Assembly: GCA_029256575.1 (NCBI GenBank)
Contig: JAQSXR010000023.1
Coordinates: forward strand, 62,001 to 126,000
Reading direction: 5' to 3'
Source: Clostridiales bacterium
GTDB lineage: Bacteria; Bacillota; Clostridia; Lachnospirales; JAQSXR01
Length of the DNA stretch: 64,000 nucleotides
In this document: piece by piece, positions 1 to 64,000 of the stretch
How positions within the stretch are numbered: the first letter of the stretch is position 1
Layout: the number at the start of each line of letters is the position of its first letter
Position numbers and translations under genes: made by a program
The notes under the pieces: model-generated
The model's database searches: none
What the model saw: only the letters and a program-made list of their open reading frames with translations
What the model was told of the DNA's origin: nothing

Positions 1-1224
1 TTTTGGTAAATATGCCTTAACCAAAATTCCATCATTTTCGTAACTTTCCACCAAAATTTGACCATATTTTCGTATAGTTTGTATCATGCTAGTCGCACTA
101 TAAGGAATTATGCTTTCAAATAGCATTTTTTGTTCTTTTAACATATCTTCGATATCATATAGAAGTTCTGGAAGACCGGCTTGAGATTTTGCAGAAATAT
201 ATGCCATTTTATCTGCTTTTAAATCTTTCACAATAAATGGACCTTCTATTTTATCTTGTTTATTGAATACTGTAATGATTGGCTTATCGATTGCTCCAAG
301 TTGCGTTAATGTATCATATACAACATGCATTTGCTTATCCAATTGTACACTTGAGCTATCTACTACATGCATCAATATATCCGCTATTACAGCTTCTTCT
401 AGTGTACTCTTAAATGCTTGAATTAAATGATGAGGTAGCTTTCTAATGAATCCAACTGTATCTGTTAGTAACACTTGTTGCCCACTTGGAAGTGAAAGAC
501 TTCTTGTTGTTGGATCAAGTGTTGCAAAAAGTTTGTCCTCTTCTAACACCCCAGCATTTGTTAACTTATTCAATATTGTAGATTTTCCTGCATTTGTATA
601 TCCAACAATCGCAATAACAGGGATTTGTGTTTTCTTCCTTTGTTCTCGAATCATATTTCTATGTCTTTTTACTTCATCAAGTTCCTTGTATAGTTGCGCC
701 ATTCTATCCTTTATATGACGACGATCTAACTCAAGCTTTTTCTCACCAGGTCCTTTTGATCCAATACCTGCGCCAAGTTTTGACATCGATATTCCCAACC
801 CAACAAGTCTTGTAGAACGGTATTTTAATTGAGCTATCTCAACTTGAATAATTCCTTCTCTTGTTTGTGCGCGTTGTGCAAAAATATCTAGTATAACCAT
901 CGTTCTATCCATAACTTTAACACCTATCGCATCTTGGATATTTCGTAATTGTATTGGTGTTAACTCATCATCGCAAACAATACCAGTTGCATTAAGTTCT
1001 CCAACCATTTCACCTAGCTCTTCCAATTTACCTTTACCAACGTATGTTACATTATGAAATTTATCTCTATTTTGGTATGTTCTACCAATAGTTATTGCTC
1101 CTGCAGTCTTAACCAGTTCCTCCAACTCATCTAATGACTCATTTACATCTTTTTCATCACTTGTACAAACTGCAAACAAAATAACTCTTTCTTCTACTAC
1201 TTCATTTGAAATACTTTTATCCAT
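1..1224 (-). CDS. hflX: GTPase HflX (3' end outside window)
   Basis: Ribosome-associated GTPase of the HflX family, which binds the 50S subunit and helps rescue or split stalled ribosomes. The frame is open from ATG at 1224 to the window edge, about 408 residues, so only a short C-terminal part is missing (the family is usually 410-430 aa). The N-terminal HflX domain is recognisable by TREGIIQVEIAQLKYR and a glycine-rich GAGIGSKGPGEKKLE stretch near residues 122-165. The P-loop GYTNAGKST is at about 208-216, followed by DTVGFI (G3) and NKQDKI (G4). It starts 15 nt after the YitT-family gene and is probably cotranscribed with it. GAGAACA upstream of the ATG is an acceptable ribosome site. Confidence 0.96.
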   Translation of the reverse strand, partial: MDKSISNEVVEERVILFAVCTSDEKDVNESLDELEELVKTAGAITIGRTYQNRDKFHNVTYVGKGKLEELGEMVGELNATGIVCDDELTPIQLRNIQDAIGVKVMDRTMVILDIFAQRAQTREGIIQVEIAQLKYRSTRLVGLGISMSKLGAGIGSKGPGEKKLELDRRHIKDRMAQLYKELDEVKRHRNMIREQRKKTQIPVIAIVGYTNAGKSTILNKLTNAGVLEEDKLFATLDPTTRSLSLPSGQQVLLTDTVGFIRKLPHHLIQAFKSTLEEAVIADILMHVVDSSSVQLDKQMHVVYDTLTQLGAIDKPIITVFNKQDKIEGPFIVKDLKADKMAYISAKSQAGLPELLYDIEDMLKEQKMLFESIIPYSATSMIQTIRKYGQILVESYENDGILVKAYLPK

Positions 1225-1239
1225 ATTGTTCTCCTTTAT

Positions 1240-2091
1240 CTACTTACGAAATCCCTTACCTATTATTTCGCTCGTGTTCGAAATCATTATAAATGCAGAT
1301 GGCTCAACCTGCTTAATATACTGACGTAATCTGACTGCCTGTGAACGTTTTAATGCTGTTAGTATTATATACTTATTTGTGTGTGAAAATGCACCAACTG
1401 CTTCACAATAAGTTGCACCTCTATGAAGATTATTTACGATATAATTACAAATTGGCTCTGGATCTACACATACAATATTAAAAAATTTGCACATATTAAT
1501 ACTTTCTATTACACCGTCTATCGCTAATGATTTAATCATTAGCCCGAGGAATGAAAATAACCCGGCTTTTATATCAAAAACTAAGAAAACTGAAAGTGTA
1601 ATTAATAAATCAGTTAAAAACAAAGCTCTTCCTATATCTATACTAGAGTATTTCTGCAATATTAATGCAATGATATCTGTTCCCCCACTTGATGCTCCGA
1701 TGTTAAATAAGATTGCCGCACCTACAGCTGGCAATCCAATGGCAAAAGCTAATTCAAGCATTGGTTCGTTCGTTAGCGGTTCTGTCAAAGGTGCAATTCT
1801 TTCTAATAGCGAAATAAAAAATGACATTAGCAAACTCGAATATACTGTCTTTATTCCAAAGCTCTTACCTAAGAAAATAAATCCAACTAATAACAATGCA
1901 ATATTTAGAATAAGGACAATATCCCCTGCTGAAAGCATATAAAATTTATTCATCAATACCGCAATACCAGATACTCCACCAAAGGAAAAATTATTCTGGA
2001 ATTTAAAGAAATAAACACCACTTGCAATAAGTAATTGGCTTAATGTAATAAGCCCATAAATCTTAATATTTTGTTTCACTTTTTCGTTCAA
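1240..2091 (-). CDS. YitT family membrane protein (DUF161/DUF2179)
   Basis: A 283-residue integral membrane protein of the YitT family. About five hydrophobic segments fill residues 10-200, including the family's GVSGIAVL and GASSGGTDIIA stretches. The soluble C-terminal part (about 205-283) matches the DUF2179 fold with YCEAVGAFSH and a terminal IMISNTSEIIGKGF. The biochemical role of this family is not settled, and I do not assign a substrate. The first usable start in frame is TTG at 2091, preceded by a GGACGGTAAG-like ribosome site. It lies downstream of the terminator of the MFS operon and 15 nt upstream of hflX. Confidence 0.88.
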   Translation of the reverse strand: MNEKVKQNIKIYGLITLSQLLIASGVYFFKFQNNFSFGGVSGIAVLMNKFYMLSAGDIVLILNIALLLVGFIFLGKSFGIKTVYSSLLMSFFISLLERIAPLTEPLTNEPMLELAFAIGLPAVGAAILFNIGASSGGTDIIALILQKYSSIDIGRALFLTDLLITLSVFLVFDIKAGLFSFLGLMIKSLAIDGVIESINMCKFFNIVCVDPEPICNYIVNNLHRGATYCEAVGAFSHTNKYIILTALKRSQAVRLRQYIKQVEPSAFIMISNTSEIIGKGFRK

Positions 2092-2113
2092 TAACTTACC
2101 GTCCTATTCTGTT

Positions 2114-2150
2114 TAAAATAAAAACCTTAACAACACATTGTGTTGTAAGG
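2114..2150 (-). terminator. Rho-independent terminator of the ABC/MarR/MFS operon
   Basis: On the minus strand a near-perfect hairpin (CCTTACAACACA pairing with TGTGTTGTTAAGG, 2125-2150) is followed by a T-rich TTTTTATTTT tract (2114-2124). It lies about 90 nt past the MFS stop codon and before the YitT gene, so it separates the two transcription units. Confidence 0.75.
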
Positions 2151-2238
2151 TCCTATTATAATCATTTATCTTTACATTTATTACCTTATATCGGCATTAT
2201 ATCAGTTTTATTTTGTAAGGGCAAGATGATATATTCCT

Positions 2239-3474
2239 TTATATACTTTGATTGTATATTTTCTTTACCGCTTCTTTATTATTTAACATAATTAATAGTG
2301 CCCCAATTATGTTACATGACATAAATATTGCAATAATATTTTCAATTGGGAAGAATTCTCCTAATGCTCCTGTTACTAATTGTCCTATCATAGCTCCAAG
2401 CATCGTAATCATCATAAATAACCCATTAAATCTACCGCGTCGTTCTGATGGAACATAACTTTGTGTCCCAGAAACCCTTATATTAAAGGATGTTACTCCT
2501 AATAATCCAACTCCTAAATATGCCAATGCCATAAATGGGAAAGACATAAATAGTAATCCTCCCTCTAGAAGTGATATCGATACATATACAAATACAGCAA
2601 TACTAAATTTCTTATGAGTTGGATATTTGAATTTATAATGCACCAACCCTCCGACGATTCTTCCAAAAGTAGAAATAGACATTAATATTGCATACTCTTC
2701 AACACTATGGTTTGCAGCTGACTTAAAGTAAGGAAGGAGTAGCGTTTGTAAAGAAGCTGAAGTTAGCATACTGATAAAGAAGTAACAAGTTATGCTAAGC
2801 AACCCTTTTTCTCTTCGTAAATAATTAACACCCTCTTTAAAATCTGTTTTATACGAATTTCTTGTTGTGCCTGATAATCTAACTTTACCCTGCAAATGTT
2901 TCTCATCCGCTTCAATACACCTTTCAAATGCTTGCGTAACAAAAAAGGTACCAGCATTAAATAAGAATAATGGTGCAACTCCAACCCATTTATAGGCATA
3001 ACCAGCAATCGGAATCATAATCGTATTCGCAATCGGATATAGCAAAGAACTAATAGAATATGCTTTTGAAAAATTCCCTTCGGTAATAAACTCCGGATAA
3101 AAGCTTTCATATGCAACATTGTAAATACTATCTAGTACTCCTAATAGTATCCCAAACATTAAGTAAAAACCATAATTAAAAAATCCCATATATGTAATTA
3201 TCGCAAATCCAGTAAAAATAAATCCATAAATAGTATCAATGTAAACGATCACTTTTTTTCTAGAAGACCTATCAATATAGGGTCCAATTAGCATCGGAGT
3301 TATTATCTTTGGTAAGGTTGTAATGATTAAAAACAAGGAGTATAACAACGTTGAATCAGTATGATCATAAATAACTAACCCCATCGCAAATTGACTAATT
3401 GCATTTCCCATCATTGATATTAAACTACCACCCGTAAGGATAGTAAAATTCTTAGTCCATAACTTATTTTTCAT
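2239..3474 (-). CDS. MFS family permease
   Basis: A major facilitator superfamily transporter with about 12 hydrophobic segments and a length of 411 residues from the chosen start. After the first helix pair it has the charged loop GPYIDRSSRKKV, the family's motif-A position (GxxxDRxGRK), at about residue 75. The frame is open upstream to TTG 3507 and ATG 3489, but ATG 3474 (MKNKLW) is preferred because GGAG lies 9 nt before it, while the earlier starts lack a ribosome site. It is the last gene of an operon with a MarR regulator and two half-ABC exporters, which suggests drug or toxic-compound efflux. The substrate is unknown. Macrolide-efflux-like MFS proteins are the closest type I recognise. 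Confidence 0.85.
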   Translation of the reverse strand: MKNKLWTKNFTILTGGSLISMMGNAISQFAMGLVIYDHTDSTLLYSLFLIITTLPKIITPMLIGPYIDRSSRKKVIVYIDTIYGFIFTGFAIITYMGFFNYGFYLMFGILLGVLDSIYNVAYESFYPEFITEGNFSKAYSISSLLYPIANTIMIPIAGYAYKWVGVAPLFLFNAGTFFVTQAFERCIEADEKHLQGKVRLSGTTRNSYKTDFKEGVNYLRREKGLLSITCYFFISMLTSASLQTLLLPYFKSAANHSVEEYAILMSISTFGRIVGGLVHYKFKYPTHKKFSIAVFVYVSISLLEGGLLFMSFPFMALAYLGVGLLGVTSFNIRVSGTQSYVPSERRGRFNGLFMMITMLGAMIGQLVTGALGEFFPIENIIAIFMSCNIIGALLIMLNNKEAVKKIYNQSI

Positions 3475-3516
3475 TTTATTTTTCTCCATTGATGCCCAAA
3501 CAATCAAATAAGTAAT

Positions 3517-3963
3517 TTAATTTTCTTTCAAGCATATATCATTAGCAGTTAGTTCTTTGGCTTTATGTTTCACTTTTTCCATTAAATTTGATATCACAAT
3601 CTTTTCTTCTTCCGTAAAATCAGTCATAACATAGTCTTCCCACTCAATTAATACCTTCTTCACCTTTGGATAAATATCGATTGCTTTTTGTGTTGGATAG
3701 ATAAGAATAACCCTTTTATCTTCTTCACTATTTTTACGCAATATAAATCCGTCCTCTTCCAATTGCGCTAAAGTACGAGTTACGTTACTTTTATTAATGC
3801 AATTTAACTTTGCAAGATTCTCCTGTGGCATTCCAGGCTTACTACAAATATTTAAGATATACATATGCTGACACCCGTTAATGCCTAATTCTTTTAATTT
3901 ATCATTTCTGTATTGCAAACAATAACGTTCCGTTATTCCAATGTTTTTTAACAATGAACCCAT
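3517..3963 (-). CDS. MarR family transcriptional regulator
   Basis: A 148-residue winged-helix regulator. The sequence QENLAKLNCINKSNVTRTLAQLEEDGFILRK (about 48-78) is the MarR helix-turn-helix followed by the wing, where EEDKRVILIYPT contains the family's typical DKR. Long helices at both ends form the dimer interface. It sits third in the operon, 38 nt after the second ABC gene and before the MFS gene. This is the usual arrangement for a repressor that responds to an exported compound and controls its own operon. The palindrome at 7524-7539 next to the operon promoter is the probable operator. The ribosome site GGAGGTG is ideal. Confidence 0.93.
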   Translation of the reverse strand: MGSLLKNIGITERYCLQYRNDKLKELGINGCQHMYILNICSKPGMPQENLAKLNCINKSNVTRTLAQLEEDGFILRKNSEEDKRVILIYPTQKAIDIYPKVKKVLIEWEDYVMTDFTEEEKIVISNLMEKVKHKAKELTANDICLKEN

Positions 3964-4001
3964 ATTTCACCTCCACTTTATCAACCATATACTAAGTTAA
4001 A

Positions 4002-5765
4002 CTAATCAAACTGCGAATAATATAGTTGGCTATAAAATCCCTTTTCTTTCATTAATTGTTCATGATTTCCTTGTTCAATTATATTTCCATCCTTCACTAC
4101 TAATATTTGATCCGCATTGCGAATTGTAGATAATCTATGTGCTATTACAAAACAAGTCTTATCCTTCATTAGTGTTCTCATAGCATCTTGGATCTGAATT
4201 TCTGTTCTTGTATCAACATTTGATGTAGCTTCATCTAATATTAACATTTTAGAATCTAATAACATCGCTCTTGCAATTGTAAGAAGCTGTTTTTGCCCTT
4301 TTGATATATTAGTACCATCTTCACTTAAAATAGTATTGTAGCCGTCTGGCAATCGTTTAATATACGAATGAATCTTAGCTGCTTTTGCAACTGCAACGAC
4401 TTCTTCCATTGTAGCATTTTCTTTTCCATAGGCAATATTCTCAAATATAGTCCCACTAAAAAGCCAAGTGTCTTGCAATACCATTGCATAAGCTCGTCTC
4501 AAGCTTTTTCTCGTTATCTCTATAATCTCATTATTATCGACATATATATTCCCATCATTAACGTCATAAAATCTCATTAGCAAATTAATTAGTGTTGTCT
4601 TTCCGGCTCCTGTAGGTCCAACAATTGCTATTAAATTACCACTTTCCACCTTCAAATCAAGGTTATGGATAATTATTTTATCCTGTGAATAGCCAAATTT
4701 GACTGATTTCAATTCAACATCGCCATAAACATCGAATAATTCTTTTGCGTCCTCACAATCCCTAATTTCCGGGAGTTCATCCATAAGTTTGAACACTCTT
4801 TCCGCTGCTGCAAAAGCAGATTGTAATTCACTCATAATATTTGCTGTCTCATTGATTGGTCCTGAGAATTTTCTTGAATACAAAACAAAAGATGATATAT
4901 TCCCTAGCGTCAATTTAGCTAACAAGTATAATATCGCACCAAATACACTAATAAACGTTAACGACAAATTATTGATAAAATTAATCATAGGTCCAACAAT
5001 ACTACCGTAGTATTCAGCATTATAATATGCATTAACTGCTTCTTCATTTTTCACGTTAAACTTTTCAAGAATCGTTTCTTCTTGATTATATGCTCTTATT
5101 GTCTTTTGTCCAGACAGCATTTCTTCCACAAATCCATTTAACTCTCCAAGTTTAACTGACCTTTTTCGAAATAGTGGTCTCGTTCTTTTCGTCATATATT
5201 TCGTACAAAAAATAGACAAAGGAATCATGATTACGAGAACTAATACTAGTATCGGAGATATTGTAAGCATCATAACAAAGGCACCTACAACTGTAATTAT
5301 ACTAGCACATATTTGAATCAAGTCGGTTGAAAGTGATGTGTTTATCGTATCAATATCATAAGAAATTTTACTTATGATATCTCCTGTTTGGTTCACATCA
5401 AAAAATCCAACCGGTAACTCCACTAATTTGTCAAACACATCTTCTCTCATTTTAAATACTACTTTACGGCTTATCGCAATCATAACTAACGAAAGTATAT
5501 AGGAGAGAATTGATGACAATATATAGAATATAATCATAAGAGCAACATAATAAAACACCTTTTCAAAGATTACTTTCCCTTTTCCAAACTCAATTGCATC
5601 AATCGCATAACCTGATAGTCTTGGCCCTACTAGCGCTAATATATTACTTGATCCAGTAAGTATCAATGCAAGAATGAGCAACCATTTATATTGAAGCAAA
5701 TATTTTCCTAATCGTACTATAATATATTTTTTGTTTTGGCGTTTTGGCTCACTTTTATCTGGCAT
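4002..5765 (-). CDS. Half-size ABC exporter, catalytic-Glu subunit (BmrD-like)
   Basis: ABC transporter with an N-terminal six-helix exporter domain (about residues 20-310) and a C-terminal ATPase domain, 587 residues from ATG 5765. Walker A is GPTGAGKTT and Walker B MLILDEATS keeps the catalytic Glu, but the signature is ISKGQKQ instead of LSGGQ. The partner gene has the complementary defect, so the two should form a heterodimer with one normal and one degenerate ATP site, as in BmrCD and TM287/288. The ATG at 5765 lies 1 nt after the partner's stop codon with GGGGGGTGAG as ribosome site; the alternative GTG at 5774 would overlap. Probable role: efflux of a drug-like or lipidic compound across the membrane. 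Confidence 0.92.
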   Translation of the reverse strand: MPDKSEPKRQNKKYIIVRLGKYLLQYKWLLILALILTGSSNILALVGPRLSGYAIDAIEFGKGKVIFEKVFYYVALMIIFYILSSILSYILSLVMIAISRKVVFKMREDVFDKLVELPVGFFDVNQTGDIISKISYDIDTINTSLSTDLIQICASIITVVGAFVMMLTISPILVLVLVIMIPLSIFCTKYMTKRTRPLFRKRSVKLGELNGFVEEMLSGQKTIRAYNQEETILEKFNVKNEEAVNAYYNAEYYGSIVGPMINFINNLSLTFISVFGAILYLLAKLTLGNISSFVLYSRKFSGPINETANIMSELQSAFAAAERVFKLMDELPEIRDCEDAKELFDVYGDVELKSVKFGYSQDKIIIHNLDLKVESGNLIAIVGPTGAGKTTLINLLMRFYDVNDGNIYVDNNEIIEITRKSLRRAYAMVLQDTWLFSGTIFENIAYGKENATMEEVVAVAKAAKIHSYIKRLPDGYNTILSEDGTNISKGQKQLLTIARAMLLDSKMLILDEATSNVDTRTEIQIQDAMRTLMKDKTCFVIAHRLSTIRNADQILVVKDGNIIEQGNHEQLMKEKGFYSQLYYSQFD

Positions 5766-5766
5766 G

Positions 5767-7473
5767 CTACTCACCCCCCATTTGTAATTGACTTATTTCT
5801 TTATAAATATCACAATTTTCGATCAATTCATCATGGGTTCCTACCCCAAGAACTTCTCCGTCTTCAAGTACAATTATTTGATCCGCACTCATAATAGAAC
5901 TAATTCTCTGCGCAATTATTATTGTAGTTGTTTGCTCAAAATGATTATTGATTGCTTTCCTTAAAAGTGAATCTGTTTTGTAATCCAACGCACTTGAGGA
6001 ATCATCCAGTATAACAATCTCCGGATTAGCTGCTAAGGCCCTGGATATTAATACTCTCTGTTTCTGTCCACCACTTAGGTTGGAACCTCTCGCTGTTAAA
6101 TGTTCTTCATAATTATGTTCCAGGGAATCGATAAATTCCTTTGCTTGCGCATATTCTACTGCGCTAATTATTTGATCTTTTTCTAAACTACGTCCAAAAA
6201 TAATATTTTCATAGATAGAGTCTGAGAAAATAACATCATTTTGAAATACTACACCAAACTTACGTCTTAGTATTGTATTATCAATTCCCCTAATGTCCAC
6301 CCCTTCAATACGAATACTACCTTTCCCTATGTCATAAAAGCGCATAAGAAGGTTAACAATGGTTGTCTTTCCACTTCCTGTTGCACCAATTATTCCTAAT
6401 GTCTCACCCTTTTTTAATTTAAAATTTATATTTTTCAAATTATCTTCAATTCCGTTATACGAAAAAGAAACATCATCAAACTCAATATGATACTCACTTT
6501 TCATTTCATTTTTCGTTTCAACCGATATATCTTCTTCCGTATCTAATACTTCGCTAATTCGATGCGCGGAAGCACTTGCTTTTGAGAATATAACAAACAT
6601 TCTTGTAATCATTAACATTGCATTTAAAATTATTGTAAAGTAAGTTAGAAATGCGACTATTTTACCTGGTGCCGTAGTTCCCAAATTTACTCGATATGCT
6701 CCAACAACGATTACTAATGACAAACCAAGATTTAATAAGAAGTTCATACTTGGATTAATGATCGCCATTGTGGTAGCTGCCTTTTTTTCTTTATTTACAA
6801 CTTCGGTATTTACATCATAAAATCTTCTCTTTTCATATTCAGTTTTCGATAAAGCCTTAATAACTCTTACTCCTGTGATATTTTCTCTTACCACTCGGAC
6901 CATCTTATCTACTGTTATTTGGAGCTTCCCGTATAATGGAACTCCTTTTTTTGAAACTAAATAAACGATTATTGATATAAAAGGTAATATTCCAATTAAT
7001 ACAAGTGTTAATATTGGTTCTAGTGTAAATGTTACCATTATTCCACCAATAAGTAGTATCGGTGCCCTTACACCCAATCTTTGTACCATTCCTATCATTT
7101 GATGTATGTTATATGTATCCGTCGTCATTCTTGATACCAATGATGGTACCGAATATTTATCAACTTGAGCACTTGATAAGTATAATATTTTTTCATATAA
7201 ATCATGTCTAATATCCCTTACTGATTCTCTCGCTACTCTTGCTGCCATACGGTTTGCAATAACATTCGTTATTACTGCAGTAATTGATAATACCAACATC
7301 ACTCCACCCCAGACAAATATAAGGGGTATGTCATTTAATGGTATTACATCATCAATCATATATGCCAAAACCCAGGGTAGTCCCAGATCCATTAATGTTC
7401 CAATGAACTTTATCGCAAACCCAATGCTCATTCTTCCTATATGTGGTTTAAGATACTTAAGTACTTGTTTCAT
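5767..7473 (-). CDS. Half-size ABC exporter, degenerate subunit (BmrC-like)
   Basis: ABC exporter half-transporter of 568 residues, with a six-helix membrane domain followed by an ATPase domain. Walker A is GATGSGKTT and the signature LSGGQKQR is intact, but Walker B reads VILDDSSSALD with Asp in place of the catalytic Glu. The loss of that Glu here and of the LSGGQ signature in the next gene fall in the same composite ATP site, as expected for an obligate heterodimer. It is the first gene of the operon. Its promoter and an overlapping palindrome lie 50-100 nt upstream. The start ATG 7473 has AGGTGA 6 nt before it. Confidence 0.92.
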   Translation of the reverse strand: MKQVLKYLKPHIGRMSIGFAIKFIGTLMDLGLPWVLAYMIDDVIPLNDIPLIFVWGGVMLVLSITAVITNVIANRMAARVARESVRDIRHDLYEKILYLSSAQVDKYSVPSLVSRMTTDTYNIHQMIGMVQRLGVRAPILLIGGIMVTFTLEPILTLVLIGILPFISIIVYLVSKKGVPLYGKLQITVDKMVRVVRENITGVRVIKALSKTEYEKRRFYDVNTEVVNKEKKAATTMAIINPSMNFLLNLGLSLVIVVGAYRVNLGTTAPGKIVAFLTYFTIILNAMLMITRMFVIFSKASASAHRISEVLDTEEDISVETKNEMKSEYHIEFDDVSFSYNGIEDNLKNINFKLKKGETLGIIGATGSGKTTIVNLLMRFYDIGKGSIRIEGVDIRGIDNTILRRKFGVVFQNDVIFSDSIYENIIFGRSLEKDQIISAVEYAQAKEFIDSLEHNYEEHLTARGSNLSGGQKQRVLISRALAANPEIVILDDSSSALDYKTDSLLRKAINNHFEQTTTIIIAQRISSIMSADQIIVLEDGEVLGVGTHDELIENCDIYKEISQLQMGGE

Positions 7474-7523
7474 ATTTTCACCTGAATTTCTATCTAAATT
7501 TGAATATTGATCACTTCATTACT

Positions 7524-7539
7524 GGTTGCGTTCGCAACC
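7524..7539. promoter_or_regulatory. Probable MarR operator (7-2-7 palindrome)
   Basis: GGTTGCG, two bases, CGCAACC: a perfect inverted repeat of MarR-site size. It is centred about 58 nt upstream of the first ABC gene and begins 7 nt downstream of the -10 box, so it would cover the transcription start. This position suits repression by the MarR protein encoded in the operon. Confidence 0.65.
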
Positions 7540-7545
7540 TTATTT

Positions 7546-7574
7546 AGTATACTCTCATAAAATATTGAAGTCAA
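7546..7574 (-). promoter_or_regulatory. Promoter of the ABC/ABC/MarR/MFS operon
   Basis: Read on the minus strand: -35 TTGACT (7574-7569), a 17-nt spacer, then -10 TATACT (7551-7546). Both hexamers are five of six matches to the vegetative consensus. Confidence 0.75.
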
Positions 7575-7618
7575 TATATTATATATTGAATAAAATTAAC
7601 ATGAATTATCTTACACGT

Positions 7619-7654
7619 ACAAAACGGATTGCTCTATTTCGCAATCCGTTTTGT
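7619..7654 (-). terminator. Hairpin after the flavoprotein operon, probable terminator
   Basis: A perfect 14-bp stem (ACAAAACGGATTGC with GCAATCCGTTTTGT, 8-nt loop) lies 22 nt after the last gene of the redox operon. There is no long T tract on either side, so termination is probable but not certain. Confidence 0.55.
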
Positions 7655-7675
7655 AAATTCTAAAGTTATTAATAT

Positions 7676-9388
7676 CTAATACATTAATTCGCGTTTGTCA
7701 ACATCAAGACCTAAAGTTCCTCCTGGATTCATAATATTATCTGGATCAAAATGTTTCTTAAGTGTCCTTACCACATCCATACTATTCTTTCCAATGTCTA
7801 GCTCTAACCATGGTCCAAAAGATTTCCCTACACCGTGATGATGGCTGATTCCTGCACCGTATCGTATATAGCTATCTAATATACCTTTTTGATATTCTAA
7901 GTATTCATCCATTTCCATTTTCCCTATAAAAATAAAATATAGATTTGCGCCTTGCGGATACACATGTGACATATGCGTCATACAAATTATTCCTGGCCTT
8001 GATTTGCAGTACTCACGAAGGCCTTTATGAACTTTAGGCATACTGTCCCAAGTTACAGCACATTCCATTGTATCAATAATAACCCCATAATCTTGCAAAG
8101 CATCCCTCATATAAGGGTCTTTAAACCTTCCAACTTCCCATTGACTCGTAGGGTAACCAGTTAAATACATCGCTCCATGTTTTTTACATATTTTATGAAC
8201 TTGTTTTTTCATATTTTTAACAAAACCTTTTTCACCATCTGTAAATCCAAGGAATAAACACCTCTCCATCTTTTGGAACCCTCTTATTTCCATTATTCTA
8301 CCAAGTGCTGTCTCCTCTACATTATACAATTTTAGCATAACACTTGTTTCTTCAGGATCTGATAAACGAAATACAGAAGGAATTCCAAATTCCCCTTGGG
8401 TTATTTCTTTTGCTGCTGCTTGTGCCTTTTCCCAGTTTGGAAATATATAACTAAATTTTAATCTGTTTTTCGGACGGTATTTAAAAATCTTTAACGTAAC
8501 ATGTGTTAATACCCCAAACGCACCTTCACTGCCCATCATAATCTCATTCATTGAGGGACCAATTGCTGATGCTGGATAGTCTTTTGTTCTAATTACTCCA
8601 ATTGGTGTCGCATACTCTTGCGAGATAACAATATCTTCAATCTTTCCATAATAGCTTGAATTTTGTCCAGCTCCTCTTGTTACAACCCATCCTCCCACTC
8701 CTGAATATTCAAATGATTGTGGGAAATGTCCACAAGTATAACGTTCCTTAGTTCCATACCTTTCTGGTGCATTATTTAATACTTCTTCTAGCTGAGGTCC
8801 TAGCATACCAGATTCCACTGTAATTGTTTGGTTTTTCTCATTTAAGGATATTACTTTATTAAATTTTACTGCTAAATCAAGAGTAATTCCACCCTTTACA
8901 GCTTCCATCCCCCTTGTAACACTTGAACCTCCAGCCTTACAATAAATAGGAATCTTTTCACTTGTACAGAATTCAACTATCGCTTCAATATGCATTTTAT
9001 TCGATGGATACAGTACTGCATCAGGAATGTTCTCAATGATACCCTTTCTAAGACGCATGGAATCAATCATTGTTTTGCCGTAGGCTACTCTTAATCTGTT
9101 ATATACATCTAATTTCACATTATCTTTTCCAACGATTTGAGTGAATTTACTAATTTGTTGTTTTGTTAAATTACATGGAATATCTTCAGGGATAGGATCT
9201 AAGGCTTCTTCTATCTTTTCTTTAAAATCTTCATCTGTTAATTGAAATACATCCTTGATATGTTTAAATAACCTTTCATTTGGTGCCTTAAATTCATTTG
9301 GATTTCCCCACTTCATTACTTCACGAAAAGATTTCTTAGGTGGTGCTTCATGTTCCCAATCTGGTCTAAAATCTTTATATTTACTCAT
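7676..9388 (-). CDS. FAD-binding oxidase, alkyl-DHAP synthase-like
   Basis: Flavoprotein of the VAO/GlcD superfamily, 570 residues. The FAD-binding stretch has YCKAGGSSVTRGME and GVGGWVVTRGAGQ. Near the C-terminus, GAGISHHHGVGKSFGPW closely resembles the active-site segment of alkyldihydroxyacetonephosphate synthases, and DPDNIMNPGG is the usual end of FAD-linked oxidases. It is the last gene of a four-gene operon with a GlpA-like dehydrogenase, an NAD-linked flavoprotein and a DUF1667 protein. It may therefore oxidise a 2-hydroxy acid or polyol phosphate and pass electrons to its neighbours, or act on an alkyl-glycerone phosphate. The substrate cannot be read from the sequence. Ribosome site AAGGAGGG. 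Confidence 0.87.
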   Translation of the reverse strand: MSKYKDFRPDWEHEAPPKKSFREVMKWGNPNEFKAPNERLFKHIKDVFQLTDEDFKEKIEEALDPIPEDIPCNLTKQQISKFTQIVGKDNVKLDVYNRLRVAYGKTMIDSMRLRKGIIENIPDAVLYPSNKMHIEAIVEFCTSEKIPIYCKAGGSSVTRGMEAVKGGITLDLAVKFNKVISLNEKNQTITVESGMLGPQLEEVLNNAPERYGTKERYTCGHFPQSFEYSGVGGWVVTRGAGQNSSYYGKIEDIVISQEYATPIGVIRTKDYPASAIGPSMNEIMMGSEGAFGVLTHVTLKIFKYRPKNRLKFSYIFPNWEKAQAAAKEITQGEFGIPSVFRLSDPEETSVMLKLYNVEETALGRIMEIRGFQKMERCLFLGFTDGEKGFVKNMKKQVHKICKKHGAMYLTGYPTSQWEVGRFKDPYMRDALQDYGVIIDTMECAVTWDSMPKVHKGLREYCKSRPGIICMTHMSHVYPQGANLYFIFIGKMEMDEYLEYQKGILDSYIRYGAGISHHHGVGKSFGPWLELDIGKNSMDVVRTLKKHFDPDNIMNPGGTLGLDVDKRELMY

Positions 9389-9404
9389 ATTTACCCTCCT
9401 TGGA

Positions 9405-9764
9405 TTAAAAATATAAATACATATCTACTGTTGACACGATGTTAACCGACGTTCCTAAAATATTTTGTATAATAATATCCCCACACTTTAACTTATCCTT
9501 TATTTCTATTCCTGCTATTTCTTCTATTATCTGAAACAAATATTCTTTTGGAACCACATCATCTGTCTTAATAGGTATCATAGGTAATTCAGGAAATATC
9601 GTTTTTACCGTTGATTGAAATGTTCTCATCGGATGTAATATTTCATTAATTGCAAACTCTTTGCCTCTTATGCAGGCATTCCCCGTGACCACAGATATAC
9701 CGTCATTTACATCAACTTGCATTTCACACCCCTTAGGGCAAACGATACATATCATTTTTTTCAC
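9405..9764 (-). CDS. DUF1667 domain protein
   Basis: A 119-residue protein of the DUF1667 family, which accompanies GlpA-like dehydrogenases in anaerobes. The N-terminus has a CxxCxxxC array (C6, C9, C13) and a fourth Cys at about 31 in NACIRGKEFA, suggesting a small metal or iron-sulphur site. It starts with GTG at 9764, overlapping the stop codon of the preceding oxidoreductase by four bases (GTGA), which indicates translational coupling. It is probably an accessory or electron-transfer subunit of the neighbouring flavoproteins; this is inferred from context. Confidence 0.86.
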   Translation of the reverse strand: MKKMICIVCPKGCEMQVDVNDGISVVTGNACIRGKEFAINEILHPMRTFQSTVKTIFPELPMIPIKTDDVVPKEYLFQIIEEIAGIEIKDKLKCGDIIIQNILGTSVNIVSTVDMYLYF

Positions 9765-11029
9765 GTTGAAACACCTTCCTTCAACTCAAAACAAATCTCT
9801 TTATTCTGCAATACATTCTTTAAATTTACACTTATCGTTTCCATTTCCGGAGGCTTCATATTATGATAAAATTTCTTAAAAATTATTGTATCCCCTGTTC
9901 TTATAACAACACTTACATTCTTCAATACCTTTTTACTTCTAAAATAAAAATGTATATTCTCTTCAATATCGAGAAGATTTATCTTCTGTGGTACGATGTA
10001 TAAAAAACTTTTTTCATCGAACTCTACATGGATTAACTCTTCTTCTCCTTTATTTTGAACAAATCGTATGCCCCCTTTTGCTGCTATCTCTGCACTTTCT
10101 GAAACAAAATCAACCAAATCATGTACATGAAGTGCATTCCCACATGAAAAAATACCTTCTTTGCTAGTCATTAAACTTTGATTCACCATTGGTCCCTTGG
10201 TATGGGTGTCTAGTTCTACTCCCAGTGATTTTGCTAATTCATTTTCCGGAACGAGCCCCACAGATAAGATTAATCCGTCACACGCAATAATTTCTTCTGT
10301 ACCTGGAATTTGATTTAAGTTTAAATCTACTTTTTGAACGGTCACAGCCTCAACTCTTTTATCACCATGTATTTTCGTAACAGTTTTCGATAAGTAGAGC
10401 GGAATATCAAAATCATCTAAACATTGAGCAATATTTCTTGATAATCCGGAAGGGGTGTCTTTTACTTCATATACACCTACAACTTTTGCTCCCTCCAGTG
10501 TTAATCTTCTCGCCATTATAAGACCAATATCACCACTCCCTAAGATTACACATTTCTTACAAGGCAAATATCCTAATATATTGGTAAAATACTGTGCTGT
10601 TCCAGCCGTGTATACTCCTGCTGGTCGTGTTCCTTGAATAAAAACCTGTTTTGCTGTTCTTTCCCGGCATCCATTCGCTAGAATAAGAGCTTTAGCTTCA
10701 ATCTCGAATAGACTTTTTTCACTATTAACTAAAGTCAATCTATAACTTTTATTCTCCATCTCAATAATCTCAGTAACAAATGTGTTTTTATATATCGGAA
10801 TCTTTTTCTCGATTACTCTTTTCAAGAATAATTCAGCATATTCTGGTCCAGTTAGTCTTTTTTTAAATCTATGCAAACCAAATCCATCATGAATACATTG
10901 TTTTAATATTCCACCCGCCCTATTTTCTCTTTCAATAATAATCTGTTTAAGTCCTGATTGTTCAATTTCTAAAGCTGCTGCCAAACCAGCTGGTCCACTG
11001 CCAATTATTACAATATCAAATTGCTCCAA
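9761..11029 (-). CDS. NAD(P)/FAD-dependent oxidoreductase (GlpA-operon type)
   Basis: A pyridine-nucleotide-disulphide-type flavoprotein of 422 residues. It has an FAD Rossmann motif IIGSGPAG at 8-15, a second nucleotide motif ILGSGDIG for NAD(P), and a terminal FAD signature GIFSCGNALHVHDLVD. LKQCIHDGFGLHRF at about 42-55 is typical of the class encoded beside GlpA and DUF1667 genes. It probably passes electrons between the GlpA-like dehydrogenase and NAD. The start is TTG at 11029, preceded by a GGGGGGATG ribosome site. It overlaps the DUF1667 gene and follows the GlpA-like gene by 32 nt. Confidence 0.9.
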   Translation of the reverse strand: MEQFDIVIIGSGPAGLAAALEIEQSGLKQIIIERENRAGGILKQCIHDGFGLHRFKKRLTGPEYAELFLKRVIEKKIPIYKNTFVTEIIEMENKSYRLTLVNSEKSLFEIEAKALILANGCRERTAKQVFIQGTRPAGVYTAGTAQYFTNILGYLPCKKCVILGSGDIGLIMARRLTLEGAKVVGVYEVKDTPSGLSRNIAQCLDDFDIPLYLSKTVTKIHGDKRVEAVTVQKVDLNLNQIPGTEEIIACDGLILSVGLVPENELAKSLGVELDTHTKGPMVNQSLMTSKEGIFSCGNALHVHDLVDFVSESAEIAAKGGIRFVQNKGEEELIHVEFDEKSFLYIVPQKINLLDIEENIHFYFRSKKVLKNVSVVIRTGDTIIFKKFYHNMKPPEMETISVNLKNVLQNKEICFELKEGVST

Positions 11030-11061
11030 TAATCATCCCCCCTATAATATATTTGAAAATA

Positions 11062-12756
11062 TTATGATTTAGTAAACTTAGAAACAAGATTTGATCCATC
11101 ACCCTTTTTCGTTAACTCCAACATATTCTTACCTGTCTCTTCTACCATTATTTGTGCAATTAGGGGTGTGCAAAAACCACCTTGACATCTTCCCATACCA
11201 GCTCTTGTTCTTCTCTTAATTGCATCTAAAGTTAATGCAGGTATCGTTGCATGTATCGCATCGATAATTTCTCCCTTGCTAATTTCTTCGCATCTACATA
11301 CTATATGCCCATAATCCCTTCTCTTACTTATTAACTCTCCTCTCTCTTGTTTAGAAAGTAACTTTAGATTCGGAATGCCTTTTCTTACGCTCATAAAATT
11401 CTTCTTCTTGTTTATTTCCCTTTTTTCTTTTAGTAGCTGAATTGTAATTCGTTCAATTTCTTCCGCTATTGCAGGAGATGATGCATACCCTGGGGATTGA
11501 ATACCTGCAGCATAAATCAGATTTTTAATCTTCTTAGATTTTTCAATTATGAAATCTTCTTTATAGGTTGCTGCCCTCGTACCTGCTAGATAGGTAATCA
11601 CATCCCCTTTTTCTATCCCCTTGATAATCGGAAGTTTTACTTCCAGTAAAGCATTTATATTAGTATAGTCCGTTGAATAATCCTCTTTGTATGGCTGTTC
11701 AAATGCAGTTGGCCCAACTAATATATTACCTTCTGCTGTCTTTACGAGTGCTCCCCCTTTTGTATCACTTTTCAATAAATTAGCGCTCACTTGTGAAACT
11801 ATCGTATTAAGTAAATCACCCTTGTTTTTATCTAATAATGCAATTTCACCTTTTCTCGGATGTATCGTAAAGAACTGATCATTTGCCATAGCAGCAATCT
11901 CATCTGCAAATAATCCTGCTGCATTAATCACAACTTTAGGATAAACTGTCCCACGATTTGTTATAACTTTAGTTATCTCATTATTAGTCTCCACTAAATT
12001 AATTACAGCTGTTTCCAGAGATAACTTTAGTCCGTTCATTATGGCATTCTCTGCTAGTGCCGTTGTCATCTCATAAGGTGGACAAACACCTGTAGTTGGA
12101 GCAGTTACTCCACCCACGATATCGCTAGGTATATTAGGAATGATTTTTCTAATTTCTTTTACTTTTACTCTTTTTACACCTTTTGCACCATTTTTCTTTG
12201 CATTTCTAATAATAAAGGTACTTCCAAATAAATACTCGAGCCAGGAGTTAAAAAGAATAAACATTCCAGTTCTTTTAAATGGTACATCTAATTCTTTTGC
12301 CAAATCCTCAAACATTTCATTGCCTCTTATATTCATTTTTGCTTTCAAACTCCCCGGATGTGTGATCCCCGGATGTACCATCCCATCATTTCTTGAACTT
12401 GCATGCATAGCTACATCGCATTCTTTCTCAACTAGCATCAGATCAATTTCCCATTTTGATAGTGCCCTTGCTATTGCCGCTCCAATAACCCCACCACCTA
12501 TAATAAGCACATCAGGTCGTTGCCCTTCAATTATATTATCTGTGAAATTAGGTCTTTGAAAAGAAGGTACTGTAATTCCTTTGACTGTAATTTTATTGAT
12601 AACTCCCCTATATTTTGATTTCGCTGCTACTTTACCTGCAATTATGACTTCTTGCCAGCTCGAAACTTCTCCTTCAAGCTTTATAGCATTATTTTCTTCC
12701 GTGCATATAATAGGTTTGTTAATTATTATATCAAATTGGTAATATTTTGCAATCAA
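11062..12756 (-). CDS. GlpA-like FAD dehydrogenase with BON-like N-domain and BFD [2Fe-2S] domain
   Basis: A 564-residue flavoprotein in three parts. Residues 1-65 form a small domain (IKLEGEVSSWQEV, YRGVINKITVKG) that looks like a BON domain. The DAO/GlpA-type FAD domain begins with LIIGGGVIGAAIAR at about 84-97. A C-terminal BFD-type domain has CRC at 487-489 and RCQGGFC with Cys 524 and 529, the four ligands of a [2Fe-2S] cluster. It probably oxidises glycerol 3-phosphate or a related polyol phosphate. The only start in frame is TTG 12756, with no good ribosome site, so the 5' end is uncertain. It is the first gene of the redox operon, divergent from a decayed GntR gene across a 41-bp palindrome. 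Confidence 0.85.
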   Translation of the reverse strand: MIAKYYQFDIIINKPIICTEENNAIKLEGEVSSWQEVIIAGKVAAKSKYRGVINKITVKGITVPSFQRPNFTDNIIEGQRPDVLIIGGGVIGAAIARALSKWEIDLMLVEKECDVAMHASSRNDGMVHPGITHPGSLKAKMNIRGNEMFEDLAKELDVPFKRTGMFILFNSWLEYLFGSTFIIRNAKKNGAKGVKRVKVKEIRKIIPNIPSDIVGGVTAPTTGVCPPYEMTTALAENAIMNGLKLSLETAVINLVETNNEITKVITNRGTVYPKVVINAAGLFADEIAAMANDQFFTIHPRKGEIALLDKNKGDLLNTIVSQVSANLLKSDTKGGALVKTAEGNILVGPTAFEQPYKEDYSTDYTNINALLEVKLPIIKGIEKGDVITYLAGTRAATYKEDFIIEKSKKIKNLIYAAGIQSPGYASSPAIAEEIERITIQLLKEKREINKKKNFMSVRKGIPNLKLLSKQERGELISKRRDYGHIVCRCEEISKGEIIDAIHATIPALTLDAIKRRTRAGMGRCQGGFCTPLIAQIMVEETGKNMLELTKKGDGSNLVSKFTKS

Positions 12757-12801
12757 TATTGAAAAATTATTTACGTGTGTCCCGTTTTAATTTGTATTTC
12801 A

Positions 12802-12830
12802 TTGCATGCAAACCAATACTAATGTATAAT
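12802..12830 (+). promoter_or_regulatory. Promoter of the GntR-type gene
   Basis: TTGCAT (12802-12807), a 17-nt spacer and a perfect TATAAT (12825-12830), about 48 nt upstream of the ATG. The spacer and -10 box lie inside the left arm of the long palindrome, consistent with autorepression. Confidence 0.65.
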
Positions 12831-12850
12831 TTATACATTAGTATTGGTTT
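12810..12850. promoter_or_regulatory. 41-bp perfect palindrome, probable GntR-family operator
   Basis: Two 20-bp arms that are exact reverse complements (left arm containing CAATACTAATGTATAA) are separated by a single T. It lies between the divergent redox operon and the GntR-type gene and overlaps the latter's promoter. A HutC/GntR-type dimer or tetramer site is the likeliest reading. No T tract follows, so it is not a terminator. Confidence 0.7.
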
Positions 12851-12877
12851 CCAAAATATAAAAAGGGATGGTATCGA

Positions 12878-13512
12878 ATGAGTATGGGAAATGCGTCACC
12901 TCTATATATAAAAGTTAAAACAAGTATACTTGGGAAAATACGAAATCACTTTTGGCTTGTGGATCAACAAATCCCAACTGAGCAAGAACTAATGGACCAA
13001 TACCAAGTATTGGAACTTTTGTAAAGAATAATTTACCAACTTTAACGCTAGAACCGCTTGTTAGTCTTAGTAATCTATTTGCATCAAGAGGAAATAGTGA
13101 GACAAATTATATCGTTAAAAAAGAATCCCTAGTTGTCGATGAATTACTTCATCAATTGACCGAGATTCCGCTTGGTGAAAATATACTTTACATAAATAGA
13201 AAACGTTCTGTAGACGGAATGGTGATAGCTTTAGAGCACGCATATTTCATTCATACCGATGTTTCTGAATCCTATGACTTTCATAATTCAATAGCAAAAT
13301 ATTTATTTGATCATATAAAACTACATTTATATAAAATTAATCATACTATTACGAAAAGAAAACCAAGTGAAGAAGAATGTATTCTTCTCGAGATAAGTAA
13401 CGATATTGATATTATCGAACTAGAGCGATGGAGCTATATGGAAGAGGCGGAAGGTGTTTATTTTTACGTTAAACTTATAATTCTTACTGATATCTATAGT
13501 TATTCGTTTTAA
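12878..13512 (+). pseudogene. Decayed GntR/UTRA-family regulator
   Basis: The remains of a HutC-subfamily GntR regulator. The first frame from ATG 12878 (ribosome site AAAGGGA) encodes a normal GntR start (PLYIKVKTSILGKIRNH, QIPTEQELMDQYQV), then jumps directly to LELL and stops at 13022-13024. The recognition helix expected after QYQV (usually SRxTVRKAL) is missing. The rest of the protein continues in another frame: VKNNLP, then a UTRA-like ligand domain up to the stop at 13510-13512. The linker that normally carries the wing is also short, so at least one, perhaps two, internal deletions occurred. The divergent redox operon has therefore probably lost its own repressor. Confidence 0.8.
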
Positions 13513-13517
13513 TTCCT

Positions 13518-13555
13518 AAAAAAAGAACGGCGATATACTTATATGGCTGCTCTTT
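13518..13555 (-). terminator. Terminator of the subtilase gene
   Basis: On the minus strand the last codons of the subtilase gene and the following bases form an imperfect 16-bp stem (AAAGAGCAGCCATATA with TATATCGCCGTTCTTT), followed by a run of seven T. Confidence 0.55.
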
Positions 13556-15127
13556 GCAAAGATTCCTCCAAGCATAACATCCCGTAACCTTGATTCATGT
13601 TAGGATATACTGTCTGCGGGTTTCTACGCGCTCCTGCTATAAGATAAGCTTTTATTTTTTCACCATATAAATATTCATCATTTCCCCTAACGATCCCCCA
13701 TTCCATAAGAATTGCTGATGCTCCTGTAACAAAAGGTGTAGCCATTGAAGTTCCGCTTCTTGTACTATATCCACCACCCGGTGCTGCTGCAACGATATTT
13801 ACTCCAGGTGCAACAATATCCGGTTTTACCATTCTTTCTAATCTTGTAAATCCTCTTCCAGAGAAATCTGCAACACTATTTAGAAGAGAATTATATGCTC
13901 CGACTGTGATTGCTCTAGCTGCGGTTGATGGTATTGTTAAGGTTGTTCTAAAAGTCGGATTTAAGAACCTTGTTTCTCTGCCAACTGCTTCACTAGCTGG
14001 TAGCCACATATCAAATTCTCCATTAATGACATCTTGAGGTTCCAATCTTATTTTCCATATTCCACTTTCAACGTATGTTCCTAATAACGGAAGAAATTCA
14101 ATATAAATTTCTTGTGCTTTATTGTATGGTGCTGGTTCTCCATAAAAAATCAATACCTTTGTCTGAGTTCCGAAGTTAACAACTTGTCTTGTAAGAGCAT
14201 TATTTAATACTATTGTTTCGATTCCTGATGGAGAAATAATAAAAATTCGCATTAAATCAGCATAACTCTTCCATATCTGTAAATTAACATTACTTTCATT
14301 CGCACTGATAGCAAATTCAACTGTTACTGGTTGATCAGTCACAACCCCATGTGTGTGTTTTCCCGCAGACCCTTCGTTTCCCGTTCCAACTACTATTACA
14401 TTCTTCCATAACCCAGATATGTCATCTATAAATGTTTCTAAAAGAGCTCTCCCCTCATGTGAACCATAGTTATTCCCAAAGCTTAGATTAATTGCAATTG
14501 GACGATCATACTCAATCGCCTTTTGTAATAAATAGCTTAAACCCATCATTATCTGTGTGGTCTTAATAAAGCCTCTTTCACTTACCGGACCTGCTTTAAC
14601 AACCATAATATCACTCATCGGTGCAACTCCTAGAGATCTTCCACCACTTCCTCTTCCGTTTCCTGCTGCAATCGATGTTACATGGGTTCCATGTCCATTG
14701 TTATCCATTGATGGCACTATACCAATTCTTCCTTCCACAGTAGTTTGGCGCAAAGCCCTATCAATATCTTCTTTGGAATACTCTGTACCAATTACAAACC
14801 CTTCCGGCGGTTCTCCACTAATAGACTGATCCCATATTGATAATATTCTTGTTGTTCCATCTACATTTCTAAAATCTTGATGTGCATAATCAATACCTGA
14901 ATCTATTACACCAATTAATATAAAACAGCGTAATTACTTAAAAGTTCTACTATTTCAATATTCAGTTCTTCCCTAACAATATCTAAACTACCATAATATC
15001 TTATGATTAGTTCCCATTCCTTATCCTCTGCATCATATCCTATGTTAAGATCAAGCGACTTCTCTCGTTCACTCTCAGGAGTTTGCAATGCGAGATTTAA
15101 TTGATTTTCTATTTTTTGATCAGCCAT
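13539..15127 (-). pseudogene. Broken subtilisin-like serine protease (Csp-like S8)
   Basis: The N-terminal part starts at ATG 15127 (MADQKIENQLNLAL; ribosome site AAGGGG) and runs in one frame to SNYAVLY and a stop at 14915. The protease domain resumes in another frame a few bases away (LIGVIDSGIDYAHQDF) and runs to the stop at 13539. It keeps the whole catalytic triad: Asp in VIDSGID, His in NGHGTHV, Ser in GTSMATP. In clostridial Csp-type proteases about 60 residues (propeptide end and start of the catalytic domain) separate these two parts, so a deletion with a frameshift is the best explanation. The downstream frame has no ATG near its beginning. The intact parent would be a germination- or stress-related S8 protease. 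Confidence 0.8.
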
Positions 15128-15265
15128 AAATAACCCCTTTTTGATATGTTTATGAAAAATAGTAAAAATATATGTCATTTGCCGTTGGTTGCGAAAGAGA
15201 TTAAATTAATTTGACATCCCCCCATCATACCCCTATAATTAATAATATACGACAGGAGGGATAAT

Positions 15266-15493
15266 ATGAAAAAAGCTAGAAGAATCTTTGCCCTTATAGG
15301 TGCAATCATATTAGTTGGGCTATACATAACTACATTAGTTTCCGCACTCATTCAAACTGAGTTTGCTAAGAACTTATTCTTTATATCATTATCCGCATCT
15401 TTTATTTTACCTGCAACAATATACGGATTTACATTATTTATGAAAGCTCTAACTCCTTCTATTGAGGTAATGCTTAAAGAGCATAATAATTAA
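15266..15493 (+). CDS. Small two-helix membrane protein
   Basis: A 75-residue protein with two hydrophobic segments (about 8-30 and 38-62) and a basic N-terminus MKKARR. The ribosome site is strong (GACAGGAGGG, 7 nt before the ATG), so the gene is probably real. I recognise no functional motif. It stands alone between the broken subtilase and the zinc operon, which both run on the other strand. Confidence 0.7.
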   Translation: MKKARRIFALIGAIILVGLYITTLVSALIQTEFAKNLFFISLSASFILPATIYGFTLFMKALTPSIEVMLKEHNN

Positions 15494-15534
15494 TTTACTT
15501 TTATTATTTCGATATTATTATTTCTATTTTATAT

Positions 15535-16353
15535 CTATTCTCTTTTTAATACCAATCCTATAACCCAAAAAACTATAAAAGCTCCCAAATTTGCCATTAC
15601 AATACTTGCTCCTGCTGGTAAATCAAAGTTAAAGGAAGCAATAATTCCTACGAAAAAGCATACTACAGAAACAAGAGATGATGTGATAATCACTGATTTA
15701 AAATTCTTACTTAACCTCATAGCTGTTAACGCAGGGAATACTGTTAAACTAGAAATTAATAGGGTTCCCATAATTCGCATCCCTACTACGATGGTTATTG
15801 CCGTTAAGAATGCTAACAGCATCTTATACAACCCTACATTCGTCCCCGTTGCCTTTGCATAATTTTCATCAAAGGTTATCGCGAATATTTTATTATAAAA
15901 TAATACATACAAGATAATTACTGCAATTGATAGAGCTACGCTTAAGTACACATCATTTTTACTGATTGCAAATATGCTACCAAACATATAATCACTAACA
16001 TCAACATTCATTCCACCTGATAAACTTGTTACGATTACACCAAAAGCAAGTGCTGTGCTCGATATTAATGCGATGGCGGAATCACCTTTAATCTTACTAC
16101 TTTCACTTAAGCGAAGTAGTAGGAATGCTGCTAAAACAACAATCGGTATAGATACTTGAAGTGGTGCAAGATTAAAAACCATTGCTACTGTTAGTGCACC
16201 AAACCCTACATGTGATAACCCATCCCCAATCATAGAGTATCTTTTTAATACTAAAGTCGCTCCTAAAAGTGATGCACACAATGATACCATTATTCCGACT
16301 ACAAGTGCTCTTATTATAAAACCCTGTGAAAATAAAACTCTAATGTTTTCCAT
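15535..16353 (-). CDS. znuB: Zinc-type ABC transporter permease
   Basis: Membrane permease of the ABC-3 family (ZnuB/TroC type), 272 residues from ATG 16353, with about eight hydrophobic segments and the family's SLLGATLVLKRYSMIGDGLSHVGFGA near the N-terminus. It forms the transmembrane channel for the zinc or manganese imported by ZnuA and ZnuC. The ATG is chosen because GGAGGA lies 8 nt upstream; the frame also has a TTG at 16368 without a site of its own. The start lies inside the last codons of the ATPase gene, indicating translational coupling. Confidence 0.93.
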   Translation of the reverse strand: MENIRVLFSQGFIIRALVVGIMVSLCASLLGATLVLKRYSMIGDGLSHVGFGALTVAMVFNLAPLQVSIPIVVLAAFLLLRLSESSKIKGDSAIALISSTALAFGVIVTSLSGGMNVDVSDYMFGSIFAISKNDVYLSVALSIAVIILYVLFYNKIFAITFDENYAKATGTNVGLYKMLLAFLTAITIVVGMRIMGTLLISSLTVFPALTAMRLSKNFKSVIITSSLVSVVCFFVGIIASFNFDLPAGASIVMANLGAFIVFWVIGLVLKRE

Positions 16354-17056
16354 GACTATGTCCTCCAAATAACCTTTTGCTTATGTCACTTGACAGGTAA
16401 TCCTCTATTTTCCCGTAAAATACTACCGATGTATCTAGATGAAGCATTTTATTTGCATATTTCATTGCTTCTCCAATATCGTGCGACGTCATTACAACAG
16501 TTAATCCATCCTCTTCATTTAATCCTTTCACCAATGCATAGAAGTCTTGCGCTACTTTTGGGTCAAGACCATTAATCGGTTCATCCATAAATAGAATCTT
16601 TTCAGTTGAGCATAGTGCTCTAGCAAGTAACACCCTTTGTTGCTGCCCCCCAGATAAATTCTTATATGATTTATGCATTAATTGTTCTATTTCAAGTCTT
16701 TTCAAATTCTTAAGAGCCGTATCTTTTTCTTTTCTGGAGTAAAAGGGTTTTATTCCTCTTTTAGTAAGGCACCCAGAAATAACAACTTCATAAACAGATG
16801 CAGGAAAATCTCGTTGAATATTAGTTTGTTGTGCTAAATATCCAATTTGCCCTGATTTAACAGTCTTATCAAAGAATATTTCACCTGCTTTTCGTGGAAT
16901 TAATCCGAGAATACCTTTTAGTAGAGTGCTCTTTCCTGAACCATTACTCCCAACTATACATACATAGTCGCCTGAATTTATTTCAAAGCTTACATCTTTC
17001 AGGGCTAAATTATTGCCATAGCTTATGCTAAGATTTTTACATGTTAATTGAGCCAT
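16340..17056 (-). CDS. znuC: Zinc-type ABC transporter ATP-binding protein
   Basis: The 238-residue ATPase of the metal uptake system. Walker A is GSNGSGKST (about 37-45), the signature LSGGQQQR and Walker B ILFMDEPINGLD. The short C-terminal tail GGHSHGKH is His-rich and may bind metal. The ATG follows the ZnuA stop codon directly (TAGATG), with GAGGGGC as ribosome site inside the znuA end. It energises the import of zinc or a similar divalent metal. Confidence 0.94.
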   Translation of the reverse strand: MAQLTCKNLSISYGNNLALKDVSFEINSGDYVCIVGSNGSGKSTLLKGILGLIPRKAGEIFFDKTVKSGQIGYLAQQTNIQRDFPASVYEVVISGCLTKRGIKPFYSRKEKDTALKNLKRLEIEQLMHKSYKNLSGGQQQRVLLARALCSTEKILFMDEPINGLDPKVAQDFYALVKGLNEEDGLTVVMTSHDIGEAMKYANKMLHLDTSVVFYGKIEDYLSSDISKRLFGGHSHGKH

Positions 17057-18055
17057 CTATTTTAGCCCCTCTCTGAGATTTTCTGCATTTTGTTGCATTA
17101 TTTCTATATATGTTATCCCACTATCAAAATCTGATTTAGAAACATTATGTCCTGAATGTAAAAGCAATGCTTTAATACCTGTTTCTTCTGCAATCGATTT
17201 TGCCACTTTAGGTTCAACTAATTCTTCATAATATATTACTGGAATATTCTCATTCCCTATTAAACTTATAATCTCAGATATCCTTTTTACACTAGGGTCC
17301 TCGTCTGCCGCACATGAATCATATGCCCCAACATATTCCAAGTCATATCTCTTAGCGAAATAAGCAAAAGCAAATCTTCCTCCGAAAACAATTTTTTTGC
17401 CTTCACTTTTCTCCATAATTGCCTTAAATGTGTTGTCTAGCTCATCTAATTGTGCCTTATAGGAATTAGCATTAGTCGTATAAAATTCCGCATTCTCACT
17501 ATCTATTTCATTTAATGCCCCTAAAATATTATCCACCATAGTCTTCGCATTAATCGGGTCTGTCCAGATATGCGGATCAAACTCATGGTTATGACCATCG
17601 CCTATACTGTGTTCTTCTTCATTTTCTTCTTCTTCATTTTCTTCTTCTTCATTTTCATCTTCTTCATTTTCGTGATCATCATCATTTAGAAATAACTCAA
17701 TGTTATCGGATGCATCTAAAATATACAATTTATCATTATCTACACTATCAATAACCGTTTGTGCCCAAGGTTCCATATATTCGCCCGTATAGATAAATAA
17801 ATCAGCGTTATTTATTTTAATTATGTCGGTTGGTGTTGGCTCATATGCATGAGTCTCAACTCCTGGCTTTGTAATTAAAATTACCTCTACCTTATCCCCT
17901 CCAATTTGTTTTACAAAATCATATTGGGGAAATAACGTCGTAATTATTGTTAATTTATCATTATTATACTCAATCTTTGCACACCCTGTAAGTGTACTTG
18001 CTCCTACTATAAATATAGCCGCTAAAGCTATCACTCTTTTAAGTTTACCATTCAT
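17057..18055 (-). CDS. znuA: Zinc-binding lipoprotein of an ABC transporter
   Basis: Metal-binding lipoprotein (cluster 9 solute-binding protein), 332 residues from ATG 18055, chosen for its GAGGGC ribosome site; in-frame TTG and ATG lie just upstream. The signal peptide ends in a lipobox LTGC. Metal ligands visible are His in VETHAYEP, His in DPHIWTDP and the late GAYDSCAADEDPS loop. Between the first two sites is a flexible acidic loop of four ENEE-type repeats followed by a short His-containing part (about residues 126-160). Zinc-specific ZnuA proteins carry such a loop, so zinc is favoured over manganese. It is the first gene of the operon; a Fur/Zur-like palindrome lies just upstream. 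Confidence 0.93.
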   Translation of the reverse strand: MNGKLKRVIALAAIFIVGASTLTGCAKIEYNNDKLTIITTLFPQYDFVKQIGGDKVEVILITKPGVETHAYEPTPTDIIKINNADLFIYTGEYMEPWAQTVIDSVDNDKLYILDASDNIELFLNDDDHENEEDENEEEENEEEENEEEHSIGDGHNHEFDPHIWTDPINAKTMVDNILGALNEIDSENAEFYTTNANSYKAQLDELDNTFKAIMEKSEGKKIVFGGRFAFAYFAKRYDLEYVGAYDSCAADEDPSVKRISEIISLIGNENIPVIYYEELVEPKVAKSIAEETGIKALLLHSGHNVSKSDFDSGITYIEIMQQNAENLREGLK

Positions 18056-18080
18056 ATTATTGCCCTCTAACTTCATCAAA

Positions 18081-18099
18081 ATTGAAAACGAGTTTCAAT
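18081..18099. promoter_or_regulatory. Fur-family (probably Zur) operator
   Basis: ATTGAAA, five bases, TTTCAAT: a perfect inverted repeat 26 nt before the ZnuA start and just downstream of the -10 box, overlapping the expected transcription start. The size and AT-rich arms fit a Fur-family repressor; Zur is inferred from the operon it controls. Confidence 0.65.
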
Positions 18100-18104
18100 T
18101 TCAT

Positions 18105-18132
18105 ATTATAACACAACACAAGTAGATGTCAA
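18105..18132 (-). promoter_or_regulatory. Promoter of znuACB
   Basis: On the minus strand: perfect -35 TTGACA (18132-18127), 16-nt spacer, perfect -10 TATAAT (18110-18105). A consensus promoter with the palindrome at its start site is expected of a strongly repressed metal uptake operon. Confidence 0.8.
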
Positions 18133-18217
18133 GCCCACACTTAATCCTTCCTGTTTTCTTACTTATTTTTTATATTTGCCATTGTATATTAAGAAAATTA
18201 TGAAATGATATTTATAA

Positions 18218-19480
18218 TTAAGGCGTATAGAATTTCATCCCAACTAATTCATCCGGTAAATACTGTTGTTCCACATAATGACCTTCATAATCATGCGGAT
18301 ATTTATACCCTAGACCATTACCCAATTTCCCAGCTCCAGAATAATGTGCATCCTTCAGATGAGGGGGTACCCCAAGCACTTGCGTGCTCTTGACTGTTTC
18401 CATTGCTTTAAATATCGCATTACAACATGCATTATTCTTTGGAGCACATGCAATATATGTTACTGCCTGCGAAAGAATGATTTGCGATTCTGGCATACCA
18501 ATCATTGCAACCGCATTGGCGGCTGCGACCGCTACTTGTATAGCCTGTGGGTCTGCATTCCCTACATCCTCAGAAGCGCAAATAATAATTCTACGTGCTA
18601 TGAATTTAATATCTTCTCCTGCGTATAGCATCTTTGCTAAATAATAAACTGCTGCATCCGGATCAGATCCCCTCATGCTTTTTATAAACGCTGATATCGT
18701 ATCATAATGGTTGTCAGCATTTTTATCATAATAAATTGCTCTTCTTTGTATACATTCTTCAGCAACCGATAAGGTAATATGAATTTTATTATCTTCTGAC
18801 CGTTCCGTTGTCAGCACTCCAAGTTCAAATGCACTGAGAGCGGCTCTTGCATCTCCGTTCGCCATATTTGCTATAAAATCTAGCGCTTCACCATCAAAAA
18901 CAACATTATAAATCCCCATACCTTTTTCATCATCCGTTGCTGCTCTTCTTAATAGTGTTACTATGTTTTCTTTATTAAGTTGTTTTAGTTCAAATATTCT
19001 AGAACGCGATACCAAGGCTCCGTTCACTTCAAAGTAAGGATTTTCTGTTGTTGCTCCAATTAATACAATCGTTCCATCTTCTACAAAAGGTAATAAATAA
19101 TCCTGCTGTGCCTTATTAAAACGATGTATTTCATCTATGAACAGAATTGTTTTTTTATTATACATTCCTATTAAATTCTTTGCTTCTTCCATTACTTCCT
19201 GCAAATCTTTTTTTCCTGCCATAGTAGCATTTATCTGAACAAAATTAGAACTTGTTGTATTCGCTATAACTTTTGCAAGTGATGTTTTTCCAGTTCCAGG
19301 TGGTCCATATAATATAATAGAAGATAGCTTATCTGCCTTAATTGCTCGATATAAAAGTTTGTCTTTTCCAATGATATGTTCTTGTCCAACTACCTCCTCT
19401 AGGCTGGTTGGCCGAAGTCTTGCAGCGAGTGGAGAATCTTTCTCGAGTCTAGTATTTTTCATATATTCAAATAAATCCAT
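18218..19480 (-). CDS. rarA: Replication-associated recombination AAA ATPase RarA/MgsA
   Basis: AAA+ ATPase of the RarA/MgsA/WRNIP1 family, 420 residues. It has LAARLRPTSLEEVVGQEHI at 18-36, Walker A GPPGTGKTS at about 59-67, Walker B LFIDEIHRFNKAQQD and sensor TTENPYFEV, followed by the family's C-terminal tetramerisation part (GSDPDAAVYYLAKML, GKLGNGLGYKYPHD). It acts at stalled replication forks. Monocistronic by appearance. It is divergent from lysA, and its 3' end converges on no gene but is followed by the znu promoter region. Confidence 0.96.
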   Translation of the reverse strand: MDLFEYMKNTRLEKDSPLAARLRPTSLEEVVGQEHIIGKDKLLYRAIKADKLSSIILYGPPGTGKTSLAKVIANTTSSNFVQINATMAGKKDLQEVMEEAKNLIGMYNKKTILFIDEIHRFNKAQQDYLLPFVEDGTIVLIGATTENPYFEVNGALVSRSRIFELKQLNKENIVTLLRRAATDDEKGMGIYNVVFDGEALDFIANMANGDARAALSAFELGVLTTERSEDNKIHITLSVAEECIQRRAIYYDKNADNHYDTISAFIKSMRGSDPDAAVYYLAKMLYAGEDIKFIARRIIICASEDVGNADPQAIQVAVAAANAVAMIGMPESQIILSQAVTYIACAPKNNACCNAIFKAMETVKSTQVLGVPPHLKDAHYSGAGKLGNGLGYKYPHDYEGHYVEQQYLPDELVGMKFYTP

Positions 19481-19590
19481 TTTTCATCCTCTTTTCTATA
19501 AATCCAACTAAATTCCACACTAATACCTTATTATAGCATATCAACTTTCTTTAATAAATGAAATTTCCATCTCATACTCCGTCATTTTTA

Positions 19591-19619
19591 TTGACATCCT
19601 AATTGTTCTGTTATATATT
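19591..19619 (+). promoter_or_regulatory. Promoter of lysA
   Basis: Perfect -35 TTGACA (19591-19596), 17-nt spacer, -10 TATATT (19614-19619). The start site would lie near 19626, leaving a leader of about 100 nt, too short for a lysine riboswitch. Confidence 0.75.
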
Positions 19620-19724
19620 TAAGAGTATGAAAATACTATAAACCCTATTTTATTAGCAATTGATTCCATGATTTATTTATCGAATCATCTTGCAAAACAA
19701 CTACAATATACTTGAGGTGAAACT

Positions 19725-20966
19725 ATGTCAAATTCTGTTACAAATAAACTTAATTTTTATGGTAATACCACTCCATTTGACCTTATTGAAAAATATGGAA
19801 GTCCTTTATACGTATATAACGAAAATATATTAAAGGAAAAATGTCGTGAGCTAATGTCACTTGTTTCTTATCCTAATTTTTCTGTAAACTATTCTGTTAA
19901 GGCAAATAGTAATCTAGAATTATTGAAAATAGTATGTGAAGAAGGTCTAAATGCAGATGCAATGAGCCCTGGGGAAATATTTGTAAATATTATGGCTGGA
20001 TATAAACCAGAAAACATTCTATATATTAGTAACAATGTAGATAAAGAAGAAATGCAATATGCAATAGATGCAGGAGTTACTGTAAGTGTAGACTCAGTTT
20101 CTCAATTAGCCTTATTTGGTAAATTAAATCCAGGTGGAAAAGTTTGTATTCGCTTTAATCCAGGTGTTGGTGCAGGCCATCACGAAAAAGTAATTACAGG
20201 TGGCAAAAAAACAAAATTTGGTGTTGATATGGATCTTCTTGATGATGTAAAGGATGTATTAAAAAAATACGACCTAAAATTAATCGGAATCAATCAACAC
20301 ATTGGATCACTTTTTATGGAAGGTGATAGTTATGTTGAAGGCGTAAAATCTTGCTTGTCAATCGCAGAAAACTTCAGCAATCTTGAGTTTATCGATCTTG
20401 GTGGTGGATTTGGAATTCCATATCACAAACTTGATGGTGAATCTAGATTAGATTTAGCCGACCTTGGTAGCAAACTAACACCAATCTTAACGGAATGGGC
20501 AAATAAATATGGTTCAAACGTAAAATTCAAATTCGAACCTGGTAGATACATCGTAGCTGAATCTTCCGTATTACTTGGTACTGTAAATGCAATTAAAACC
20601 AATTACTCCAATAAATACGCAGGTACCGATCTTGGCTTTAATGTATTAGCAAGACCTATTATGTACGATTCACATCACGATATCGAAGTATATTCACAAA
20701 CTCCATCTAATGAAACGGAACCAATTACAGTAGTTGGAAATATCTGCGAGAGCGGAGATATCATAGCAAAAGATCGTATCTTACCTGTTCTTAATGAAGG
20801 CGATATCCTCGGAGTCCTCGATGCAGGAGCTTACGGTTACTGTATGTCCTCAAACTACAACAATCGCCTAAGACCAGCCGAAGTTCTAATCCAATCAGAC
20901 GGAACCGAAAGACTAATCAGAAGACGCGACACCCTACAAGACCTAATCCGTAACTTCCAAGTATAA
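19725..20966 (+). CDS. lysA: Diaminopimelate decarboxylase
   Basis: PLP enzyme that converts meso-diaminopimelate to L-lysine, the last step of lysine synthesis. It is 413 residues long, the usual size. The Schiff-base lysine is K59 in NYSVKANSN. Other family marks are IGINQHIGS, FIDLGGGFGIPYH (phosphate loop), FEPGRYIVAES and NICESGDIIAKDR with the Cys from the partner subunit, then GAYGYCMSSNYN. The ribosome site TTGAGGTG precedes the ATG. It is monocistronic and followed by a hairpin terminator. Confidence 0.96.
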   Translation: MSNSVTNKLNFYGNTTPFDLIEKYGSPLYVYNENILKEKCRELMSLVSYPNFSVNYSVKANSNLELLKIVCEEGLNADAMSPGEIFVNIMAGYKPENILYISNNVDKEEMQYAIDAGVTVSVDSVSQLALFGKLNPGGKVCIRFNPGVGAGHHEKVITGGKKTKFGVDMDLLDDVKDVLKKYDLKLIGINQHIGSLFMEGDSYVEGVKSCLSIAENFSNLEFIDLGGGFGIPYHKLDGESRLDLADLGSKLTPILTEWANKYGSNVKFKFEPGRYIVAESSVLLGTVNAIKTNYSNKYAGTDLGFNVLARPIMYDSHHDIEVYSQTPSNETEPITVVGNICESGDIIAKDRILPVLNEGDILGVLDAGAYGYCMSSNYNNRLRPAEVLIQSDGTERLIRRRDTLQDLIRNFQV

Positions 20967-21014
20967 TCATAACCAAAACAAATAAACTTATTCACCTTAT
21001 ATCAAAGCATTACA

Positions 21015-21046
21015 GAGGCTAAATTCCCCCCCGAGAATTTAGCCTC
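21015..21046 (+). terminator. Terminator of lysA
   Basis: GAGGCTAAATTC pairs with GAATTTAGCCTC around a C-rich loop, 48 nt after the lysA stop, followed by a moderately T-rich TTATTACTATCATT. Confidence 0.65.
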
Positions 21047-21061
21047 TTATTACTATCATTA

Positions 21062-21240
21062 CCCCTCTATTACTAATCCCCTTATCTCAACCCTTCCCTA
21101 CTCCCCACCCTTTCAACCTATCATCACCCCTCTTTCTACTATACTTTATCTCAACCCTTCCCCACTCCCCACCCTTTCAACCTATTATTGCCCCTCTATT
21201 TACTAATCTTTTTATTATTCCCTAATTATATATACTAGTG
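21062..21240. repeat. Pyrimidine-rich tandem repeat, about 64 bp, 2.8 copies
   Basis: Units beginning CCCCTCT start at 21062, 21127 and 21191, with a fourth start (CCCCTCC) at 21241. The first two share the stretch TATCTCAACCCTTCC and CCCCACCCTTTCAACCTAT almost exactly. The top strand has hardly any G over about 180 bp, unlike all neighbouring DNA. No open frame or known element is visible. Confidence 0.75.
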
Positions 21241-21257
21241 CCCCTCCACCCCTACAT

Positions 21258-21426
21258 ATTCTTCGCAAGTTTGAGATAAGTATTTGCTTATGTTTTTCCT
21301 TTGAATACACAATCTAGGGCTTTGTACGTGAATAGCAGATGCCCTTCATCTGATAGTCACGTACAAAGCCCTAGATTGTGGAGGCAAGAGAAAAACATGC
21401 AAATCTATCTCAAACCAGCGAAGAAT
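21258..21426. repeat. 169-bp near-complete inverted repeat (long hairpin)
   Basis: Starts ATTCTTCGC and ends GCGAAGAAT. The inner 33-nt arms (ACAATCTAGGGCTTTGTA side) pair with only two mismatches around a 5-nt loop; the outer parts pair with some mismatches and small bulges (TTTGAGATA with TATCTCAAA, GTTTTTC with GAAAAAC). It has no coding potential. It lies between the convergent lysA and prfA genes, each of which has its own terminator, so it is not needed for termination. Candidates are a MITE-like element or a structured RNA. Confidence 0.8.
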
Positions 21427-21460
21427 CCACCCCCTTCAACGGGCACGGAATATTTATGCA

Positions 21461-21485
21461 ATAAAAAAGCCCCTTAAAAAGGGGC
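21461..21485 (-). terminator. Terminator of the prfA operon
   Basis: On the minus strand GCCCCTTTTTAAGGGGC is followed by TTTTTTAT, starting 14 nt after the prfA stop: a textbook Rho-independent terminator. Confidence 0.85.
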
Positions 21486-21498
21486 AATTATTTGTATT

Positions 21499-22572
21499 TT
21501 ATTCTTCTTGTAAGTTCTTGAGTTTTTCTGTTTGTTCAGCAGTGATTAATCCATCAATAACATCATCTATTTCACCATCAAGTATACTATCTAAATTATG
21601 TGATGTGAATTTAATTCTGTGATCCGTAAGACGTGATTGTGGGAAGTTGTAAGTTCTAATCTTTTCTGAACGGTCACCTGTTCCTACTTGACCTTTTCTT
21701 GTACTAGCTTCAGCCGCTCTTTGTTTTTCTAATTCTAAATCATACAATTTCGCACGAAGAACTCTTATAACTTTATCTTTATTCTTAAGCTGTGATTTTT
21801 CATCTTGGCAAGAAATAACGATGCCCGTTGGAATATGTGTCAAACGAACTGCAGAGTCTGTTGTATTTACACATTGTCCTCCATTACCTGAAGAACGAAA
21901 TACATCAAATTTACAGTCATTCATATTTAACTCAACATCTACTTCTTCTGCTTCCGGTAAAACTGCAACTGTTACTGTTGATGTATGAATTCTACCACCT
22001 GATTCAGTAACTGGAACACGTTGTACTCTATGAACACCACTTTCAAATTTAAGTCTTGAGAAAGCTCCATTACCTTGAATCATAAAAGATGCTTCTTTAA
22101 AACCACCAAGACCATTTTCATTGATATTCATTACTTCAACTTTCCAACGTTTTCTTTCAGCATATCTTGAATACATTCTAAATAATTCAGCAGAGAATAA
22201 TGCGGCTTCGTCTCCACCAGCACCGCCTCTTATTTCAACGATAACATTCTTATAATCATTTGGGTCTGACGGTAAAAGTAACAGCTTCATTTCAGTTTCA
22301 ATTACTGGTATTTTCGCTTTGTTTAGAGATAATTCTTCTTTTGCCATATCTCTCATATCTTCGTCATTTTCTTCATCGAGAATTTGCAAACTATCTTCTA
22401 TATTTGCCTTAGTTGTTTTATACTCTTTGTACTTTTCAACTATAGGTGTCAGATCACTTTGTTCTCTCATCAACTTTCTGAAACGATCTTGATCATTTAC
22501 AACGGTAGGGTCACTTAGCTCTTGTAAAACATGCTCAAATCTATTTAGTAAGTCTTCTAATTTATCAAACAT
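21499..22572 (-). CDS. prfA: Peptide chain release factor 1
   Basis: Class I release factor for UAA and UAG codons, 357 residues. The peptidyl-hydrolysis motif GGQ is in [20 protein letters not shown] (about residue 230), and the stop-codon recognition region contains [20 protein letters not shown], where the PVT tripeptide identifies RF1 rather than RF2. Its start overlaps the prmC stop by 8 nt, with AGGAGG as ribosome site, so it is translationally coupled to the methyltransferase that modifies it. Confidence 0.97.
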
Positions 22573-23428
22573 TGCCTTTTCCTCCTAATCTTCCAATTAT
22601 TACTCTATCTAAACCTGCATAATCCTGCAGAAGTTCAATTTCATCAAATCCTGACTCTTTCATAATGTTAATTATATCATTAGCTTGATTATATCCAATT
22701 TCATACAACAAATATCCACCTACTTGTAGATACTTTTTTGCTTGATCTGATATTTCCCTATAAAAAAACAGTCCATCTTTCAATCCATCCAAAGCAATCA
22801 TTGGCTCATGTATTTTCACTTCATCTTCTAATTGCTCAACGTCACTTGTTGGTATATATGGTGGGTTCGAAACTATAATTTCAAATTTATCCGTAACATT
22901 TTCAAACAAATTACTTTGCACAAATTCTATTTTACTACATTCATTATCTTCAGCATTTTGTACTGCCACAGATAATGCTTTATCTGATATGTCTATTCCA
23001 ATAGCTTTATTAATATTTGTATTTTTGTAAATGCTTATTAATATGCAACCAGATCCTGTACACATATCAAGTACAGTTGATAATTTTGCTTTATTTATTA
23101 TTTCAATCGCCTTCTCTACCAATATCTCTGTATCCTGTCTTGGTATTAAGACGTTTTCATTTACTCTGAACTGTAGTCCCATAAATTCTTGACTACCTAT
23201 TATATATTGCACCGGTTCGCGTTTCGTTCTTCTATCTATCAACTCAAAATAGTTTTTACATTTTTGTTCATCCAATTCACGCATTGGGTTCATATAAAAT
23301 TCGGCTCTTGTTGATTTAAAAACATGTTCATACAACATCCAAGCATCTATTTTTGCATTCTCAATATTATTGTTGACTAAAATATCAATAGCTTTAGTTA
23401 ATACAGCACTCTGCTGGTTGTTGTTCAT
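22565..23428 (-). CDS. prmC: Release factor glutamine methyltransferase
   Basis: SAM-dependent N5-glutamine methyltransferase of the HemK/PrmC family (287 aa), which methylates the GGQ glutamine of release factors. The SAM site is [15 protein letters not shown], and the catalytic NPPY is in [13 protein letters not shown]. The N-terminal helical domain includes [16 protein letters not shown]. It overlaps the upstream DUF1385 gene by 35 nt and the downstream prfA by 8 nt, a compact operon. Confidence 0.96.
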
Positions 23429-24329
23429 GTTCTAACACCTCATTAACTGCAGTTATAGCAACTTCAATTTGTGAATCATCAGGTTCTCTTGTAGTAAGTT
23501 TTTGCAAAGCCATTCCTGGTTTACTTAAAATGTCCATTATAATAGAATCCGACCTGCCCGCAAATCTTAGAAATTCATATGAGATACCCGCTACTACTGG
23601 TATAAGTAATAATCTCAAAGCCATTTTCATTAATAAAGTATCGGTATTAATAAACATAAAAAATAACATAGTTATTATCATTACAATAAGTAAAAAGCTT
23701 GTTCCACATCTTTTATGAAGTCGTGAATATTTACGAACATTTTCAACTGTTAATTCTTCTTCATGTTCCAAACAATTAATGGTTTTATGTTCTGCTCCAT
23801 GATATTCATATACACGCCTAATGTCTTTCATATACGAAATCGCTACTACATATGTTAAAAATAGTGTTATCCTTATTAACCCTTCGGCTAAATTAAGAAC
23901 TACATTATACTTTATTATTCCTCTTAACAGATGTGATATAAAGGATGGCAATAATATAAACAATCCTACCGAAAAGGCAATTGCAAATAACACCGCAATA
24001 CCCATAATTATATCGTCCGCTTTATCTTTAAATACTTTATTTAAAAACTTATCAAAACCACCTGGTTCTTCCGGTGTAGTATCATCTTCAAAATATTCTG
24101 CAGAGAGTGTTAATATACTAACCCCAAGCATCATAGACTCAACAAAAGCTAGCATACCTCTAAATATTGGAAGTTTAAAGAGTTTACATTTATCTGATAA
24201 ACTTTTACATTCTTTTTTAATACAAACTATTTCTTGGTCAGGCTTTCTAATTGCTACAGCATAATGATTTTTTTCTTTCATCATTACCCCTTCAATGACA
24301 GCTTGTCCGCCAACTGTTACACGTTTCAT
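23394..24329 (-). CDS. DUF1385 membrane protein (YqhQ-like)
   Basis: A 311-residue protein of the DUF1385/YqhQ family, which commonly sits between rpmE and prmC/prfA in clostridia. The N-terminus has VGGQAVIEGVMMK, the family signature. There are four or five hydrophobic segments, and YEYHGAEHKTINCLEHEEELTVENV with YSRLHKRCGTSFL is a conserved His/Cys-containing loop suggestive of metal binding. The function is not established. The ribosome site GGGAGGATT is strong. Confidence 0.9.
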   Translation of the reverse strand: MKRVTVGGQAVIEGVMMKEKNHYAVAIRKPDQEIVCIKKECKSLSDKCKLFKLPIFRGMLAFVESMMLGVSILTLSAEYFEDDTTPEEPGGFDKFLNKVFKDKADDIIMGIAVLFAIAFSVGLFILLPSFISHLLRGIIKYNVVLNLAEGLIRITLFLTYVVAISYMKDIRRVYEYHGAEHKTINCLEHEEELTVENVRKYSRLHKRCGTSFLLIVMIITMLFFMFINTDTLLMKMALRLLLIPVVAGISYEFLRFAGRSDSIIMDILSKPGMALQKLTTREPDDSQIEVAITAVNEVLEHEQQPAECCIN

Positions 24330-24408
24330 CTGTAATCCTCCCTTTCCATATTAAATATAAATTTAAAAATAGGTTGAGGCAATATACCTCAACCTTCTTT
24401 TCAAATTG

Positions 24409-24612
24409 CTAGTTTGTAACACCATACTTCTTGTTGAACTTATCAATACGGCCACGTGCTGAAGCTGCTTTTTGTTGTCCAGTGTAGAACGAATGGCAAT
24501 TCGAACAAATTTCAACGTGGATTTTGTCTTTTGTTGAACCTGTTACGAATTCATTACCGCAGTTACAAGTTACTTGTACTTGTTGGTATTTTGGTTGGAT
24601 ATCTTTTTGCAT
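24409..24612 (-). CDS. rpmE: 50S ribosomal protein L31
   Basis: A 67-residue bacterial L31 of the zinc-binding type. The four ligands are C16, C18, C36 and C39 ([15 protein letters not shown]), so this is the form that is replaced by a Cys-less paralogue under zinc starvation in some Firmicutes. It is the first gene of the rpmE-yqhQ-prmC-prfA operon, with a consensus promoter and a hairpin-containing leader upstream. Confidence 0.97.
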
Positions 24613-24624
24613 GATTTCACCTCT

Positions 24625-24662
24625 TTAGAATGTTCTAATATTCAATTTCGGTTGTTACCGAA
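24625..24662 (-). promoter_or_regulatory. rpmE leader with two small hairpins
   Basis: The leader of the L31 mRNA contains two perfect stems: TTCGGT/ACCGAA with a 4-nt loop (24647-24662) and TTAGAA/TTCTAA with a 2-nt loop (24625-24638), the second ending 12 nt before the start codon. L31 leaders with autoregulatory structures have been described in several phyla; whether this is one of them is an inference. Confidence 0.4.
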
Positions 24663-24694
24663 TAGTTGTCGTTACTTTATTAAACAGCTTTTGT

Positions 24695-24723
24695 ATTATA
24701 TCATAATAAAAAACTTGATGCAA
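24695..24723 (-). promoter_or_regulatory. Promoter of rpmE operon
   Basis: On the minus strand: -35 TTGCAT (24723-24718), 17-nt spacer, perfect -10 TATAAT (24700-24695). Confidence 0.75.
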
Positions 24724-24765
24724 GTGCTTTTTCGCTTTATCTGTTATTAATTTCAGAATTATATT

Positions 24766-25614
24766 CTATTTTTTTAGGCCCTTTTGTTTCATAGACGCTT
24801 CATATAATATAATAGAAGTAGATACCGCTACATTAAGCGAATCACATTGTCCCAACATCGGTATTGAAATCAATTCAGTATCAATATTATACCAGGTTCT
24901 AGTTATTCCATATCTTTCATTTCCGGCAACGATAGCAACTCTACCCGTATAGTCAATATCAAAATAACTTTTTGTAGCCCTTGTGTCCGTTAACATAATT
25001 CTAAAATTATTTTTCTGTAACCATTCTATAAGTGTTTCAACATCTGTATCAACAATTTTCTTATTAAAACAAGCTCCCATACTTCCCTTAATGGTTTTAG
25101 AATTTGTTATTCTTGCTTTCCTATTACATACGATAATTGCGTCTACTTCTGCCCCATCCGATGTGCGACATATAGTACCTATGTTACCCGGTGTTTCTAA
25201 TCCGTCAAGTATCGTTATTAAGCTATTTTCTTTCAGTTCAATGTCATCTAATTCATACTTAGGAAATTCACAAATGGATACAAATCCATCTGGCCCATCT
25301 AATTGTGTAACCTTAGCAAATACTTTATTCGATACCACATAAGTTCTTTCAGCTACTTCTAGAATCTTATCAAGTAATATTTTTGCTTCCTCACTAAATA
25401 TATATTCCTCACAAACTATAAATGCCTCAATTCGCAACTTATTATCATATATTTTTTGATGTGCCCATATACCTTCTGTTAAAAACAAACTACTGTTTCC
25501 TGACTTGTTTTCTTTTAGCAGGGTTACTGCTTGTTTTATTACCTCATGTTTTAATCCAGCTATCTCAACATTTTTTCTATTTACATTAATTAAATTAATT
25601 GATTGTTCTTCCAT
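24766..25614 (-). CDS. TrmH-family RNA methyltransferase (SpoU)
   Basis: SPOUT-class 2'-O-ribose methyltransferase of 282 residues. The three SpoU motifs are present: GLETPGNIGTICRTSDGAEVDA, IVAGNERYGIT and IPMLGQCDSLNVAVSTSIILYE, which form the knotted SAM site. The N-terminal substrate-binding domain covers about residues 1-110. The target (rRNA or tRNA) is not evident. ATG 25614 is preferred over ATG 25629 because AAGGAG lies 6 nt before it. It follows rho by 73 nt. Confidence 0.9.
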   Translation of the reverse strand: MEEQSINLINVNRKNVEIAGLKHEVIKQAVTLLKENKSGNSSLFLTEGIWAHQKIYDNKLRIEAFIVCEEYIFSEEAKILLDKILEVAERTYVVSNKVFAKVTQLDGPDGFVSICEFPKYELDDIELKENSLITILDGLETPGNIGTICRTSDGAEVDAIIVCNRKARITNSKTIKGSMGACFNKKIVDTDVETLIEWLQKNNFRIMLTDTRATKSYFDIDYTGRVAIVAGNERYGITRTWYNIDTELISIPMLGQCDSLNVAVSTSIILYEASMKQKGLKK

Positions 25615-25687
25615 GACGCTCTCCTTCATATTAAAGCACTCTATTTTACTCCCTTTTCGACAGATCCTAAAATAATTCTTCGAGAGC

Positions 25688-27115
25688 TTATCTTTTAATC
25701 TTCTTAAACGTATCTATATATTCTTGATTCGTCTTAGTCTTTACAAAAGCAGAGATGAATTTTTCCATTTCATCATCATTTCTACCCGCACTCAAGTTCT
25801 TTCTAATGCTATAAGTAATGTCCATTTCGTCTCTCGTTAGTAGTAAATCTTCTCTTCTCGTTCCTGATTTAGCTAAATCAATCGCTGGGAATATTCTTCT
25901 CTCAGATAATTTTCTATCAAGTACTAATTCCATATTACCTGTACCTTTAAATTCTTCAAAAACAACATCATCAAGTTTGCTACCTGTTTCTACTAATGCG
26001 GTTGCAAGAATTGTTAAGCTACCACCTTCTCTTAGATTCCTAGCCGCTCCAAAGAATTTCTTTGGCATATGAAGTGCTGCTGGATCAAGACCACCGGATA
26101 ACGTTCTTCCACTTGGTGCAACAGTAAGGTTATAGGCTCTCGCTAACCTAGTGATACTATCAAGTAAAATAATAACATCTTTTTTATGTTCTACTAGACG
26201 TTTCGCTCTCTCAAGCACCATCTCTGTCACTCTTTTATGGTGTTCTGGTAATTCATCAAAAGTTGAGTAAATAACTTCTACATTTGTACTTTCTATACTT
26301 TCTTTAATATCTGTTACTTCTTCTGGTCTTTCATCAATTAATAATATTATTAAATGCATATCCGGATTATTCTTTACTACTGCATTTGCCATTTGTTTTA
26401 ATAATGTTGTTTTTCCAGTCTTAGGAGGTGATACTATCATTCCCCTTTGTCCTCTTCCAATTGGTGACATCAAATCAACTATTCTCATGGAGTATTCCAA
26501 TTGTGAAGTTTCAAGTATGATTCTTTTATTCGGAAAAATCGGCGTCATATCTTCAAATGCGTTTCTTTTTTGTGCATTTTCAGGTGACTCAGCATTTACA
26601 GTCTTAATATATAAAAGCGCACTGAACTTTTCATTTTGTGTCTTAAGTTTAATATTTCCTTTTACTAAATCTCCAGTTTTTAGATTAAATCTTCTTATTT
26701 GAGATGGGGATACATATACATCTTGATCACCTGGTAAATAGTTCTCGCATCGAATAAAACCAAAACCATCTGGCAGAACCTCTAATACTCCTTCTGCAAT
26801 AACCCCACTATCTAATATTTTCTTCTCTTGCTGTGTATTATTCACTACTTTCTTTTCTTCGTCCGCATCTTGTATATTATTTACTGTCTTTTTTTCTTCC
26901 GTATCTTGTTGTGTATTATTAAGTTCTTTCTTTTCTACTTCCGTATCTTGTTGTTTATTATTAAGTTCTTTTTTATCTTCTTCCGTATCTTTTTTTGCAT
27001 ACTCAATCAACAAATCAATTAATTCTTGTTTCTTTAGGGTCGTGATATTTTTAATTTCTTTTTCTTTCGCAATTTCACGCAATTGTGCTAACGTTTTGTC
27101 GTTGTAATTTTCCAT
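25688..27115 (-). CDS. rho: Transcription termination factor Rho with a repeat-containing N-terminal insert
   Basis: Hexameric RNA helicase that ends transcription, 475 residues. The N-terminal SAP-like Rho_N domain ([13 protein letters not shown], 9-40) is followed by a hydrophilic insert of four KKELNN(T/K)QQDTE-like repeats (about 43-100). The cold-shock RNA-binding domain has [14 protein letters not shown]. The ATPase core has Walker [10 protein letters not shown], Walker [17 protein letters not shown], the Q-loop and [20 protein letters not shown] with the R-loop. The core is typical; only the insert is unusual. The ATG is preceded by GCGAGGTA. Confidence 0.95.
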
Positions 27116-27284
27116 TGTATACCTCGCATTTAAGTTATTTGTTGGGATTATTATTTTGATTTTTTAGAATTATAAAGATACGTAAGACAATCATTCATTA
27201 CCCCCATGATATAACATTTACAGAACATATGCAAATGTTTTTTATCGCACTAAAATATCTAATAGCCTCGAAAATATATTATTA

Positions 27285-27313
27285 TTGTAAAATACTTTCA
27301 TAAGTAGTAAAAT
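27285..27313 (+). promoter_or_regulatory. Promoter of the small membrane protein gene
   Basis: TTGTAA (27285-27290), 17-nt spacer, TAAAAT (27308-27313), 32 nt before the ATG. Confidence 0.5.
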
Positions 27314-27344
27314 TACTATATAAAAATTTTGAGGAGAGATTATT

Positions 27345-27629
27345 ATGGGGAAAAAGCGGAAACGTAGAATAAGAATATTATGGTGGTCACTTGGCCAGGC
27401 TATATTTTTTGGAATACTTTTGATTGTATGTATTGTTACTTTAATTATTAAAATTTACCCACTAACAGCTGTTACATTTTTCTGCTTAGTGTATGGAAAT
27501 TTTACTATGTTACTAGGCAACTCTATTAACAGTAATCAAAATTACGCAGATCAAAATGTTAATGGTTCAGACAAGTTTGGAGACTATGACGCGAAAGCGG
27601 ATGCTTATTTGGATCGAGACTATAAATAA
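27345..27629 (+). CDS. Small membrane protein of unknown function
   Basis: A 94-residue protein with a very basic start (MGKKRKRRIR), two hydrophobic segments (about 13-33 and 37-57) and a polar, Asn/Asp-rich tail. The ribosome site GAGGAGAG and a plausible promoter support it as a gene. I do not recognise the family. It stands alone and is followed by a strong hairpin shared with the convergent methyltransferase. Confidence 0.7.
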   Translation: MGKKRKRRIRILWWSLGQAIFFGILLIVCIVTLIIKIYPLTAVTFFCLVYGNFTMLLGNSINSNQNYADQNVNGSDKFGDYDAKADAYLDRDYK

Positions 27630-27651
27630 GTATTTTATATGAGTAATAAAT

Positions 27652-27690
27652 AATGTAGCTAATATCTGATTCTAAGATATTAGCTACATT
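27652..27690. terminator. Bidirectional terminator hairpin
   Basis: A perfect 16-bp stem (AATGTAGCTAATATCT with AGATATTAGCTACATT) and a 7-nt loop between the convergent small membrane protein gene and the methyltransferase gene, flanked by T-rich sequence on the plus side. Confidence 0.75.
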
Positions 27691-27770
27691 GTTATTTATT
27701 TATATTACTTGTGCTTCACACAGTAAAGTTCTATATAATTATTAATATATTTTATTAATTATTCATTTAT

Positions 27771-28637
27771 TTATTTACTTTTTTCCCAGCGTCCACTTGC
27801 CCCGCAAGGTAATACTAAGCCATTAATAGACACAGGTAAACCAAGTTCATCCGATTGAACTTCCCCACCAAATTTCTTTGTAAGTGAAGTATTTAATAAA
27901 TATGTTAGTACGGATGGTGCTAGTCCAGTTGTATATGAATTTACTAAGAAGAATAATGGATCATCGCTTAATATTTGACTGCTTAATTCTATCAAAGAAT
28001 GTAGTCTATCTTCAATCTTCCAAATCTCTCCATTTGGCCCTCGTCCATACGATGGAGGATCCATAATGATTGCATCATATTTTTTGCCACGTCTTAATTC
28101 TTTTTCTACAAATTTCACGCAATCATCTACAATATATCGAATTTGGGCACCATCTAATCCAGAAGACTTAGCATTTTCTTTCGCCCAATTTACCATTCCT
28201 TTTGAAGCATCTACGTGACAAACAGATGCGCCTGCTGCCGCTGCTGCTAAAGTAGCTCCACCCGTATATGCAAATAAATTCAAAACACTTATTGGTCTAT
28301 TTGCATCTTTAATTGCTTTTGAAAACCAATCCCAGTTCGCAGCTTGTTCTGGAAATAATCCTGTATGTTTAAAACTAAATGGTTTTAGATTGAAAACTAA
28401 AGTATTATATTTTACTTGCCATTGCTCTGGTAGACCAAAGAAATCCCAGTTGCCACCGCCACTTGAGCTTCTATGATAATGACCATGATGTTTAACCCAT
28501 CCTTTTTCAGTCTTTGATGTATTCCATATTACTTGAGGGTCTGGACGTACTAAAATATAGTCTCCCCAGCGTTCAAGTTTTTCGCCTTGTGACGAATCTA
28601 TTACTTCATAATCTTTCCAATTATTTGCAATCCACAT
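27771..28637 (-). CDS. Class I SAM-dependent rRNA methyltransferase (RlmI-like)
   Basis: A 288-residue methyltransferase of the COG1092 type without an obvious PUA domain. The SAM-binding motif is VLNLFAYTGGATLAAAAAG followed by VCHVDASKGMV, and the catalytic loop is IIMDPPSYGRGP. The N-terminus KLERWGDYILVRPDPQVIW is typical of the short clostridial form. It probably methylates a cytosine of 23S rRNA, but the exact position cannot be inferred. The ribosome site TTAGGAGG is strong; no operon partners. Confidence 0.87.
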   Translation of the reverse strand: MWIANNWKDYEVIDSSQGEKLERWGDYILVRPDPQVIWNTSKTEKGWVKHHGHYHRSSSGGGNWDFFGLPEQWQVKYNTLVFNLKPFSFKHTGLFPEQAANWDWFSKAIKDANRPISVLNLFAYTGGATLAAAAAGASVCHVDASKGMVNWAKENAKSSGLDGAQIRYIVDDCVKFVEKELRRGKKYDAIIMDPPSYGRGPNGEIWKIEDRLHSLIELSSQILSDDPLFFLVNSYTTGLAPSVLTYLLNTSLTKKFGGEVQSDELGLPVSINGLVLPCGASGRWEKSK

Positions 28638-28768
28638 AAAATCCTCCTAAGTTGTACTACTAATCTAAAATCTTATTTATACATTATACCCACTAAATGT
28701 TATTAATTCAATCTAATTCGAGATTTCAAAAACAAATAAATACTTAATGCTCAAATTTGCTTCTAACC

Positions 28769-28797
28769 TTGCTAGCAATTTCTAGTTATGCTATTAT
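28769..28797 (+). promoter_or_regulatory. Promoter of the malic enzyme operon
   Basis: TTGCTA (28769-28774), 17-nt spacer, TATTAT (28792-28797), about 95 nt upstream of the start codon. Confidence 0.6.
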
Positions 28798-28892
28798 ATA
28801 TTTTAGATGTTAAATTGGGAAAATTAAGAATTTCCTAAACCAATTATTTCATTTGATAACTTACTGTATATAGCAAAAAAGGAGACAAATTA

Positions 28893-30035
28893 ATGAAAGA
28901 AAAAGCACTTTTACTTCATGAACAATGGCAAGGAAAACTAGAAATCACTTCAAAGTGTAGTGTGAAAACAAGAGAAGATTTGGCACTCGCATATACTCCT
29001 GGCGTGGCTGAACCTTGTAAGGTTATTGCTGACAATAAAGAAGCAGTTTATAAATATACAATGAAAGGCAATACTGTAGCTGTTGTAACAGACGGTAGCG
29101 CTGTTCTTGGTTTAGGAAATATAGGTCCTGAAGCCGCTTTACCAGTAATGGAAGGTAAGGCAGTATTGTTTAAGGAATTCGGCGGTGTTAACGCTATTCC
29201 TATCTGTTTAGATACACAAGATACGGAAGAAATTATCAAGACAGTTGTCGCAATCGCACCAGCATTTGGAGGTATTAACTTAGAAGATATCTCTGCTCCA
29301 CGTTGCTTTGAAATAGAAGAAAGATTAAAGAAGTTACTAAATATTCCAGTCTTTCATGATGACCAACATGGAACTGCAATTGTTGTATTAGCAGGTATCA
29401 TTAACAGCCTTAAAATCGTTAACAAAGCAAAAGAAGAATGCAAGGTTGTAGTAAACGGTGCAGGGTCTGCAGGAATTGCAATAACAAAGCTCCTATTAAG
29501 ATATGGTTTTCTCGATGTTACCTTATGTGATAGAGCCGGAATATTAAACAAAGATTCTGATTGGGCTAACTGGATGCAAAAAGATATGGCCCAAGTTACA
29601 AATCTCTCTAATAAATCGGGTACCCTTGCAGATGCAATAAGTGGTGCTGATATATTTGTCGGAGTATCCGCACCAAATATCGTATCTTCTGAAATGGTAT
29701 CTTCTATGAATAAAGATTCTATCCTTTTTGCTATGGCTAATCCAGTTCCTGAAATCATGCCAGATGTTGCAAAATTAGCAGGTGCAAAGATAGTTGGTAC
29801 GGGTCGTTCTGATTTTCCAAATCAAGTTAATAATGTAATTGTATTTCCAGGCATTTTTAGAGGCGCATTAGAAGGTCGAGCTGCTCAGATTACGGAAAAT
29901 ATGAAATTAGCCGCTGCAAATGCTATTGCATCACTTGTATCTGATGACGAATTAAACGAAGACTATATACTACCTCAACCATTTGATCCACGAGTTGCAG
30001 AGGTCGTTAGCAATGCTGTAAAGGCTAATATATAA
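28893..30035 (+). CDS. NAD(P)-dependent malic enzyme
   Basis: Oxidative decarboxylation of malate to pyruvate. At 380 residues it is of the short bacterial class without a phosphotransacetylase tail. Malic-domain marks are LALAYTPGVAEPCK with the catalytic Tyr, KGNTVAVVTDGSAVLGLG, and HDDQHGTAIVVLAGI with metal-binding Asp residues. The nucleotide site is VVVNGAGSAGIAITKLL. The ribosome site AAGGAGA precedes the ATG. It is followed after 1 nt by the radical SAM gene and heads a five-gene plus-strand run. Confidence 0.95.
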   Translation: MKEKALLLHEQWQGKLEITSKCSVKTREDLALAYTPGVAEPCKVIADNKEAVYKYTMKGNTVAVVTDGSAVLGLGNIGPEAALPVMEGKAVLFKEFGGVNAIPICLDTQDTEEIIKTVVAIAPAFGGINLEDISAPRCFEIEERLKKLLNIPVFHDDQHGTAIVVLAGIINSLKIVNKAKEECKVVVNGAGSAGIAITKLLLRYGFLDVTLCDRAGILNKDSDWANWMQKDMAQVTNLSNKSGTLADAISGADIFVGVSAPNIVSSEMVSSMNKDSILFAMANPVPEIMPDVAKLAGAKIVGTGRSDFPNQVNNVIVFPGIFRGALEGRAAQITENMKLAAANAIASLVSDDELNEDYILPQPFDPRVAEVVSNAVKANI

Positions 30036-30036
30036 A

Positions 30037-30954
30037 ATGAAAAATGGCGAGCGTTATAATTCTTTAAACTCTTATTTACGCGAAAAATTTGGTGATAAGG
30101 TCTATCGAGTTTCGATAGACGGTGGTTTTACTTGCCCGAATAGGGACGGTTCTATAGATAGCCGTGGATGTATCTTTTGTAGTGCAGGTGGTTCTGGTGA
30201 TTTTGCTGAAGATCATAGATTATCAATTACAGAGCAAATTAATTCGGGAATTGAAAAGTTAAGTCGCAAAACGAATGCCCGTAAATTCATTGCATACTTT
30301 CAAGCGTTTACTAATACCTATTCTGATATTGAGACTCTTAAATCACTATATTTCGAAGCCATTCAACACCCTCAAATTGTTGCACTGTCAATTGCTACAC
30401 GACCTGATTGTATGCCTGATGAAGTAATCGAATTACTATCCTCACTAAATGCTATCAAACCAACTTGGGTTGAACTTGGGCTTCAAACAACAAATGAGCA
30501 AAGCACTAAATTCATTCGAAGAGGGTATCAATTAGATATTTTTGACTCCGTGGTTCATAAATTAAACTTAGTCAATATTGATATTATTGTGCATTTAATT
30601 ATTGGCTTACCATATGAAACCAATGATGATGTCCTTAATTCTATCCATTATATTGCAAATAAAAATATTCAAGGAGTTAAATTACAACTTCTTCATATAC
30701 TAAAAGGTACAGATTTAGCAACTTTATATGAAAACAACCCATTTGCCGTTCTCACAAAAGAACAATATGTTGAATTGATTGTCGCTTGTCTGGAAAGACT
30801 TCCAGATAATATTGTGATTCATAGATTAACAGGTGATGGCCCAAGAGAATTGCTTATTGCTCCATTGTGGAGTACCAATAAGAAAGATGTATTAAATTCT
30901 ATAAACAAACAACTAAAACAACTTGATACATATCAAGGAAGGTATGTATTGTAA
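30037..30954 (+). CDS. Radical SAM protein of the YhcC family
   Basis: A TIGR01212/YhcC-type radical SAM protein, 305 residues. The cluster ligands are C33 in FTCPNRDGS and C45/C48 in RGCIFCSAGG, the variant spacing of this family rather than CxxxCxxC. Further marks are YFQAFTNTYSD and VELGLQTTNEQSTKFIRRGY. The substrate is unknown; RNA or sulphur metabolism has been suggested for relatives. It starts 1 nt after the malic enzyme stop, without a good site of its own, so coupling is likely. Confidence 0.9.
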   Translation: MKNGERYNSLNSYLREKFGDKVYRVSIDGGFTCPNRDGSIDSRGCIFCSAGGSGDFAEDHRLSITEQINSGIEKLSRKTNARKFIAYFQAFTNTYSDIETLKSLYFEAIQHPQIVALSIATRPDCMPDEVIELLSSLNAIKPTWVELGLQTTNEQSTKFIRRGYQLDIFDSVVHKLNLVNIDIIVHLIIGLPYETNDDVLNSIHYIANKNIQGVKLQLLHILKGTDLATLYENNPFAVLTKEQYVELIVACLERLPDNIVIHRLTGDGPRELLIAPLWSTNKKDVLNSINKQLKQLDTYQGRYVL

Positions 30955-30966
30955 GGAGGGTTATTC

Positions 30967-31482
30967 TTGGAGACAGATTTAATTTTATACAAGCTGATAA
31001 TTTTATATATGTTAGAAAAGGTAGATTTTCCATTAACAAACTCAAGCTTAACTCAATTCATAATAGATGAAGGTTATACTAACTACTTTAATGTTCAGCA
31101 ATCAATATCTGAGCTTATCGATCAAGGGTTAATTAATACATTGTTAGTTAGAAATACTACCCAATATTTAATAACAACAGAGGGAAAAGAAACGCTAAGT
31201 TTCTTTCACAATAAACTATCTGATGCAATAAAACACGATATCGGGGAATTCTTTATTAAGAATAAAATTGAAATGCGAAATGAAATTTCAATTTATGCTG
31301 ACTACGTTCCAGAAAAAGATGAAGAATATACAGTAAATTGTTTTATTAAAGAAAGAACTGTAACACTCTTTTCCGTTTCAATCAACGTATTATCAGAAGA
31401 ACACGCCAAGAAAATTTGTGAAAATTGGCGGTCACATTCCGATGATATTTATAAATATGTATCTAAACAATTACTTGAATAA
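30967..31482 (+). CDS. DUF4364 family protein
   Basis: A 171-residue protein of the DUF4364 family found in clostridia. The N-terminal half looks like a winged helix (ILYMLEKVDFPLTNSSLTQFIIDEGYTNYFNVQQSISELIDQGLI), so a regulatory DNA-binding role is possible but unproven. The start is TTG 30967, set by an ideal AAGGAGGG 6 nt upstream. It lies 12 nt after the radical SAM gene. Confidence 0.83.
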   Translation: METDLILYKLIILYMLEKVDFPLTNSSLTQFIIDEGYTNYFNVQQSISELIDQGLINTLLVRNTTQYLITTEGKETLSFFHNKLSDAIKHDIGEFFIKNKIEMRNEISIYADYVPEKDEEYTVNCFIKERTVTLFSVSINVLSEEHAKKICENWRSHSDDIYKYVSKQLLE

Positions 31483-31511
31483 AAATTTATAGTTATAATG
31501 GAGGTATTATA

Positions 31512-32285
31512 ATGATTAAGGTGGAAAACTTAACAAAAATCTATAAGTTAACCAAGAAAAAAATGGCGGAGCTTAAAACTACACGTAATGTCAAGATTGC
31601 GGTCGACAAAATAAGCTTCGAAGCCCATGATGGAGAAATTTTCGGATTGCTAGGTCCAAATGGAGCCGGAAAAACTACCACAATGAGAATGATGGCGACC
31701 TTGCTACTTCCTACCGAGGGAACAATAACTGTACAAGGCAATGATGTAAAAAAACATCCAGACAAGGTTAGAAAGTGTATCGGTTTTCTAACAAATGAGC
31801 TTAAGCTAGATCCTCATTTTTCTCCAAAATACACGATGGAGTTTTTCGGCAAGTTATACGGTTTATCGGATGAACAAATATCTGCACGACGCGATGAGCT
31901 TTTCGATAAATTTGCAATTAAAGATTTCGAGAACAAAAAGATCGAATCCTTATCAACTGGTATGAAGCAGAAACTATCAATAGCAGTAAGTCTAATACAT
32001 AACCCGCAAGTAGTAATATTTGATGAACCAACTAATGGACTTGATATAATAACAGCTAGAGTCGTTACTGACTACCTTCAAGAGTTAAAGAAAGAAGGTA
32101 AATTGGTGATCGTATCAACACATATAATGTCTCTTGCAGAAAAATTATGTGATAAAGTTGCAATTATAATAGATGGTAAATTAGTAGCAAATGGAACTGT
32201 TAAAGAAATTGTATCCTCAAAGAATTCTGTTGATTTAGAAGATGCCTTTTTCGAACTTTACAAAGAAAATTATAAGGAGGATTAA
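31512..32285 (+). CDS. ABC transporter ATP-binding protein, NatA-like
   Basis: A 257-residue ATPase with Walker [10 protein letters not shown], signature [10 protein letters not shown] and Walker [13 protein letters not shown], of the CcmA/NatA class that drives ABC-2 permeases. With the next gene it resembles the NatAB sodium exporter. A basic insert ([12 protein letters not shown]) in the first strand region is also seen in NatA-like proteins. GGAGGT ribosome site; the permease starts 3 nt after the stop. Confidence 0.9.
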
Positions 32286-32288
32286 TCT

Positions 32289-33521
32289 ATGATATTTACT
32301 CTAATAAAGAAAGAACTTCTAAGAGTTTTTACCGATAAAAAGTTAATATTTTCAATATTTATATTACCCCCTCTCATGATGTTTATAATTTATGGGTTCA
32401 TGGGTTTTATGATTTCAAAACAAGTGGACGATGTAAAGAGCCATGTCTCTACCATAATTGTTAAAAATGCTCCTGAAGAATTCAAGCAACTTATTCCTAA
32501 AAATCTTGATACCGCAGTATTTACTTTTGTTGATTCAAATGTAACCATAGAAGACTATAAAGATCAAATATTAAATAAAGAACTTGACTTGTTTGTCGAA
32601 TTCGAGGATAACTTCGTAGACAAAGTTATTAATTACCAAACGAACTCCATCCCTCAAGTTAAGACTTATTATAATGATACGGAAGATTACTCTAACTCTG
32701 CAAGATCAATATTTATAGATGGATTCCTAACTCCTTTTGAAGATATGTTTATTAAAGCTAGATTTAGTTCAATGGATGACTTAATTGCTTTCAATATTGA
32801 TGCTGATAATCCTGAATCTATAATACATAATGAGAAAAAAGCAGGGGGGCAATTCTTAGGAATGTTACTTCCGATGATTATTATTGTATTCTTATTTTCA
32901 GCAATAATGGGAATCACTGTTGATGCTGTTGCTGGCGAAAAAGAACGAGGTACAATGGCTACCTTACTATTAGCTCCAGTATCAAGAATTAACCTTGCTT
33001 TAGGCAAAATATTTGGTTTATTAATAGTATCCGTTCTCTCAGCCTTAGCAATGCTTGCGGGTTGTATTTCAGCTTTTCCAATCTTTATGAAGTCAGTATC
33101 CTCTGCAGCTGGAGAAGAAAGTGCAGACCTTAGTGGTTTAGTAAATATTCAATTACAAGTTACAGACTGGTTAATGTTATTGGTATTACTCATTTCAATG
33201 GCCATACTATTTGTTAGTATCGTATGTCTATTATCTGTTATATCAAAGAATATTAAAGAAGCTAGTACTCTAATAACACCAATGTACTTATTAATAATGG
33301 TTGCGGCTTATGCTAATATGTTTGGTTCTGGTGAACCATCTGCAGTATCTTACCTCATTCCAGTCTATAATCAAGGTCTTTCAATAAAATTAATATTTGA
33401 AGGTTCCCTAACCCCAACTAACTTCTTAATTACCGTCGGAATTACAGTAGCAATCGCGCTCGTTCTTATTGCAACAATTGCTAAATGCTTTAAAAATGAA
33501 AAAATAATGTTAAACTCATAA
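32289..33521 (+). CDS. ABC-2 permease, NatB-like
   Basis: A 410-residue ABC-2 permease: one N-terminal helix, a long extracytoplasmic domain (about 45-190), then five C-terminal helices. It includes the conserved AGEKERGTMATLLLAPVSR after the second helix, typical of NatB. The pair probably exports sodium or a small toxic compound. Ribosome site AAGGAGGA overlaps the end of the ATPase gene. It is the last gene of the malic enzyme run and is followed by a long hairpin. Confidence 0.9.
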   Translation: MIFTLIKKELLRVFTDKKLIFSIFILPPLMMFIIYGFMGFMISKQVDDVKSHVSTIIVKNAPEEFKQLIPKNLDTAVFTFVDSNVTIEDYKDQILNKELDLFVEFEDNFVDKVINYQTNSIPQVKTYYNDTEDYSNSARSIFIDGFLTPFEDMFIKARFSSMDDLIAFNIDADNPESIIHNEKKAGGQFLGMLLPMIIIVFLFSAIMGITVDAVAGEKERGTMATLLLAPVSRINLALGKIFGLLIVSVLSALAMLAGCISAFPIFMKSVSSAAGEESADLSGLVNIQLQVTDWLMLLVLLISMAILFVSIVCLLSVISKNIKEASTLITPMYLLIMVAAYANMFGSGEPSAVSYLIPVYNQGLSIKLIFEGSLTPTNFLITVGITVAIALVLIATIAKCFKNEKIMLNS

Positions 33522-33580
33522 TAATCAATTAACAAATTATATAATTCGTAACATATAAATACTACAACATTCTATACAAA

Positions 33581-33679
33581 AATAGCTCGACCTATATAAG
33601 ATTTTTGAATTGTCCGACTACAAGTGGTTATTAACACTCAGAGTAAGGTATTCAAAATTGCTTTATAGATCGAGCTATT
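33581..33679. repeat. 99-bp imperfect inverted repeat between convergent genes
   Basis: AATAGCTCGA at the left end pairs with TCGAGCTATT at the right end, and pairing continues with a few mismatches for about 30 bp (CTATATAAG..TTTTTGAAT with ATTCAAAATTGCTTTATAG). It lies between natB-like and ysxC, which converge. A T tract on the minus side suits termination of ysxC transcripts, but the length and the large internal part exceed a simple terminator. Confidence 0.6.
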
Positions 33680-33731
33680 CATTTTATAATAACTATCAAT
33701 ATTATCTATATACTGTTCAACCGATATACTA

Positions 33732-34334
33732 CTATCCTTTAAAGTCATCTAGATTCTTCATTGTTTCGATTAGATCCCAAATTTCATCTCGCCCTTGTTT
33801 CGTTGTTGCAGAAAAAGGGATTACAATTCCATCTGATTCCATCTCTAATTTTTGCTTAATAATTTTAACGTTTTTTTGTATTTGACTTCTATTTATCTTG
33901 TCCATCTTAGTAGCAATAATAACTGGTACATAACCATTATACTTAATCCAGTTGTACATCATAACATCGTTATTATTGGGCTCATGTCGAATATCAACTA
34001 ATAAAAATACTCCTCTAAGCTGTTTTGAATGTTTCAAGTACGTTTCAATAAAAGATCCCCATTTTTCTTGAGATGTTTTTGAAACTTTTGCATATCCATA
34101 CCCTGGCAAATCAACTAAATAGATTTCTTCATTTACCAAATAAAAGTTTATTGTTTGAGTTTTACCTGGTTGTCCAGATGTTCTAGCAAGTGCTTTTCTA
34201 TTCATTAACGAATTAATAAGTGAAGATTTCCCTACATTGGATTTACCCGAGAAAGCTACTTCCATATTTTCATTTTCTGGAAGTTGGCTCTTTAACCCTG
34301 TAACTAATGCTAATTCAGCTTTTTTAACTATCAT
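33732..34334 (-). CDS. ysxC: Ribosome biogenesis GTPase YsxC/EngB
   Basis: A 200-residue GTPase needed for 50S subunit assembly. P-loop FSGKSNVGKSSLIN, G2 Thr in GKTQTINFY, G3 DLPGYGYAKV and G4 TKMDKI are present. It usually follows lon in the tig-clpP-clpX-lon-ysxC order; here it directly follows clpX, 74 nt away, with a hairpin in between. Ribosome site AAGGTGGG. Confidence 0.96.
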   Translation of the reverse strand: MIVKKAELALVTGLKSQLPENENMEVAFSGKSNVGKSSLINSLMNRKALARTSGQPGKTQTINFYLVNEEIYLVDLPGYGYAKVSKTSQEKWGSFIETYLKHSKQLRGVFLLVDIRHEPNNNDVMMYNWIKYNGYVPVIIATKMDKINRSQIQKNVKIIKQKLEMESDGIVIPFSATTKQGRDEIWDLIETMKNLDDFKG

Positions 34335-34368
34335 ATTATCCCACCTTATTTACAATGGCAAGAATTTT

Positions 34369-34390
34369 ACCCACGACTAATGTCGTGGGT
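34369..34390. terminator. Perfect hairpin between clpX and ysxC
   Basis: ACCCACGAC, loop TAAT, GTCGTGGGT. On the minus strand it is followed by TAAAATTCTT, a weak terminator that may reduce or process ysxC transcription from the clpX promoter. Confidence 0.5.
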
Positions 34391-34408
34391 ATTCTACACC
34401 AGTAATTA

Positions 34409-35716
34409 TTATGCTAAAGCTATATCGTCATCATCTTTTTTAGACGTTTTTCTTTGTGTTTTTTTGTTTGTCGGTCTCTCAAGTTTTCTTACAATAGTTG
34501 GAAGTCCGGTTTTTAGTACAACTTCTTTCGTAATAGTACATTTTCTAATTGTTTCATCTGAAGGAATATCATACATCACATCAAGCATTATATTCTCAAT
34601 TATCGCTCTTAGTCCTCTGGCACCAGTTTTTCTTTCGAGCGTTAATTTAGCTATTTGTCGTATTGCATCAGGTTCAAATTCTAGTTCTACTCCATCAAGC
34701 TCTAATAATTTAGTATATTGTTTTATTATTGAGTTTTTTGGTTCTACTAAGATTCTAACTAAAGTATCCTCATCAAGATTATCTAATGATACACTTATAG
34801 GAATACGTCCTACAAATTCAGGTATTAATCCGAATTTAACTAAATCCTGTGGTAAAGCTAATCGGAAGATTTCTCCTGTGTTTTTTCTATCTTTACTTCG
34901 TAATTCCGCACCAAATCCCATTGACGCGTTTCCTACTCTTTTTTCTATTATCTTTTCAAGACCATCAAATGCTCCACCACATATAAATAAAATATTAGTA
35001 GTATCAATTTGGATAAATTCTTGATGTGGATGTTTTCTTCCACCTTGAGGAGGAACAGATGCAACCGTTCCTTCTAACATCTTGAGAAGTGCTTGTTGCA
35101 CGCCCTCACCGGATACATCCCTAGTAATTGAAACATTTTCAGATTTTCTAGTTATTTTATCAATTTCATCAATATATATAATTCCACGTTCTGCTCGCTC
35201 TACATCATAATCTGCTGCTTGAATAAGCTTTAATAAGATGTTTTCAACATCTTCACCAACATATCCTGCTTCTGTTAAGGTAGTCGCGTCAGATATAGCA
35301 AAAGGAACATTTAACATCTTTGCAAGAACTTGAGCAAGCATTGTCTTTCCTGTGCCTGTTGGTCCCATCATCAAAATGTTACTCTTTTGAAGTTCCACAT
35401 CTAGTTCTTCTTTACATAGTATTCTTTTATAATGATTGTATACTGCAACTGAAAGTACTTTCTTTGCATCATTTTGACCAATAACATATTCATCTAAAAA
35501 GGATTTAATCTCAACAGGCTTCATTAGATTTATTTCATGTTCTGTATCATCTTTAGTCAGATCGTCGAATTCTTCTTCAATTATTTCAGAACATATTTCT
35601 ATACATTCATTACAAATATACACGCTAGGACCGGCTATAATTTTCTTAACCTGTTCTTGTGATTTATTGCAAAACGAACATCTTATTTGTTTTTTTTCAT
35701 CACCTTTTACTGCCAT
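34409..35716 (-). CDS. clpX: ATP-dependent Clp protease ATPase subunit ClpX
   Basis: AAA+ unfoldase of the ClpXP protease, 435 residues. The N-terminal zinc domain has CSFCNKSQ and CNECIEIC ligands (about 14-39). Walker A is GPTGTGKTM, Walker [10 protein letters not shown]; the [27 protein letters not shown] segment is the conserved pore and arginine-finger region, and IPEFVGR (the IGF-type ClpP contact lies before it) is present. It follows clpP by 20 nt on the same strand. Confidence 0.97.
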
Positions 35717-35736
35717 TCATACACCTCTATTCCTAT

Positions 35737-36318
35737 CTATCTCTTACTAATAACCTTATCTATTAATCCATATTCTAGTGCTTCTTCTGCAGTTAGGAAA
35801 TTATCTCTATCCGTATCTTTTTCAATTGTCTCTATTGGTTTTCCTGTATTCGCACTTAAGATTTCATTCAATTTACTTCTTAAAGCTATAATTCTATCAG
35901 CTTGGATTTTAATATCAGATGCCTGACCTTTTGCTCCACCTAATGGTTGATGAATCAATATTTCTGAATTTGGCAATGCATATCTTTTACCTTTTGCTCC
36001 ACCAGATAATAAGAAGGCTCCCATGCTAGCAGCCATACCAATACATATTGTAGATACATCTGGTTTAATATATTGCATTGTATCATATATACCCATACCG
36101 TCTGTTATTGATCCACCAGGGCTATTTATATACATAGATATATCTTTATCTGGATCTTCTGCTTCTAGATGTAATAATTGAGCAATTATAAGATTTGCTG
36201 TTACACTATTTACTTCATCACCTAAAAATATTATTCTGTCTTTTAAAAGTCTTGAATAAATATCATATGATCTTTCTCCGCGACTTGTTTGTTCTACTAC
36301 TATTGGTACTAAGCTCAT
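35737..36318 (-). CDS. clpP: ATP-dependent Clp protease proteolytic subunit ClpP
   Basis: Serine protease chamber of ClpXP, 193 residues from ATG 36318. The catalytic triad is Ser in [11 protein letters not shown], His in ILIHQPLGG and Asp in [10 protein letters not shown]. The frame extends upstream, but ATG 36318 ([10 protein letters not shown]) matches the conserved ClpP N-terminus and has GGAGGG 7 nt before it. It precedes clpX in an operon and follows tig. Confidence 0.96.
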
Positions 36319-36370
36319 GTTTTTTCCCTCCGTTTTAAATAAGAAATAATAAATTAATCCATAAAAATGC

Positions 36371-36405
36371 AAAAGTGCACCCTAAGGTTGCACTTTTTGA
36401 GCAAC
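36371..36405 (-). promoter_or_regulatory. Overlapping alternative hairpins between tig and clpP
   Basis: In the minus-strand RNA, AAGGTTGC can pair with GCAACCTT; the second arm then becomes unavailable to the following AAAAGTGCA/TGCACTTTT stem, which is followed by GCATTTTT. The two stems exclude each other, like an antiterminator and terminator. It may simply be a terminator after tig that allows partial readthrough. Confidence 0.45.
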
Positions 36406-36410
36406 CTTTA

Positions 36411-37697
36411 TTATACTTCTTTAGCTGCCGCAGTTACAATGTCTAATGCCTTTTGTATCTTTATATCATTCTTTAGCTGTGTTTTCTCATATTCTCCAAT
36501 AGCTTCATTAAGTTTTGAAACTTCCATTTTATACATCTCAGCCATTTTTTTAATTTCTGCTTCCACATCAGCTTCTGTTGTTACTACATTCTCCGCTTTC
36601 ACAATCGCTTCAAGTATAAGTCTTCCTTGAACTCTTCTTAATGCATCTGGCATAGCTTGTTGTTTAAACATTTCTTTTGTTGAACCAGTCATTTTTAAAT
36701 ATTGGTCTAATTCAAGTCCTTGATATTTAAGTCTTTGTTCAAACTCTTCCACTATCTGATCTGCTTGAGCATCGATCATTTGATTAGGAATATCCATATT
36801 AGTATTAGCCACTATTTTTTCAACTACTGCATCTTGTCTATCGAATTTGGCACTTTTTTCTTTTTGCTCTTTAAGTTTAGCCTTTATGTCAGCTTTGTAT
36901 TCATCTAATGTGTCAAATTCTGAAACATCTTTCGCAAATTCATCGTCAACTACAGGAAAATCTTTTGCTTTAATTTCTTTTACTTGTACTTTGAACATTG
37001 CAGGTTTTCCAGCTAGTTCTTCACTATGATATTCGGTTGGGAAAGTTACATTTACTTCAAAATCATCCCCAGTTTTCTTACCGATAATTTGATCTTCAAA
37101 AGTATCAATGAAAGAATGTGAACCAATTGTTAATGAATAATCAGTTCCTTTTCCGCCTTCAAATGCAACACCTTCGGCAAAACCTTCATAATCTATTACA
37201 GCAATATCTCCATCTTTTACTTCTCTGTCTGTAATAGTAAGCATTCTAGCATTTTGCTCTTGTACTTTTTTTATTTCACTATCTATTTCTTCATCTGTAA
37301 CTTCTACATTTACTTTTGGTATTTCAATGCCCATATATTCACCAAGTGTTACTTCAGGTTTTACTGCAACTGTTGCTGTGAAGATAAGTGATTTACCCTT
37401 TTCAACTTGCTCAACATCTATATCAGGTTGTGCAACAACATCTATATCATTTTCAGTAACTGCATTAGCATAAGCTTCTGGAAGCAAATGATTAACTGCA
37501 TCTTCATAAAAATATTCTATCCCGTAAGCTTTTTCGATAAAGCTACGTGGAACTTTTCCCTTTCTAAATCCAGGTAATGACATCTTTGCTTTATTCTTAT
37601 TATAAGCAAATTCTATACCTTTTTCAAATTCTTCTGCTGGAACTTCTATTGTGATCTTTACCATACTTTTTTCTAATTTTTCGATTTTTGCACTCAT
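36411..37697 (-). CDS. tig: Trigger factor
   Basis: Ribosome-bound chaperone and peptidyl-prolyl isomerase, 428 residues. The N-terminal ribosome-binding domain contains LPGFRKGKVPRSFIEKAYG (signature GFRxGxxP), the FKBP domain (about 150-245) begins GDIAVIDYEGFAEG, and the helical C-terminal domain forms the arms. First of the tig-clpP-clpX-ysxC group. Ribosome site AAGGAGGA. Confidence 0.97.
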   Translation of the reverse strand: MSAKIEKLEKSMVKITIEVPAEEFEKGIEFAYNKNKAKMSLPGFRKGKVPRSFIEKAYGIEYFYEDAVNHLLPEAYANAVTENDIDVVAQPDIDVEQVEKGKSLIFTATVAVKPEVTLGEYMGIEIPKVNVEVTDEEIDSEIKKVQEQNARMLTITDREVKDGDIAVIDYEGFAEGVAFEGGKGTDYSLTIGSHSFIDTFEDQIIGKKTGDDFEVNVTFPTEYHSEELAGKPAMFKVQVKEIKAKDFPVVDDEFAKDVSEFDTLDEYKADIKAKLKEQKEKSAKFDRQDAVVEKIVANTNMDIPNQMIDAQADQIVEEFEQRLKYQGLELDQYLKMTGSTKEMFKQQAMPDALRRVQGRLILEAIVKAENVVTTEADVEAEIKKMAEMYKMEVSKLNEAIGEYEKTQLKNDIKIQKALDIVTAAAKEV

Positions 37698-37755
37698 TTA
37701 GAGATCCTCCTTAAATTTATGTATGAACAATTTATAATTCACCCATTAAACATCA

Positions 37756-37785
37756 ATACATTATAGCACAACAAATATTAAATAT
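37756..37785 (-). promoter_or_regulatory. Probable tig promoter
   Basis: On the minus strand a perfect -10 TATAAT (about 37765-37760) is preceded, after 17 nt, by TAGATA, a four-of-six match to the -35 box. It lies some 60 nt upstream of the tig start. Confidence 0.4.
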
Positions 37786-37800
37786 CTAGCCTTTTCCAAA

Positions 37801-37849
37801 ATAAAAAGAGGGCTTAGTTTTCACCTCTAGGTTATTTACTAATCCCTCT
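37801..37849 (-). terminator. Terminator of the spore protein gene
   Basis: On the minus strand AGAGGGATTAGT pairs with ACTAAGCCCTCT (one mismatch), then TTTTTAT. It begins about 10 nt after the stop codon. Confidence 0.75.
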
Positions 37850-37858
37850 ATTTTATTA

Positions 37859-38113
37859 TTACTTACTTTGACCTGATGACATTGATTCTTCTTGTCTCAT
37901 GATCATTCTTTTTACCATTTCTCCACCAACAGAACCATTTTGGTATGATGTTAAATTACCATTATAACCTTGTGTTAATGGAACTCCTATTTCGTTAGCA
38001 ATTTCATATTTGAATCTGTTTAAAGCATCTTTAGCTTGTGGAACTGCTGCTCTGTTTGAGCTTGAGCTTGAACTTGAACTTGAACTTGAACTTGAAATAT
38101 TTTGGTTTGACAT
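37859..38113 (-). CDS. Alpha/beta-type small acid-soluble spore protein
   Basis: DNA-coating spore protein, 84 residues from ATG 38113 (ribosome site GGAGGTGAT). The conserved block ALNRFKYEIANEIGV contains the GPR protease cleavage site (between E and IA), and GSVGGEMVKRMI is the second conserved helix. Unusually, the N-terminus carries 13 consecutive serines (residues 7-19) encoded by alternating TCA and AGT/AGC codons. Its presence shows that the organism forms endospores. Confidence 0.95.
   Translation of the reverse strand: MSNQNISSSSSSSSSSSSSNRAAVPQAKDALNRFKYEIANEIGVPLTQGYNGNLTSYQNGSVGGEMVKRMIMRQEESMSSGQSK
38057..38095. repeat. Hexanucleotide repeat encoding poly-Ser
   Basis: TCAAGT or TCAAGC repeated 6.5 times inside the spore protein gene. 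Each unit is two codons, so copy-number change keeps the frame. Confidence 0.9.
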
Positions 38114-38222
38114 CTTTATCACCTCCGTAACATTATTATTAGCCGTATGCTAAAAATTATTACAAATTGAAGTGGTAATTACTGTTATATATTTTTATTA
38201 TTTAATTTGATCTCAAAGCCGC

Positions 38223-38651
38223 TTATTTAACAACTGCTTCATCACAAATTTGTGCGCCAATTAATTCCTTTTCATATCCTGGATAGCATATTGCTCTTTT
38301 GTCTTTTAATATTCCGAGTTTCCCTAATATACTAGGAGCAGCGCAGATTGCAGAAATTCTTTTATTTTCATTCGCAAATTTTATAATCAGTTCTTCTAAC
38401 TTTTTATGTTTTTGCAAATTAAGAGTTCCAGGCATTCCACCAGGTAATACTATCATTTCAACATCATTATAGTTTACTTCATCAAACAATTTATCCGCCT
38501 TAACTTCAATCTTATGTCCACCAGTTACATATATACTATCTTGGATAGAGATTGTCTCTACCTCAATATTATTTCTCCTAAGTACATCTACAACAGCTAA
38601 AGCTTCTATTTCTTCAAATCCTTCTGCTAAAAAAACACATGTTTTCCCCAT
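38223..38651 (-). CDS. DJ-1/PfpI family protein, C-terminally truncated
   Basis: A DJ-1/ThiJ/PfpI-type protein (142 residues). The conserved Glu is E16 in GFEEIEA and the nucleophile-elbow Cys is C103 in SAICAAPSILGKLG. Family members are about 180-190 residues long, and here the protein ends at ICDEAVVK where the others continue with a strand and the final helix (GNxITSxGP..A). No continuation is visible in other frames of the following 100 nt, so the 3' part has been lost. It may be non-functional. Ribosome site TTGGAGAG. Confidence 0.75.
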   Translation of the reverse strand: MGKTCVFLAEGFEEIEALAVVDVLRRNNIEVETISIQDSIYVTGGHKIEVKADKLFDEVNYNDVEMIVLPGGMPGTLNLQKHKKLEELIIKFANENKRISAICAAPSILGKLGILKDKRAICYPGYEKELIGAQICDEAVVK

Positions 38652-38729
38652 ATATATCTCTCCAATCTTAATATTAGTAATTATCTTTATTATATACTAC
38701 ATTAACTATATTAATAAATATAATTTAAT

Positions 38730-39662
38730 TTATATTATTAGCATTAAGAGCGGAACGGTTATAAGTGATAAAATAGTTGTTACAAAAACGCATTTCGAAG
38801 CAAAATCTACATCCGCATTATATTTAGCGGCAAGTAATGCTGTGCTAGTTCCAACAGGCATCGCTGTTAGTACAAGTGCAACTCCTGAAATTGTTGGACT
38901 CAAATCAAAAAATGAGATAATTCCAATTGTAAGTAATGGAAGTAAAAGTAACCGGACTCCCGCAACATAAAAAACACTTTTATCAAATATCGTTTTAATA
39001 TCTACGTCTGCAAGGATCGCTCCAATCACAATCATTGAAATTGGAGATACACTGTTACCAATATTTTGAATCGAATTATTAATAAAATCCGGTAGTTCAA
39101 TTTGTAATATACTCCGGAGCAAGCCAAGTTCTACTGCGATTATGTTGGGGTTTAGAAGTACACTCTTCCATTTTGTTTTAGTATCTGTTTTCGTAAATAA
39201 AGAAATACCTGCGGACCACATAAAAATCCGATTTGGAATTAGAAAGAAAGAAGCATAAAACAAGCCCTTTTCTCCAAATATTTCATATGATATTGGTAAC
39301 CCTGCAAATCCCGCATTATTTATCAGAGTTCCATACTGCATTATGCTTCTCTTTTCAAAAGGATACTTCCTATAAAGTAATTTACCAAGTACCATAGCGG
39401 CAATACAAATGCTAAAAGCTATCCCTATAATTATGCTTGCCTTCTTAATCACATCCATTGTTATTACTTGCCTATAAGAATTAAATATCATGCATGGCAT
39501 TAGGATTCCTAGTACAAAATCAATGTATTTTTGTTGATTCTCTTTCGTAATTATAGATATCTTTTTTGCATATACCCCTACTAATATATAAATAAATAGT
39601 ACCATTTGGATGCTTAATAATTGTATAAAATAATCCACTATGTCACATATTCCTCTCTGCAC
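38730..39662 (-). CDS. AEC family permease
   Basis: An auxin-efflux-carrier-type transporter (AEC family), about 302-310 residues with ten hydrophobic segments and an internal repeat; GTLINNAGFAGLPISYEIFGEKGLFYAS and LTAMPVGTSTALLAAKYNAD are characteristic halves. AEC permeases carry organic anions such as malate. Start uncertain: GTG 39662 lies only 5 nt after the regulator stop; GTG 39638 has AGAGAGGA about 12 nt upstream. It follows the PrpR-like gene and may belong to the hexarate locus. Confidence 0.85.
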   Translation of the reverse strand: MQRGICDIVDYFIQLLSIQMVLFIYILVGVYAKKISIITKENQQKYIDFVLGILMPCMIFNSYRQVITMDVIKKASIIIGIAFSICIAAMVLGKLLYRKYPFEKRSIMQYGTLINNAGFAGLPISYEIFGEKGLFYASFFLIPNRIFMWSAGISLFTKTDTKTKWKSVLLNPNIIAVELGLLRSILQIELPDFINNSIQNIGNSVSPISMIVIGAILADVDIKTIFDKSVFYVAGVRLLLLPLLTIGIISFFDLSPTISGVALVLTAMPVGTSTALLAAKYNADVDFASKCVFVTTILSLITVPLLMLII

Positions 39663-39667
39663 GGTTT

Positions 39668-41528
39668 TTATTCATCAAATTTATTAGAAATACCGTACTT
39701 TTTCATATGTCTCCACAAAGTTGTCTTACTAATTCCTAACTCCTGAGCTGCCTGAGCTCGATTTCCGTTATATTTTTCTAGAATTTCGGAAATCGCTAAT
39801 GCCTCTTGATTCTTATAAACAACTATTTTTTCTCTGCTATTTTGTTGATGAATAATTGGATATAAATCATTCAATAAATTCTGAATAAAAATCTCATCAA
39901 GAACTCGATGCGTAGCTGTTAGTATCATTCTTTCACAAAAGCTTTCTATCTGTATCAAATTTCCGTACCATGGGTATTCCATTAAAATCTTTATCGCACC
40001 CTTTGTTAACACATGATATCTAGAATATACTTCACAATATGACTTAATAGCTGTATTCAATATGTGTTCTAAATCCTCATGCCTATTTCGCAAAGGTGGT
40101 AATTCAATCGTTAACCCATTCAGTAAATAATATAAATCCTCTCGAAACAATCCCTGTTGCACTAAAATACTAAGATTCTTCGTTGTTGTCGCAATGATTC
40201 TTACATCCACACTCATTGTCTTTACGATGTCATTTCGAATCACTGATTTATATCGAATTACTTTGTACAGCTTATATTGGCTGCTCATACTCATTTTATC
40301 AATCTCACTAATTAATACTGTCCCATTATTTGCAACTGCGAAGGCTCCCTGTCCCTTTTCATCGGAGGATTCTTTCAGTGGATTACCAAACAGTACTTCA
40401 CTCTGCATTTCATCATTGATTCCATTACAATTCACCGTAATATATGGTCCATTTTTAGACAAACTATTATTATGAATACTTTGAGCGAATAAATCTTTCT
40501 CTGTTCCAATCTCACCATAAATAAGAACCGGACTCTTTGACCACGCATATACTTTTGCTAATTCTATGCATCTTTGCATTTCCTTTGACATTCGAGCAAT
40601 ATCTTCAAAGTTCCCTTTCGCAATATAACCATACAAATAACGTTCACGTAAAATATCAGCTTCTACCTGTTTCATTTTCTTCATTTTATGACATGTTAAG
40701 ATTGCACTATCGATACTTCCTTCTACTTTTATTGGCGCAATTATGACCACAAGTGCTATATTATTAATATGAATAAATGAAGAATATATTTCTTTTCCTT
40801 CTTGTAGTATATTCTCAATAATCTTAATATCTATTTCCTTTATGACTTCTGTTACTGGTTTCCCAATAACATCTTTTGATTTTTTCCCCAAAATTTCTTC
40901 CATGATACGGTTCATAATAATGATATTACCTTGTTGATTCATTTTAATAATTCCACTGAAAGAATAGTCAAGCAAGGTCTCAAGCTGTGCAAGCTTCTCT
41001 AATTGAATCTTCTGTTGATGACAAAAATAAAGACGGAATGCCGGCACTCGCAGCTGCAGTGATTGCAGTGTCCCCACCAATAATAATATCCACATGATCT
41101 TGTATTGCTTGTTGAATTGCTATCTGAAGTTTTTCTACATCAGACGCTAAGTAGGTTCTAATGTCAACATTATAAATTGAATTAAAATATGTCATATCAC
41201 AAAACATATTACTAAATCCTACAACAGCTATTACCGGTCTCTTTTTTGTTATTATCTTCTTTGCTTGTGTTATTAATAAACCCATTTCTTGACCTGTTAA
41301 AGTAATCTCAACTACTGGAATATTCGTATAATACTTAATTAGCGATGCTTGATATCCTCTAGCTATAATAATATTCGTTCCTTTTGCTAAAGCACTTCTA
41401 GCCTCACTAATCGTATCAGCTGTTTTAATTTGTTTCATTTCATTTATATGATATTCTTCAGACTGTAATATGTTATGTGCTTGGTAAAGCATTTCTTCTC
41501 TGGGTACAAACAATGTAATTAGTGACAT
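39668..41528 (-). pseudogene. PrpR-like sigma54-activator-type regulator, split by a frameshift
   Basis: The first frame (ATG 41528, AAAGGAGAA site) encodes a PrpR_N ligand domain up to SSTEDSIREACTA and a stop at 40980. The second frame, overlapping it, continues QLEKLAQLETLLDYSFSGII (PAS domain), an AAA+ domain and a Fis-type helix-turn-helix (NRAQAAQELGISKTTLWRHMKKYGI) to 39668. Relatives read both parts as one protein of about 630 residues with a short linker, so a small deletion or frameshift lies near 41000. The AAA+ domain is itself degenerate: Walker A is GEIGTEKD, Walker B TVLISEID, and GAFTGA is absent. It follows tctA and is probably the former regulator of the hexarate operon. Confidence 0.8.
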
Positions 41529-41551
41529 AATTATTCTCCTTTTTTAATAGC

Positions 41552-41588
41552 AATAAGACATATCATTTTCGCAACGATATGCCTTATT
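41552..41588. promoter_or_regulatory. Hairpin between tctA and the PrpR-like gene
   Basis: AATAAGACATATC pairs with GATATGCCTTATT (one mismatch or G-U pair) around an 11-nt loop. No T tract. It may lower transcription into the regulator or stabilise the tct mRNA end. Confidence 0.45.
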
Positions 41589-41609
41589 ATTACACTAATT
41601 GCCTAATTA

Positions 41610-43091
41610 TTATACTTTTATAGTCTGCTTTTTGGCTTTACGATTATCATAGTAAGCGTAAGCTAGTGAAATGAATATTAGACCCCAGATGACCCAACCA
41701 ATTGGTCTTGAGAAGAATATTGATAAATTTCCACCTGAACCTTTTAATGAATCTATGAAATATTTCTCTAAATCGCGTCCTAAAATAAACCCTATTAAAT
41801 AAGGGGTAACTGGTATTCCAAATTTTATAAATAAATAACCTATAATACCGAATAATAATAGTGTCCATACATCAAACATGTTTCCATTTCTAGAAGCATA
41901 AGCACCAACGATACACATTATGATAACAACTGGATATAATCTATTCTTTGGTATTTTAATGATATTGGCAATATATTTAACCGGATAAAACATAACTAAA
42001 AACATTATAATGTTACATATTAGTAATGCAAATAGCATAGTGTTCCATATCCCAGGATTTTGTGTAATAAATAGTGGCCCAACTTGGATCCCTTGTAACA
42101 TAAAGGCCCCAATTAATACTGCTGTGGTACTGTCTCCAGGAATTCCAAGTGATAAAAGTGGTACCAATGCTCCACCTGTTAATCCATTATTTGAAGACTC
42201 ACTTGCAACTAAGCCTTCTACTGCTCCTGTTCCTAATTTCTCTGGTTCTTTTGAGAAACTTTTTGCTTGAGAATACGATAACAAGGATGCAGCGCTTCCT
42301 CCAACTCCCGGTAATATTCCAATAAAAGTTCCAATTGACGAAGATCGGATTAGGTTAACTAATTGACCTTTAAAATCGCTAAATTTAAATTTCTTTGCTT
42401 CTTCTCCCAATTTAGTCGGCTTGACAATGGACTTTTTCATTCCACTCTCTGCTTCCATTAATACTTGTGAAATAGCAAACAGACCTATTAAAACCGGAAG
42501 TAATTGGAATCCACTTAACATGTCCATTTTAAACATCGAAGGAACCAGCCTAAGTTTTTGATTATCCGCAAAAGTTCCTGCTAATGCAGTTAATACTCCT
42601 AAAAATCCTGCAAAAATACCCTTTGTCATATTTCCTTTTGACAATGCTGCAATAACCGTCATTGCAAATAAAATAATTAAAAACTTTTCAACTGCAGAAA
42701 ATTTAATAGCCAAAGCAGCTAGAGGTGGTGTAAATAGCCACAATACAAGCAAACTAAAAATACCTCCAAATAAAGATGATACTATACCTATTCTAAGCGC
42801 ACGTACTCCTTCACCTCTTATTGCCATTGGATGACCATCAAACCCAGTTGTTATTGAGGATGGTGTCCCTGGAATATTAATTAAAATCGCTGGTACTAAA
42901 CCACCACTGATACCACCTACATACAGACCTAATAATAAATACATTGAAGTAGTTATGTCGTATGCATAAGTAAGTGGTAAAAATATTGCTATAGCCATTG
43001 TAGCAGTCATTCCAGGAAGAGCACCAAATATTATACCAATGACAACTCCAACCGCTGCCACAACAAATTGTAATAAACCGAATACAATCAT
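41610..43091 (-). CDS. tctA: Tripartite tricarboxylate-type transporter, large membrane subunit
   Basis: TctA family permease, 493 residues with about 12 hydrophobic segments. The two family signatures are visible: GALPGMTATMAIAIFLPLTY near residue 23 and GILPGVGGSAASLLSYSQAK near 260; GLVPAILINIPGTPSSI is also conserved. With TctB and the binding protein TctC it forms a secondary carboxylate importer driven by an ion gradient. The genes around it indicate a hexarate (glucarate or galactarate) substrate. It starts 20 nt after tctB. Confidence 0.93.
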   Translation of the reverse strand: MIVFGLLQFVVAAVGVVIGIIFGALPGMTATMAIAIFLPLTYAYDITTSMYLLLGLYVGGISGGLVPAILINIPGTPSSITTGFDGHPMAIRGEGVRALRIGIVSSLFGGIFSLLVLWLFTPPLAALAIKFSAVEKFLIILFAMTVIAALSKGNMTKGIFAGFLGVLTALAGTFADNQKLRLVPSMFKMDMLSGFQLLPVLIGLFAISQVLMEAESGMKKSIVKPTKLGEEAKKFKFSDFKGQLVNLIRSSSIGTFIGILPGVGGSAASLLSYSQAKSFSKEPEKLGTGAVEGLVASESSNNGLTGGALVPLLSLGIPGDSTTAVLIGAFMLQGIQVGPLFITQNPGIWNTMLFALLICNIIMFLVMFYPVKYIANIIKIPKNRLYPVVIIMCIVGAYASRNGNMFDVWTLLLFGIIGYLFIKFGIPVTPYLIGFILGRDLEKYFIDSLKGSGGNLSIFFSRPIGWVIWGLIFISLAYAYYDNRKAKKQTIKV

Positions 43092-43110
43092 CTATCTTAC
43101 CTACCCTTTC

Positions 43111-43521
43111 TTATGGTAATGTTACATTAAATACAAATCCAAAGATAAACCACAGAATAACAGATGTCACCACTGATACAATTATTGATACAATAACAGA
43201 TTTTCTTTCTTTTGTTGCTGCATAAAGTAAATTGAATAATGTAACAAATATTATACTAGCCGTTAAAAATCCTATTATATCCATAAATATTATATATAAG
43301 ATAAATAATACTATAGTGCCATAAAACTTTAACTTATCATAGTTTTCTTCAAAAAACCTCTTATTTTTCAGACTGATTATCGGTTTCTTTTCCTTTTTAG
43401 CTTTCATAACTCTTTGTAATAGCATTATCACAGCTAATATAATTAGGATCCCAATAATAATCTTTGGAAAAACAAGATGAGACTGTGAATATACTATCTT
43501 AACTCTAAAAAAATCAGCCAT
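43111..43521 (-). CDS. tctB: Tripartite tricarboxylate-type transporter, small membrane subunit
   Basis: TctB family protein, 136 residues with four hydrophobic segments (about 15-35, 65-85, 88-105, 110-132). Sequence conservation in the family is low; the assignment rests on size, topology and the position between tctC and tctA. Ribosome site TTAGGAGG. Confidence 0.88.
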   Translation of the reverse strand: MADFFRVKIVYSQSHLVFPKIIIGILIILAVIMLLQRVMKAKKEKKPIISLKNKRFFEENYDKLKFYGTIVLFILYIIFMDIIGFLTASIIFVTLFNLLYAATKERKSVIVSIIVSVVTSVILWFIFGFVFNVTLP

Positions 43522-43556
43522 TTCTTATCCTCCTAAATTTCTATCTCTTTTCATTC

Positions 43557-43587
43557 AGATAGAACCGAGATATACTTGGTTCTATCT
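43557..43587. promoter_or_regulatory. Intercistronic hairpin between tctC and tctB
   Basis: A perfect 10-bp stem (AGATAGAACC with GGTTCTATCT) and 11-nt loop. Hairpins after binding-protein genes often protect the upstream mRNA and keep the soluble subunit in excess. Confidence 0.55.
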
Positions 43588-43619
43588 ATTCACTCTATAT
43601 TTAATTATTGTACTTGTAC

Positions 43620-44648
43620 TTATTGTACAGTTAAATCATCTAAAGATGGAGCTGATTTTATCAAAGCATCTAAACTATCTCTTTTAGCAATAATATATGT
43701 TTTCGCTTCAGCTGAAGGCATATACGCTGCTTGGTAAGTTAACTTTGCCATATCATCTATAAATGCTTGATCTTCACAGATAGCTTTTACTGCTACATCT
43801 AATTCATCAACTAGTTCTTGTGGTGTTCCCTTTGGTAAATAAACAATGAAGTCTTTTGAGAATACAAATGGTTCACCATTTAATGTAACGCCTTGTTCAG
43901 CAAAAGTTGGTACATCAACGCCTTCTATTTCATCTAGTATTGCAACAAATTTCATTTTTAATTGAGCATCGATTCCTTCTTCTGTATATTGTTTTAGAGA
44001 AGAATAGTCAGCAAATATAATATCAGCGTTTCCATCCCATAACATTTGAGATTTTTCAGCAGTAGACCCACCAACAACTACATCAATTCTATCCGCAACT
44101 TCTTGACCATAAGTTGCTATAACCCATTCATAATAAGAGATAAATGCGATATGAGAAACACCTCCCGCTTCAACTGCAACACGAACTGATTCTGTTGGGT
44201 TTTCAACTAAGTATTCACATAATTCAACCATATCATTATATGGAGCATCCGCAGAAGCTGCAAAACATGCTCCAGGATTTGTTCCAATACGTGGCCCTAT
44301 AACCATATTTTCAAGTGCATATTTTTGTTCGAATGCCCCAAATGAAATTCCTAAGTAAGTCATATCATGAAAGATCATTATAGTACTTCCATCTGCTTTT
44401 GCTGTTGAGATTGCATCAAGAGCTGGACCTGCACCAATAGCATCTACTTTATTATTACTCTTTAATTCTTTCGCTAAGTACCTGCTTGCTACATCTGCTA
44501 TCATGTATGAGTCACCTGTTGTTGATGTAGAACCAATTACAACTCGAACTCTTTTACCCTCAAATCCAACTTCATCTTTCTTTGCGCAACCCACTAAACT
44601 TGTTATTCCTAATACCATAATTAATACAAGACTTAACACTTTTTTCAT
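43620..44648 (-). CDS. tctC: Tripartite tricarboxylate-type transporter, binding lipoprotein
   Basis: Extracytoplasmic solute receptor (TctC/Bug family), 342 residues from ATG 44648. The signal peptide MKKVLSLVLIMVLGITSLVGC ends in a lipobox (LVGC). The family's ligand loop region includes ATADGSTIMIFHD-like and VGGSTAEKSQMLWDGNADIIF stretches. The start is set by AAAAGGAGAAAAC; the open frame upstream overlaps garD and is not coding. Substrate inferred to be a hexarate from the operon. Confidence 0.91.
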   Translation of the reverse strand: MKKVLSLVLIMVLGITSLVGCAKKDEVGFEGKRVRVVIGSTSTTGDSYMIADVASRYLAKELKSNNKVDAIGAGPALDAISTAKADGSTIMIFHDMTYLGISFGAFEQKYALENMVIGPRIGTNPGACFAASADAPYNDMVELCEYLVENPTESVRVAVEAGGVSHIAFISYYEWVIATYGQEVADRIDVVVGGSTAEKSQMLWDGNADIIFADYSSLKQYTEEGIDAQLKMKFVAILDEIEGVDVPTFAEQGVTLNGEPFVFSKDFIVYLPKGTPQELVDELDVAVKAICEDQAFIDDMAKLTYQAAYMPSAEAKTYIIAKRDSLDALIKSAPSLDDLTVQ

Positions 44649-44706
44649 ACCGTTTTCTCCTTTTGGTTTTGGTTTAATTGTTTTTAAATTATTACTTATC
44701 TTTATT

Positions 44707-46224
44707 TCAAGTAATCGGTGCCGGATTAAAGATACATAAATCGTTATATAATTTATATTGTTCTGCCCATGGTTTCTTTTTCCCACTTGCTACATCTATA
44801 ATTAAATTAAAAAGTTCAGTCCCAACTTCTGAGATAGTAGCATGTCCAGTAGCAATAACCCCTGCATTCACATCTATTAGGTCATTCCAAGAATCTTTTA
44901 AATTTGTTCTAGACGAAACTTTGATTACTGGTGCTGCTGCCAAACCGTATGGGGTACCTCTTCCTGTCATAAATACCTGTAATGTAATCCCTGAAGCAAG
45001 TTGCATTGGGCCGCAAACAATATCACTTGCTGGCGTTGCTGCATATATCAAACCTTTTTTACTAGGTCTTTCACCAGGAGATAGCACTTCTACAATTGGA
45101 GCCATACCAGACTTTGCAATCGAACCCATTGCTTTTTCAACAATATTTGAGAGTCCTCCTAATTTATTACCTGGCGTAGGATTAGCACTTCGATCCACTG
45201 CTCCATTTTCTAAATATCTATCATACCATTGCATTTCATTTGCTAATTTTTTTACAACTTCCTGGTTTATACAACGTTCTGCTATCACATGGACACCATC
45301 TCGTACTTCTGTTACTTCTGAAAACATAACCGTTGCACCAGCTTCAACTAACATGTCTGACGCATAGCCTGCAGATGGGTTTGCGGTAATTCCAGAAAAT
45401 GCATCACTTCCACCACATTGCATACCAATGCACAATTCAGATAATGGTAATGTTTCACGCTTTCGTTCATTTAATATCTTAAGTTTTTTCTCGGCCATTT
45501 GCATTAGCGCTTCCATCATTGCGTTAAATCCTTCAAGTTCTTGCAGAATAATCACATTTTCTGATGATATTTCAGCTTTCTCTATCAGCATCTCTACCGT
45601 CAATTTTTCACATCCTAATGCGACCACCATAATTTCTCCACCGAAGTTTGGATTATTTACCATATTTTTCAATGCTCTAATCGGAATTATTGCTTCAGGT
45701 GCATTGATTGCAACTCCACAACCATATGCATGGTTTATTGGAACTATATCATCAACATTCGGATATTTAGGTAAAAGCTCTCGCTTCATTTTTTCTACAG
45801 CAACATTTAGTACTCCTGTAACACATTGAACTGTAGTGCTAATTCCTAGAATGTTTCTTGTTCCTGCATATCCACCTTTTTTATTTTTATATCCTTCAAA
45901 GGTTCTAATCGGTGCTTTGGGTAATTCGGTAGTCAGATTTACTCCGAATTTCATATCGCCTACGTCCGGAGGTTGAGGTAATTCGAGCATTTTTTCATTT
46001 ATCCAATCACCTTTTTTAATATCTTTTACTGCATACCCTAGAATAACTCCGTAACGGATGATTTCACCATTTTGAGGAATATCGATAAGTGCAATTTTGT
46101 GCCCTTGTGGGATGTCTTCATTTGCTAAAATATCGTCAAGTACAATGGTTCCTTTTTTGATCATATCCACTGTAATTGCTACATTATCTGTTTCTTTTAT
46201 TTTAATGTACAATGGTGCGTTCAT
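44707..46224 (-). CDS. garD: Galactarate dehydratase (UxaA family)
   Basis: A UxaA-family dehydratase, 505 residues, with an N-terminal SAF domain (about 1-85, IKIKETDNVAITVDMIKKG) fused to the catalytic domain. YAGTRNILGISTTVQC, INHAYGCGVAINAPEAIIPIRAL and GMQCGGSDAFSGITANPSAG carry the conserved Cys and acidic residues for iron binding. The sequence around NAPEAIIPIR is closer to galactarate dehydratase than to altronate dehydratase, and gudD, garR and garK lie nearby. Product: 5-dehydro-4-deoxy-D-glucarate. An altronate activity cannot be excluded. Confidence 0.85.
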   Translation of the reverse strand: MNAPLYIKIKETDNVAITVDMIKKGTIVLDDILANEDIPQGHKIALIDIPQNGEIIRYGVILGYAVKDIKKGDWINEKMLELPQPPDVGDMKFGVNLTTELPKAPIRTFEGYKNKKGGYAGTRNILGISTTVQCVTGVLNVAVEKMKRELLPKYPNVDDIVPINHAYGCGVAINAPEAIIPIRALKNMVNNPNFGGEIMVVALGCEKLTVEMLIEKAEISSENVIILQELEGFNAMMEALMQMAEKKLKILNERKRETLPLSELCIGMQCGGSDAFSGITANPSAGYASDMLVEAGATVMFSEVTEVRDGVHVIAERCINQEVVKKLANEMQWYDRYLENGAVDRSANPTPGNKLGGLSNIVEKAMGSIAKSGMAPIVEVLSPGERPSKKGLIYAATPASDIVCGPMQLASGITLQVFMTGRGTPYGLAAAPVIKVSSRTNLKDSWNDLIDVNAGVIATGHATISEVGTELFNLIIDVASGKKKPWAEQYKLYNDLCIFNPAPIT

Positions 46225-46251
46225 TTATTTCGTAACCTCACAATACAGTTT

Positions 46252-46674
46252 TTAGAATTCTAATAAATTAAGTCCTATCATATCACTGAATTTTCTTCCT
46301 ACCTTACCATCTACTACTGTTAATACTACTTCTACCGTAGCACTAACAATCGCATTATTAAGATGGCCTCCATATATTTCATTTGTCAAAACATTACCAA
46401 TTGTAAGGTGCACATGGATGTAAATGTCTTCTTGCTTGCAAGTTATATTTCCTGTTAATGTTAATATTTCGAAATCTCCAGAAAATTGTTTACTAAAATA
46501 TTCTTTCTTTTTCGTATCAAAAATCCCAAGTGAAATATTATCTACAGCGCCAAGTCCACTTACCATACCAAGTTGAATCTTTTCAGTTTCACAAATATTA
46601 GTTAAGGAAGAAATTACTTCATCTCCTTTATCTAATCTTACAAAAATAGCTTGATCAAATCTTCTGTATTCCAT
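46252..46674 (-). CDS. PPC (DUF296) domain protein
   Basis: A 140-residue single-domain PPC/DUF296 protein, a small trimeric fold. RRFDQAIFVRLDKGDEVISSLTNIC begins the domain, and HVHLTIGN with GGHL follows, where His residues resemble a metal site. Such proteins recur in sugar-acid clusters, but their role is unknown; some are annotated as DNA-binding only from plant AT-hook fusions, which is not evidence here. Lies between the DapA-family gene and garD. Confidence 0.83.
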   Translation of the reverse strand: MEYRRFDQAIFVRLDKGDEVISSLTNICETEKIQLGMVSGLGAVDNISLGIFDTKKKEYFSKQFSGDFEILTLTGNITCKQEDIYIHVHLTIGNVLTNEIYGGHLNNAIVSATVEVVLTVVDGKVGRKFSDMIGLNLLEF

Positions 46675-46730
46675 ACTCCATAGCCACCTTTCCTTTTAAT
46701 CAATTTGTACAAATCGTATATTCGTACTGG

Positions 46731-47621
46731 TTAGATTAAGTTCATTTCTTTTAATACTTTTCTTAATTTCTCTTTTTGCTCTGGAAGTAGTTCTGCAATT
46801 GGTTCTAAGCATTTTCCAACTTCAAACCCTCTCATTACTAATCCTTCTTTGATTACAGCAGGAAATGTTCCCATATTGGTTGCAATTCTAAGTGGAGCTA
46901 ATTGATACTGAGCTTCAAGAGAACCTTTCAAATCACCTTCCATATACTTATCATATATGTCAGCAGCAATTCTTGGAGCTATATTAGCACATGAAGCGAT
47001 TGCTCCGGTAGCACCATAAGCTAGTCCTGCATATATCAATGTATCTCTACCTAAAAGTACACTAAAGTTATCATTGCCTCTTGTGAGTCTTAAGTATTCT
47101 TCTGTATTCGTGAAGTCTCCCGTACTATCCTTGATACCGACAATATTATCGATCTTAGCTAATCTTGCAACTGTAGTAGGCTCAACCCCAACATTTGTTT
47201 TTGGTTTATTATTATAAATGATAATAGGAAGCTTTGTGCTTGCTGCTACACTTACATAGAATTCATATAGTTCTTCCTGCGTCTGTGATACAAACATCGG
47301 TGTTAATACTGATATTACATCAACTCCTACCTCTTCAGCAATTTTGACAAGTTCTATAACACCCCTTGTCGTAATATGATTTGCACCCGCATAAACAGGT
47401 ACTCTGCCTGCTGCTTCTTCGACTGCAACCTTTAATATTTGTCTTACTTCATCAGGTGAAAAAGCATAAAACTCTCCAGTTGTACCAAGTGGAAAAATAC
47501 CATGTACTCCTTCTGAAATTAAAAAATTTATCATTTGGCGAAATATCGGTTCATTGAATTTACCATCTGAAGTTAATGGTGTAATAATTGGTGGAATGAT
47601 TCCACGTGGTTTAAAATTCAT
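46731..47621 (-). CDS. DapA-family lyase, probable 5-dehydro-4-deoxyglucarate aldolase or dehydratase
   Basis: A (beta/alpha)8 class I lyase of the DHDPS/NAL family, 296 residues from ATG 47621 (GGAGGA ribosome site 7 nt upstream). The pyruvate-type pocket motif GTTGE is at 46-50, the catalytic Tyr at 136 in IIYNNKPKTN, and the Schiff-base Lys at 164 in VGIKDSTGD. Within this operon its substrate should be 5-dehydro-4-deoxyglucarate. KdgD relatives decarboxylate it to 2-oxoglutarate semialdehyde; but the neighbouring garR and garK need tartronate semialdehyde, so aldol cleavage to pyruvate is the better fit. This is an inference from context. Confidence 0.85.
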   Translation of the reverse strand: MNFKPRGIIPPIITPLTSDGKFNEPIFRQMINFLISEGVHGIFPLGTTGEFYAFSPDEVRQILKVAVEEAAGRVPVYAGANHITTRGVIELVKIAEEVGVDVISVLTPMFVSQTQEELYEFYVSVAASTKLPIIIYNNKPKTNVGVEPTTVARLAKIDNIVGIKDSTGDFTNTEEYLRLTRGNDNFSVLLGRDTLIYAGLAYGATGAIASCANIAPRIAADIYDKYMEGDLKGSLEAQYQLAPLRIATNMGTFPAVIKEGLVMRGFEVGKCLEPIAELLPEQKEKLRKVLKEMNLI

Positions 47622-47666
47622 TAGTTTGTCCTCCACAATTAGCTCTTAGGCTGATGCACATATTTT

Positions 47667-48992
47667 TTATCTAACTAAGCAAGGTCTTTTTCGGTCAAAT
47701 TTCCATTCTGGTATCAAATACTGCATACCGATAGCATCATCTCTACCTCCAAGACAATTCTCAATATATAGTTCATTTGCCGCAAGTAATTTTTCCATAT
47801 CAATTTCAATACCAAGCCCTGGTTTCTTCGGAACTTCGATACAACCGTCTACTATCTGTAATGGTTCTTTTGTTAATCGTTCTATTCCTTCTTGCCATAT
47901 CCAGTGGGTATCAATTGCATTGATATTACCTGGTACTGCAGCTGCTGTGTGTGCAACCATTGCAAGTGATATATCAAAATGATTATTTGAATGACAACCC
48001 CAAGTTAATCCAAACTCATTGCACATCTGACCTACACGAACTGATCCTGCCATAGTCCAAAAATGAGGATCTGCTAATGGAATATCAACTGATTGCAAAG
48101 CAACTGAATGAGCCATTTCTCTCCAATCAGTAGCGATCATGTTGGTAGCAGTAGGAAGACCTGTTGCACGTCTAAATTCTGCCAAGATTTCACGGCCAGA
48201 ATATACATCTTCCGCTCCGCATGGATCTTCACAATAAGTTAATATACCGTGCATGTCTTTACATAATTCAATCGCATCCTTTAATAACCAACCACCATTT
48301 GGATCAAGTGTTATGGAAGCTTCCGGAAACGCTTCTTTTAGAGCTCTTATCGCTTTTATTTCTTCTTTCCCTGAAAGAACGCCACCTTTTAATTTAAAAT
48401 CTGAGAATCCGTATTTGTCTTTCGTTGCTTTTGCTAAAGAAACGATTGCTTCTGGTGTCATTGCTTCTTCGTGACGAATTCGATACCATTCGCAGTCATC
48501 ATTTGGATAACTATCATAAGGCAAATCGGTTTTCTTTCTATCTGCAATGTAGAATAAGTAGCCTAACATCCTTACTTTATCGCGTTGCATACCATCCCCA
48601 AGCAAGGCTGCCACTGGTACCCCTAGGTGTTTTCCTAATAAATCAAGGAAGGGTGCCTCTATCGCTGTTACTACATGTACTCCTGTTCGAAGATCGAAGG
48701 TTTGCGCGCCACGCACATCGTCTTCACTTTCATTAAGTGATTTCTTAACCTTAAGTAATGTATTCTTATAATCGCCAATGCTAGTTCCTACTACGAGATG
48801 TTTTGTCGCTTCTAACGCTTTTGTTATTTTTTCACCGCCAGGAACTTCTCCAATTCCTTGGACACCATTACTATCTGTTAAAATTACTATATTTCTTGTA
48901 AAATAGGGAGAATGTGCACCGCTAAGATTAAGTAGCATGCTATCTTTCCCTGCAACTGGGTACACTTCCATTTTTTGAATTGTTGGTGTCAT
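47667..48992 (-). CDS. gudD: Glucarate dehydratase
   Basis: Enolase-superfamily dehydratase, 441 residues (E. coli GudD 446). The N-terminal capping domain is followed by a barrel with FKLKGG (catalytic Lys pair), LDPNGGW and EDPCGAE metal ligands, [10 protein letters not shown], and the His-Asp dyad region [15 protein letters not shown]. It converts D-glucarate (and often L-idarate) to 5-dehydro-4-deoxyglucarate. Second gene of the minus-strand hexarate operon, 35 nt after garR. Ribosome site AAGGCGGG. Confidence 0.94.
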
Positions 48993-49027
48993 TACAATAT
49001 CCCGCCTTTATCTTTTCTATTTAACAA

Positions 49028-49912
49028 TTATTTTTCAACTATTACATTCGCCATCTTTTCGTAGTATTTTACAATGCTACAGTGATCTTCTTTTTCATGT
49101 CCGTCAGCTTTTAGCGCTTGCATCATTTCCATAACCTGTGATGTTAATGGAAGTGGAGAACTAACAGAATGTCCTGCATTTAAAGCATTGTTAAGATCCT
49201 TGATGTGTAATTCAATACGAAATCCTGGATTAAATCTTCTCTCTAAAACCATTGGTGCTTTTGCATCTAAAACGGTTGATCCTGCAAGTCCGCCTCGAAT
49301 TGCTTTGTATACTAATTCTGGGTCAGCTCCTGCTTTTTTTGCTAATGTTAATGCTTCTGACATAGCTGCAATGTTTAATCCAACAATGATTTGATTTGCA
49401 AGTTTCGCAATATTACCAGCACCTAAATCTCCTACATAAACTACAGTCCCTGCCATTACCATTAGTAAATCATAATATTTATCAAACAACTCTTTTTTAC
49501 CACCAACCATTACAGAGAGTGTTCCATCAATTGCTTTTGGTTCTCCTCCACTTACTGGTGCATCAAGCATTTCAATTCCTTTTTCTAAAAGCTTTGCTCC
49601 AATTGCTTTGCTTTCCACTGGATCAATTGAACTCATATCAATTAATACTGTTCCAGGTTTTGCAGTATCTGAAATACCGTTTCCACCAAGTGCAACACTT
49701 CTTACGTGTGGTGAATTTGGAAGCATTGTAATAATTAAATCACATTCATTTGCAACTGCAGCCCCATTTTCTACTGCCCTTGCTCCTTTGGCTACTACTT
49801 CATTCACAGCAGCTTCACTAAAATCGCACACAACTAACTCGTGCCCTGCTTTAATTAAATTCAAACTCATTGGTTTACCCATAATTCCAAGTCCTATAAA
49901 CCCTATTTTCAT
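49028..49912 (-). CDS. garR: Tartronate semialdehyde reductase
   Basis: 2-hydroxy-3-oxopropionate reductase of the beta-hydroxyacid dehydrogenase family, 294 residues. N-terminal nucleotide motif GFIGLGIMGKPM, substrate motif DAPVSGGEPKAIDGTLSVMVGG and catalytic Lys in GNIAKLANQIIVG. It reduces tartronate semialdehyde to D-glycerate, which the divergent kinase phosphorylates. First gene of the hexarate operon, ribosome site AAGGAG. Confidence 0.91.
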   Translation of the reverse strand: MKIGFIGLGIMGKPMSLNLIKAGHELVVCDFSEAAVNEVVAKGARAVENGAAVANECDLIITMLPNSPHVRSVALGGNGISDTAKPGTVLIDMSSIDPVESKAIGAKLLEKGIEMLDAPVSGGEPKAIDGTLSVMVGGKKELFDKYYDLLMVMAGTVVYVGDLGAGNIAKLANQIIVGLNIAAMSEALTLAKKAGADPELVYKAIRGGLAGSTVLDAKAPMVLERRFNPGFRIELHIKDLNNALNAGHSVSSPLPLTSQVMEMMQALKADGHEKEDHCSIVKYYEKMANVIVEK

Positions 49913-50000
49913 ATCCTTACTCCTTTTTCTTAATTAAATTAAATTTCACTTAGTATTCTTCCTCGATAAATTTAAATCTATAAAAAATTTCTTTAACCAT

Positions 50001-50037
50001 AATAGTATTATATATTTTGTGCAATATTAATACTATT
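50001..50037. promoter_or_regulatory. Inverted repeat in the garR leader
   Basis: AATAGTATTA and TAATACTATT, perfect 10-bp arms with a 17-nt spacer, about 90-125 nt upstream of garR. It differs from the TTTCAA/TTGAAA sites. Either a second operator or a leader hairpin. Confidence 0.45.
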
Positions 50038-50079
50038 GATTTAAAATATGAACTTTATGTATACATTTTAGACAATTAT

Positions 50080-50204
50080 TGAAAGCTTTCACTAATTGAA
50101 ATATACATTGCATTATTTTATTTCATAATTTCAAGTTTGAAATGTTTTATTCAACTTGAAACAAATGAATTTTTCATTTCACATAATATTTCATAAATTG
50201 AAAT
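50080..50204. promoter_or_regulatory. Four palindromic sites in the garR/garK divergent region
   Basis: Palindromes at 50080-50091 (TGAAAGCTTTCA), 50128-50143 (ATTTCAA, GT, TTGAAAT), 50150-50160 (TTCAA, C, TTGAA) and 50188-50204 (ATTTCA, 5 nt, TGAAAT) share a TTTCAA/TTGAAA core. They occupy about 125 bp of the 397-bp region between the two arms of the hexarate locus. The last overlaps the garK -35 box. They are probably binding sites for the locus regulator. Confidence 0.65.
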
Positions 50205-50226
50205 ATTTACAATATCATCATACTGT
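50198..50226 (+). promoter_or_regulatory. Probable garK promoter
   Basis: TTGAAA (50198-50203), 17-nt spacer, TACTGT (50221-50226), about 85 nt before the start codon. This is a vegetative-type promoter; I see no convincing -24/-12 (sigma54) sequence here. Confidence 0.5.
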
Positions 50227-50309
50227 ATATTTTTATTTGGCTTGTTTGTCAATTGAAGCATCCTTGTTTATCCTATATAATTAAATATAAAAATTGGAGG
50301 AATGAAATC

Positions 50310-51437
50310 ATGAAAAAATGTGTCATTATACCGGATTCTTTTAAAGGCACTCTTAGTTCTATAGAGATTTGTGACATCGTTAGTGTAAAAGTAAAAGAAT
50401 TTTATCCCGCGTGTGAAACGATTACAATTCCAATCGCAGACGGTGGTGAAGGGACTGTGGATTGTTTTTTACAGGCAATTGATGCCGACAAGGTAAACGT
50501 TAGTGTAACCGGTCCATATAATGAACTGCTAAATTGTTACTATGCAAGATATAACAATACGGCTATTATCGAAATGGCTCAATCAGCAGGCTTACCTTTG
50601 GTTGAAAACAGAAAAAATCCTGCAATAACTACAACCTATGGGACAGGGCTTATGATCAAACATGCAATAGAAAACGGCTGTACTGACATAGTGATTGGTT
50701 TAGGAGGAAGTTGTACAAACGATGCCGGAGTGGGAGCAGCCTGTGCTATTGGCGTTGATTTTTACGACGACTACGGTAATACCTTTCTTCCAACAGGTAA
50801 TACTTTATCAAAAATCTCTAAAATCGATAATTCAAAAGCAATACAGTTACTAAATAATTGTACAGTTACTGCAATGTGTGATATTGATAATCCTATGTAT
50901 GGAAAAACGGGAGCCGCCTATATATTCAGTCCTCAAAAAGGTGCAGACGATAGGATGGTTTTGGAACTAGACGAGAACCTGAAAGCATTATCCGCAACTA
51001 TAATTGATAACCTTGGAATTGATGTTTCTAATATCCCAGGTTCTGGTGCAGCCGGAGCAATGGGTGCAGGTGTTGTTGCATTTTTTAATGGAAAATTAAA
51101 ATCTGGAATTCATACTATATTGGATTTAATTCAATTCGATGAATTGATAGAAGGTACCGACCTGATTTTTACTGGAGAAGGTAAAATTGACTCTCAAAGT
51201 CTAAGAGGTAAGGTTGTTATTGGAGTAGCGGAACGTGCCTTGAAAAAGAACATTCCAGTTGTTGCAATTGTTGGGGCAATTGGAGAAGAAGCCGAAAAAG
51301 CTTATGATATGGGTGTAAGTTCTATATTTAGTATCAATCGCGCTGCTATTGCATTTGAAGAATCAAGATATCACAGCAAAGAAAATCTTGCCTCAACCAT
51401 TGAGTCTCTTATGAGATTTCGTAAAATATGTAAGTAA
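50310..51437 (+). CDS. garK: Glycerate kinase
   Basis: Glycerate kinase of the GarK/GlxK family, 375 residues from ATG 50310 (ribosome site TTGGAGG). The N-terminus IIPDSFKGTLSS, IADGGEGTVD, GLGGSCTNDAGVGAACAIG and FTGEGKIDSQSLRGKV are the family's conserved blocks. It phosphorylates D-glycerate to 2-phosphoglycerate (or 3-phosphoglycerate in some members), linking hexarate breakdown to glycolysis. Divergent from the garR operon and presumably coregulated through the shared palindromes. Confidence 0.94.
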   Translation: MKKCVIIPDSFKGTLSSIEICDIVSVKVKEFYPACETITIPIADGGEGTVDCFLQAIDADKVNVSVTGPYNELLNCYYARYNNTAIIEMAQSAGLPLVENRKNPAITTTYGTGLMIKHAIENGCTDIVIGLGGSCTNDAGVGAACAIGVDFYDDYGNTFLPTGNTLSKISKIDNSKAIQLLNNCTVTAMCDIDNPMYGKTGAAYIFSPQKGADDRMVLELDENLKALSATIIDNLGIDVSNIPGSGAAGAMGAGVVAFFNGKLKSGIHTILDLIQFDELIEGTDLIFTGEGKIDSQSLRGKVVIGVAERALKKNIPVVAIVGAIGEEAEKAYDMGVSSIFSINRAAIAFEESRYHSKENLASTIESLMRFRKICK

Positions 51438-51462
51438 AATTAGTTATGAACATTATTGAATT

Positions 51463-51505
51463 AGTCTGTAAATTTATCTGCAATGATAACATTACAGGCT
51501 TTTTT
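51463..51505 (+). terminator. Terminator of garK
   Basis: AGTCTGTAA pairs with TTACAGGCT (one G-U), loop about 20 nt, then TTTTTT; starts 25 nt after the stop codon. Confidence 0.7.
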
Positions 51506-51619
51506 AATTGAAGGCTGTATAACTACATTATCTTTAAAATTATAGATTACTATGATATAATAAAAATTAATTATTTATATTTAGAATACAAAAAAAAATA
51601 CTTTTGAAAGGGTGTTTAT

Positions 51620-52114
51620 ATGGAAATAGAAAAGAAATTCTTAGTAAACAAGATGCCTGATAATTTATCAAAATACACTTGTTATGAAATTGAACAAGGA
51701 TATTTATGCACCTCTCCAGTTGTTCGGATTCGGAAGAAAAATTCAGATTATATTTTAACTTACAAATCTCGTGAGTTTTTTAAATCAACTCCAAAACTAG
51801 CGATTCCAGATAACGTTTCTGCTTGTGAAGAAGTTGAATTACCACTTACAAAAGAATCTTATGAACATCTACGTGAAAAAATTGATAACAATATTATAAC
51901 CAAGCGAAGATATAACATCCCTTTATACGGAGACTATATAGCTGAGCTTGATGTATTCTCTGGAAAGCTTGAAGGTCTTATCGTTGTTGAGGTAGAATTT
52001 CGCGACGCTTTGCAGGCCTCCATTTTCGTTAAGCCTTCTTGGTTTGGCGATGACGTAAGTACAATCAAGCAATATGGCAACGCTAGTTTATCAAAGCTAG
52101 AAAGTTGGAATTAA
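51620..52114 (+). CDS. CYTH domain protein (triphosphate tunnel metalloenzyme)
   Basis: A 164-residue CYTH protein. The N-terminal ExExK motif is MEIEKKFLV, followed by the tunnel strands VRIRKKNSDYILTYKSR (basic residues for triphosphate) and IAELDVFSGKLEGLIVVEVEF (acidic residues for metal). Short stand-alone members mostly hydrolyse inorganic triphosphate or nucleoside triphosphates; cyclase activity is rarer. Substrate not determinable. Ribosome site GAAAGGGTG; -10 TATAAT at 51556-51561. Confidence 0.9.
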   Translation: MEIEKKFLVNKMPDNLSKYTCYEIEQGYLCTSPVVRIRKKNSDYILTYKSREFFKSTPKLAIPDNVSACEEVELPLTKESYEHLREKIDNNIITKRRYNIPLYGDYIAELDVFSGKLEGLIVVEVEFRDALQASIFVKPSWFGDDVSTIKQYGNASLSKLESWN

Positions 52115-52215
52115 CTAGATACTACACTGTGATTTCTTTAAGCTAATGAGTTAGATTGTCGTAATAAACCACATACTACATACTAATCATTCTAATTAAA
52201 ACAATAAGAACAAAC

Positions 52216-52306
52216 AAAAACCATTATTTTGATATGATTTCTCTAAAGTTGACAGTGCGAATACACAAAACTACTTTGGAAGGATCCTATCAATATAATG
52301 GTTTTT
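52216..52306. terminator. Long bidirectional hairpin between CYTH gene and DNA ligase
   Basis: 19-bp arms with one mismatch (AAAAACCATTAT side) separated by 53 nt, between two convergent genes. Each strand ends in GGTTTTT, so it can serve as terminator in both directions. The loop is unusually long. Confidence 0.55.
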
Positions 52307-52325
52307 TATCTTTCTATCAAATAAA

Positions 52326-53252
52326 TTATTTAACCTGGCATTCCTTTGGTGATACGTCTGTCCGTATTCCTTTGAAGACAGGCTGCCTAAGAGAGTCCTT
52401 CGTATTAGGCATATATTCAACCGTACATACAAGAGTTGGTTTTATCCATGTTATTTCATCCGTATATGCCGGAGCAAGCGCAAAAGGCGAATTGCTTGTT
52501 TGTTCACAATTATATAGCTGTACAAAATCTGATTTTACGCCAAAAGATACTCCACCTTTATAATATAATGTTTCTCCTTTGTACTGTCCTAGAATCAAAG
52601 TATTACTTTTTTCCTTTCGAATATATCCACAAACAACAAAGTCTTCATCAGCCATTCTTTTAAACTTAATCCAATCTTTCGTCCGTTTATCAAAGTAATA
52701 TTTACTATCAGCCTTCTTCGCAACAACCCCTTCCAATTTTTGCTGGTCTGCGAGGTTGAATAACTCTATTCCCTTTTCAACAATAAATCTAGAGATGGCT
52801 ATTCTTTCATTCTCAATTATCGTGTTACTAAGTATTTCTTTTCTTTCCATCAGCTTTTGACTATATAGTTCTTTTCCATCCGCATATAAAATATCATACG
52901 CTACAAAACTTGCAGGCAATTTACTATAAGCTAATTGTATTTTAAAAGGATCTGATAATAAAGTCCTTCTTTGTAATTCATAAAAATCAGGAATTCCATT
53001 TCTTAAAACTAATAATTCTCCGTCTAAAATACACTTTGCTTTCACCTGTTTATTAATCTGAGCTAATTCTGGAAACCTAGGTAGCAACTTCATATCTCGT
53101 TTATTTCTTAATTCCGTTTCTTCTCCATTTAAATAAGCAATGCATCGAATACCATCTAATTTTAATTCATAAATCCAATCAACTGAATTAAACGGATTCA
53201 TCATTTCACTAATTAACATTGGCTTAATTGCTTTTGCATCAAAAAGATCCAT
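52326..53252 (-). CDS. ATP-dependent DNA ligase, LigD-type ligase domain only
   Basis: ATP-dependent DNA ligase of the bacterial NHEJ type, 308 residues. The adenylation motif KLDGIR has the nucleophile K31, followed by ILDGELLVL (motif III), EGVVAKK (motif IV) and WIKFKR (motif V), then an OB-fold domain ending PVFKGIRTD. The polymerase and 3'-phosphoesterase domains of full LigD are absent. The ATG overlaps the Ku stop codon by one base (TAATG), so the two are translated together. It seals double-strand breaks bridged by Ku. Confidence 0.93.
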   Translation of the reverse strand: MDLFDAKAIKPMLISEMMNPFNSVDWIYELKLDGIRCIAYLNGEETELRNKRDMKLLPRFPELAQINKQVKAKCILDGELLVLRNGIPDFYELQRRTLLSDPFKIQLAYSKLPASFVAYDILYADGKELYSQKLMERKEILSNTIIENERIAISRFIVEKGIELFNLADQQKLEGVVAKKADSKYYFDKRTKDWIKFKRMADEDFVVCGYIRKEKSNTLILGQYKGETLYYKGGVSFGVKSDFVQLYNCEQTSNSPFALAPAYTDEITWIKPTLVCTVEYMPNTKDSLRQPVFKGIRTDVSPKECQVK

Positions 53253-54070
53253 TATAACGTACCTGATACTTTTGCCATTGCATTGTTATTATTTGAATTA
53301 TTATTTTTATTATTACTTGTTAACTCTAAGCTACGTTGAAGGGCTTCCATAAGATCAATTACGTTGTTAGTTTCACCCGTATCCGTAGTCACTATTTCTT
53401 TTCCCTGTATTTTTGTCATGATCGCACTTCTTAATCTTGCTTGGTACTCATCATTATATTCTTTAATATTAAAAGGCTTAGTCATATTTTCAATTATCAT
53501 TTTAGCCATATCTAATTCATTTTGATCTAACTGCATTTGGGGAATTTGCTTTGGAACTGATACGATTTCATCTGCATAGAATAAAGTTTTTACAATTATC
53601 CCTTCATTCGTTGGATATAACACAATTAACTTCTCATTTGTTCCCATTACTGTTTTAGCAATCGCAATTTTGTTTTGTTGCAAAATCGTCTGTCTAAGTA
53701 ATTCATAGGCTTTCTCTGCTCCTACATCTGGAATCGCATAATAATCTTTCTCAAAATATATTGAGTCAATTTCAGACATATTCGCAAATTGCATAATATG
53801 AATTGTTCTATCTTTTTTCGTCTTGATTTTTTCTAACTCTTCATCCGTCATTATTACATATTTATCTGTTTCGTACTCATATCCTTTTATAATATCATCG
53901 GACGTAACCTCTTTATTACAATGGCTGCAATATTTCTTATATCTTATTCTTGCTTTACTTTCTTTATCCAACTGATTAAAGTGAATGTCATTATCAACAC
54001 TAGTTTTATACATTCCAATTGGAATCAATACTAATCCCATACTAATTAACCCTTTATGTGCAACTGCCAT
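53252..54070 (-). CDS. ku: Ku protein, DNA end-binding for NHEJ
   Basis: Bacterial homodimeric Ku, 272 residues, typical length. It begins with HKGLISMGLVLIPIGMYKT and contains RIRYKKYCSHCNKEV, IIKGYEYETDKYVIMTDEELEKI and GEKLIVLYP-like family blocks. The C-terminus is a polar Asn-rich stretch. With the following ligase it forms a minimal end-joining pair. In Bacillus the equivalent genes act in dormant or germinating spores, plausible here too. Ribosome site TTGGAGG. Confidence 0.94.
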   Translation of the reverse strand: MAVAHKGLISMGLVLIPIGMYKTSVDNDIHFNQLDKESKARIRYKKYCSHCNKEVTSDDIIKGYEYETDKYVIMTDEELEKIKTKKDRTIHIMQFANMSEIDSIYFEKDYYAIPDVGAEKAYELLRQTILQQNKIAIAKTVMGTNEKLIVLYPTNEGIIVKTLFYADEIVSVPKQIPQMQLDQNELDMAKMIIENMTKPFNIKEYNDEYQARLRSAIMTKIQGKEIVTTDTGETNNVIDLMEALQRSLELTSNNKNNNSNNNNAMAKVSGTL

Positions 54071-54272
54071 ATTACAACCTCCAATAATTTTATTTGTATA
54101 TTATGTGTAATACAATCAAAATTATCAGTCTTATAACAATAGCAATTTATAATTTAGGCCAAAGCTTTGCTAAATCTTTAATGCAGCCTTCATATTAACG
54201 TGTATGATTAGTTGTAAAACACACCTATAATCTTGCCCGTTAGTCATGGTTTGTGAATGATTTTAGACAACG

Positions 54273-54308
54273 AAAAAACCACTGATTTTATAATAAAATC
54301 AATGGTTT
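54273..54308 (-). terminator. Terminator of the tRNA operon
   Basis: On the minus strand AAACCATTGATTTTA pairs with TAAAATCAGTGGTTT (one mismatch), followed by TTTTTTCG, starting 7 nt after tRNA-Leu. Confidence 0.8.
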
Positions 54309-54314
54309 AATTAA

Positions 54315-54396
54315 TGCGGGAAAAGGGACTTGAACCCCCACGAGTAACCTCACTAGATCCTAAGTCTAGCGCGTCTGCCAATTCCGCCATACCCGC
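54315..54396 (-). tRNA. tRNA-Leu (UAG)
   Basis: 82 nt. Class II tRNA with long variable arm; anticodon loop CTTAGGA in stem CTAGA/TCTAG gives anticodon UAG, codon CUA. D-arm GCGGAATTGGCAGACGC is typical of Leu. No CCA encoded. Last of the tRNA cluster. Confidence 0.95.
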
Positions 54397-54462
54397 ATTT
54401 CGTACTCCAATATTGTAACATATTTAGTACATTTGAGCAAGATAATTTTTATTTATCTTGAA

Positions 54463-54535
54463 TGAGACACCCGGGGTTCGAACCCGGGACACCTAGATTA
54501 AAAATCTAGTGCTCTACCAACTGAGCTAGTATCCC
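54463..54535 (-). tRNA. tRNA-Lys (UUU)
   Basis: 73 nt. Anticodon loop TTTTTAA in stem CTAGA/TCTAG, anticodon UUU. T-arm GGTTCGAACC is intact. No CCA encoded. Confidence 0.96.
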
Positions 54536-54540
54536 ACAAG

Positions 54541-54612
54541 CTGGGCTGGAAGGATTTGAACCTTCGAATACAGGAGTCAAAGTCCTGTGCCTTACCGCTT
54601 GGCGACAACCCA
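54541..54612 (-). tRNA. tRNA-Gln (UUG)
   Basis: 72 nt, starting with U1 as usual for tRNA-Gln. Anticodon loop CTTTGAC in stem CAGGA/TCCTG, anticodon UUG. Discriminator G, no CCA encoded. Confidence 0.95.
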
Positions 54613-54616
54613 ATAG

Positions 54617-54691
54617 GGTGGATAGAGGGATTCGAACCCTCGACCTCAAGAATCACAATCTTGCGTGCTAACCAACTGCACCATACCCACC
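54617..54691 (-). tRNA. tRNA-His (GUG)
   Basis: 75 nt including the extra G-1, which pairs with discriminator C73 as in bacterial tRNA-His. Anticodon loop TTGTGAT in stem CAAGA/TCTTG, anticodon GUG. No CCA encoded. Confidence 0.96.
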
Positions 54692-54733
54692 ATATATAGT
54701 TAAATGTTTAGTTAATTAATTTAATTATCTAAA

Positions 54734-54807
<74 letters not shown>

Positions 54808-54828
54808 GCATCAAAGAAAAATCTTTGA

Positions 54829-54899
54829 AGCGGGTGATGGGAATCGAACCCACGCGTCTAGCTTGGAAGGCTAGCGTTCTACCATTGAACCACACCCGC
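54829..54899 (-). tRNA. tRNA-Gly (UCC)
   Basis: 71 nt. Anticodon loop CTTCCAA in stem CTAGC/GCTAG, anticodon UCC. Discriminator U, as usual for tRNA-Gly. No CCA encoded. Confidence 0.95.
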
Positions 54900-54917
54900 A
54901 TATAATATAAGTTGAAA

Positions 54918-54992
54918 TCGGGGTGACAGGATTCGAACCTGCGACCTCTTGAACCCAAATCAAGCGCTCTAGCCAAGCTGAGCCACACCCCG
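54918..54992 (-). tRNA. tRNA-Pro (UGG)
   Basis: 75 nt. Anticodon loop TTTGGGT in stem CTTGA/TCAAG, anticodon UGG. First gene of the cluster, 84 nt downstream of its promoter. No CCA encoded. Confidence 0.95.
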
Positions 54993-55076
54993 TAAGAGAC
55001 CAATTTCACTATATGCATTTATAATATAACTTTTTATTCTGTGTTATTTAATATGTCATTTTCTAGCGCAAGTGTT

Positions 55077-55105
55077 ATTATACCGTGGTCCATATTAAAT
55101 GTCAA
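55077..55105 (-). promoter_or_regulatory. tRNA operon promoter, perfect consensus
   Basis: On the minus strand: TTGACA (55105-55100), 17-nt spacer, TATAAT (55082-55077). Both boxes and the spacing are exact consensus, as expected for a stable-RNA promoter. Confidence 0.88.
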
Positions 55106-55123
55106 CACTTAATTACATTTTTT

Positions 55124-55600
55124 TTATAAATAACACATGGTAAAATGTGCCTCTCCATATTTATCAATCTCAATCACGGTACAACTCCGCTTTCCATCTG
55201 ACGGTAATGTTGCACTTCCCGGATTAATGAGAGTGATATTTTCTTCTCTCTTATAATAACGAATATGTGTATGTCCGAAAAGTACGAGGCCAGCACTAAG
55301 ACTTATTCCTCTTTCCTTAACATTTGTATATGTTGATTTAACACTATATTTATGACCATGAGTTATGAATGTTTTAATACCGGCTATATCTATAATTTTC
55401 TCTTGTGGTGTTGTAGTAAAAAAGTCATTGTTGCCGCTCACAGCCTCTATTTCAATCTCCGGAAAAATATATCTAAGATCATCAACATCACGTTCAATAT
55501 CTCCAAGATGTATTATTCTCCTAATTTCACTATCTTTTCTAATAAATTCTACTATAGGATTGATCTTCCCATGCGTATCGCTAATTACTAATATCTTCAT
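55124..55600 (-). CDS. Metallophosphoesterase (YfcE/MJ0936 family)
   Basis: A 158-residue calcineurin-like phosphodiesterase. Metal ligands: DTHG (residues 8-11), GDIERD, GNND, THGHKY and GHTHIRYY. Family members hydrolyse phosphodiesters; the physiological substrate is unknown. It follows rdgB by 7 nt, a common clostridial pair. A second, more canonical YfcE protein is encoded at 62.8-63.4 kb. Confidence 0.9.
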   Translation of the reverse strand: MKILVISDTHGKINPIVEFIRKDSEIRRIIHLGDIERDVDDLRYIFPEIEIEAVSGNNDFFTTTPQEKIIDIAGIKTFITHGHKYSVKSTYTNVKERGISLSAGLVLFGHTHIRYYKREENITLINPGSATLPSDGKRSCTVIEIDKYGEAHFTMCYL

Positions 55601-55607
55601 GGTTTAA

Positions 55608-56201
55608 TTATATCCTATCCTTTAAAATATCTAACATTAATCTTAATGCTTTGCCCCTATGACTAATTTTATTCTTTTGTTCAGAAGGTAACTCTGCAGT
55701 TGTACAATTATATTCAGGTACATAAAATATTGGGTCGTAACCAAATCCATTTGCTCCTTTAATTTCATGTCCAATTATACCTTCAATTGTGCCTTGCGTT
55801 GTTCTCACTTCTCCATCTGGAAAAGCTGCTGCAATAGCGCAAACAAAACGTGCCGTTCTCTTCTCATCAGGAACATTTTTTAGTTTTTCTAATATAGCAC
55901 TATTCTTAATGTCATATGAAGTATTCTCCCCCATATATCGAGCCGAGTATACTCCTGGAGCCTTATCTAAAAAATCAATTTCAAGACCTGAATCATCTGC
56001 TAAAACAATCCCACCTGTTAGTTTAGATATTTCTATTGCTTTAATCTTTGCATTTTCTTCGAAAGTTATACCATCTTCTACAATATTTACGTCAATTCCT
56101 AAATCTTCCAAAGAAAAAACTTCCGCTTCTAAACTAGAAAGTATAGCTCTGACTTCCTTCATCTTCCCTTTATTCGTTGTTGCAAAAATTATTTTCTCCA
56201 T
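55608..56201 (-). CDS. rdgB: XTP/dITP diphosphatase
   Basis: RdgB/HAM1-family pyrophosphatase, 197 residues, which removes non-canonical purine nucleotides. IFATTNKGKMKEVRAIL, LADDSGLEIDFLDKAPGVYSARYMG, ANGFGYDPIFYVPE and SHRGKALRLM are the conserved blocks. It follows the amidase gene by 13 nt and is cotranscribed with the phosphoesterase. Confidence 0.95.
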   Translation of the reverse strand: MEKIIFATTNKGKMKEVRAILSSLEAEVFSLEDLGIDVNIVEDGITFEENAKIKAIEISKLTGGIVLADDSGLEIDFLDKAPGVYSARYMGENTSYDIKNSAILEKLKNVPDEKRTARFVCAIAAAFPDGEVRTTQGTIEGIIGHEIKGANGFGYDPIFYVPEYNCTTAELPSEQKNKISHRGKALRLMLDILKDRI

Positions 56202-56214
56202 AGTGTTTACCTAC

Positions 56215-58017
56215 CTATCTCATTTCATACGTGTCATATACTGTTAAAATACTATTATATAATGAATCTGCTGCTTTTTTAAGAAATTCTTCATCACTCA
56301 GTCTTTTTAGATCTGAATCATTTGTCATATATCCGAGTTCTATTAATATTGCTGGTACACTTGCTTTTATTACAACACGATAATCTTCTGTTTCTAAAGC
56401 ACCTCGTCCTGGCGAATCAAGATTTTTTGCTAAGTCATCATATACTAATTTGGCTAAGTCTTCACCAGATAGTTTATCTGAGTCTGGTAATGTTGTTGAA
56501 TAGTACACTTCAGTACCTTTAACATAGCTATAGTCATTTGCATTGCAATGCATGCTAATAAACATATCCGGATTAATTCCATTTGAAATAGCAATTCGAT
56601 CATCTAAACTAACATCTATATCTTCGAACCGTAAATAGTAAAACTTAATTTTCTCTTGCGCATCTGTTAATTTTTTAAGTTTCATAGCATAGCTTAAATT
56701 TACTGCTTGTTCAATAACATTATTATAAACAGCCCCCGGAGACGATACCCCTCCGTGCCCTGGGTCTATAACAACAATTTTGTCATATTTTTCTCTTGGT
56801 GTTACAGGTTTGATATATATATAATCTTTATCTTCCGAATAAATATACTCTAAATAATTGTCAAAAATCATTGTAAAACGTGTTTCTTCGCCATTATTAC
56901 TTACAGCTATATTTCTACCTGCATTAGACCTATTTATTACCTGATTTACGCTAATTTGCTTGTTTTTAGTAGTAACTATTTCATATTCATATCCATCTGC
57001 ATAATAAATATCTTGCTTATCAATTTTTTTATCAAAGCTAATTTCTAGTTGTTTCTTAATTATATCCGCATTTTCAGTTAAGTTTTTTAGTGAAATTCCT
57101 TCACTCTTTTTAATTACAATTAATCCGAATTCACCTGGTTTTACAGCATCTTCTGTTTTTTCTTTTTGTTTTAAACGAATCGTAACTTTGTTACCCTTAA
57201 CCTTTACTTCGTATTCAGGTATTGATTTTAATTCTAGCTTAATAGTTAGAAGGTTTTTATTCTTTTCATTCACAATCGATAAAATATTATCCCCTAAATT
57301 ACTAGATTCAATTTTTAAATCTGTATTTGTATATGGTAAGCATAATAAAAGGGAAGAATTCATTTTTTCTTCTAATATTTCAATTGAAGGTTCCCATACA
57401 GTTTCTAGTTGTATATAGTCCCCTTCTTTGTCATTACCTACTGTTAATCCATATATGTAATTCTCTAATATATTAATTGTCACAATTTTTCTATCCTCTG
57501 ACAGATTCATTGTTCCTTGTATTTCGGAGTTAGCGAGTTCTATCTTTAATAAAGAATTATTTTTGCCTTTTGTACTTAATTCAACATTATCAATTAGTCC
57601 CTCAACAACTTTAGGATACTCTTTGATTTGTTCAAATGAAACTTTCGTAAATTCAATATCTAGAATATTATCTGTTTTATCAAGATTTACATTCGTTATA
57701 GGAGAAGAAGTATAAATAACATATTGGGTAATTCCATTCTTTTCTATCAAATCTATTTTTTCAATATTTGAGACATCATTTTTTTGTTTTTTAATCTTAT
57801 CCAGAATATATAAATCATTCAGATTATCTAGTTGATTCTCACTTACAGTCCACTGAACATATGCATTATTATCTGAATTCATTGCTGCAATAGTTTGCGT
57901 TAATTCTACTGATGTATCCTTTCTAAATGATATACCAATTAGCAATACAACAAGGGCTATGGCTAAACCCAGCAGTATGAACTTTCCAAAATTGTTAGAC
58001 CTTCTTCTTCTTCTCAT
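56215..58017 (-). CDS. Membrane-anchored N-acetylmuramoyl-L-alanine amidase
   Basis: A 600-residue cell-wall hydrolase. The N-terminus is very basic (MRRRRRSNN) and followed by one membrane helix (about 12-30). Residues 40-410 are extracytoplasmic and probably contain AMIN-like beta domains. The C-terminal amidase_3 domain has the zinc ligands His in VIDPGHGG, Glu in VIEQAVNLS and His in FISMHCNAND, with the catalytic Glu in ILIELGYMTN. It cleaves the bond between muramic acid and the stem peptide. The full gene order amidase-rdgB-phosphoesterase suggests an operon. Ribosome site ACGGAGG. Confidence 0.9.
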   Translation of the reverse strand: MRRRRRSNNFGKFILLGLAIALVVLLIGISFRKDTSVELTQTIAAMNSDNNAYVQWTVSENQLDNLNDLYILDKIKKQKNDVSNIEKIDLIEKNGITQYVIYTSSPITNVNLDKTDNILDIEFTKVSFEQIKEYPKVVEGLIDNVELSTKGKNNSLLKIELANSEIQGTMNLSEDRKIVTINILENYIYGLTVGNDKEGDYIQLETVWEPSIEILEEKMNSSLLLCLPYTNTDLKIESSNLGDNILSIVNEKNKNLLTIKLELKSIPEYEVKVKGNKVTIRLKQKEKTEDAVKPGEFGLIVIKKSEGISLKNLTENADIIKKQLEISFDKKIDKQDIYYADGYEYEIVTTKNKQISVNQVINRSNAGRNIAVSNNGEETRFTMIFDNYLEYIYSEDKDYIYIKPVTPREKYDKIVVIDPGHGGVSSPGAVYNNVIEQAVNLSYAMKLKKLTDAQEKIKFYYLRFEDIDVSLDDRIAISNGINPDMFISMHCNANDYSYVKGTEVYYSTTLPDSDKLSGEDLAKLVYDDLAKNLDSPGRGALETEDYRVVIKASVPAILIELGYMTNDSDLKRLSDEEFLKKAADSLYNSILTVYDTYEMR

Positions 58018-58141
58018 ATAAATACCTCCGTAGCATTAGCTTACTTTATTATAACAAAAAATTTTCTATTGTATAGTAACTTTTTACGAAAGTAATCTTT
58101 TCTTTCTTACTGATAATCTTAATATACTTTTTCCTACAATA

Positions 58142-59584
58142 CTACTTCTGAAACGCTTCATCAATTGCTTTTTCAAGAGCATCCGCCACATTTTCGACGA
58201 AATAATAATCTGTTAATCTGCTAAGATCTCCTGCGTTACTCATAAAACCTATTTCAACAAGAGCAACCGGTATCGGTAAATGATTTAATATATAGAGATC
58301 ATCTCTTTTTACAAGTCCGCGGTTTTTTAAACCTAGAGTATTAATTAAATATTTCTGACATATTGCAGCAAATTCATAACTACCTGCAACCCCTGGTTTG
58401 TATAACGTTTCTGTTCCTGAAACAGCTGTATTCCATACGCTATTGTTATGTATGCTTAAAAACAAATCTGCATTTACTCTTGTTGCTAAATCTGCTCTTT
58501 GCTTTAATGTCGGATAAATATCAGTTGTTCTTGTATAATATACAATAATATCATCTCTTAAATCAAAGCGCCTTTTCAATGCTAATAGCATATTAAGATT
58601 TAAATCTTTTTCCTTAATTCCCTTTGACATGGCTCCTGGATCAGTTGCTCCATGACCTGCATCTATTACAATAACTGGTTTTTTTGGAGTAGCTGGTGTT
58701 TGATTATCTTTTGGAGAAATCGTAAGTAATACAAGATTTTCATTTTCTTCAACCTTATAAACTACTTCTGTTTTCAAATCAAGAACAACTCGAACAAAAT
58801 TATTCTCATATGGGGCAGTTCGAATAGAATAAATTACTCTTCCATTAACAGCTTGTTCTTTATATCCAAGAGAAGTTGCCGCACCAACAATATCTACTAC
58901 AAGTCTATTCGGATTTTGTAACATCTGTATATTATAATCTAAATTATTTGTTCCAGTTAATAATAAACTAGTTTCTCCAGCTGTTTCTGATAATTTCATA
59001 CCTGTAACAGTTAGAAGGGACTCTAGATTAATTCCTGAAGTATTATTCCATTCAACAGGTTCATTCATTAATGAATTACCCGTAAGCGTTAACTTCGCCA
59101 AGCTACTATTTGCGTTCCACTCAACATTATACCCCAACGTTTCTGCTACAAATCTTATAGGTATCATAGTTTTTGCATTTGGCTTAGTAACGTCCCTTAC
59201 TAAACGCGGGCAAGCATCCATCGGAATTGCTTTCCCGTCTACTATCGCTGTATAACTCCCAATAACTAGTCGAATTATAGTTCCATCTTTTGTTATTGTA
59301 ATACTTCTGTCCGAGTTATCCCATACTACATTAGCTGCAATTCCTTCCATTTCAAACATTTCTCTTACCGGTACCAGTGTTCTATGCTCTAAAGCTATCC
59401 CTGGTATTTCATTTGTCTTTAGTATCACACCCTCAACCATAACATTAACCAACGCATTTGATACATCAACAATTTTGCCCCCAGTTTCTACGAAAAACTT
59501 GAAATCCCCAGCTGCAATTGTATTTATGCCTACCAAAAATATAAACATTAGCGCCATAGTTAATCCCATTACATACTTCTTCAC
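58142..59584 (-). CDS. Secreted N-acetylmuramoyl-L-alanine amidase with Cu-amine-oxidase-N-like and AMIN domains
   Basis: A 480-residue exported amidase. A signal peptide (MKKYVMGLTMALMFIFLVG) is followed by a copper-amine-oxidase-N-like domain (VPVREMFEMEG to LGYNVEWNANSSLAKLTL, about 65-165), an AMIN domain (about 190-295) and amidase_3 with His in VIDAGHGATDPG, Glu in IKEKDLNL, His in FLSIHNNS and Glu in LVEIGFMSN. Start GTG 59584 with GTGAGGAGG upstream. Domain order is common in clostridia. Cell-wall remodelling or sporulation; exact role unknown. Confidence 0.92.
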   Translation of the reverse strand: MKKYVMGLTMALMFIFLVGINTIAAGDFKFFVETGGKIVDVSNALVNVMVEGVILKTNEIPGIALEHRTLVPVREMFEMEGIAANVVWDNSDRSITITKDGTIIRLVIGSYTAIVDGKAIPMDACPRLVRDVTKPNAKTMIPIRFVAETLGYNVEWNANSSLAKLTLTGNSLMNEPVEWNNTSGINLESLLTVTGMKLSETAGETSLLLTGTNNLDYNIQMLQNPNRLVVDIVGAATSLGYKEQAVNGRVIYSIRTAPYENNFVRVVLDLKTEVVYKVEENENLVLLTISPKDNQTPATPKKPVIVIDAGHGATDPGAMSKGIKEKDLNLNMLLALKRRFDLRDDIIVYYTRTTDIYPTLKQRADLATRVNADLFLSIHNNSVWNTAVSGTETLYKPGVAGSYEFAAICQKYLINTLGLKNRGLVKRDDLYILNHLPIPVALVEIGFMSNAGDLSRLTDYYFVENVADALEKAIDEAFQK

Positions 59585-59828
59585 TAAAATTCCTCCTCAC
59601 ATTCCATAGATGTCATTGCATGTAAAGAAACAGAATCTTTCACCCATCTCTTTGTTTGGCGAATGCTCTTCAATTATAACAAAAAAAGATGTTTTTATAT
59701 ACCTTTGTCAATCTTTTGTAATATTATTGTAAAATACATTGATATCTTGACATAATTTTCAATATTTACCATTATATATGTAACGACTATTTGTAACCCA
59801 TCTAGCAAGAGGTTCTTTTTATTTTAAG

Positions 59829-59861
59829 ATAAAAAAACAGAATAGATTTCTCTATCCTGTT
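59829..59861 (-). terminator. Terminator of the C1 protease operon
   Basis: On the minus strand ACAGGATAG pairs with CTATTCTGT, then TTTTTTTA; about 12 nt after the stop codon. Confidence 0.8.
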
Positions 59862-59872
59862 CTATAACCGCA

Positions 59873-61588
59873 TTATTCTATGTTCTTTGTATATGCTTTC
59901 AAACAAATGTTTGCATTTAATTTAGATTCTGTTCTGTCCCAAGTCTTACCGTCATAACTTCTATAACCTTCCCCATCCGATAAATCAACATTTTTAGTCT
60001 GATCCCCCGAAATATATTCTATTGGGATTTGGTACGAAGGATTTAAGGTAGTTACTTTAACAACTACTGCATATTTAGTCTTTGAATCAATACTTAACTC
60101 TTGATCAAAGTCAATTGTATAAAAACCAGCATTTTTAAAGCTTCCTTTAGCAACTAACACTCTACTATTTAAACTACTACTATTTACAAACTCAGGAGTA
60201 ACATATACTTCATAGGATGTATTTGGATCAACTGCATAAAATCCTACTGCAAGTAATTTTTCTTTTGCTTTAGTTGTATACACATTGGAAAAGTAAGCAC
60301 TTATTTTACCATATCCTACTGTTCCAACCCATCCTAATAAATCAGATTGATATATATTATCATACTTATTAACATCATCAACTCGTGTATATACAAGATT
60401 ATTTAAAAGAAACTGTTTCGATTCGTATGAAATGTAAATATATCCTTCATCCCCAAATTCTGCACCCCAGCTATTTTTACAAACAAAAGCTCCATTACTT
60501 GTAGGTCTTATACCTGCAGCAAAATTGCTTTTTGGATAATTATCATCCCATCCAACAATTACAACATCATGATTTTGCTTTTTAGCTCCATCATAATAGA
60601 GAGAATTTGTCAACTCATTGTAATAATTTGAAGTTGATACTGAATTAGCGAGCGGCATATATAACGATGTTTGAACTCCGCCATATGACAATACTGCTTC
60701 CTTTATTTTCCCTAAATCTTTATCAGGTATTGATTCATATCCTTGAACGTGTATAACTGATTTTAATCCCTCTGTTGTTGTTCCATCACCATATGGGTCA
60801 TCTTTTTCTCTAACTGGCCCCTTCCAACTCAATAGATATGCTGTAGCCATCATATTATTTCCGCCTGTAGTTTGCGAAATATTATAGCCTGTGTTTTGTG
60901 ACATATGATCTTCCGAAAAGTTCCAATAACTGAACGGGAGTAAACTTGTTTCTAAAGCTGCTATATTCGCAAATGCCCAACATGTTCCTAAAGGACCTTG
61001 ATTCTTGACAGATGTAACTTTATTATATTCTCTTCCATCAAAAAATTGTGGTAATGTAAATTCATTCGTTTTTGTCACTACAACAACAGAATTAATTATA
61101 TTATCCCATGCAACATTACAATCATATTCCTCTAAAATATAACGTATTGGAATATATATTCTACTCTTTATTGCAACAATTTTTGTATCGATATCCCGCT
61201 TTATATCATTTACCATTATGTATGTGGAGTCAACTGAAAGCTTGATAATAGTGTTATCTTTCTCCAATACTGCTTCTTGTGAAGACTGATTCCACGTAAC
61301 CTTTATTCCATATGATTCACACACTACTCTGAGTGGCACTTGTGTCCTATATCTACTATCTATAAACGGAAATCCGTTGCTATCACTAAAATCTATATAT
61401 TCACCATCTACTATAACGTTAATCTTAAGATTTCTGCCTACTATAGAATTCCTAATTGTATTATTTATAACATTGCTACTTGTACTTTTAACCTGCTTCG
61501 GATATATAATGTCATTTGCTACTACATTAGGTTGAAAAGTAGCTATTAATACAATTAAAACACATAATAATAGCTTAAACTTTTTCAT
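59873..61588 (-). CDS. Secreted papain-like (C1) protease with Cu-amine-oxidase-N-like domain
   Basis: A 571-residue exported cysteine protease. Signal peptide at 1-24, then a copper-amine-oxidase-N-like domain (about 55-175, RTQVPLRVVCESYGIKVTWN and IPIRYILEEYDCNVAWD). The C1A catalytic domain follows: Gln and Cys in VKNQGPLGTCWAFANIAALE, His in KQNHDVVIVGWDDNY, Asn in CKNSWGAEFGDEGYIYISY. A C-terminal lectin-like beta domain (about 410-565) resembles those of other clostridial surface C1 proteases. It starts 3 nt after the methyltransferase gene, whose last codons form its ribosome site GAGGTA. Confidence 0.91.
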   Translation of the reverse strand: MKKFKLLLCVLIVLIATFQPNVVANDIIYPKQVKSTSSNVINNTIRNSIVGRNLKINVIVDGEYIDFSDSNGFPFIDSRYRTQVPLRVVCESYGIKVTWNQSSQEAVLEKDNTIIKLSVDSTYIMVNDIKRDIDTKIVAIKSRIYIPIRYILEEYDCNVAWDNIINSVVVVTKTNEFTLPQFFDGREYNKVTSVKNQGPLGTCWAFANIAALETSLLPFSYWNFSEDHMSQNTGYNISQTTGGNNMMATAYLLSWKGPVREKDDPYGDGTTTEGLKSVIHVQGYESIPDKDLGKIKEAVLSYGGVQTSLYMPLANSVSTSNYYNELTNSLYYDGAKKQNHDVVIVGWDDNYPKSNFAAGIRPTSNGAFVCKNSWGAEFGDEGYIYISYESKQFLLNNLVYTRVDDVNKYDNIYQSDLLGWVGTVGYGKISAYFSNVYTTKAKEKLLAVGFYAVDPNTSYEVYVTPEFVNSSSLNSRVLVAKGSFKNAGFYTIDFDQELSIDSKTKYAVVVKVTTLNPSYQIPIEYISGDQTKNVDLSDGEGYRSYDGKTWDRTESKLNANICLKAYTKNIE

Positions 61589-61591
61589 ATA

Positions 61592-62746
61592 TTATACCTC
61601 ATTCTTTTTTCTTGGAGGCTTAGGACCATGAAATTGATAAAGATAAGATTTTAACATACCATTATAAATTTTTCTTGTCTTATCAGATTTCTTACCAATA
61701 TGCCTTTCTGCACCCTCATAACTCGAGATTACATACATTGACCAACTATCTAATCTTTTAAAAGCATCCCCTAATTCTTTGTATATGGCTGGTAAAGTAT
61801 CTTCTGTTTCTAAACGTTCACCGTATGGTGGGTTAGTTATTATAAATCCGTATTTTTTAGGATGACTTAACTTACTTACTGGTCTTTGTTGAAAATGAAT
61901 AAACTTTTCAACGCCTGCGCTTTTCGCATTTTCTCTTGCTATTTTAATCATTTCAGGGTCAATGTCATATGCTTGTATATCCATATCTACATTTTCATCA
62001 ATTAAATCATTTGCTTCATCAATTACAGAAAACCATGTTTTCTTCTTAATAATATTAGTCCAATTCTCAGCTGTAAATTCGCGATTCATACCTGGTGCAA
62101 TATTTGCACCCATCATTGCTGCTTCAATAGCAAATGTTCCACTTCCACAAAATGGATCTACTAAAATACGATCCTTATTCCAAGGTGAAAATTGAATAAT
62201 AGAAGCTGCTAACGTTTCTGAGATTGGTGCTCTACTAGTCAATTGTCTATATCCACGTTTGTGTAGAGAATCACCTGTAGAATCAAGTGCAATCGTTACT
62301 ATATCCTTTAAAATAAACACTCTCATAGGATAATTACTGCCACTTTCATCAAACCATTCAGTTCTATACGTTCTTTTTAATCTCTCTACAATTGCTTTTT
62401 TCACAATAGACTGAATATCAGAAGCACTAAATAATGTTGATCGTATGGAAGAAGCTTTCGTCACCCAAAATCTACCATCTTTCGGTATATAATTCTCCCA
62501 TTCTAGTTTCTTCGTGTTTTCAAATAGTTCATCAAACGTTTCTGCTTTAAATGAACCAACTTTAATCATAATTCTTTCTGTCGAACGCAAGAATACATTT
62601 GCTCTACATAATGCTTCTTCATCACCCTCAAATGTTACTCTTCCATCCGCTACTTCAGTTATTTCATACCCTAAATCTATTATTTCTTGTTTTAGAATTG
62701 TTTCTAATCCGAATAAACAAGGTGCTATTAATTCCATCTTCTGCAT
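61592..62746 (-). CDS. THUMP-domain rRNA methyltransferase (RlmL/YpsC-like)
   Basis: N2-guanine-type RNA methyltransferase, 384 residues: N-terminal ferredoxin-like and THUMP domains (about 1-160), then a Rossmann SAM domain with ILVDPFCGSGTFAIEAAMMG, YDIDPEMIKIA and catalytic ITNPPYGERL. It corresponds to the RlmL N-terminal half and Bacillus YpsC, which modify 23S rRNA. Ribosome site TAGGAGA. Confidence 0.93.
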   Translation of the reverse strand: MQKMELIAPCLFGLETILKQEIIDLGYEITEVADGRVTFEGDEEALCRANVFLRSTERIMIKVGSFKAETFDELFENTKKLEWENYIPKDGRFWVTKASSIRSTLFSASDIQSIVKKAIVERLKRTYRTEWFDESGSNYPMRVFILKDIVTIALDSTGDSLHKRGYRQLTSRAPISETLAASIIQFSPWNKDRILVDPFCGSGTFAIEAAMMGANIAPGMNREFTAENWTNIIKKKTWFSVIDEANDLIDENVDMDIQAYDIDPEMIKIARENAKSAGVEKFIHFQQRPVSKLSHPKKYGFIITNPPYGERLETEDTLPAIYKELGDAFKRLDSWSMYVISSYEGAERHIGKKSDKTRKIYNGMLKSYLYQFHGPKPPRKKNEV

Positions 62747-62813
62747 AATTTTCTCCTAGCATTTTTATATGCTTATAATATCATATTTTCTCTTTTTTTG
62801 TATTACATAAGTA

Positions 62814-63359
62814 TTAAATTTTTATACTATAAATTATTTCTTCATTAAGTGTCTTTATTGTAATCAAATTTCCATCAAGTTCAGCATATGTATTCCCGAA
62901 TTCTGACTTTGGTATAGAAATTGATCCTGGATTAATAAAGATATTTCCTTCTTTCTCCTTTATCATCGGAACGTGTGTATGACCATACATTAAAATGTCA
63001 CCCGCTCTAAGTGGTGGCAATTTATCTTCATTATAAACATGTCCATGAGTTAAGTAAATTATTCTTCCATCATATAAAATTGTGCTATAGTCAGCCATAA
63101 TTGGAAAATCCAAAACCATTTGGTCAACTTCTGCATCACAATTACCTCTAATAGCTAAAATATCATCTTTTATACTATTTAATGACACAATAACATCCTT
63201 AGGGTTGTATGATTTCGGCAAATCATTCCTTGGTCCATGATACAATATATCGCCTAAAATGACAAGCTTATTAAAATTTCCCTTCCTATATATATGTAAT
63301 ATCTTATCTAAATAAAATTTTGACCCATGTATATCAGATATTATAAGTAATCTCATCAT
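62814..63359 (-). CDS. yfcE: YfcE family phosphodiesterase
   Basis: A 181-residue calcineurin-like phosphodiesterase close to E. coli YfcE. Metal ligands: SDIHGS, LGDILYHGPRND, RGNCDAEVDQ, THGHVYNEDKLPPL and YGHTHVP; NPGSISIPKS is the conserved end. It starts with two consecutive ATG codons (63359 and 63356) after AGGAGG. It lies 16 nt after the rhodanese gene. Confidence 0.93.
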   Translation of the reverse strand: MMRLLIISDIHGSKFYLDKILHIYRKGNFNKLVILGDILYHGPRNDLPKSYNPKDVIVSLNSIKDDILAIRGNCDAEVDQMVLDFPIMADYSTILYDGRIIYLTHGHVYNEDKLPPLRAGDILMYGHTHVPMIKEKEGNIFINPGSISIPKSEFGNTYAELDGNLITIKTLNEEIIYSIKI

Positions 63360-63375
63360 TTGTACCTCCTATATC

Positions 63376-63681
63376 TTAGTTCTTTTCAACTTCACCAGTC
63401 CAGTTCAAGTATCCACCACTTAAATTTACAACTCTATATCCTAATGACTCTAATAGTCTTGCTGCTCTTATCCCTCTAGTCCCTACTTGACAATATACAA
63501 CTATTTCGTTGCCACGTAAAGGTAAATCTTTTTTTATTTCTAGAGAATCAAATGGTATATTAATTGCTCCTTTTATATGGCCTTCATTATACTCTTGCTT
63601 TGTTCTTACATCCACAAATATACAATTCTTTTTTTTTAAGCAATTTAATGCCTCTTTTATAGATATTTCTTTAAACCACAT
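63376..63681 (-). CDS. Rhodanese domain protein
   Basis: A 101-residue single rhodanese domain. FVDVRTKQEYNEGHIKGAINIPFDSL is the CH2A region, and the active-site Cys is in VVYCQVGTRG, a six-residue-loop form typical of sulphurtransferases; GGYLNW ends the fold. It may carry persulphide sulphur; the partner is unknown. Confidence 0.92.
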   Translation of the reverse strand: MWFKEISIKEALNCLKKKNCIFVDVRTKQEYNEGHIKGAINIPFDSLEIKKDLPLRGNEIVVYCQVGTRGIRAARLLESLGYRVVNLSGGYLNWTGEVEKN

Positions 63682-63739
63682 AAAATCACCACGCCTAATA
63701 TTATATTACAAAGTATGCAAAATGAGTTTTATATGTTAC

Positions 63740-63773
63740 AAAAAAGAACATTCTATCGAATGTTCTTTTTTTT
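63740..63773. terminator. Bidirectional terminator
   Basis: GAACATTC, loop TATC, GAATGTTC, with A and T runs on both sides (63740-63745, 63766-63773). On the minus strand it ends the gene at the right edge and isolates the rhodanese gene. Confidence 0.85.
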
Positions 63774-63810
63774 GTATCTGCAGATTTAAACTCTTTATAT
63801 TAGATATTAG

Positions 63811-64000
63811 TTATTATTGTTTTGAGTTGAGTTTCTTCCTGTAGTAGCATTTCTTCCTGTTGTATCTTGTGAAGCATTTTGTGAAGCGTTTCTTGATCCA
63901 TTAGCATTTTGAGCATTGTTTTGAGAACCGCTTTGTGAAGTGTTTGATCCACCACCTGTAGTGTTTTGTGATGCATTTCTACCTGAATTATTTTGTGAAG
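63811..64000 (-). CDS. Low-complexity Ser/Gln/Asn/Gly-rich protein (C-terminal end only)
   Basis: The minus strand is open from the window edge to a TAA at 63813-63811, about 62 codons. The sequence consists of repeats of SQN, GRNA and NAS type (for example GRNASQNTTGGGSN, SRNASQNASQDTTGRNA) and ends in QNNNN. The start and any folded domain lie outside the window. The composition suggests a disordered tail of a surface or membrane protein. The terminator 38 nt downstream supports that it is a real gene end. Confidence 0.65.

Follow-up and report, generated by a model that had tools for sequence, protein, structure and literature searches.

The question raised by this locus is how 5-keto-4-deoxy-D-glucarate (5-KDG) is cleaved in a gut-type Clostridia bacterium whose glucarate and galactarate genes do not include garL. 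GarL of E. coli belongs to class II and to the HpcH/HpaI family. The original prediction was that a DapA-family protein encoded beside gudD, garD, garR and garK replaces GarL, and profile searches of the window (the whole 64,000-nucleotide stretch of DNA analysed) agree with this account of the operon: the candidate carries a PF00701 domain and the neighbouring genes match the models expected of them, as follows.

38730–39662, − strand: AEC-type permease (Mem_trans, PF03547)
39668–41528, − strand: PrpR-type sigma-54 activator (PrpR_N, PAS, Sigma54_activat, HTH_8), in two overlapping frames (40980–41528 and 39668–41095)
41610–43091, − strand: tctA, membrane protein (PF01970)
43111–43521, − strand: tctB-like membrane protein (PF07331)
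43620–44648, − strand: tctC-like binding lipoprotein of a tripartite tricarboxylate transporter (PF03401, 25.1 bits, slightly below the cut-off of 27)
44707–46224, − strand: garD, galactarate dehydratase (TIGR03248, 773 bits, above the cut-off of 731)
46252–46674, − strand: PCC-domain protein, between the candidate aldolase gene and garD (PF03479, 105 bits)
46731–47621, − strand: GudL-like DapA-family protein of clade A, predicted 5-keto-4-deoxyglucarate aldolase (PF00701, residues, tree, AlphaFold model)
47667–48992, − strand: gudD, glucarate dehydratase (TIGR03247, 776.6 bits over the full length, slightly below the cut-off of 828.7)
49028–49912, − strand: garR, tartronate semialdehyde reductase (NF008592 and TIGR01505 above cut-off; 494 bits, cut-off 397)
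50310–51437, + strand: garK, glycerate kinase, divergent from garR (TIGR00045, 409 bits, above the cut-off of 168)

The start of garK was placed at an ATG within the listed frame 50253–51437, in which the TIGR00045 match begins at residue 22. For the tctC-like gene, whose product has a lipoprotein-type N-terminus, 44648 is the likely start and the listed frame extends to 44786.

A DapA-family protein in the gud/gar operon

The candidate is encoded by an intact frame of 296 aa that scores 235 bits against PF00701 (DHDPS family; cut-off 22.1), and it is thus not a chance open reading frame. PF00701 was the sole domain found, with no HpcH/HpaI domain present, and together with a TIM barrel and the aligned residues K164 and Y136 it places the protein in the DHDPS/NAL (DapA) superfamily. 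No NCBIfam model was passed: the protein falls just short on the DapA model TIGR00674 (196.8 bits, cut-off 206.15) and far short on the KdgD model TIGR03249 (140.7 bits, cut-off 373.95), so that hexarate use by a DapA-type route is easily missed or miscalled. The Schiff-base lysine K164 lies in a GIKDS motif, and M109 and R192 are further residues considered below. The TPYYN motif of DapA reads TPMFV, and the Gly-Leu-Pro site of KdgD reads Gly-Arg-Asp.

An AlphaFold model built with 12 sequences (pLDDT 87.7) has a DapA-type barrel. Its nearest solved structure is YagE (2v8z, TM 0.93, 31% identity), DHDPS structures also being close, and the modelled fold cannot discriminate which reaction the protein catalyses. 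YagE/KdgA-type 2-keto-3-deoxygluconate aldolases share with the predicted enzyme a DapA-family retro-aldol cleavage that gives pyruvate; they differ in that their substrate is a sugar acid lacking a second carboxylate and in that their sequences are distant from the window protein.

Search of the genome for alternative enzymes

The genome is a 3.11 Mb draft of 64 contigs with a completeness of 95.3%, and the absences reported here are therefore strong but not absolute. No GarL/HpcH aldolase was found in the whole genome: the GarL model TIGR03239 gave zero matches at E 1e-10, and the three weak PF03328 matches corresponded to two pyruvate kinases and PTS enzyme I. The lack of an HpcH/GarL-type aldolase, claimed originally for the locus, thus extends to the genome as a whole, and a garL elsewhere in it, named at the outset as a refuting observation, was not found. 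The same held for 2-oxoglutarate (alpha-ketoglutaric) semialdehyde dehydrogenase, which had been predicted to be absent; the genome contains no gene above the cut-off of the corresponding model. Its only free-standing aldehyde dehydrogenase was considered as the missing partner of a KdgD route and set aside at 362 bits, far below the cut-off of 770.

These absences bear directly on the reading of the window protein as a KdgD-type 5-dehydro-4-deoxyglucarate dehydratase/decarboxylase producing 2-oxoglutarate semialdehyde. The KdgD route operates in Bacillus subtilis and many Proteobacteria, and in it water and CO2 are removed from the same imine that an aldolase would cleave. Superfamily and substrate are shared, the KdgD model is weakly matched at 140.7 bits, and DapA-family proteins adjoining gudD are frequently annotated in this way. 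Reaction, partners and Gly-Leu-Pro-site residues nevertheless differ. The score is far below the cut-off of 374, the KdgD model found no KdgD in the genome, and Gly-Leu-Pro (P194 in Acinetobacter KdgD; PMC13398020) is replaced by Gly-Arg-Asp. A KdgD route would also supply no substrate to GarR or GarK, and alpha-ketoglutaric semialdehyde dehydrogenase above the cut-off was found in none of the 24 genomes that carry a related gene (clades A, B or GudL-type, described below) or garD, that is, neither in that of the window nor in the other 23. We regard this reading as very improbable.

A true KdgD (454 bits) was found in one of 300 genomes of the phylum, and its cluster served as a control, though a single one: garD, gudD, a GarP-like carrier and KdgD are accompanied by an adjoining dehydrogenase whose 867 bits exceed the cut-off of 770 of the alpha-ketoglutaric semialdehyde model. 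The KdgD neighbourhood differs from the window operon in that it has this dehydrogenase and lacks garR and garK. Aldol cleavage is well supported by this difference in content taken together with the lack of GarL, KdgD and alpha-ketoglutaric semialdehyde dehydrogenase in the genome.

Another reading is that 5-KDG is cleaved by an Eda-family KDPG/KHG aldolase and that the DapA-like protein has some other substrate. Two Eda-family genes are present elsewhere in the genome (contigs C4 and C37), one of them adjoining a TctC gene and an IclR regulator gene, and in principle they could use the intermediate, which counts against the DapA-family protein as the responsible aldolase. Neither lies within a gud/gar cluster, however, linkage of the DapA-like gene to gudD, garD and garR is tight across genera, and 16 of 18 garD-bearing genomes have a gene of the clade A, clade B or GudL type; cleavage of 5-KDG by an Eda-family enzyme thus seems most unlikely. 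The Eda-family gene with IclR and TctC neighbours (L140; G000 C4:38564-39130) is probably part of a separate sugar-acid operon.

One further reading, that a second dihydrodipicolinate synthase, biosynthetic in role, has strayed into this catabolic operon, is scarcely credible, the 196.8 bits of the window protein being near the DapA cut-off of 206 but the TPYYN motif having become TPMFV, its position in the tree being far from DapA, and the other of the two DapA-family genes in the genome being a true dapA (355 bits, passing the model) that adjoins a dapB-like gene.

Comparison with GudL

Replacement of GarL by a DapA-family protein is not a new idea, since a DapA-like protein, GudL, a putative 5-KDG aldolase, was described in January 2025 as occupying the place of GarL in Enterocloster clostridioformis, which lacks the latter (Levy et al. 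2025; PMC11775122). Both this protein and a GudL from Fusobacterium complement an E. coli garL deletion on galactarate and glucarate, and complementation is abolished by the substitutions K167A, M110A, M110Y and K194N and weakened by K194A; Arg at position 194 was not among the substitutions tried (PMC11775122). The published GudL clade is delimited by M110 and K194, both stated to be universal (PMC11775122).

The window protein shares with GudL the DapA-family fold, the linkage to garR, a GarL-less pathway, the catalytic lysine and the signature methionine. Its M109 and K164 correspond to Met 110 and Lys 167 and its R192 occupies the position of Lys 194, the gene being linked to garR and to gudD and garD in a genome without GarL. 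It differs from GudL in its identity of only about 38% to proteins bearing the M110/K167/K194 signature, in having Arg for K194, and in a locus that encodes a PrpR-type regulator and, as transporter, one of the tripartite tricarboxylate type rather than the GarABC described in the GudL study. Under the published M110/K194 criterion the window protein is outside the GudL clade.

Judged by its gene neighbourhood, its methionine and the lack of alternatives, the protein very probably functions as GudL does. We put at roughly 0.87 the probability that it is a class I (Schiff-base) DapA-family aldolase, of a lineage sister to GudL, that converts 5-keto-4-deoxy-D-glucarate to pyruvate and tartronate semialdehyde. 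It would thereby do the job of GarL, carrying out the reaction predicted for the same pathway step although the two protein families are unrelated. The aldol cleavage proposed in the original prediction is accordingly favoured by the genomic absences and, by analogy, by the GudL complementation precedent (PMC11775122). Against the aldolase reading stand the loss of the K194 signature to Arg at a site where K194A reduced and K194N abolished GudL function, and the moderate tree support described below.

Three lineages with a shared methionine

Relatives were collected from thirteen loci of named genomes and from matches in two genome sets, 392 from the order and 300 from the phylum. The window protein belongs to clade A (21 rows, 61–100% identity to the window protein, motifs TPMF and GRD), whose members include Blautia, Dorea, Anaerocolumna and Lachnoclostridium. 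Clade B comprises six rows with 40–46% identity, TPMF and either GTD or GSD. A GudL-type group of four rows (L073, L093, L094 and L095; 37–40% identity) has QPMF and GKD, and was assigned through the exact match of three numbered residues rather than through the published E. clostridioformis GudL sequence: L073 has Met, the catalytic Lys and Lys at exactly 110, 167 and 194 of the E. clostridioformis GudL numbering. Clade D (seven rows, 44–50% identity) keeps the Arg and has Phe, Tyr or Ser at the methionine site, and 16 further DapA-family rows form a group that lacks the Met and carries Asn or Ser at the 194 site.

The signature methionine (equivalent to M109) is invariant in clades A, B and GudL and occurs in no other DapA-family row. 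The equivalent of K164 is invariant throughout clade A. At the 194 site, every intact clade A member has Arg (R192 in the window protein), clade B has Thr or Ser, and Lys is confined to the four GudL-type rows. We also noted that the sequence at the catalytic lysine of clade B (L064 and L066–L070) is Lys-Asn-Thr-Ser as against Lys-Asp-Ser, and that in one genome (G036) the clade A gene is broken into two frames (L065, 6284–7182).

In the tree of all rows, a single clade unites A, B and GudL (95/85), B and GudL being sisters within it (99/96), with clade D outside and DapA distant from the window protein. Support for the union of A, B and GudL was 88/69 when long outgroups were left out, and a topology in which A joins the outgroup clade D was not rejected (p 0.16). 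A single origin of the methionine type is therefore favoured rather than shown by these sequences. It is possible, though on balance we doubt it, that at least three deep lineages of 5-KDG aldolase exist, with Arg, Thr/Ser and Lys at the 194 site, and that clade A was recruited separately from GudL and clade B. If the three-lineage reading is true, a K194 criterion would miss most such enzymes in the order.

Clade D was considered as a source of enzymes with the same function and was instead kept as an outgroup because its neighbourhoods lack gudD and garD, several of them containing HpcH-type aldolases and garR-like genes. Near clade D genes (L123, 9137–10873; also L121, L124, L125 and L126) lie genes for TctA, for 2-hydroxyacid dehydrogenases and for an HpcH aldolase resembling GarL, together with a garR-like gene, and these loci look like a different sugar-acid pathway.

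Conservation of the gene neighbourhood

All clade A stretches that were read carry at least one of gudD, garD and garR, mostly as the adjoining gene and often only 4 bases away, and each of the clade A, B and GudL-type stretches read carries at least one of gudD, garD, garR and garK. GarL and alpha-ketoglutaric semialdehyde dehydrogenase were found in none of these stretches. The set of 392 genomes from the order contains 18 that bear garD, and 16 of these also carry a gene of the clade A, clade B or GudL type (Fisher p ~1e-21, with relatedness not corrected); the three types never occur together in a genome. The two garD genomes without such a gene are 79% and 86% complete. None of the 24 genomes carrying a clade A, B or GudL-type gene or garD has a GarL above cut-off (three have GarL relatives below it). 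Clade B genes directly adjoin garD in every genome seen (L064 and L066–L070). In genome G350 (L056), which is 99% complete and has no garD match, 4 bases separate garR from the clade A gene.

The enzyme group is wider than the published signature, and the Arg, Thr/Ser and Lys lineages share pathway genes. A literature search, largely outside subscription journals, found no activity measurement for the Arg or Thr/Ser lineages, and the text of the published GudL census is silent on whether clade A was counted (PMC11775122). If clades A and B are indeed 5-KDG aldolases, the GudL signature should use the methionine and the gene neighbourhood instead of K194, and the known extent of glucarate and galactarate use among gut Clostridia, including Blautia, may widen.

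Predicted reaction mechanism

In this superfamily a lysine forms the Schiff base and a tyrosine acts as acid/base (PMC13398020). In the predicted pathway 5-keto-4-deoxy-D-glucarate, which GudD and GarD both yield, would be the aldolase substrate; its C5 keto group would form an imine with K164, and Y136 would supply the general acid/base function typical of the family. Retro-aldol cleavage of the imine would release tartronate semialdehyde and leave pyruvate; GarR would then reduce the semialdehyde to glycerate, which GarK would phosphorylate. M109 and R192 occupy the sites of GudL M110 and K194, and R192 perhaps binds the distal carboxylate. That a basic side chain (Arg in clade A, Lys in GudL) holds this carboxylate is only a guess, because the site is filled by Thr or Ser in clade B.

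Transport, regulation and accessory genes

The products of tctA, tctB and tctC probably constitute the hexarate importer of this locus, in place of GarABC or GarP/GudP. Several gud/gar clusters of clades A and B contain this trio as well (L004, L005, L013, L058 and L068–L070), and relatives of the AEC-type permease are present in clusters L004, L013, L055 and L058.

The PrpR-type regulator has a broken frame in the window and a single long frame in its relatives; the split may reflect either a mutation or an assembly error. Prompted by the regulator type, we scanned the whole window for sigma-54 promoters, allowing up to 2 mismatches, against 100 shuffles. The window contains 35 matches compared with a shuffle mean of 21.6 and a largest value of 33 (n=100). 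These matches were set aside because they scatter across the window and none falls in the garR–garK gap. The count of sigma-70-type sites in the window was at chance level.

The PCC-domain gene at 46252–46674 may be a component of the hexarate system, since relatives with the same domain (PF03479) directly adjoin the clade A aldolase gene in L055 and L058.
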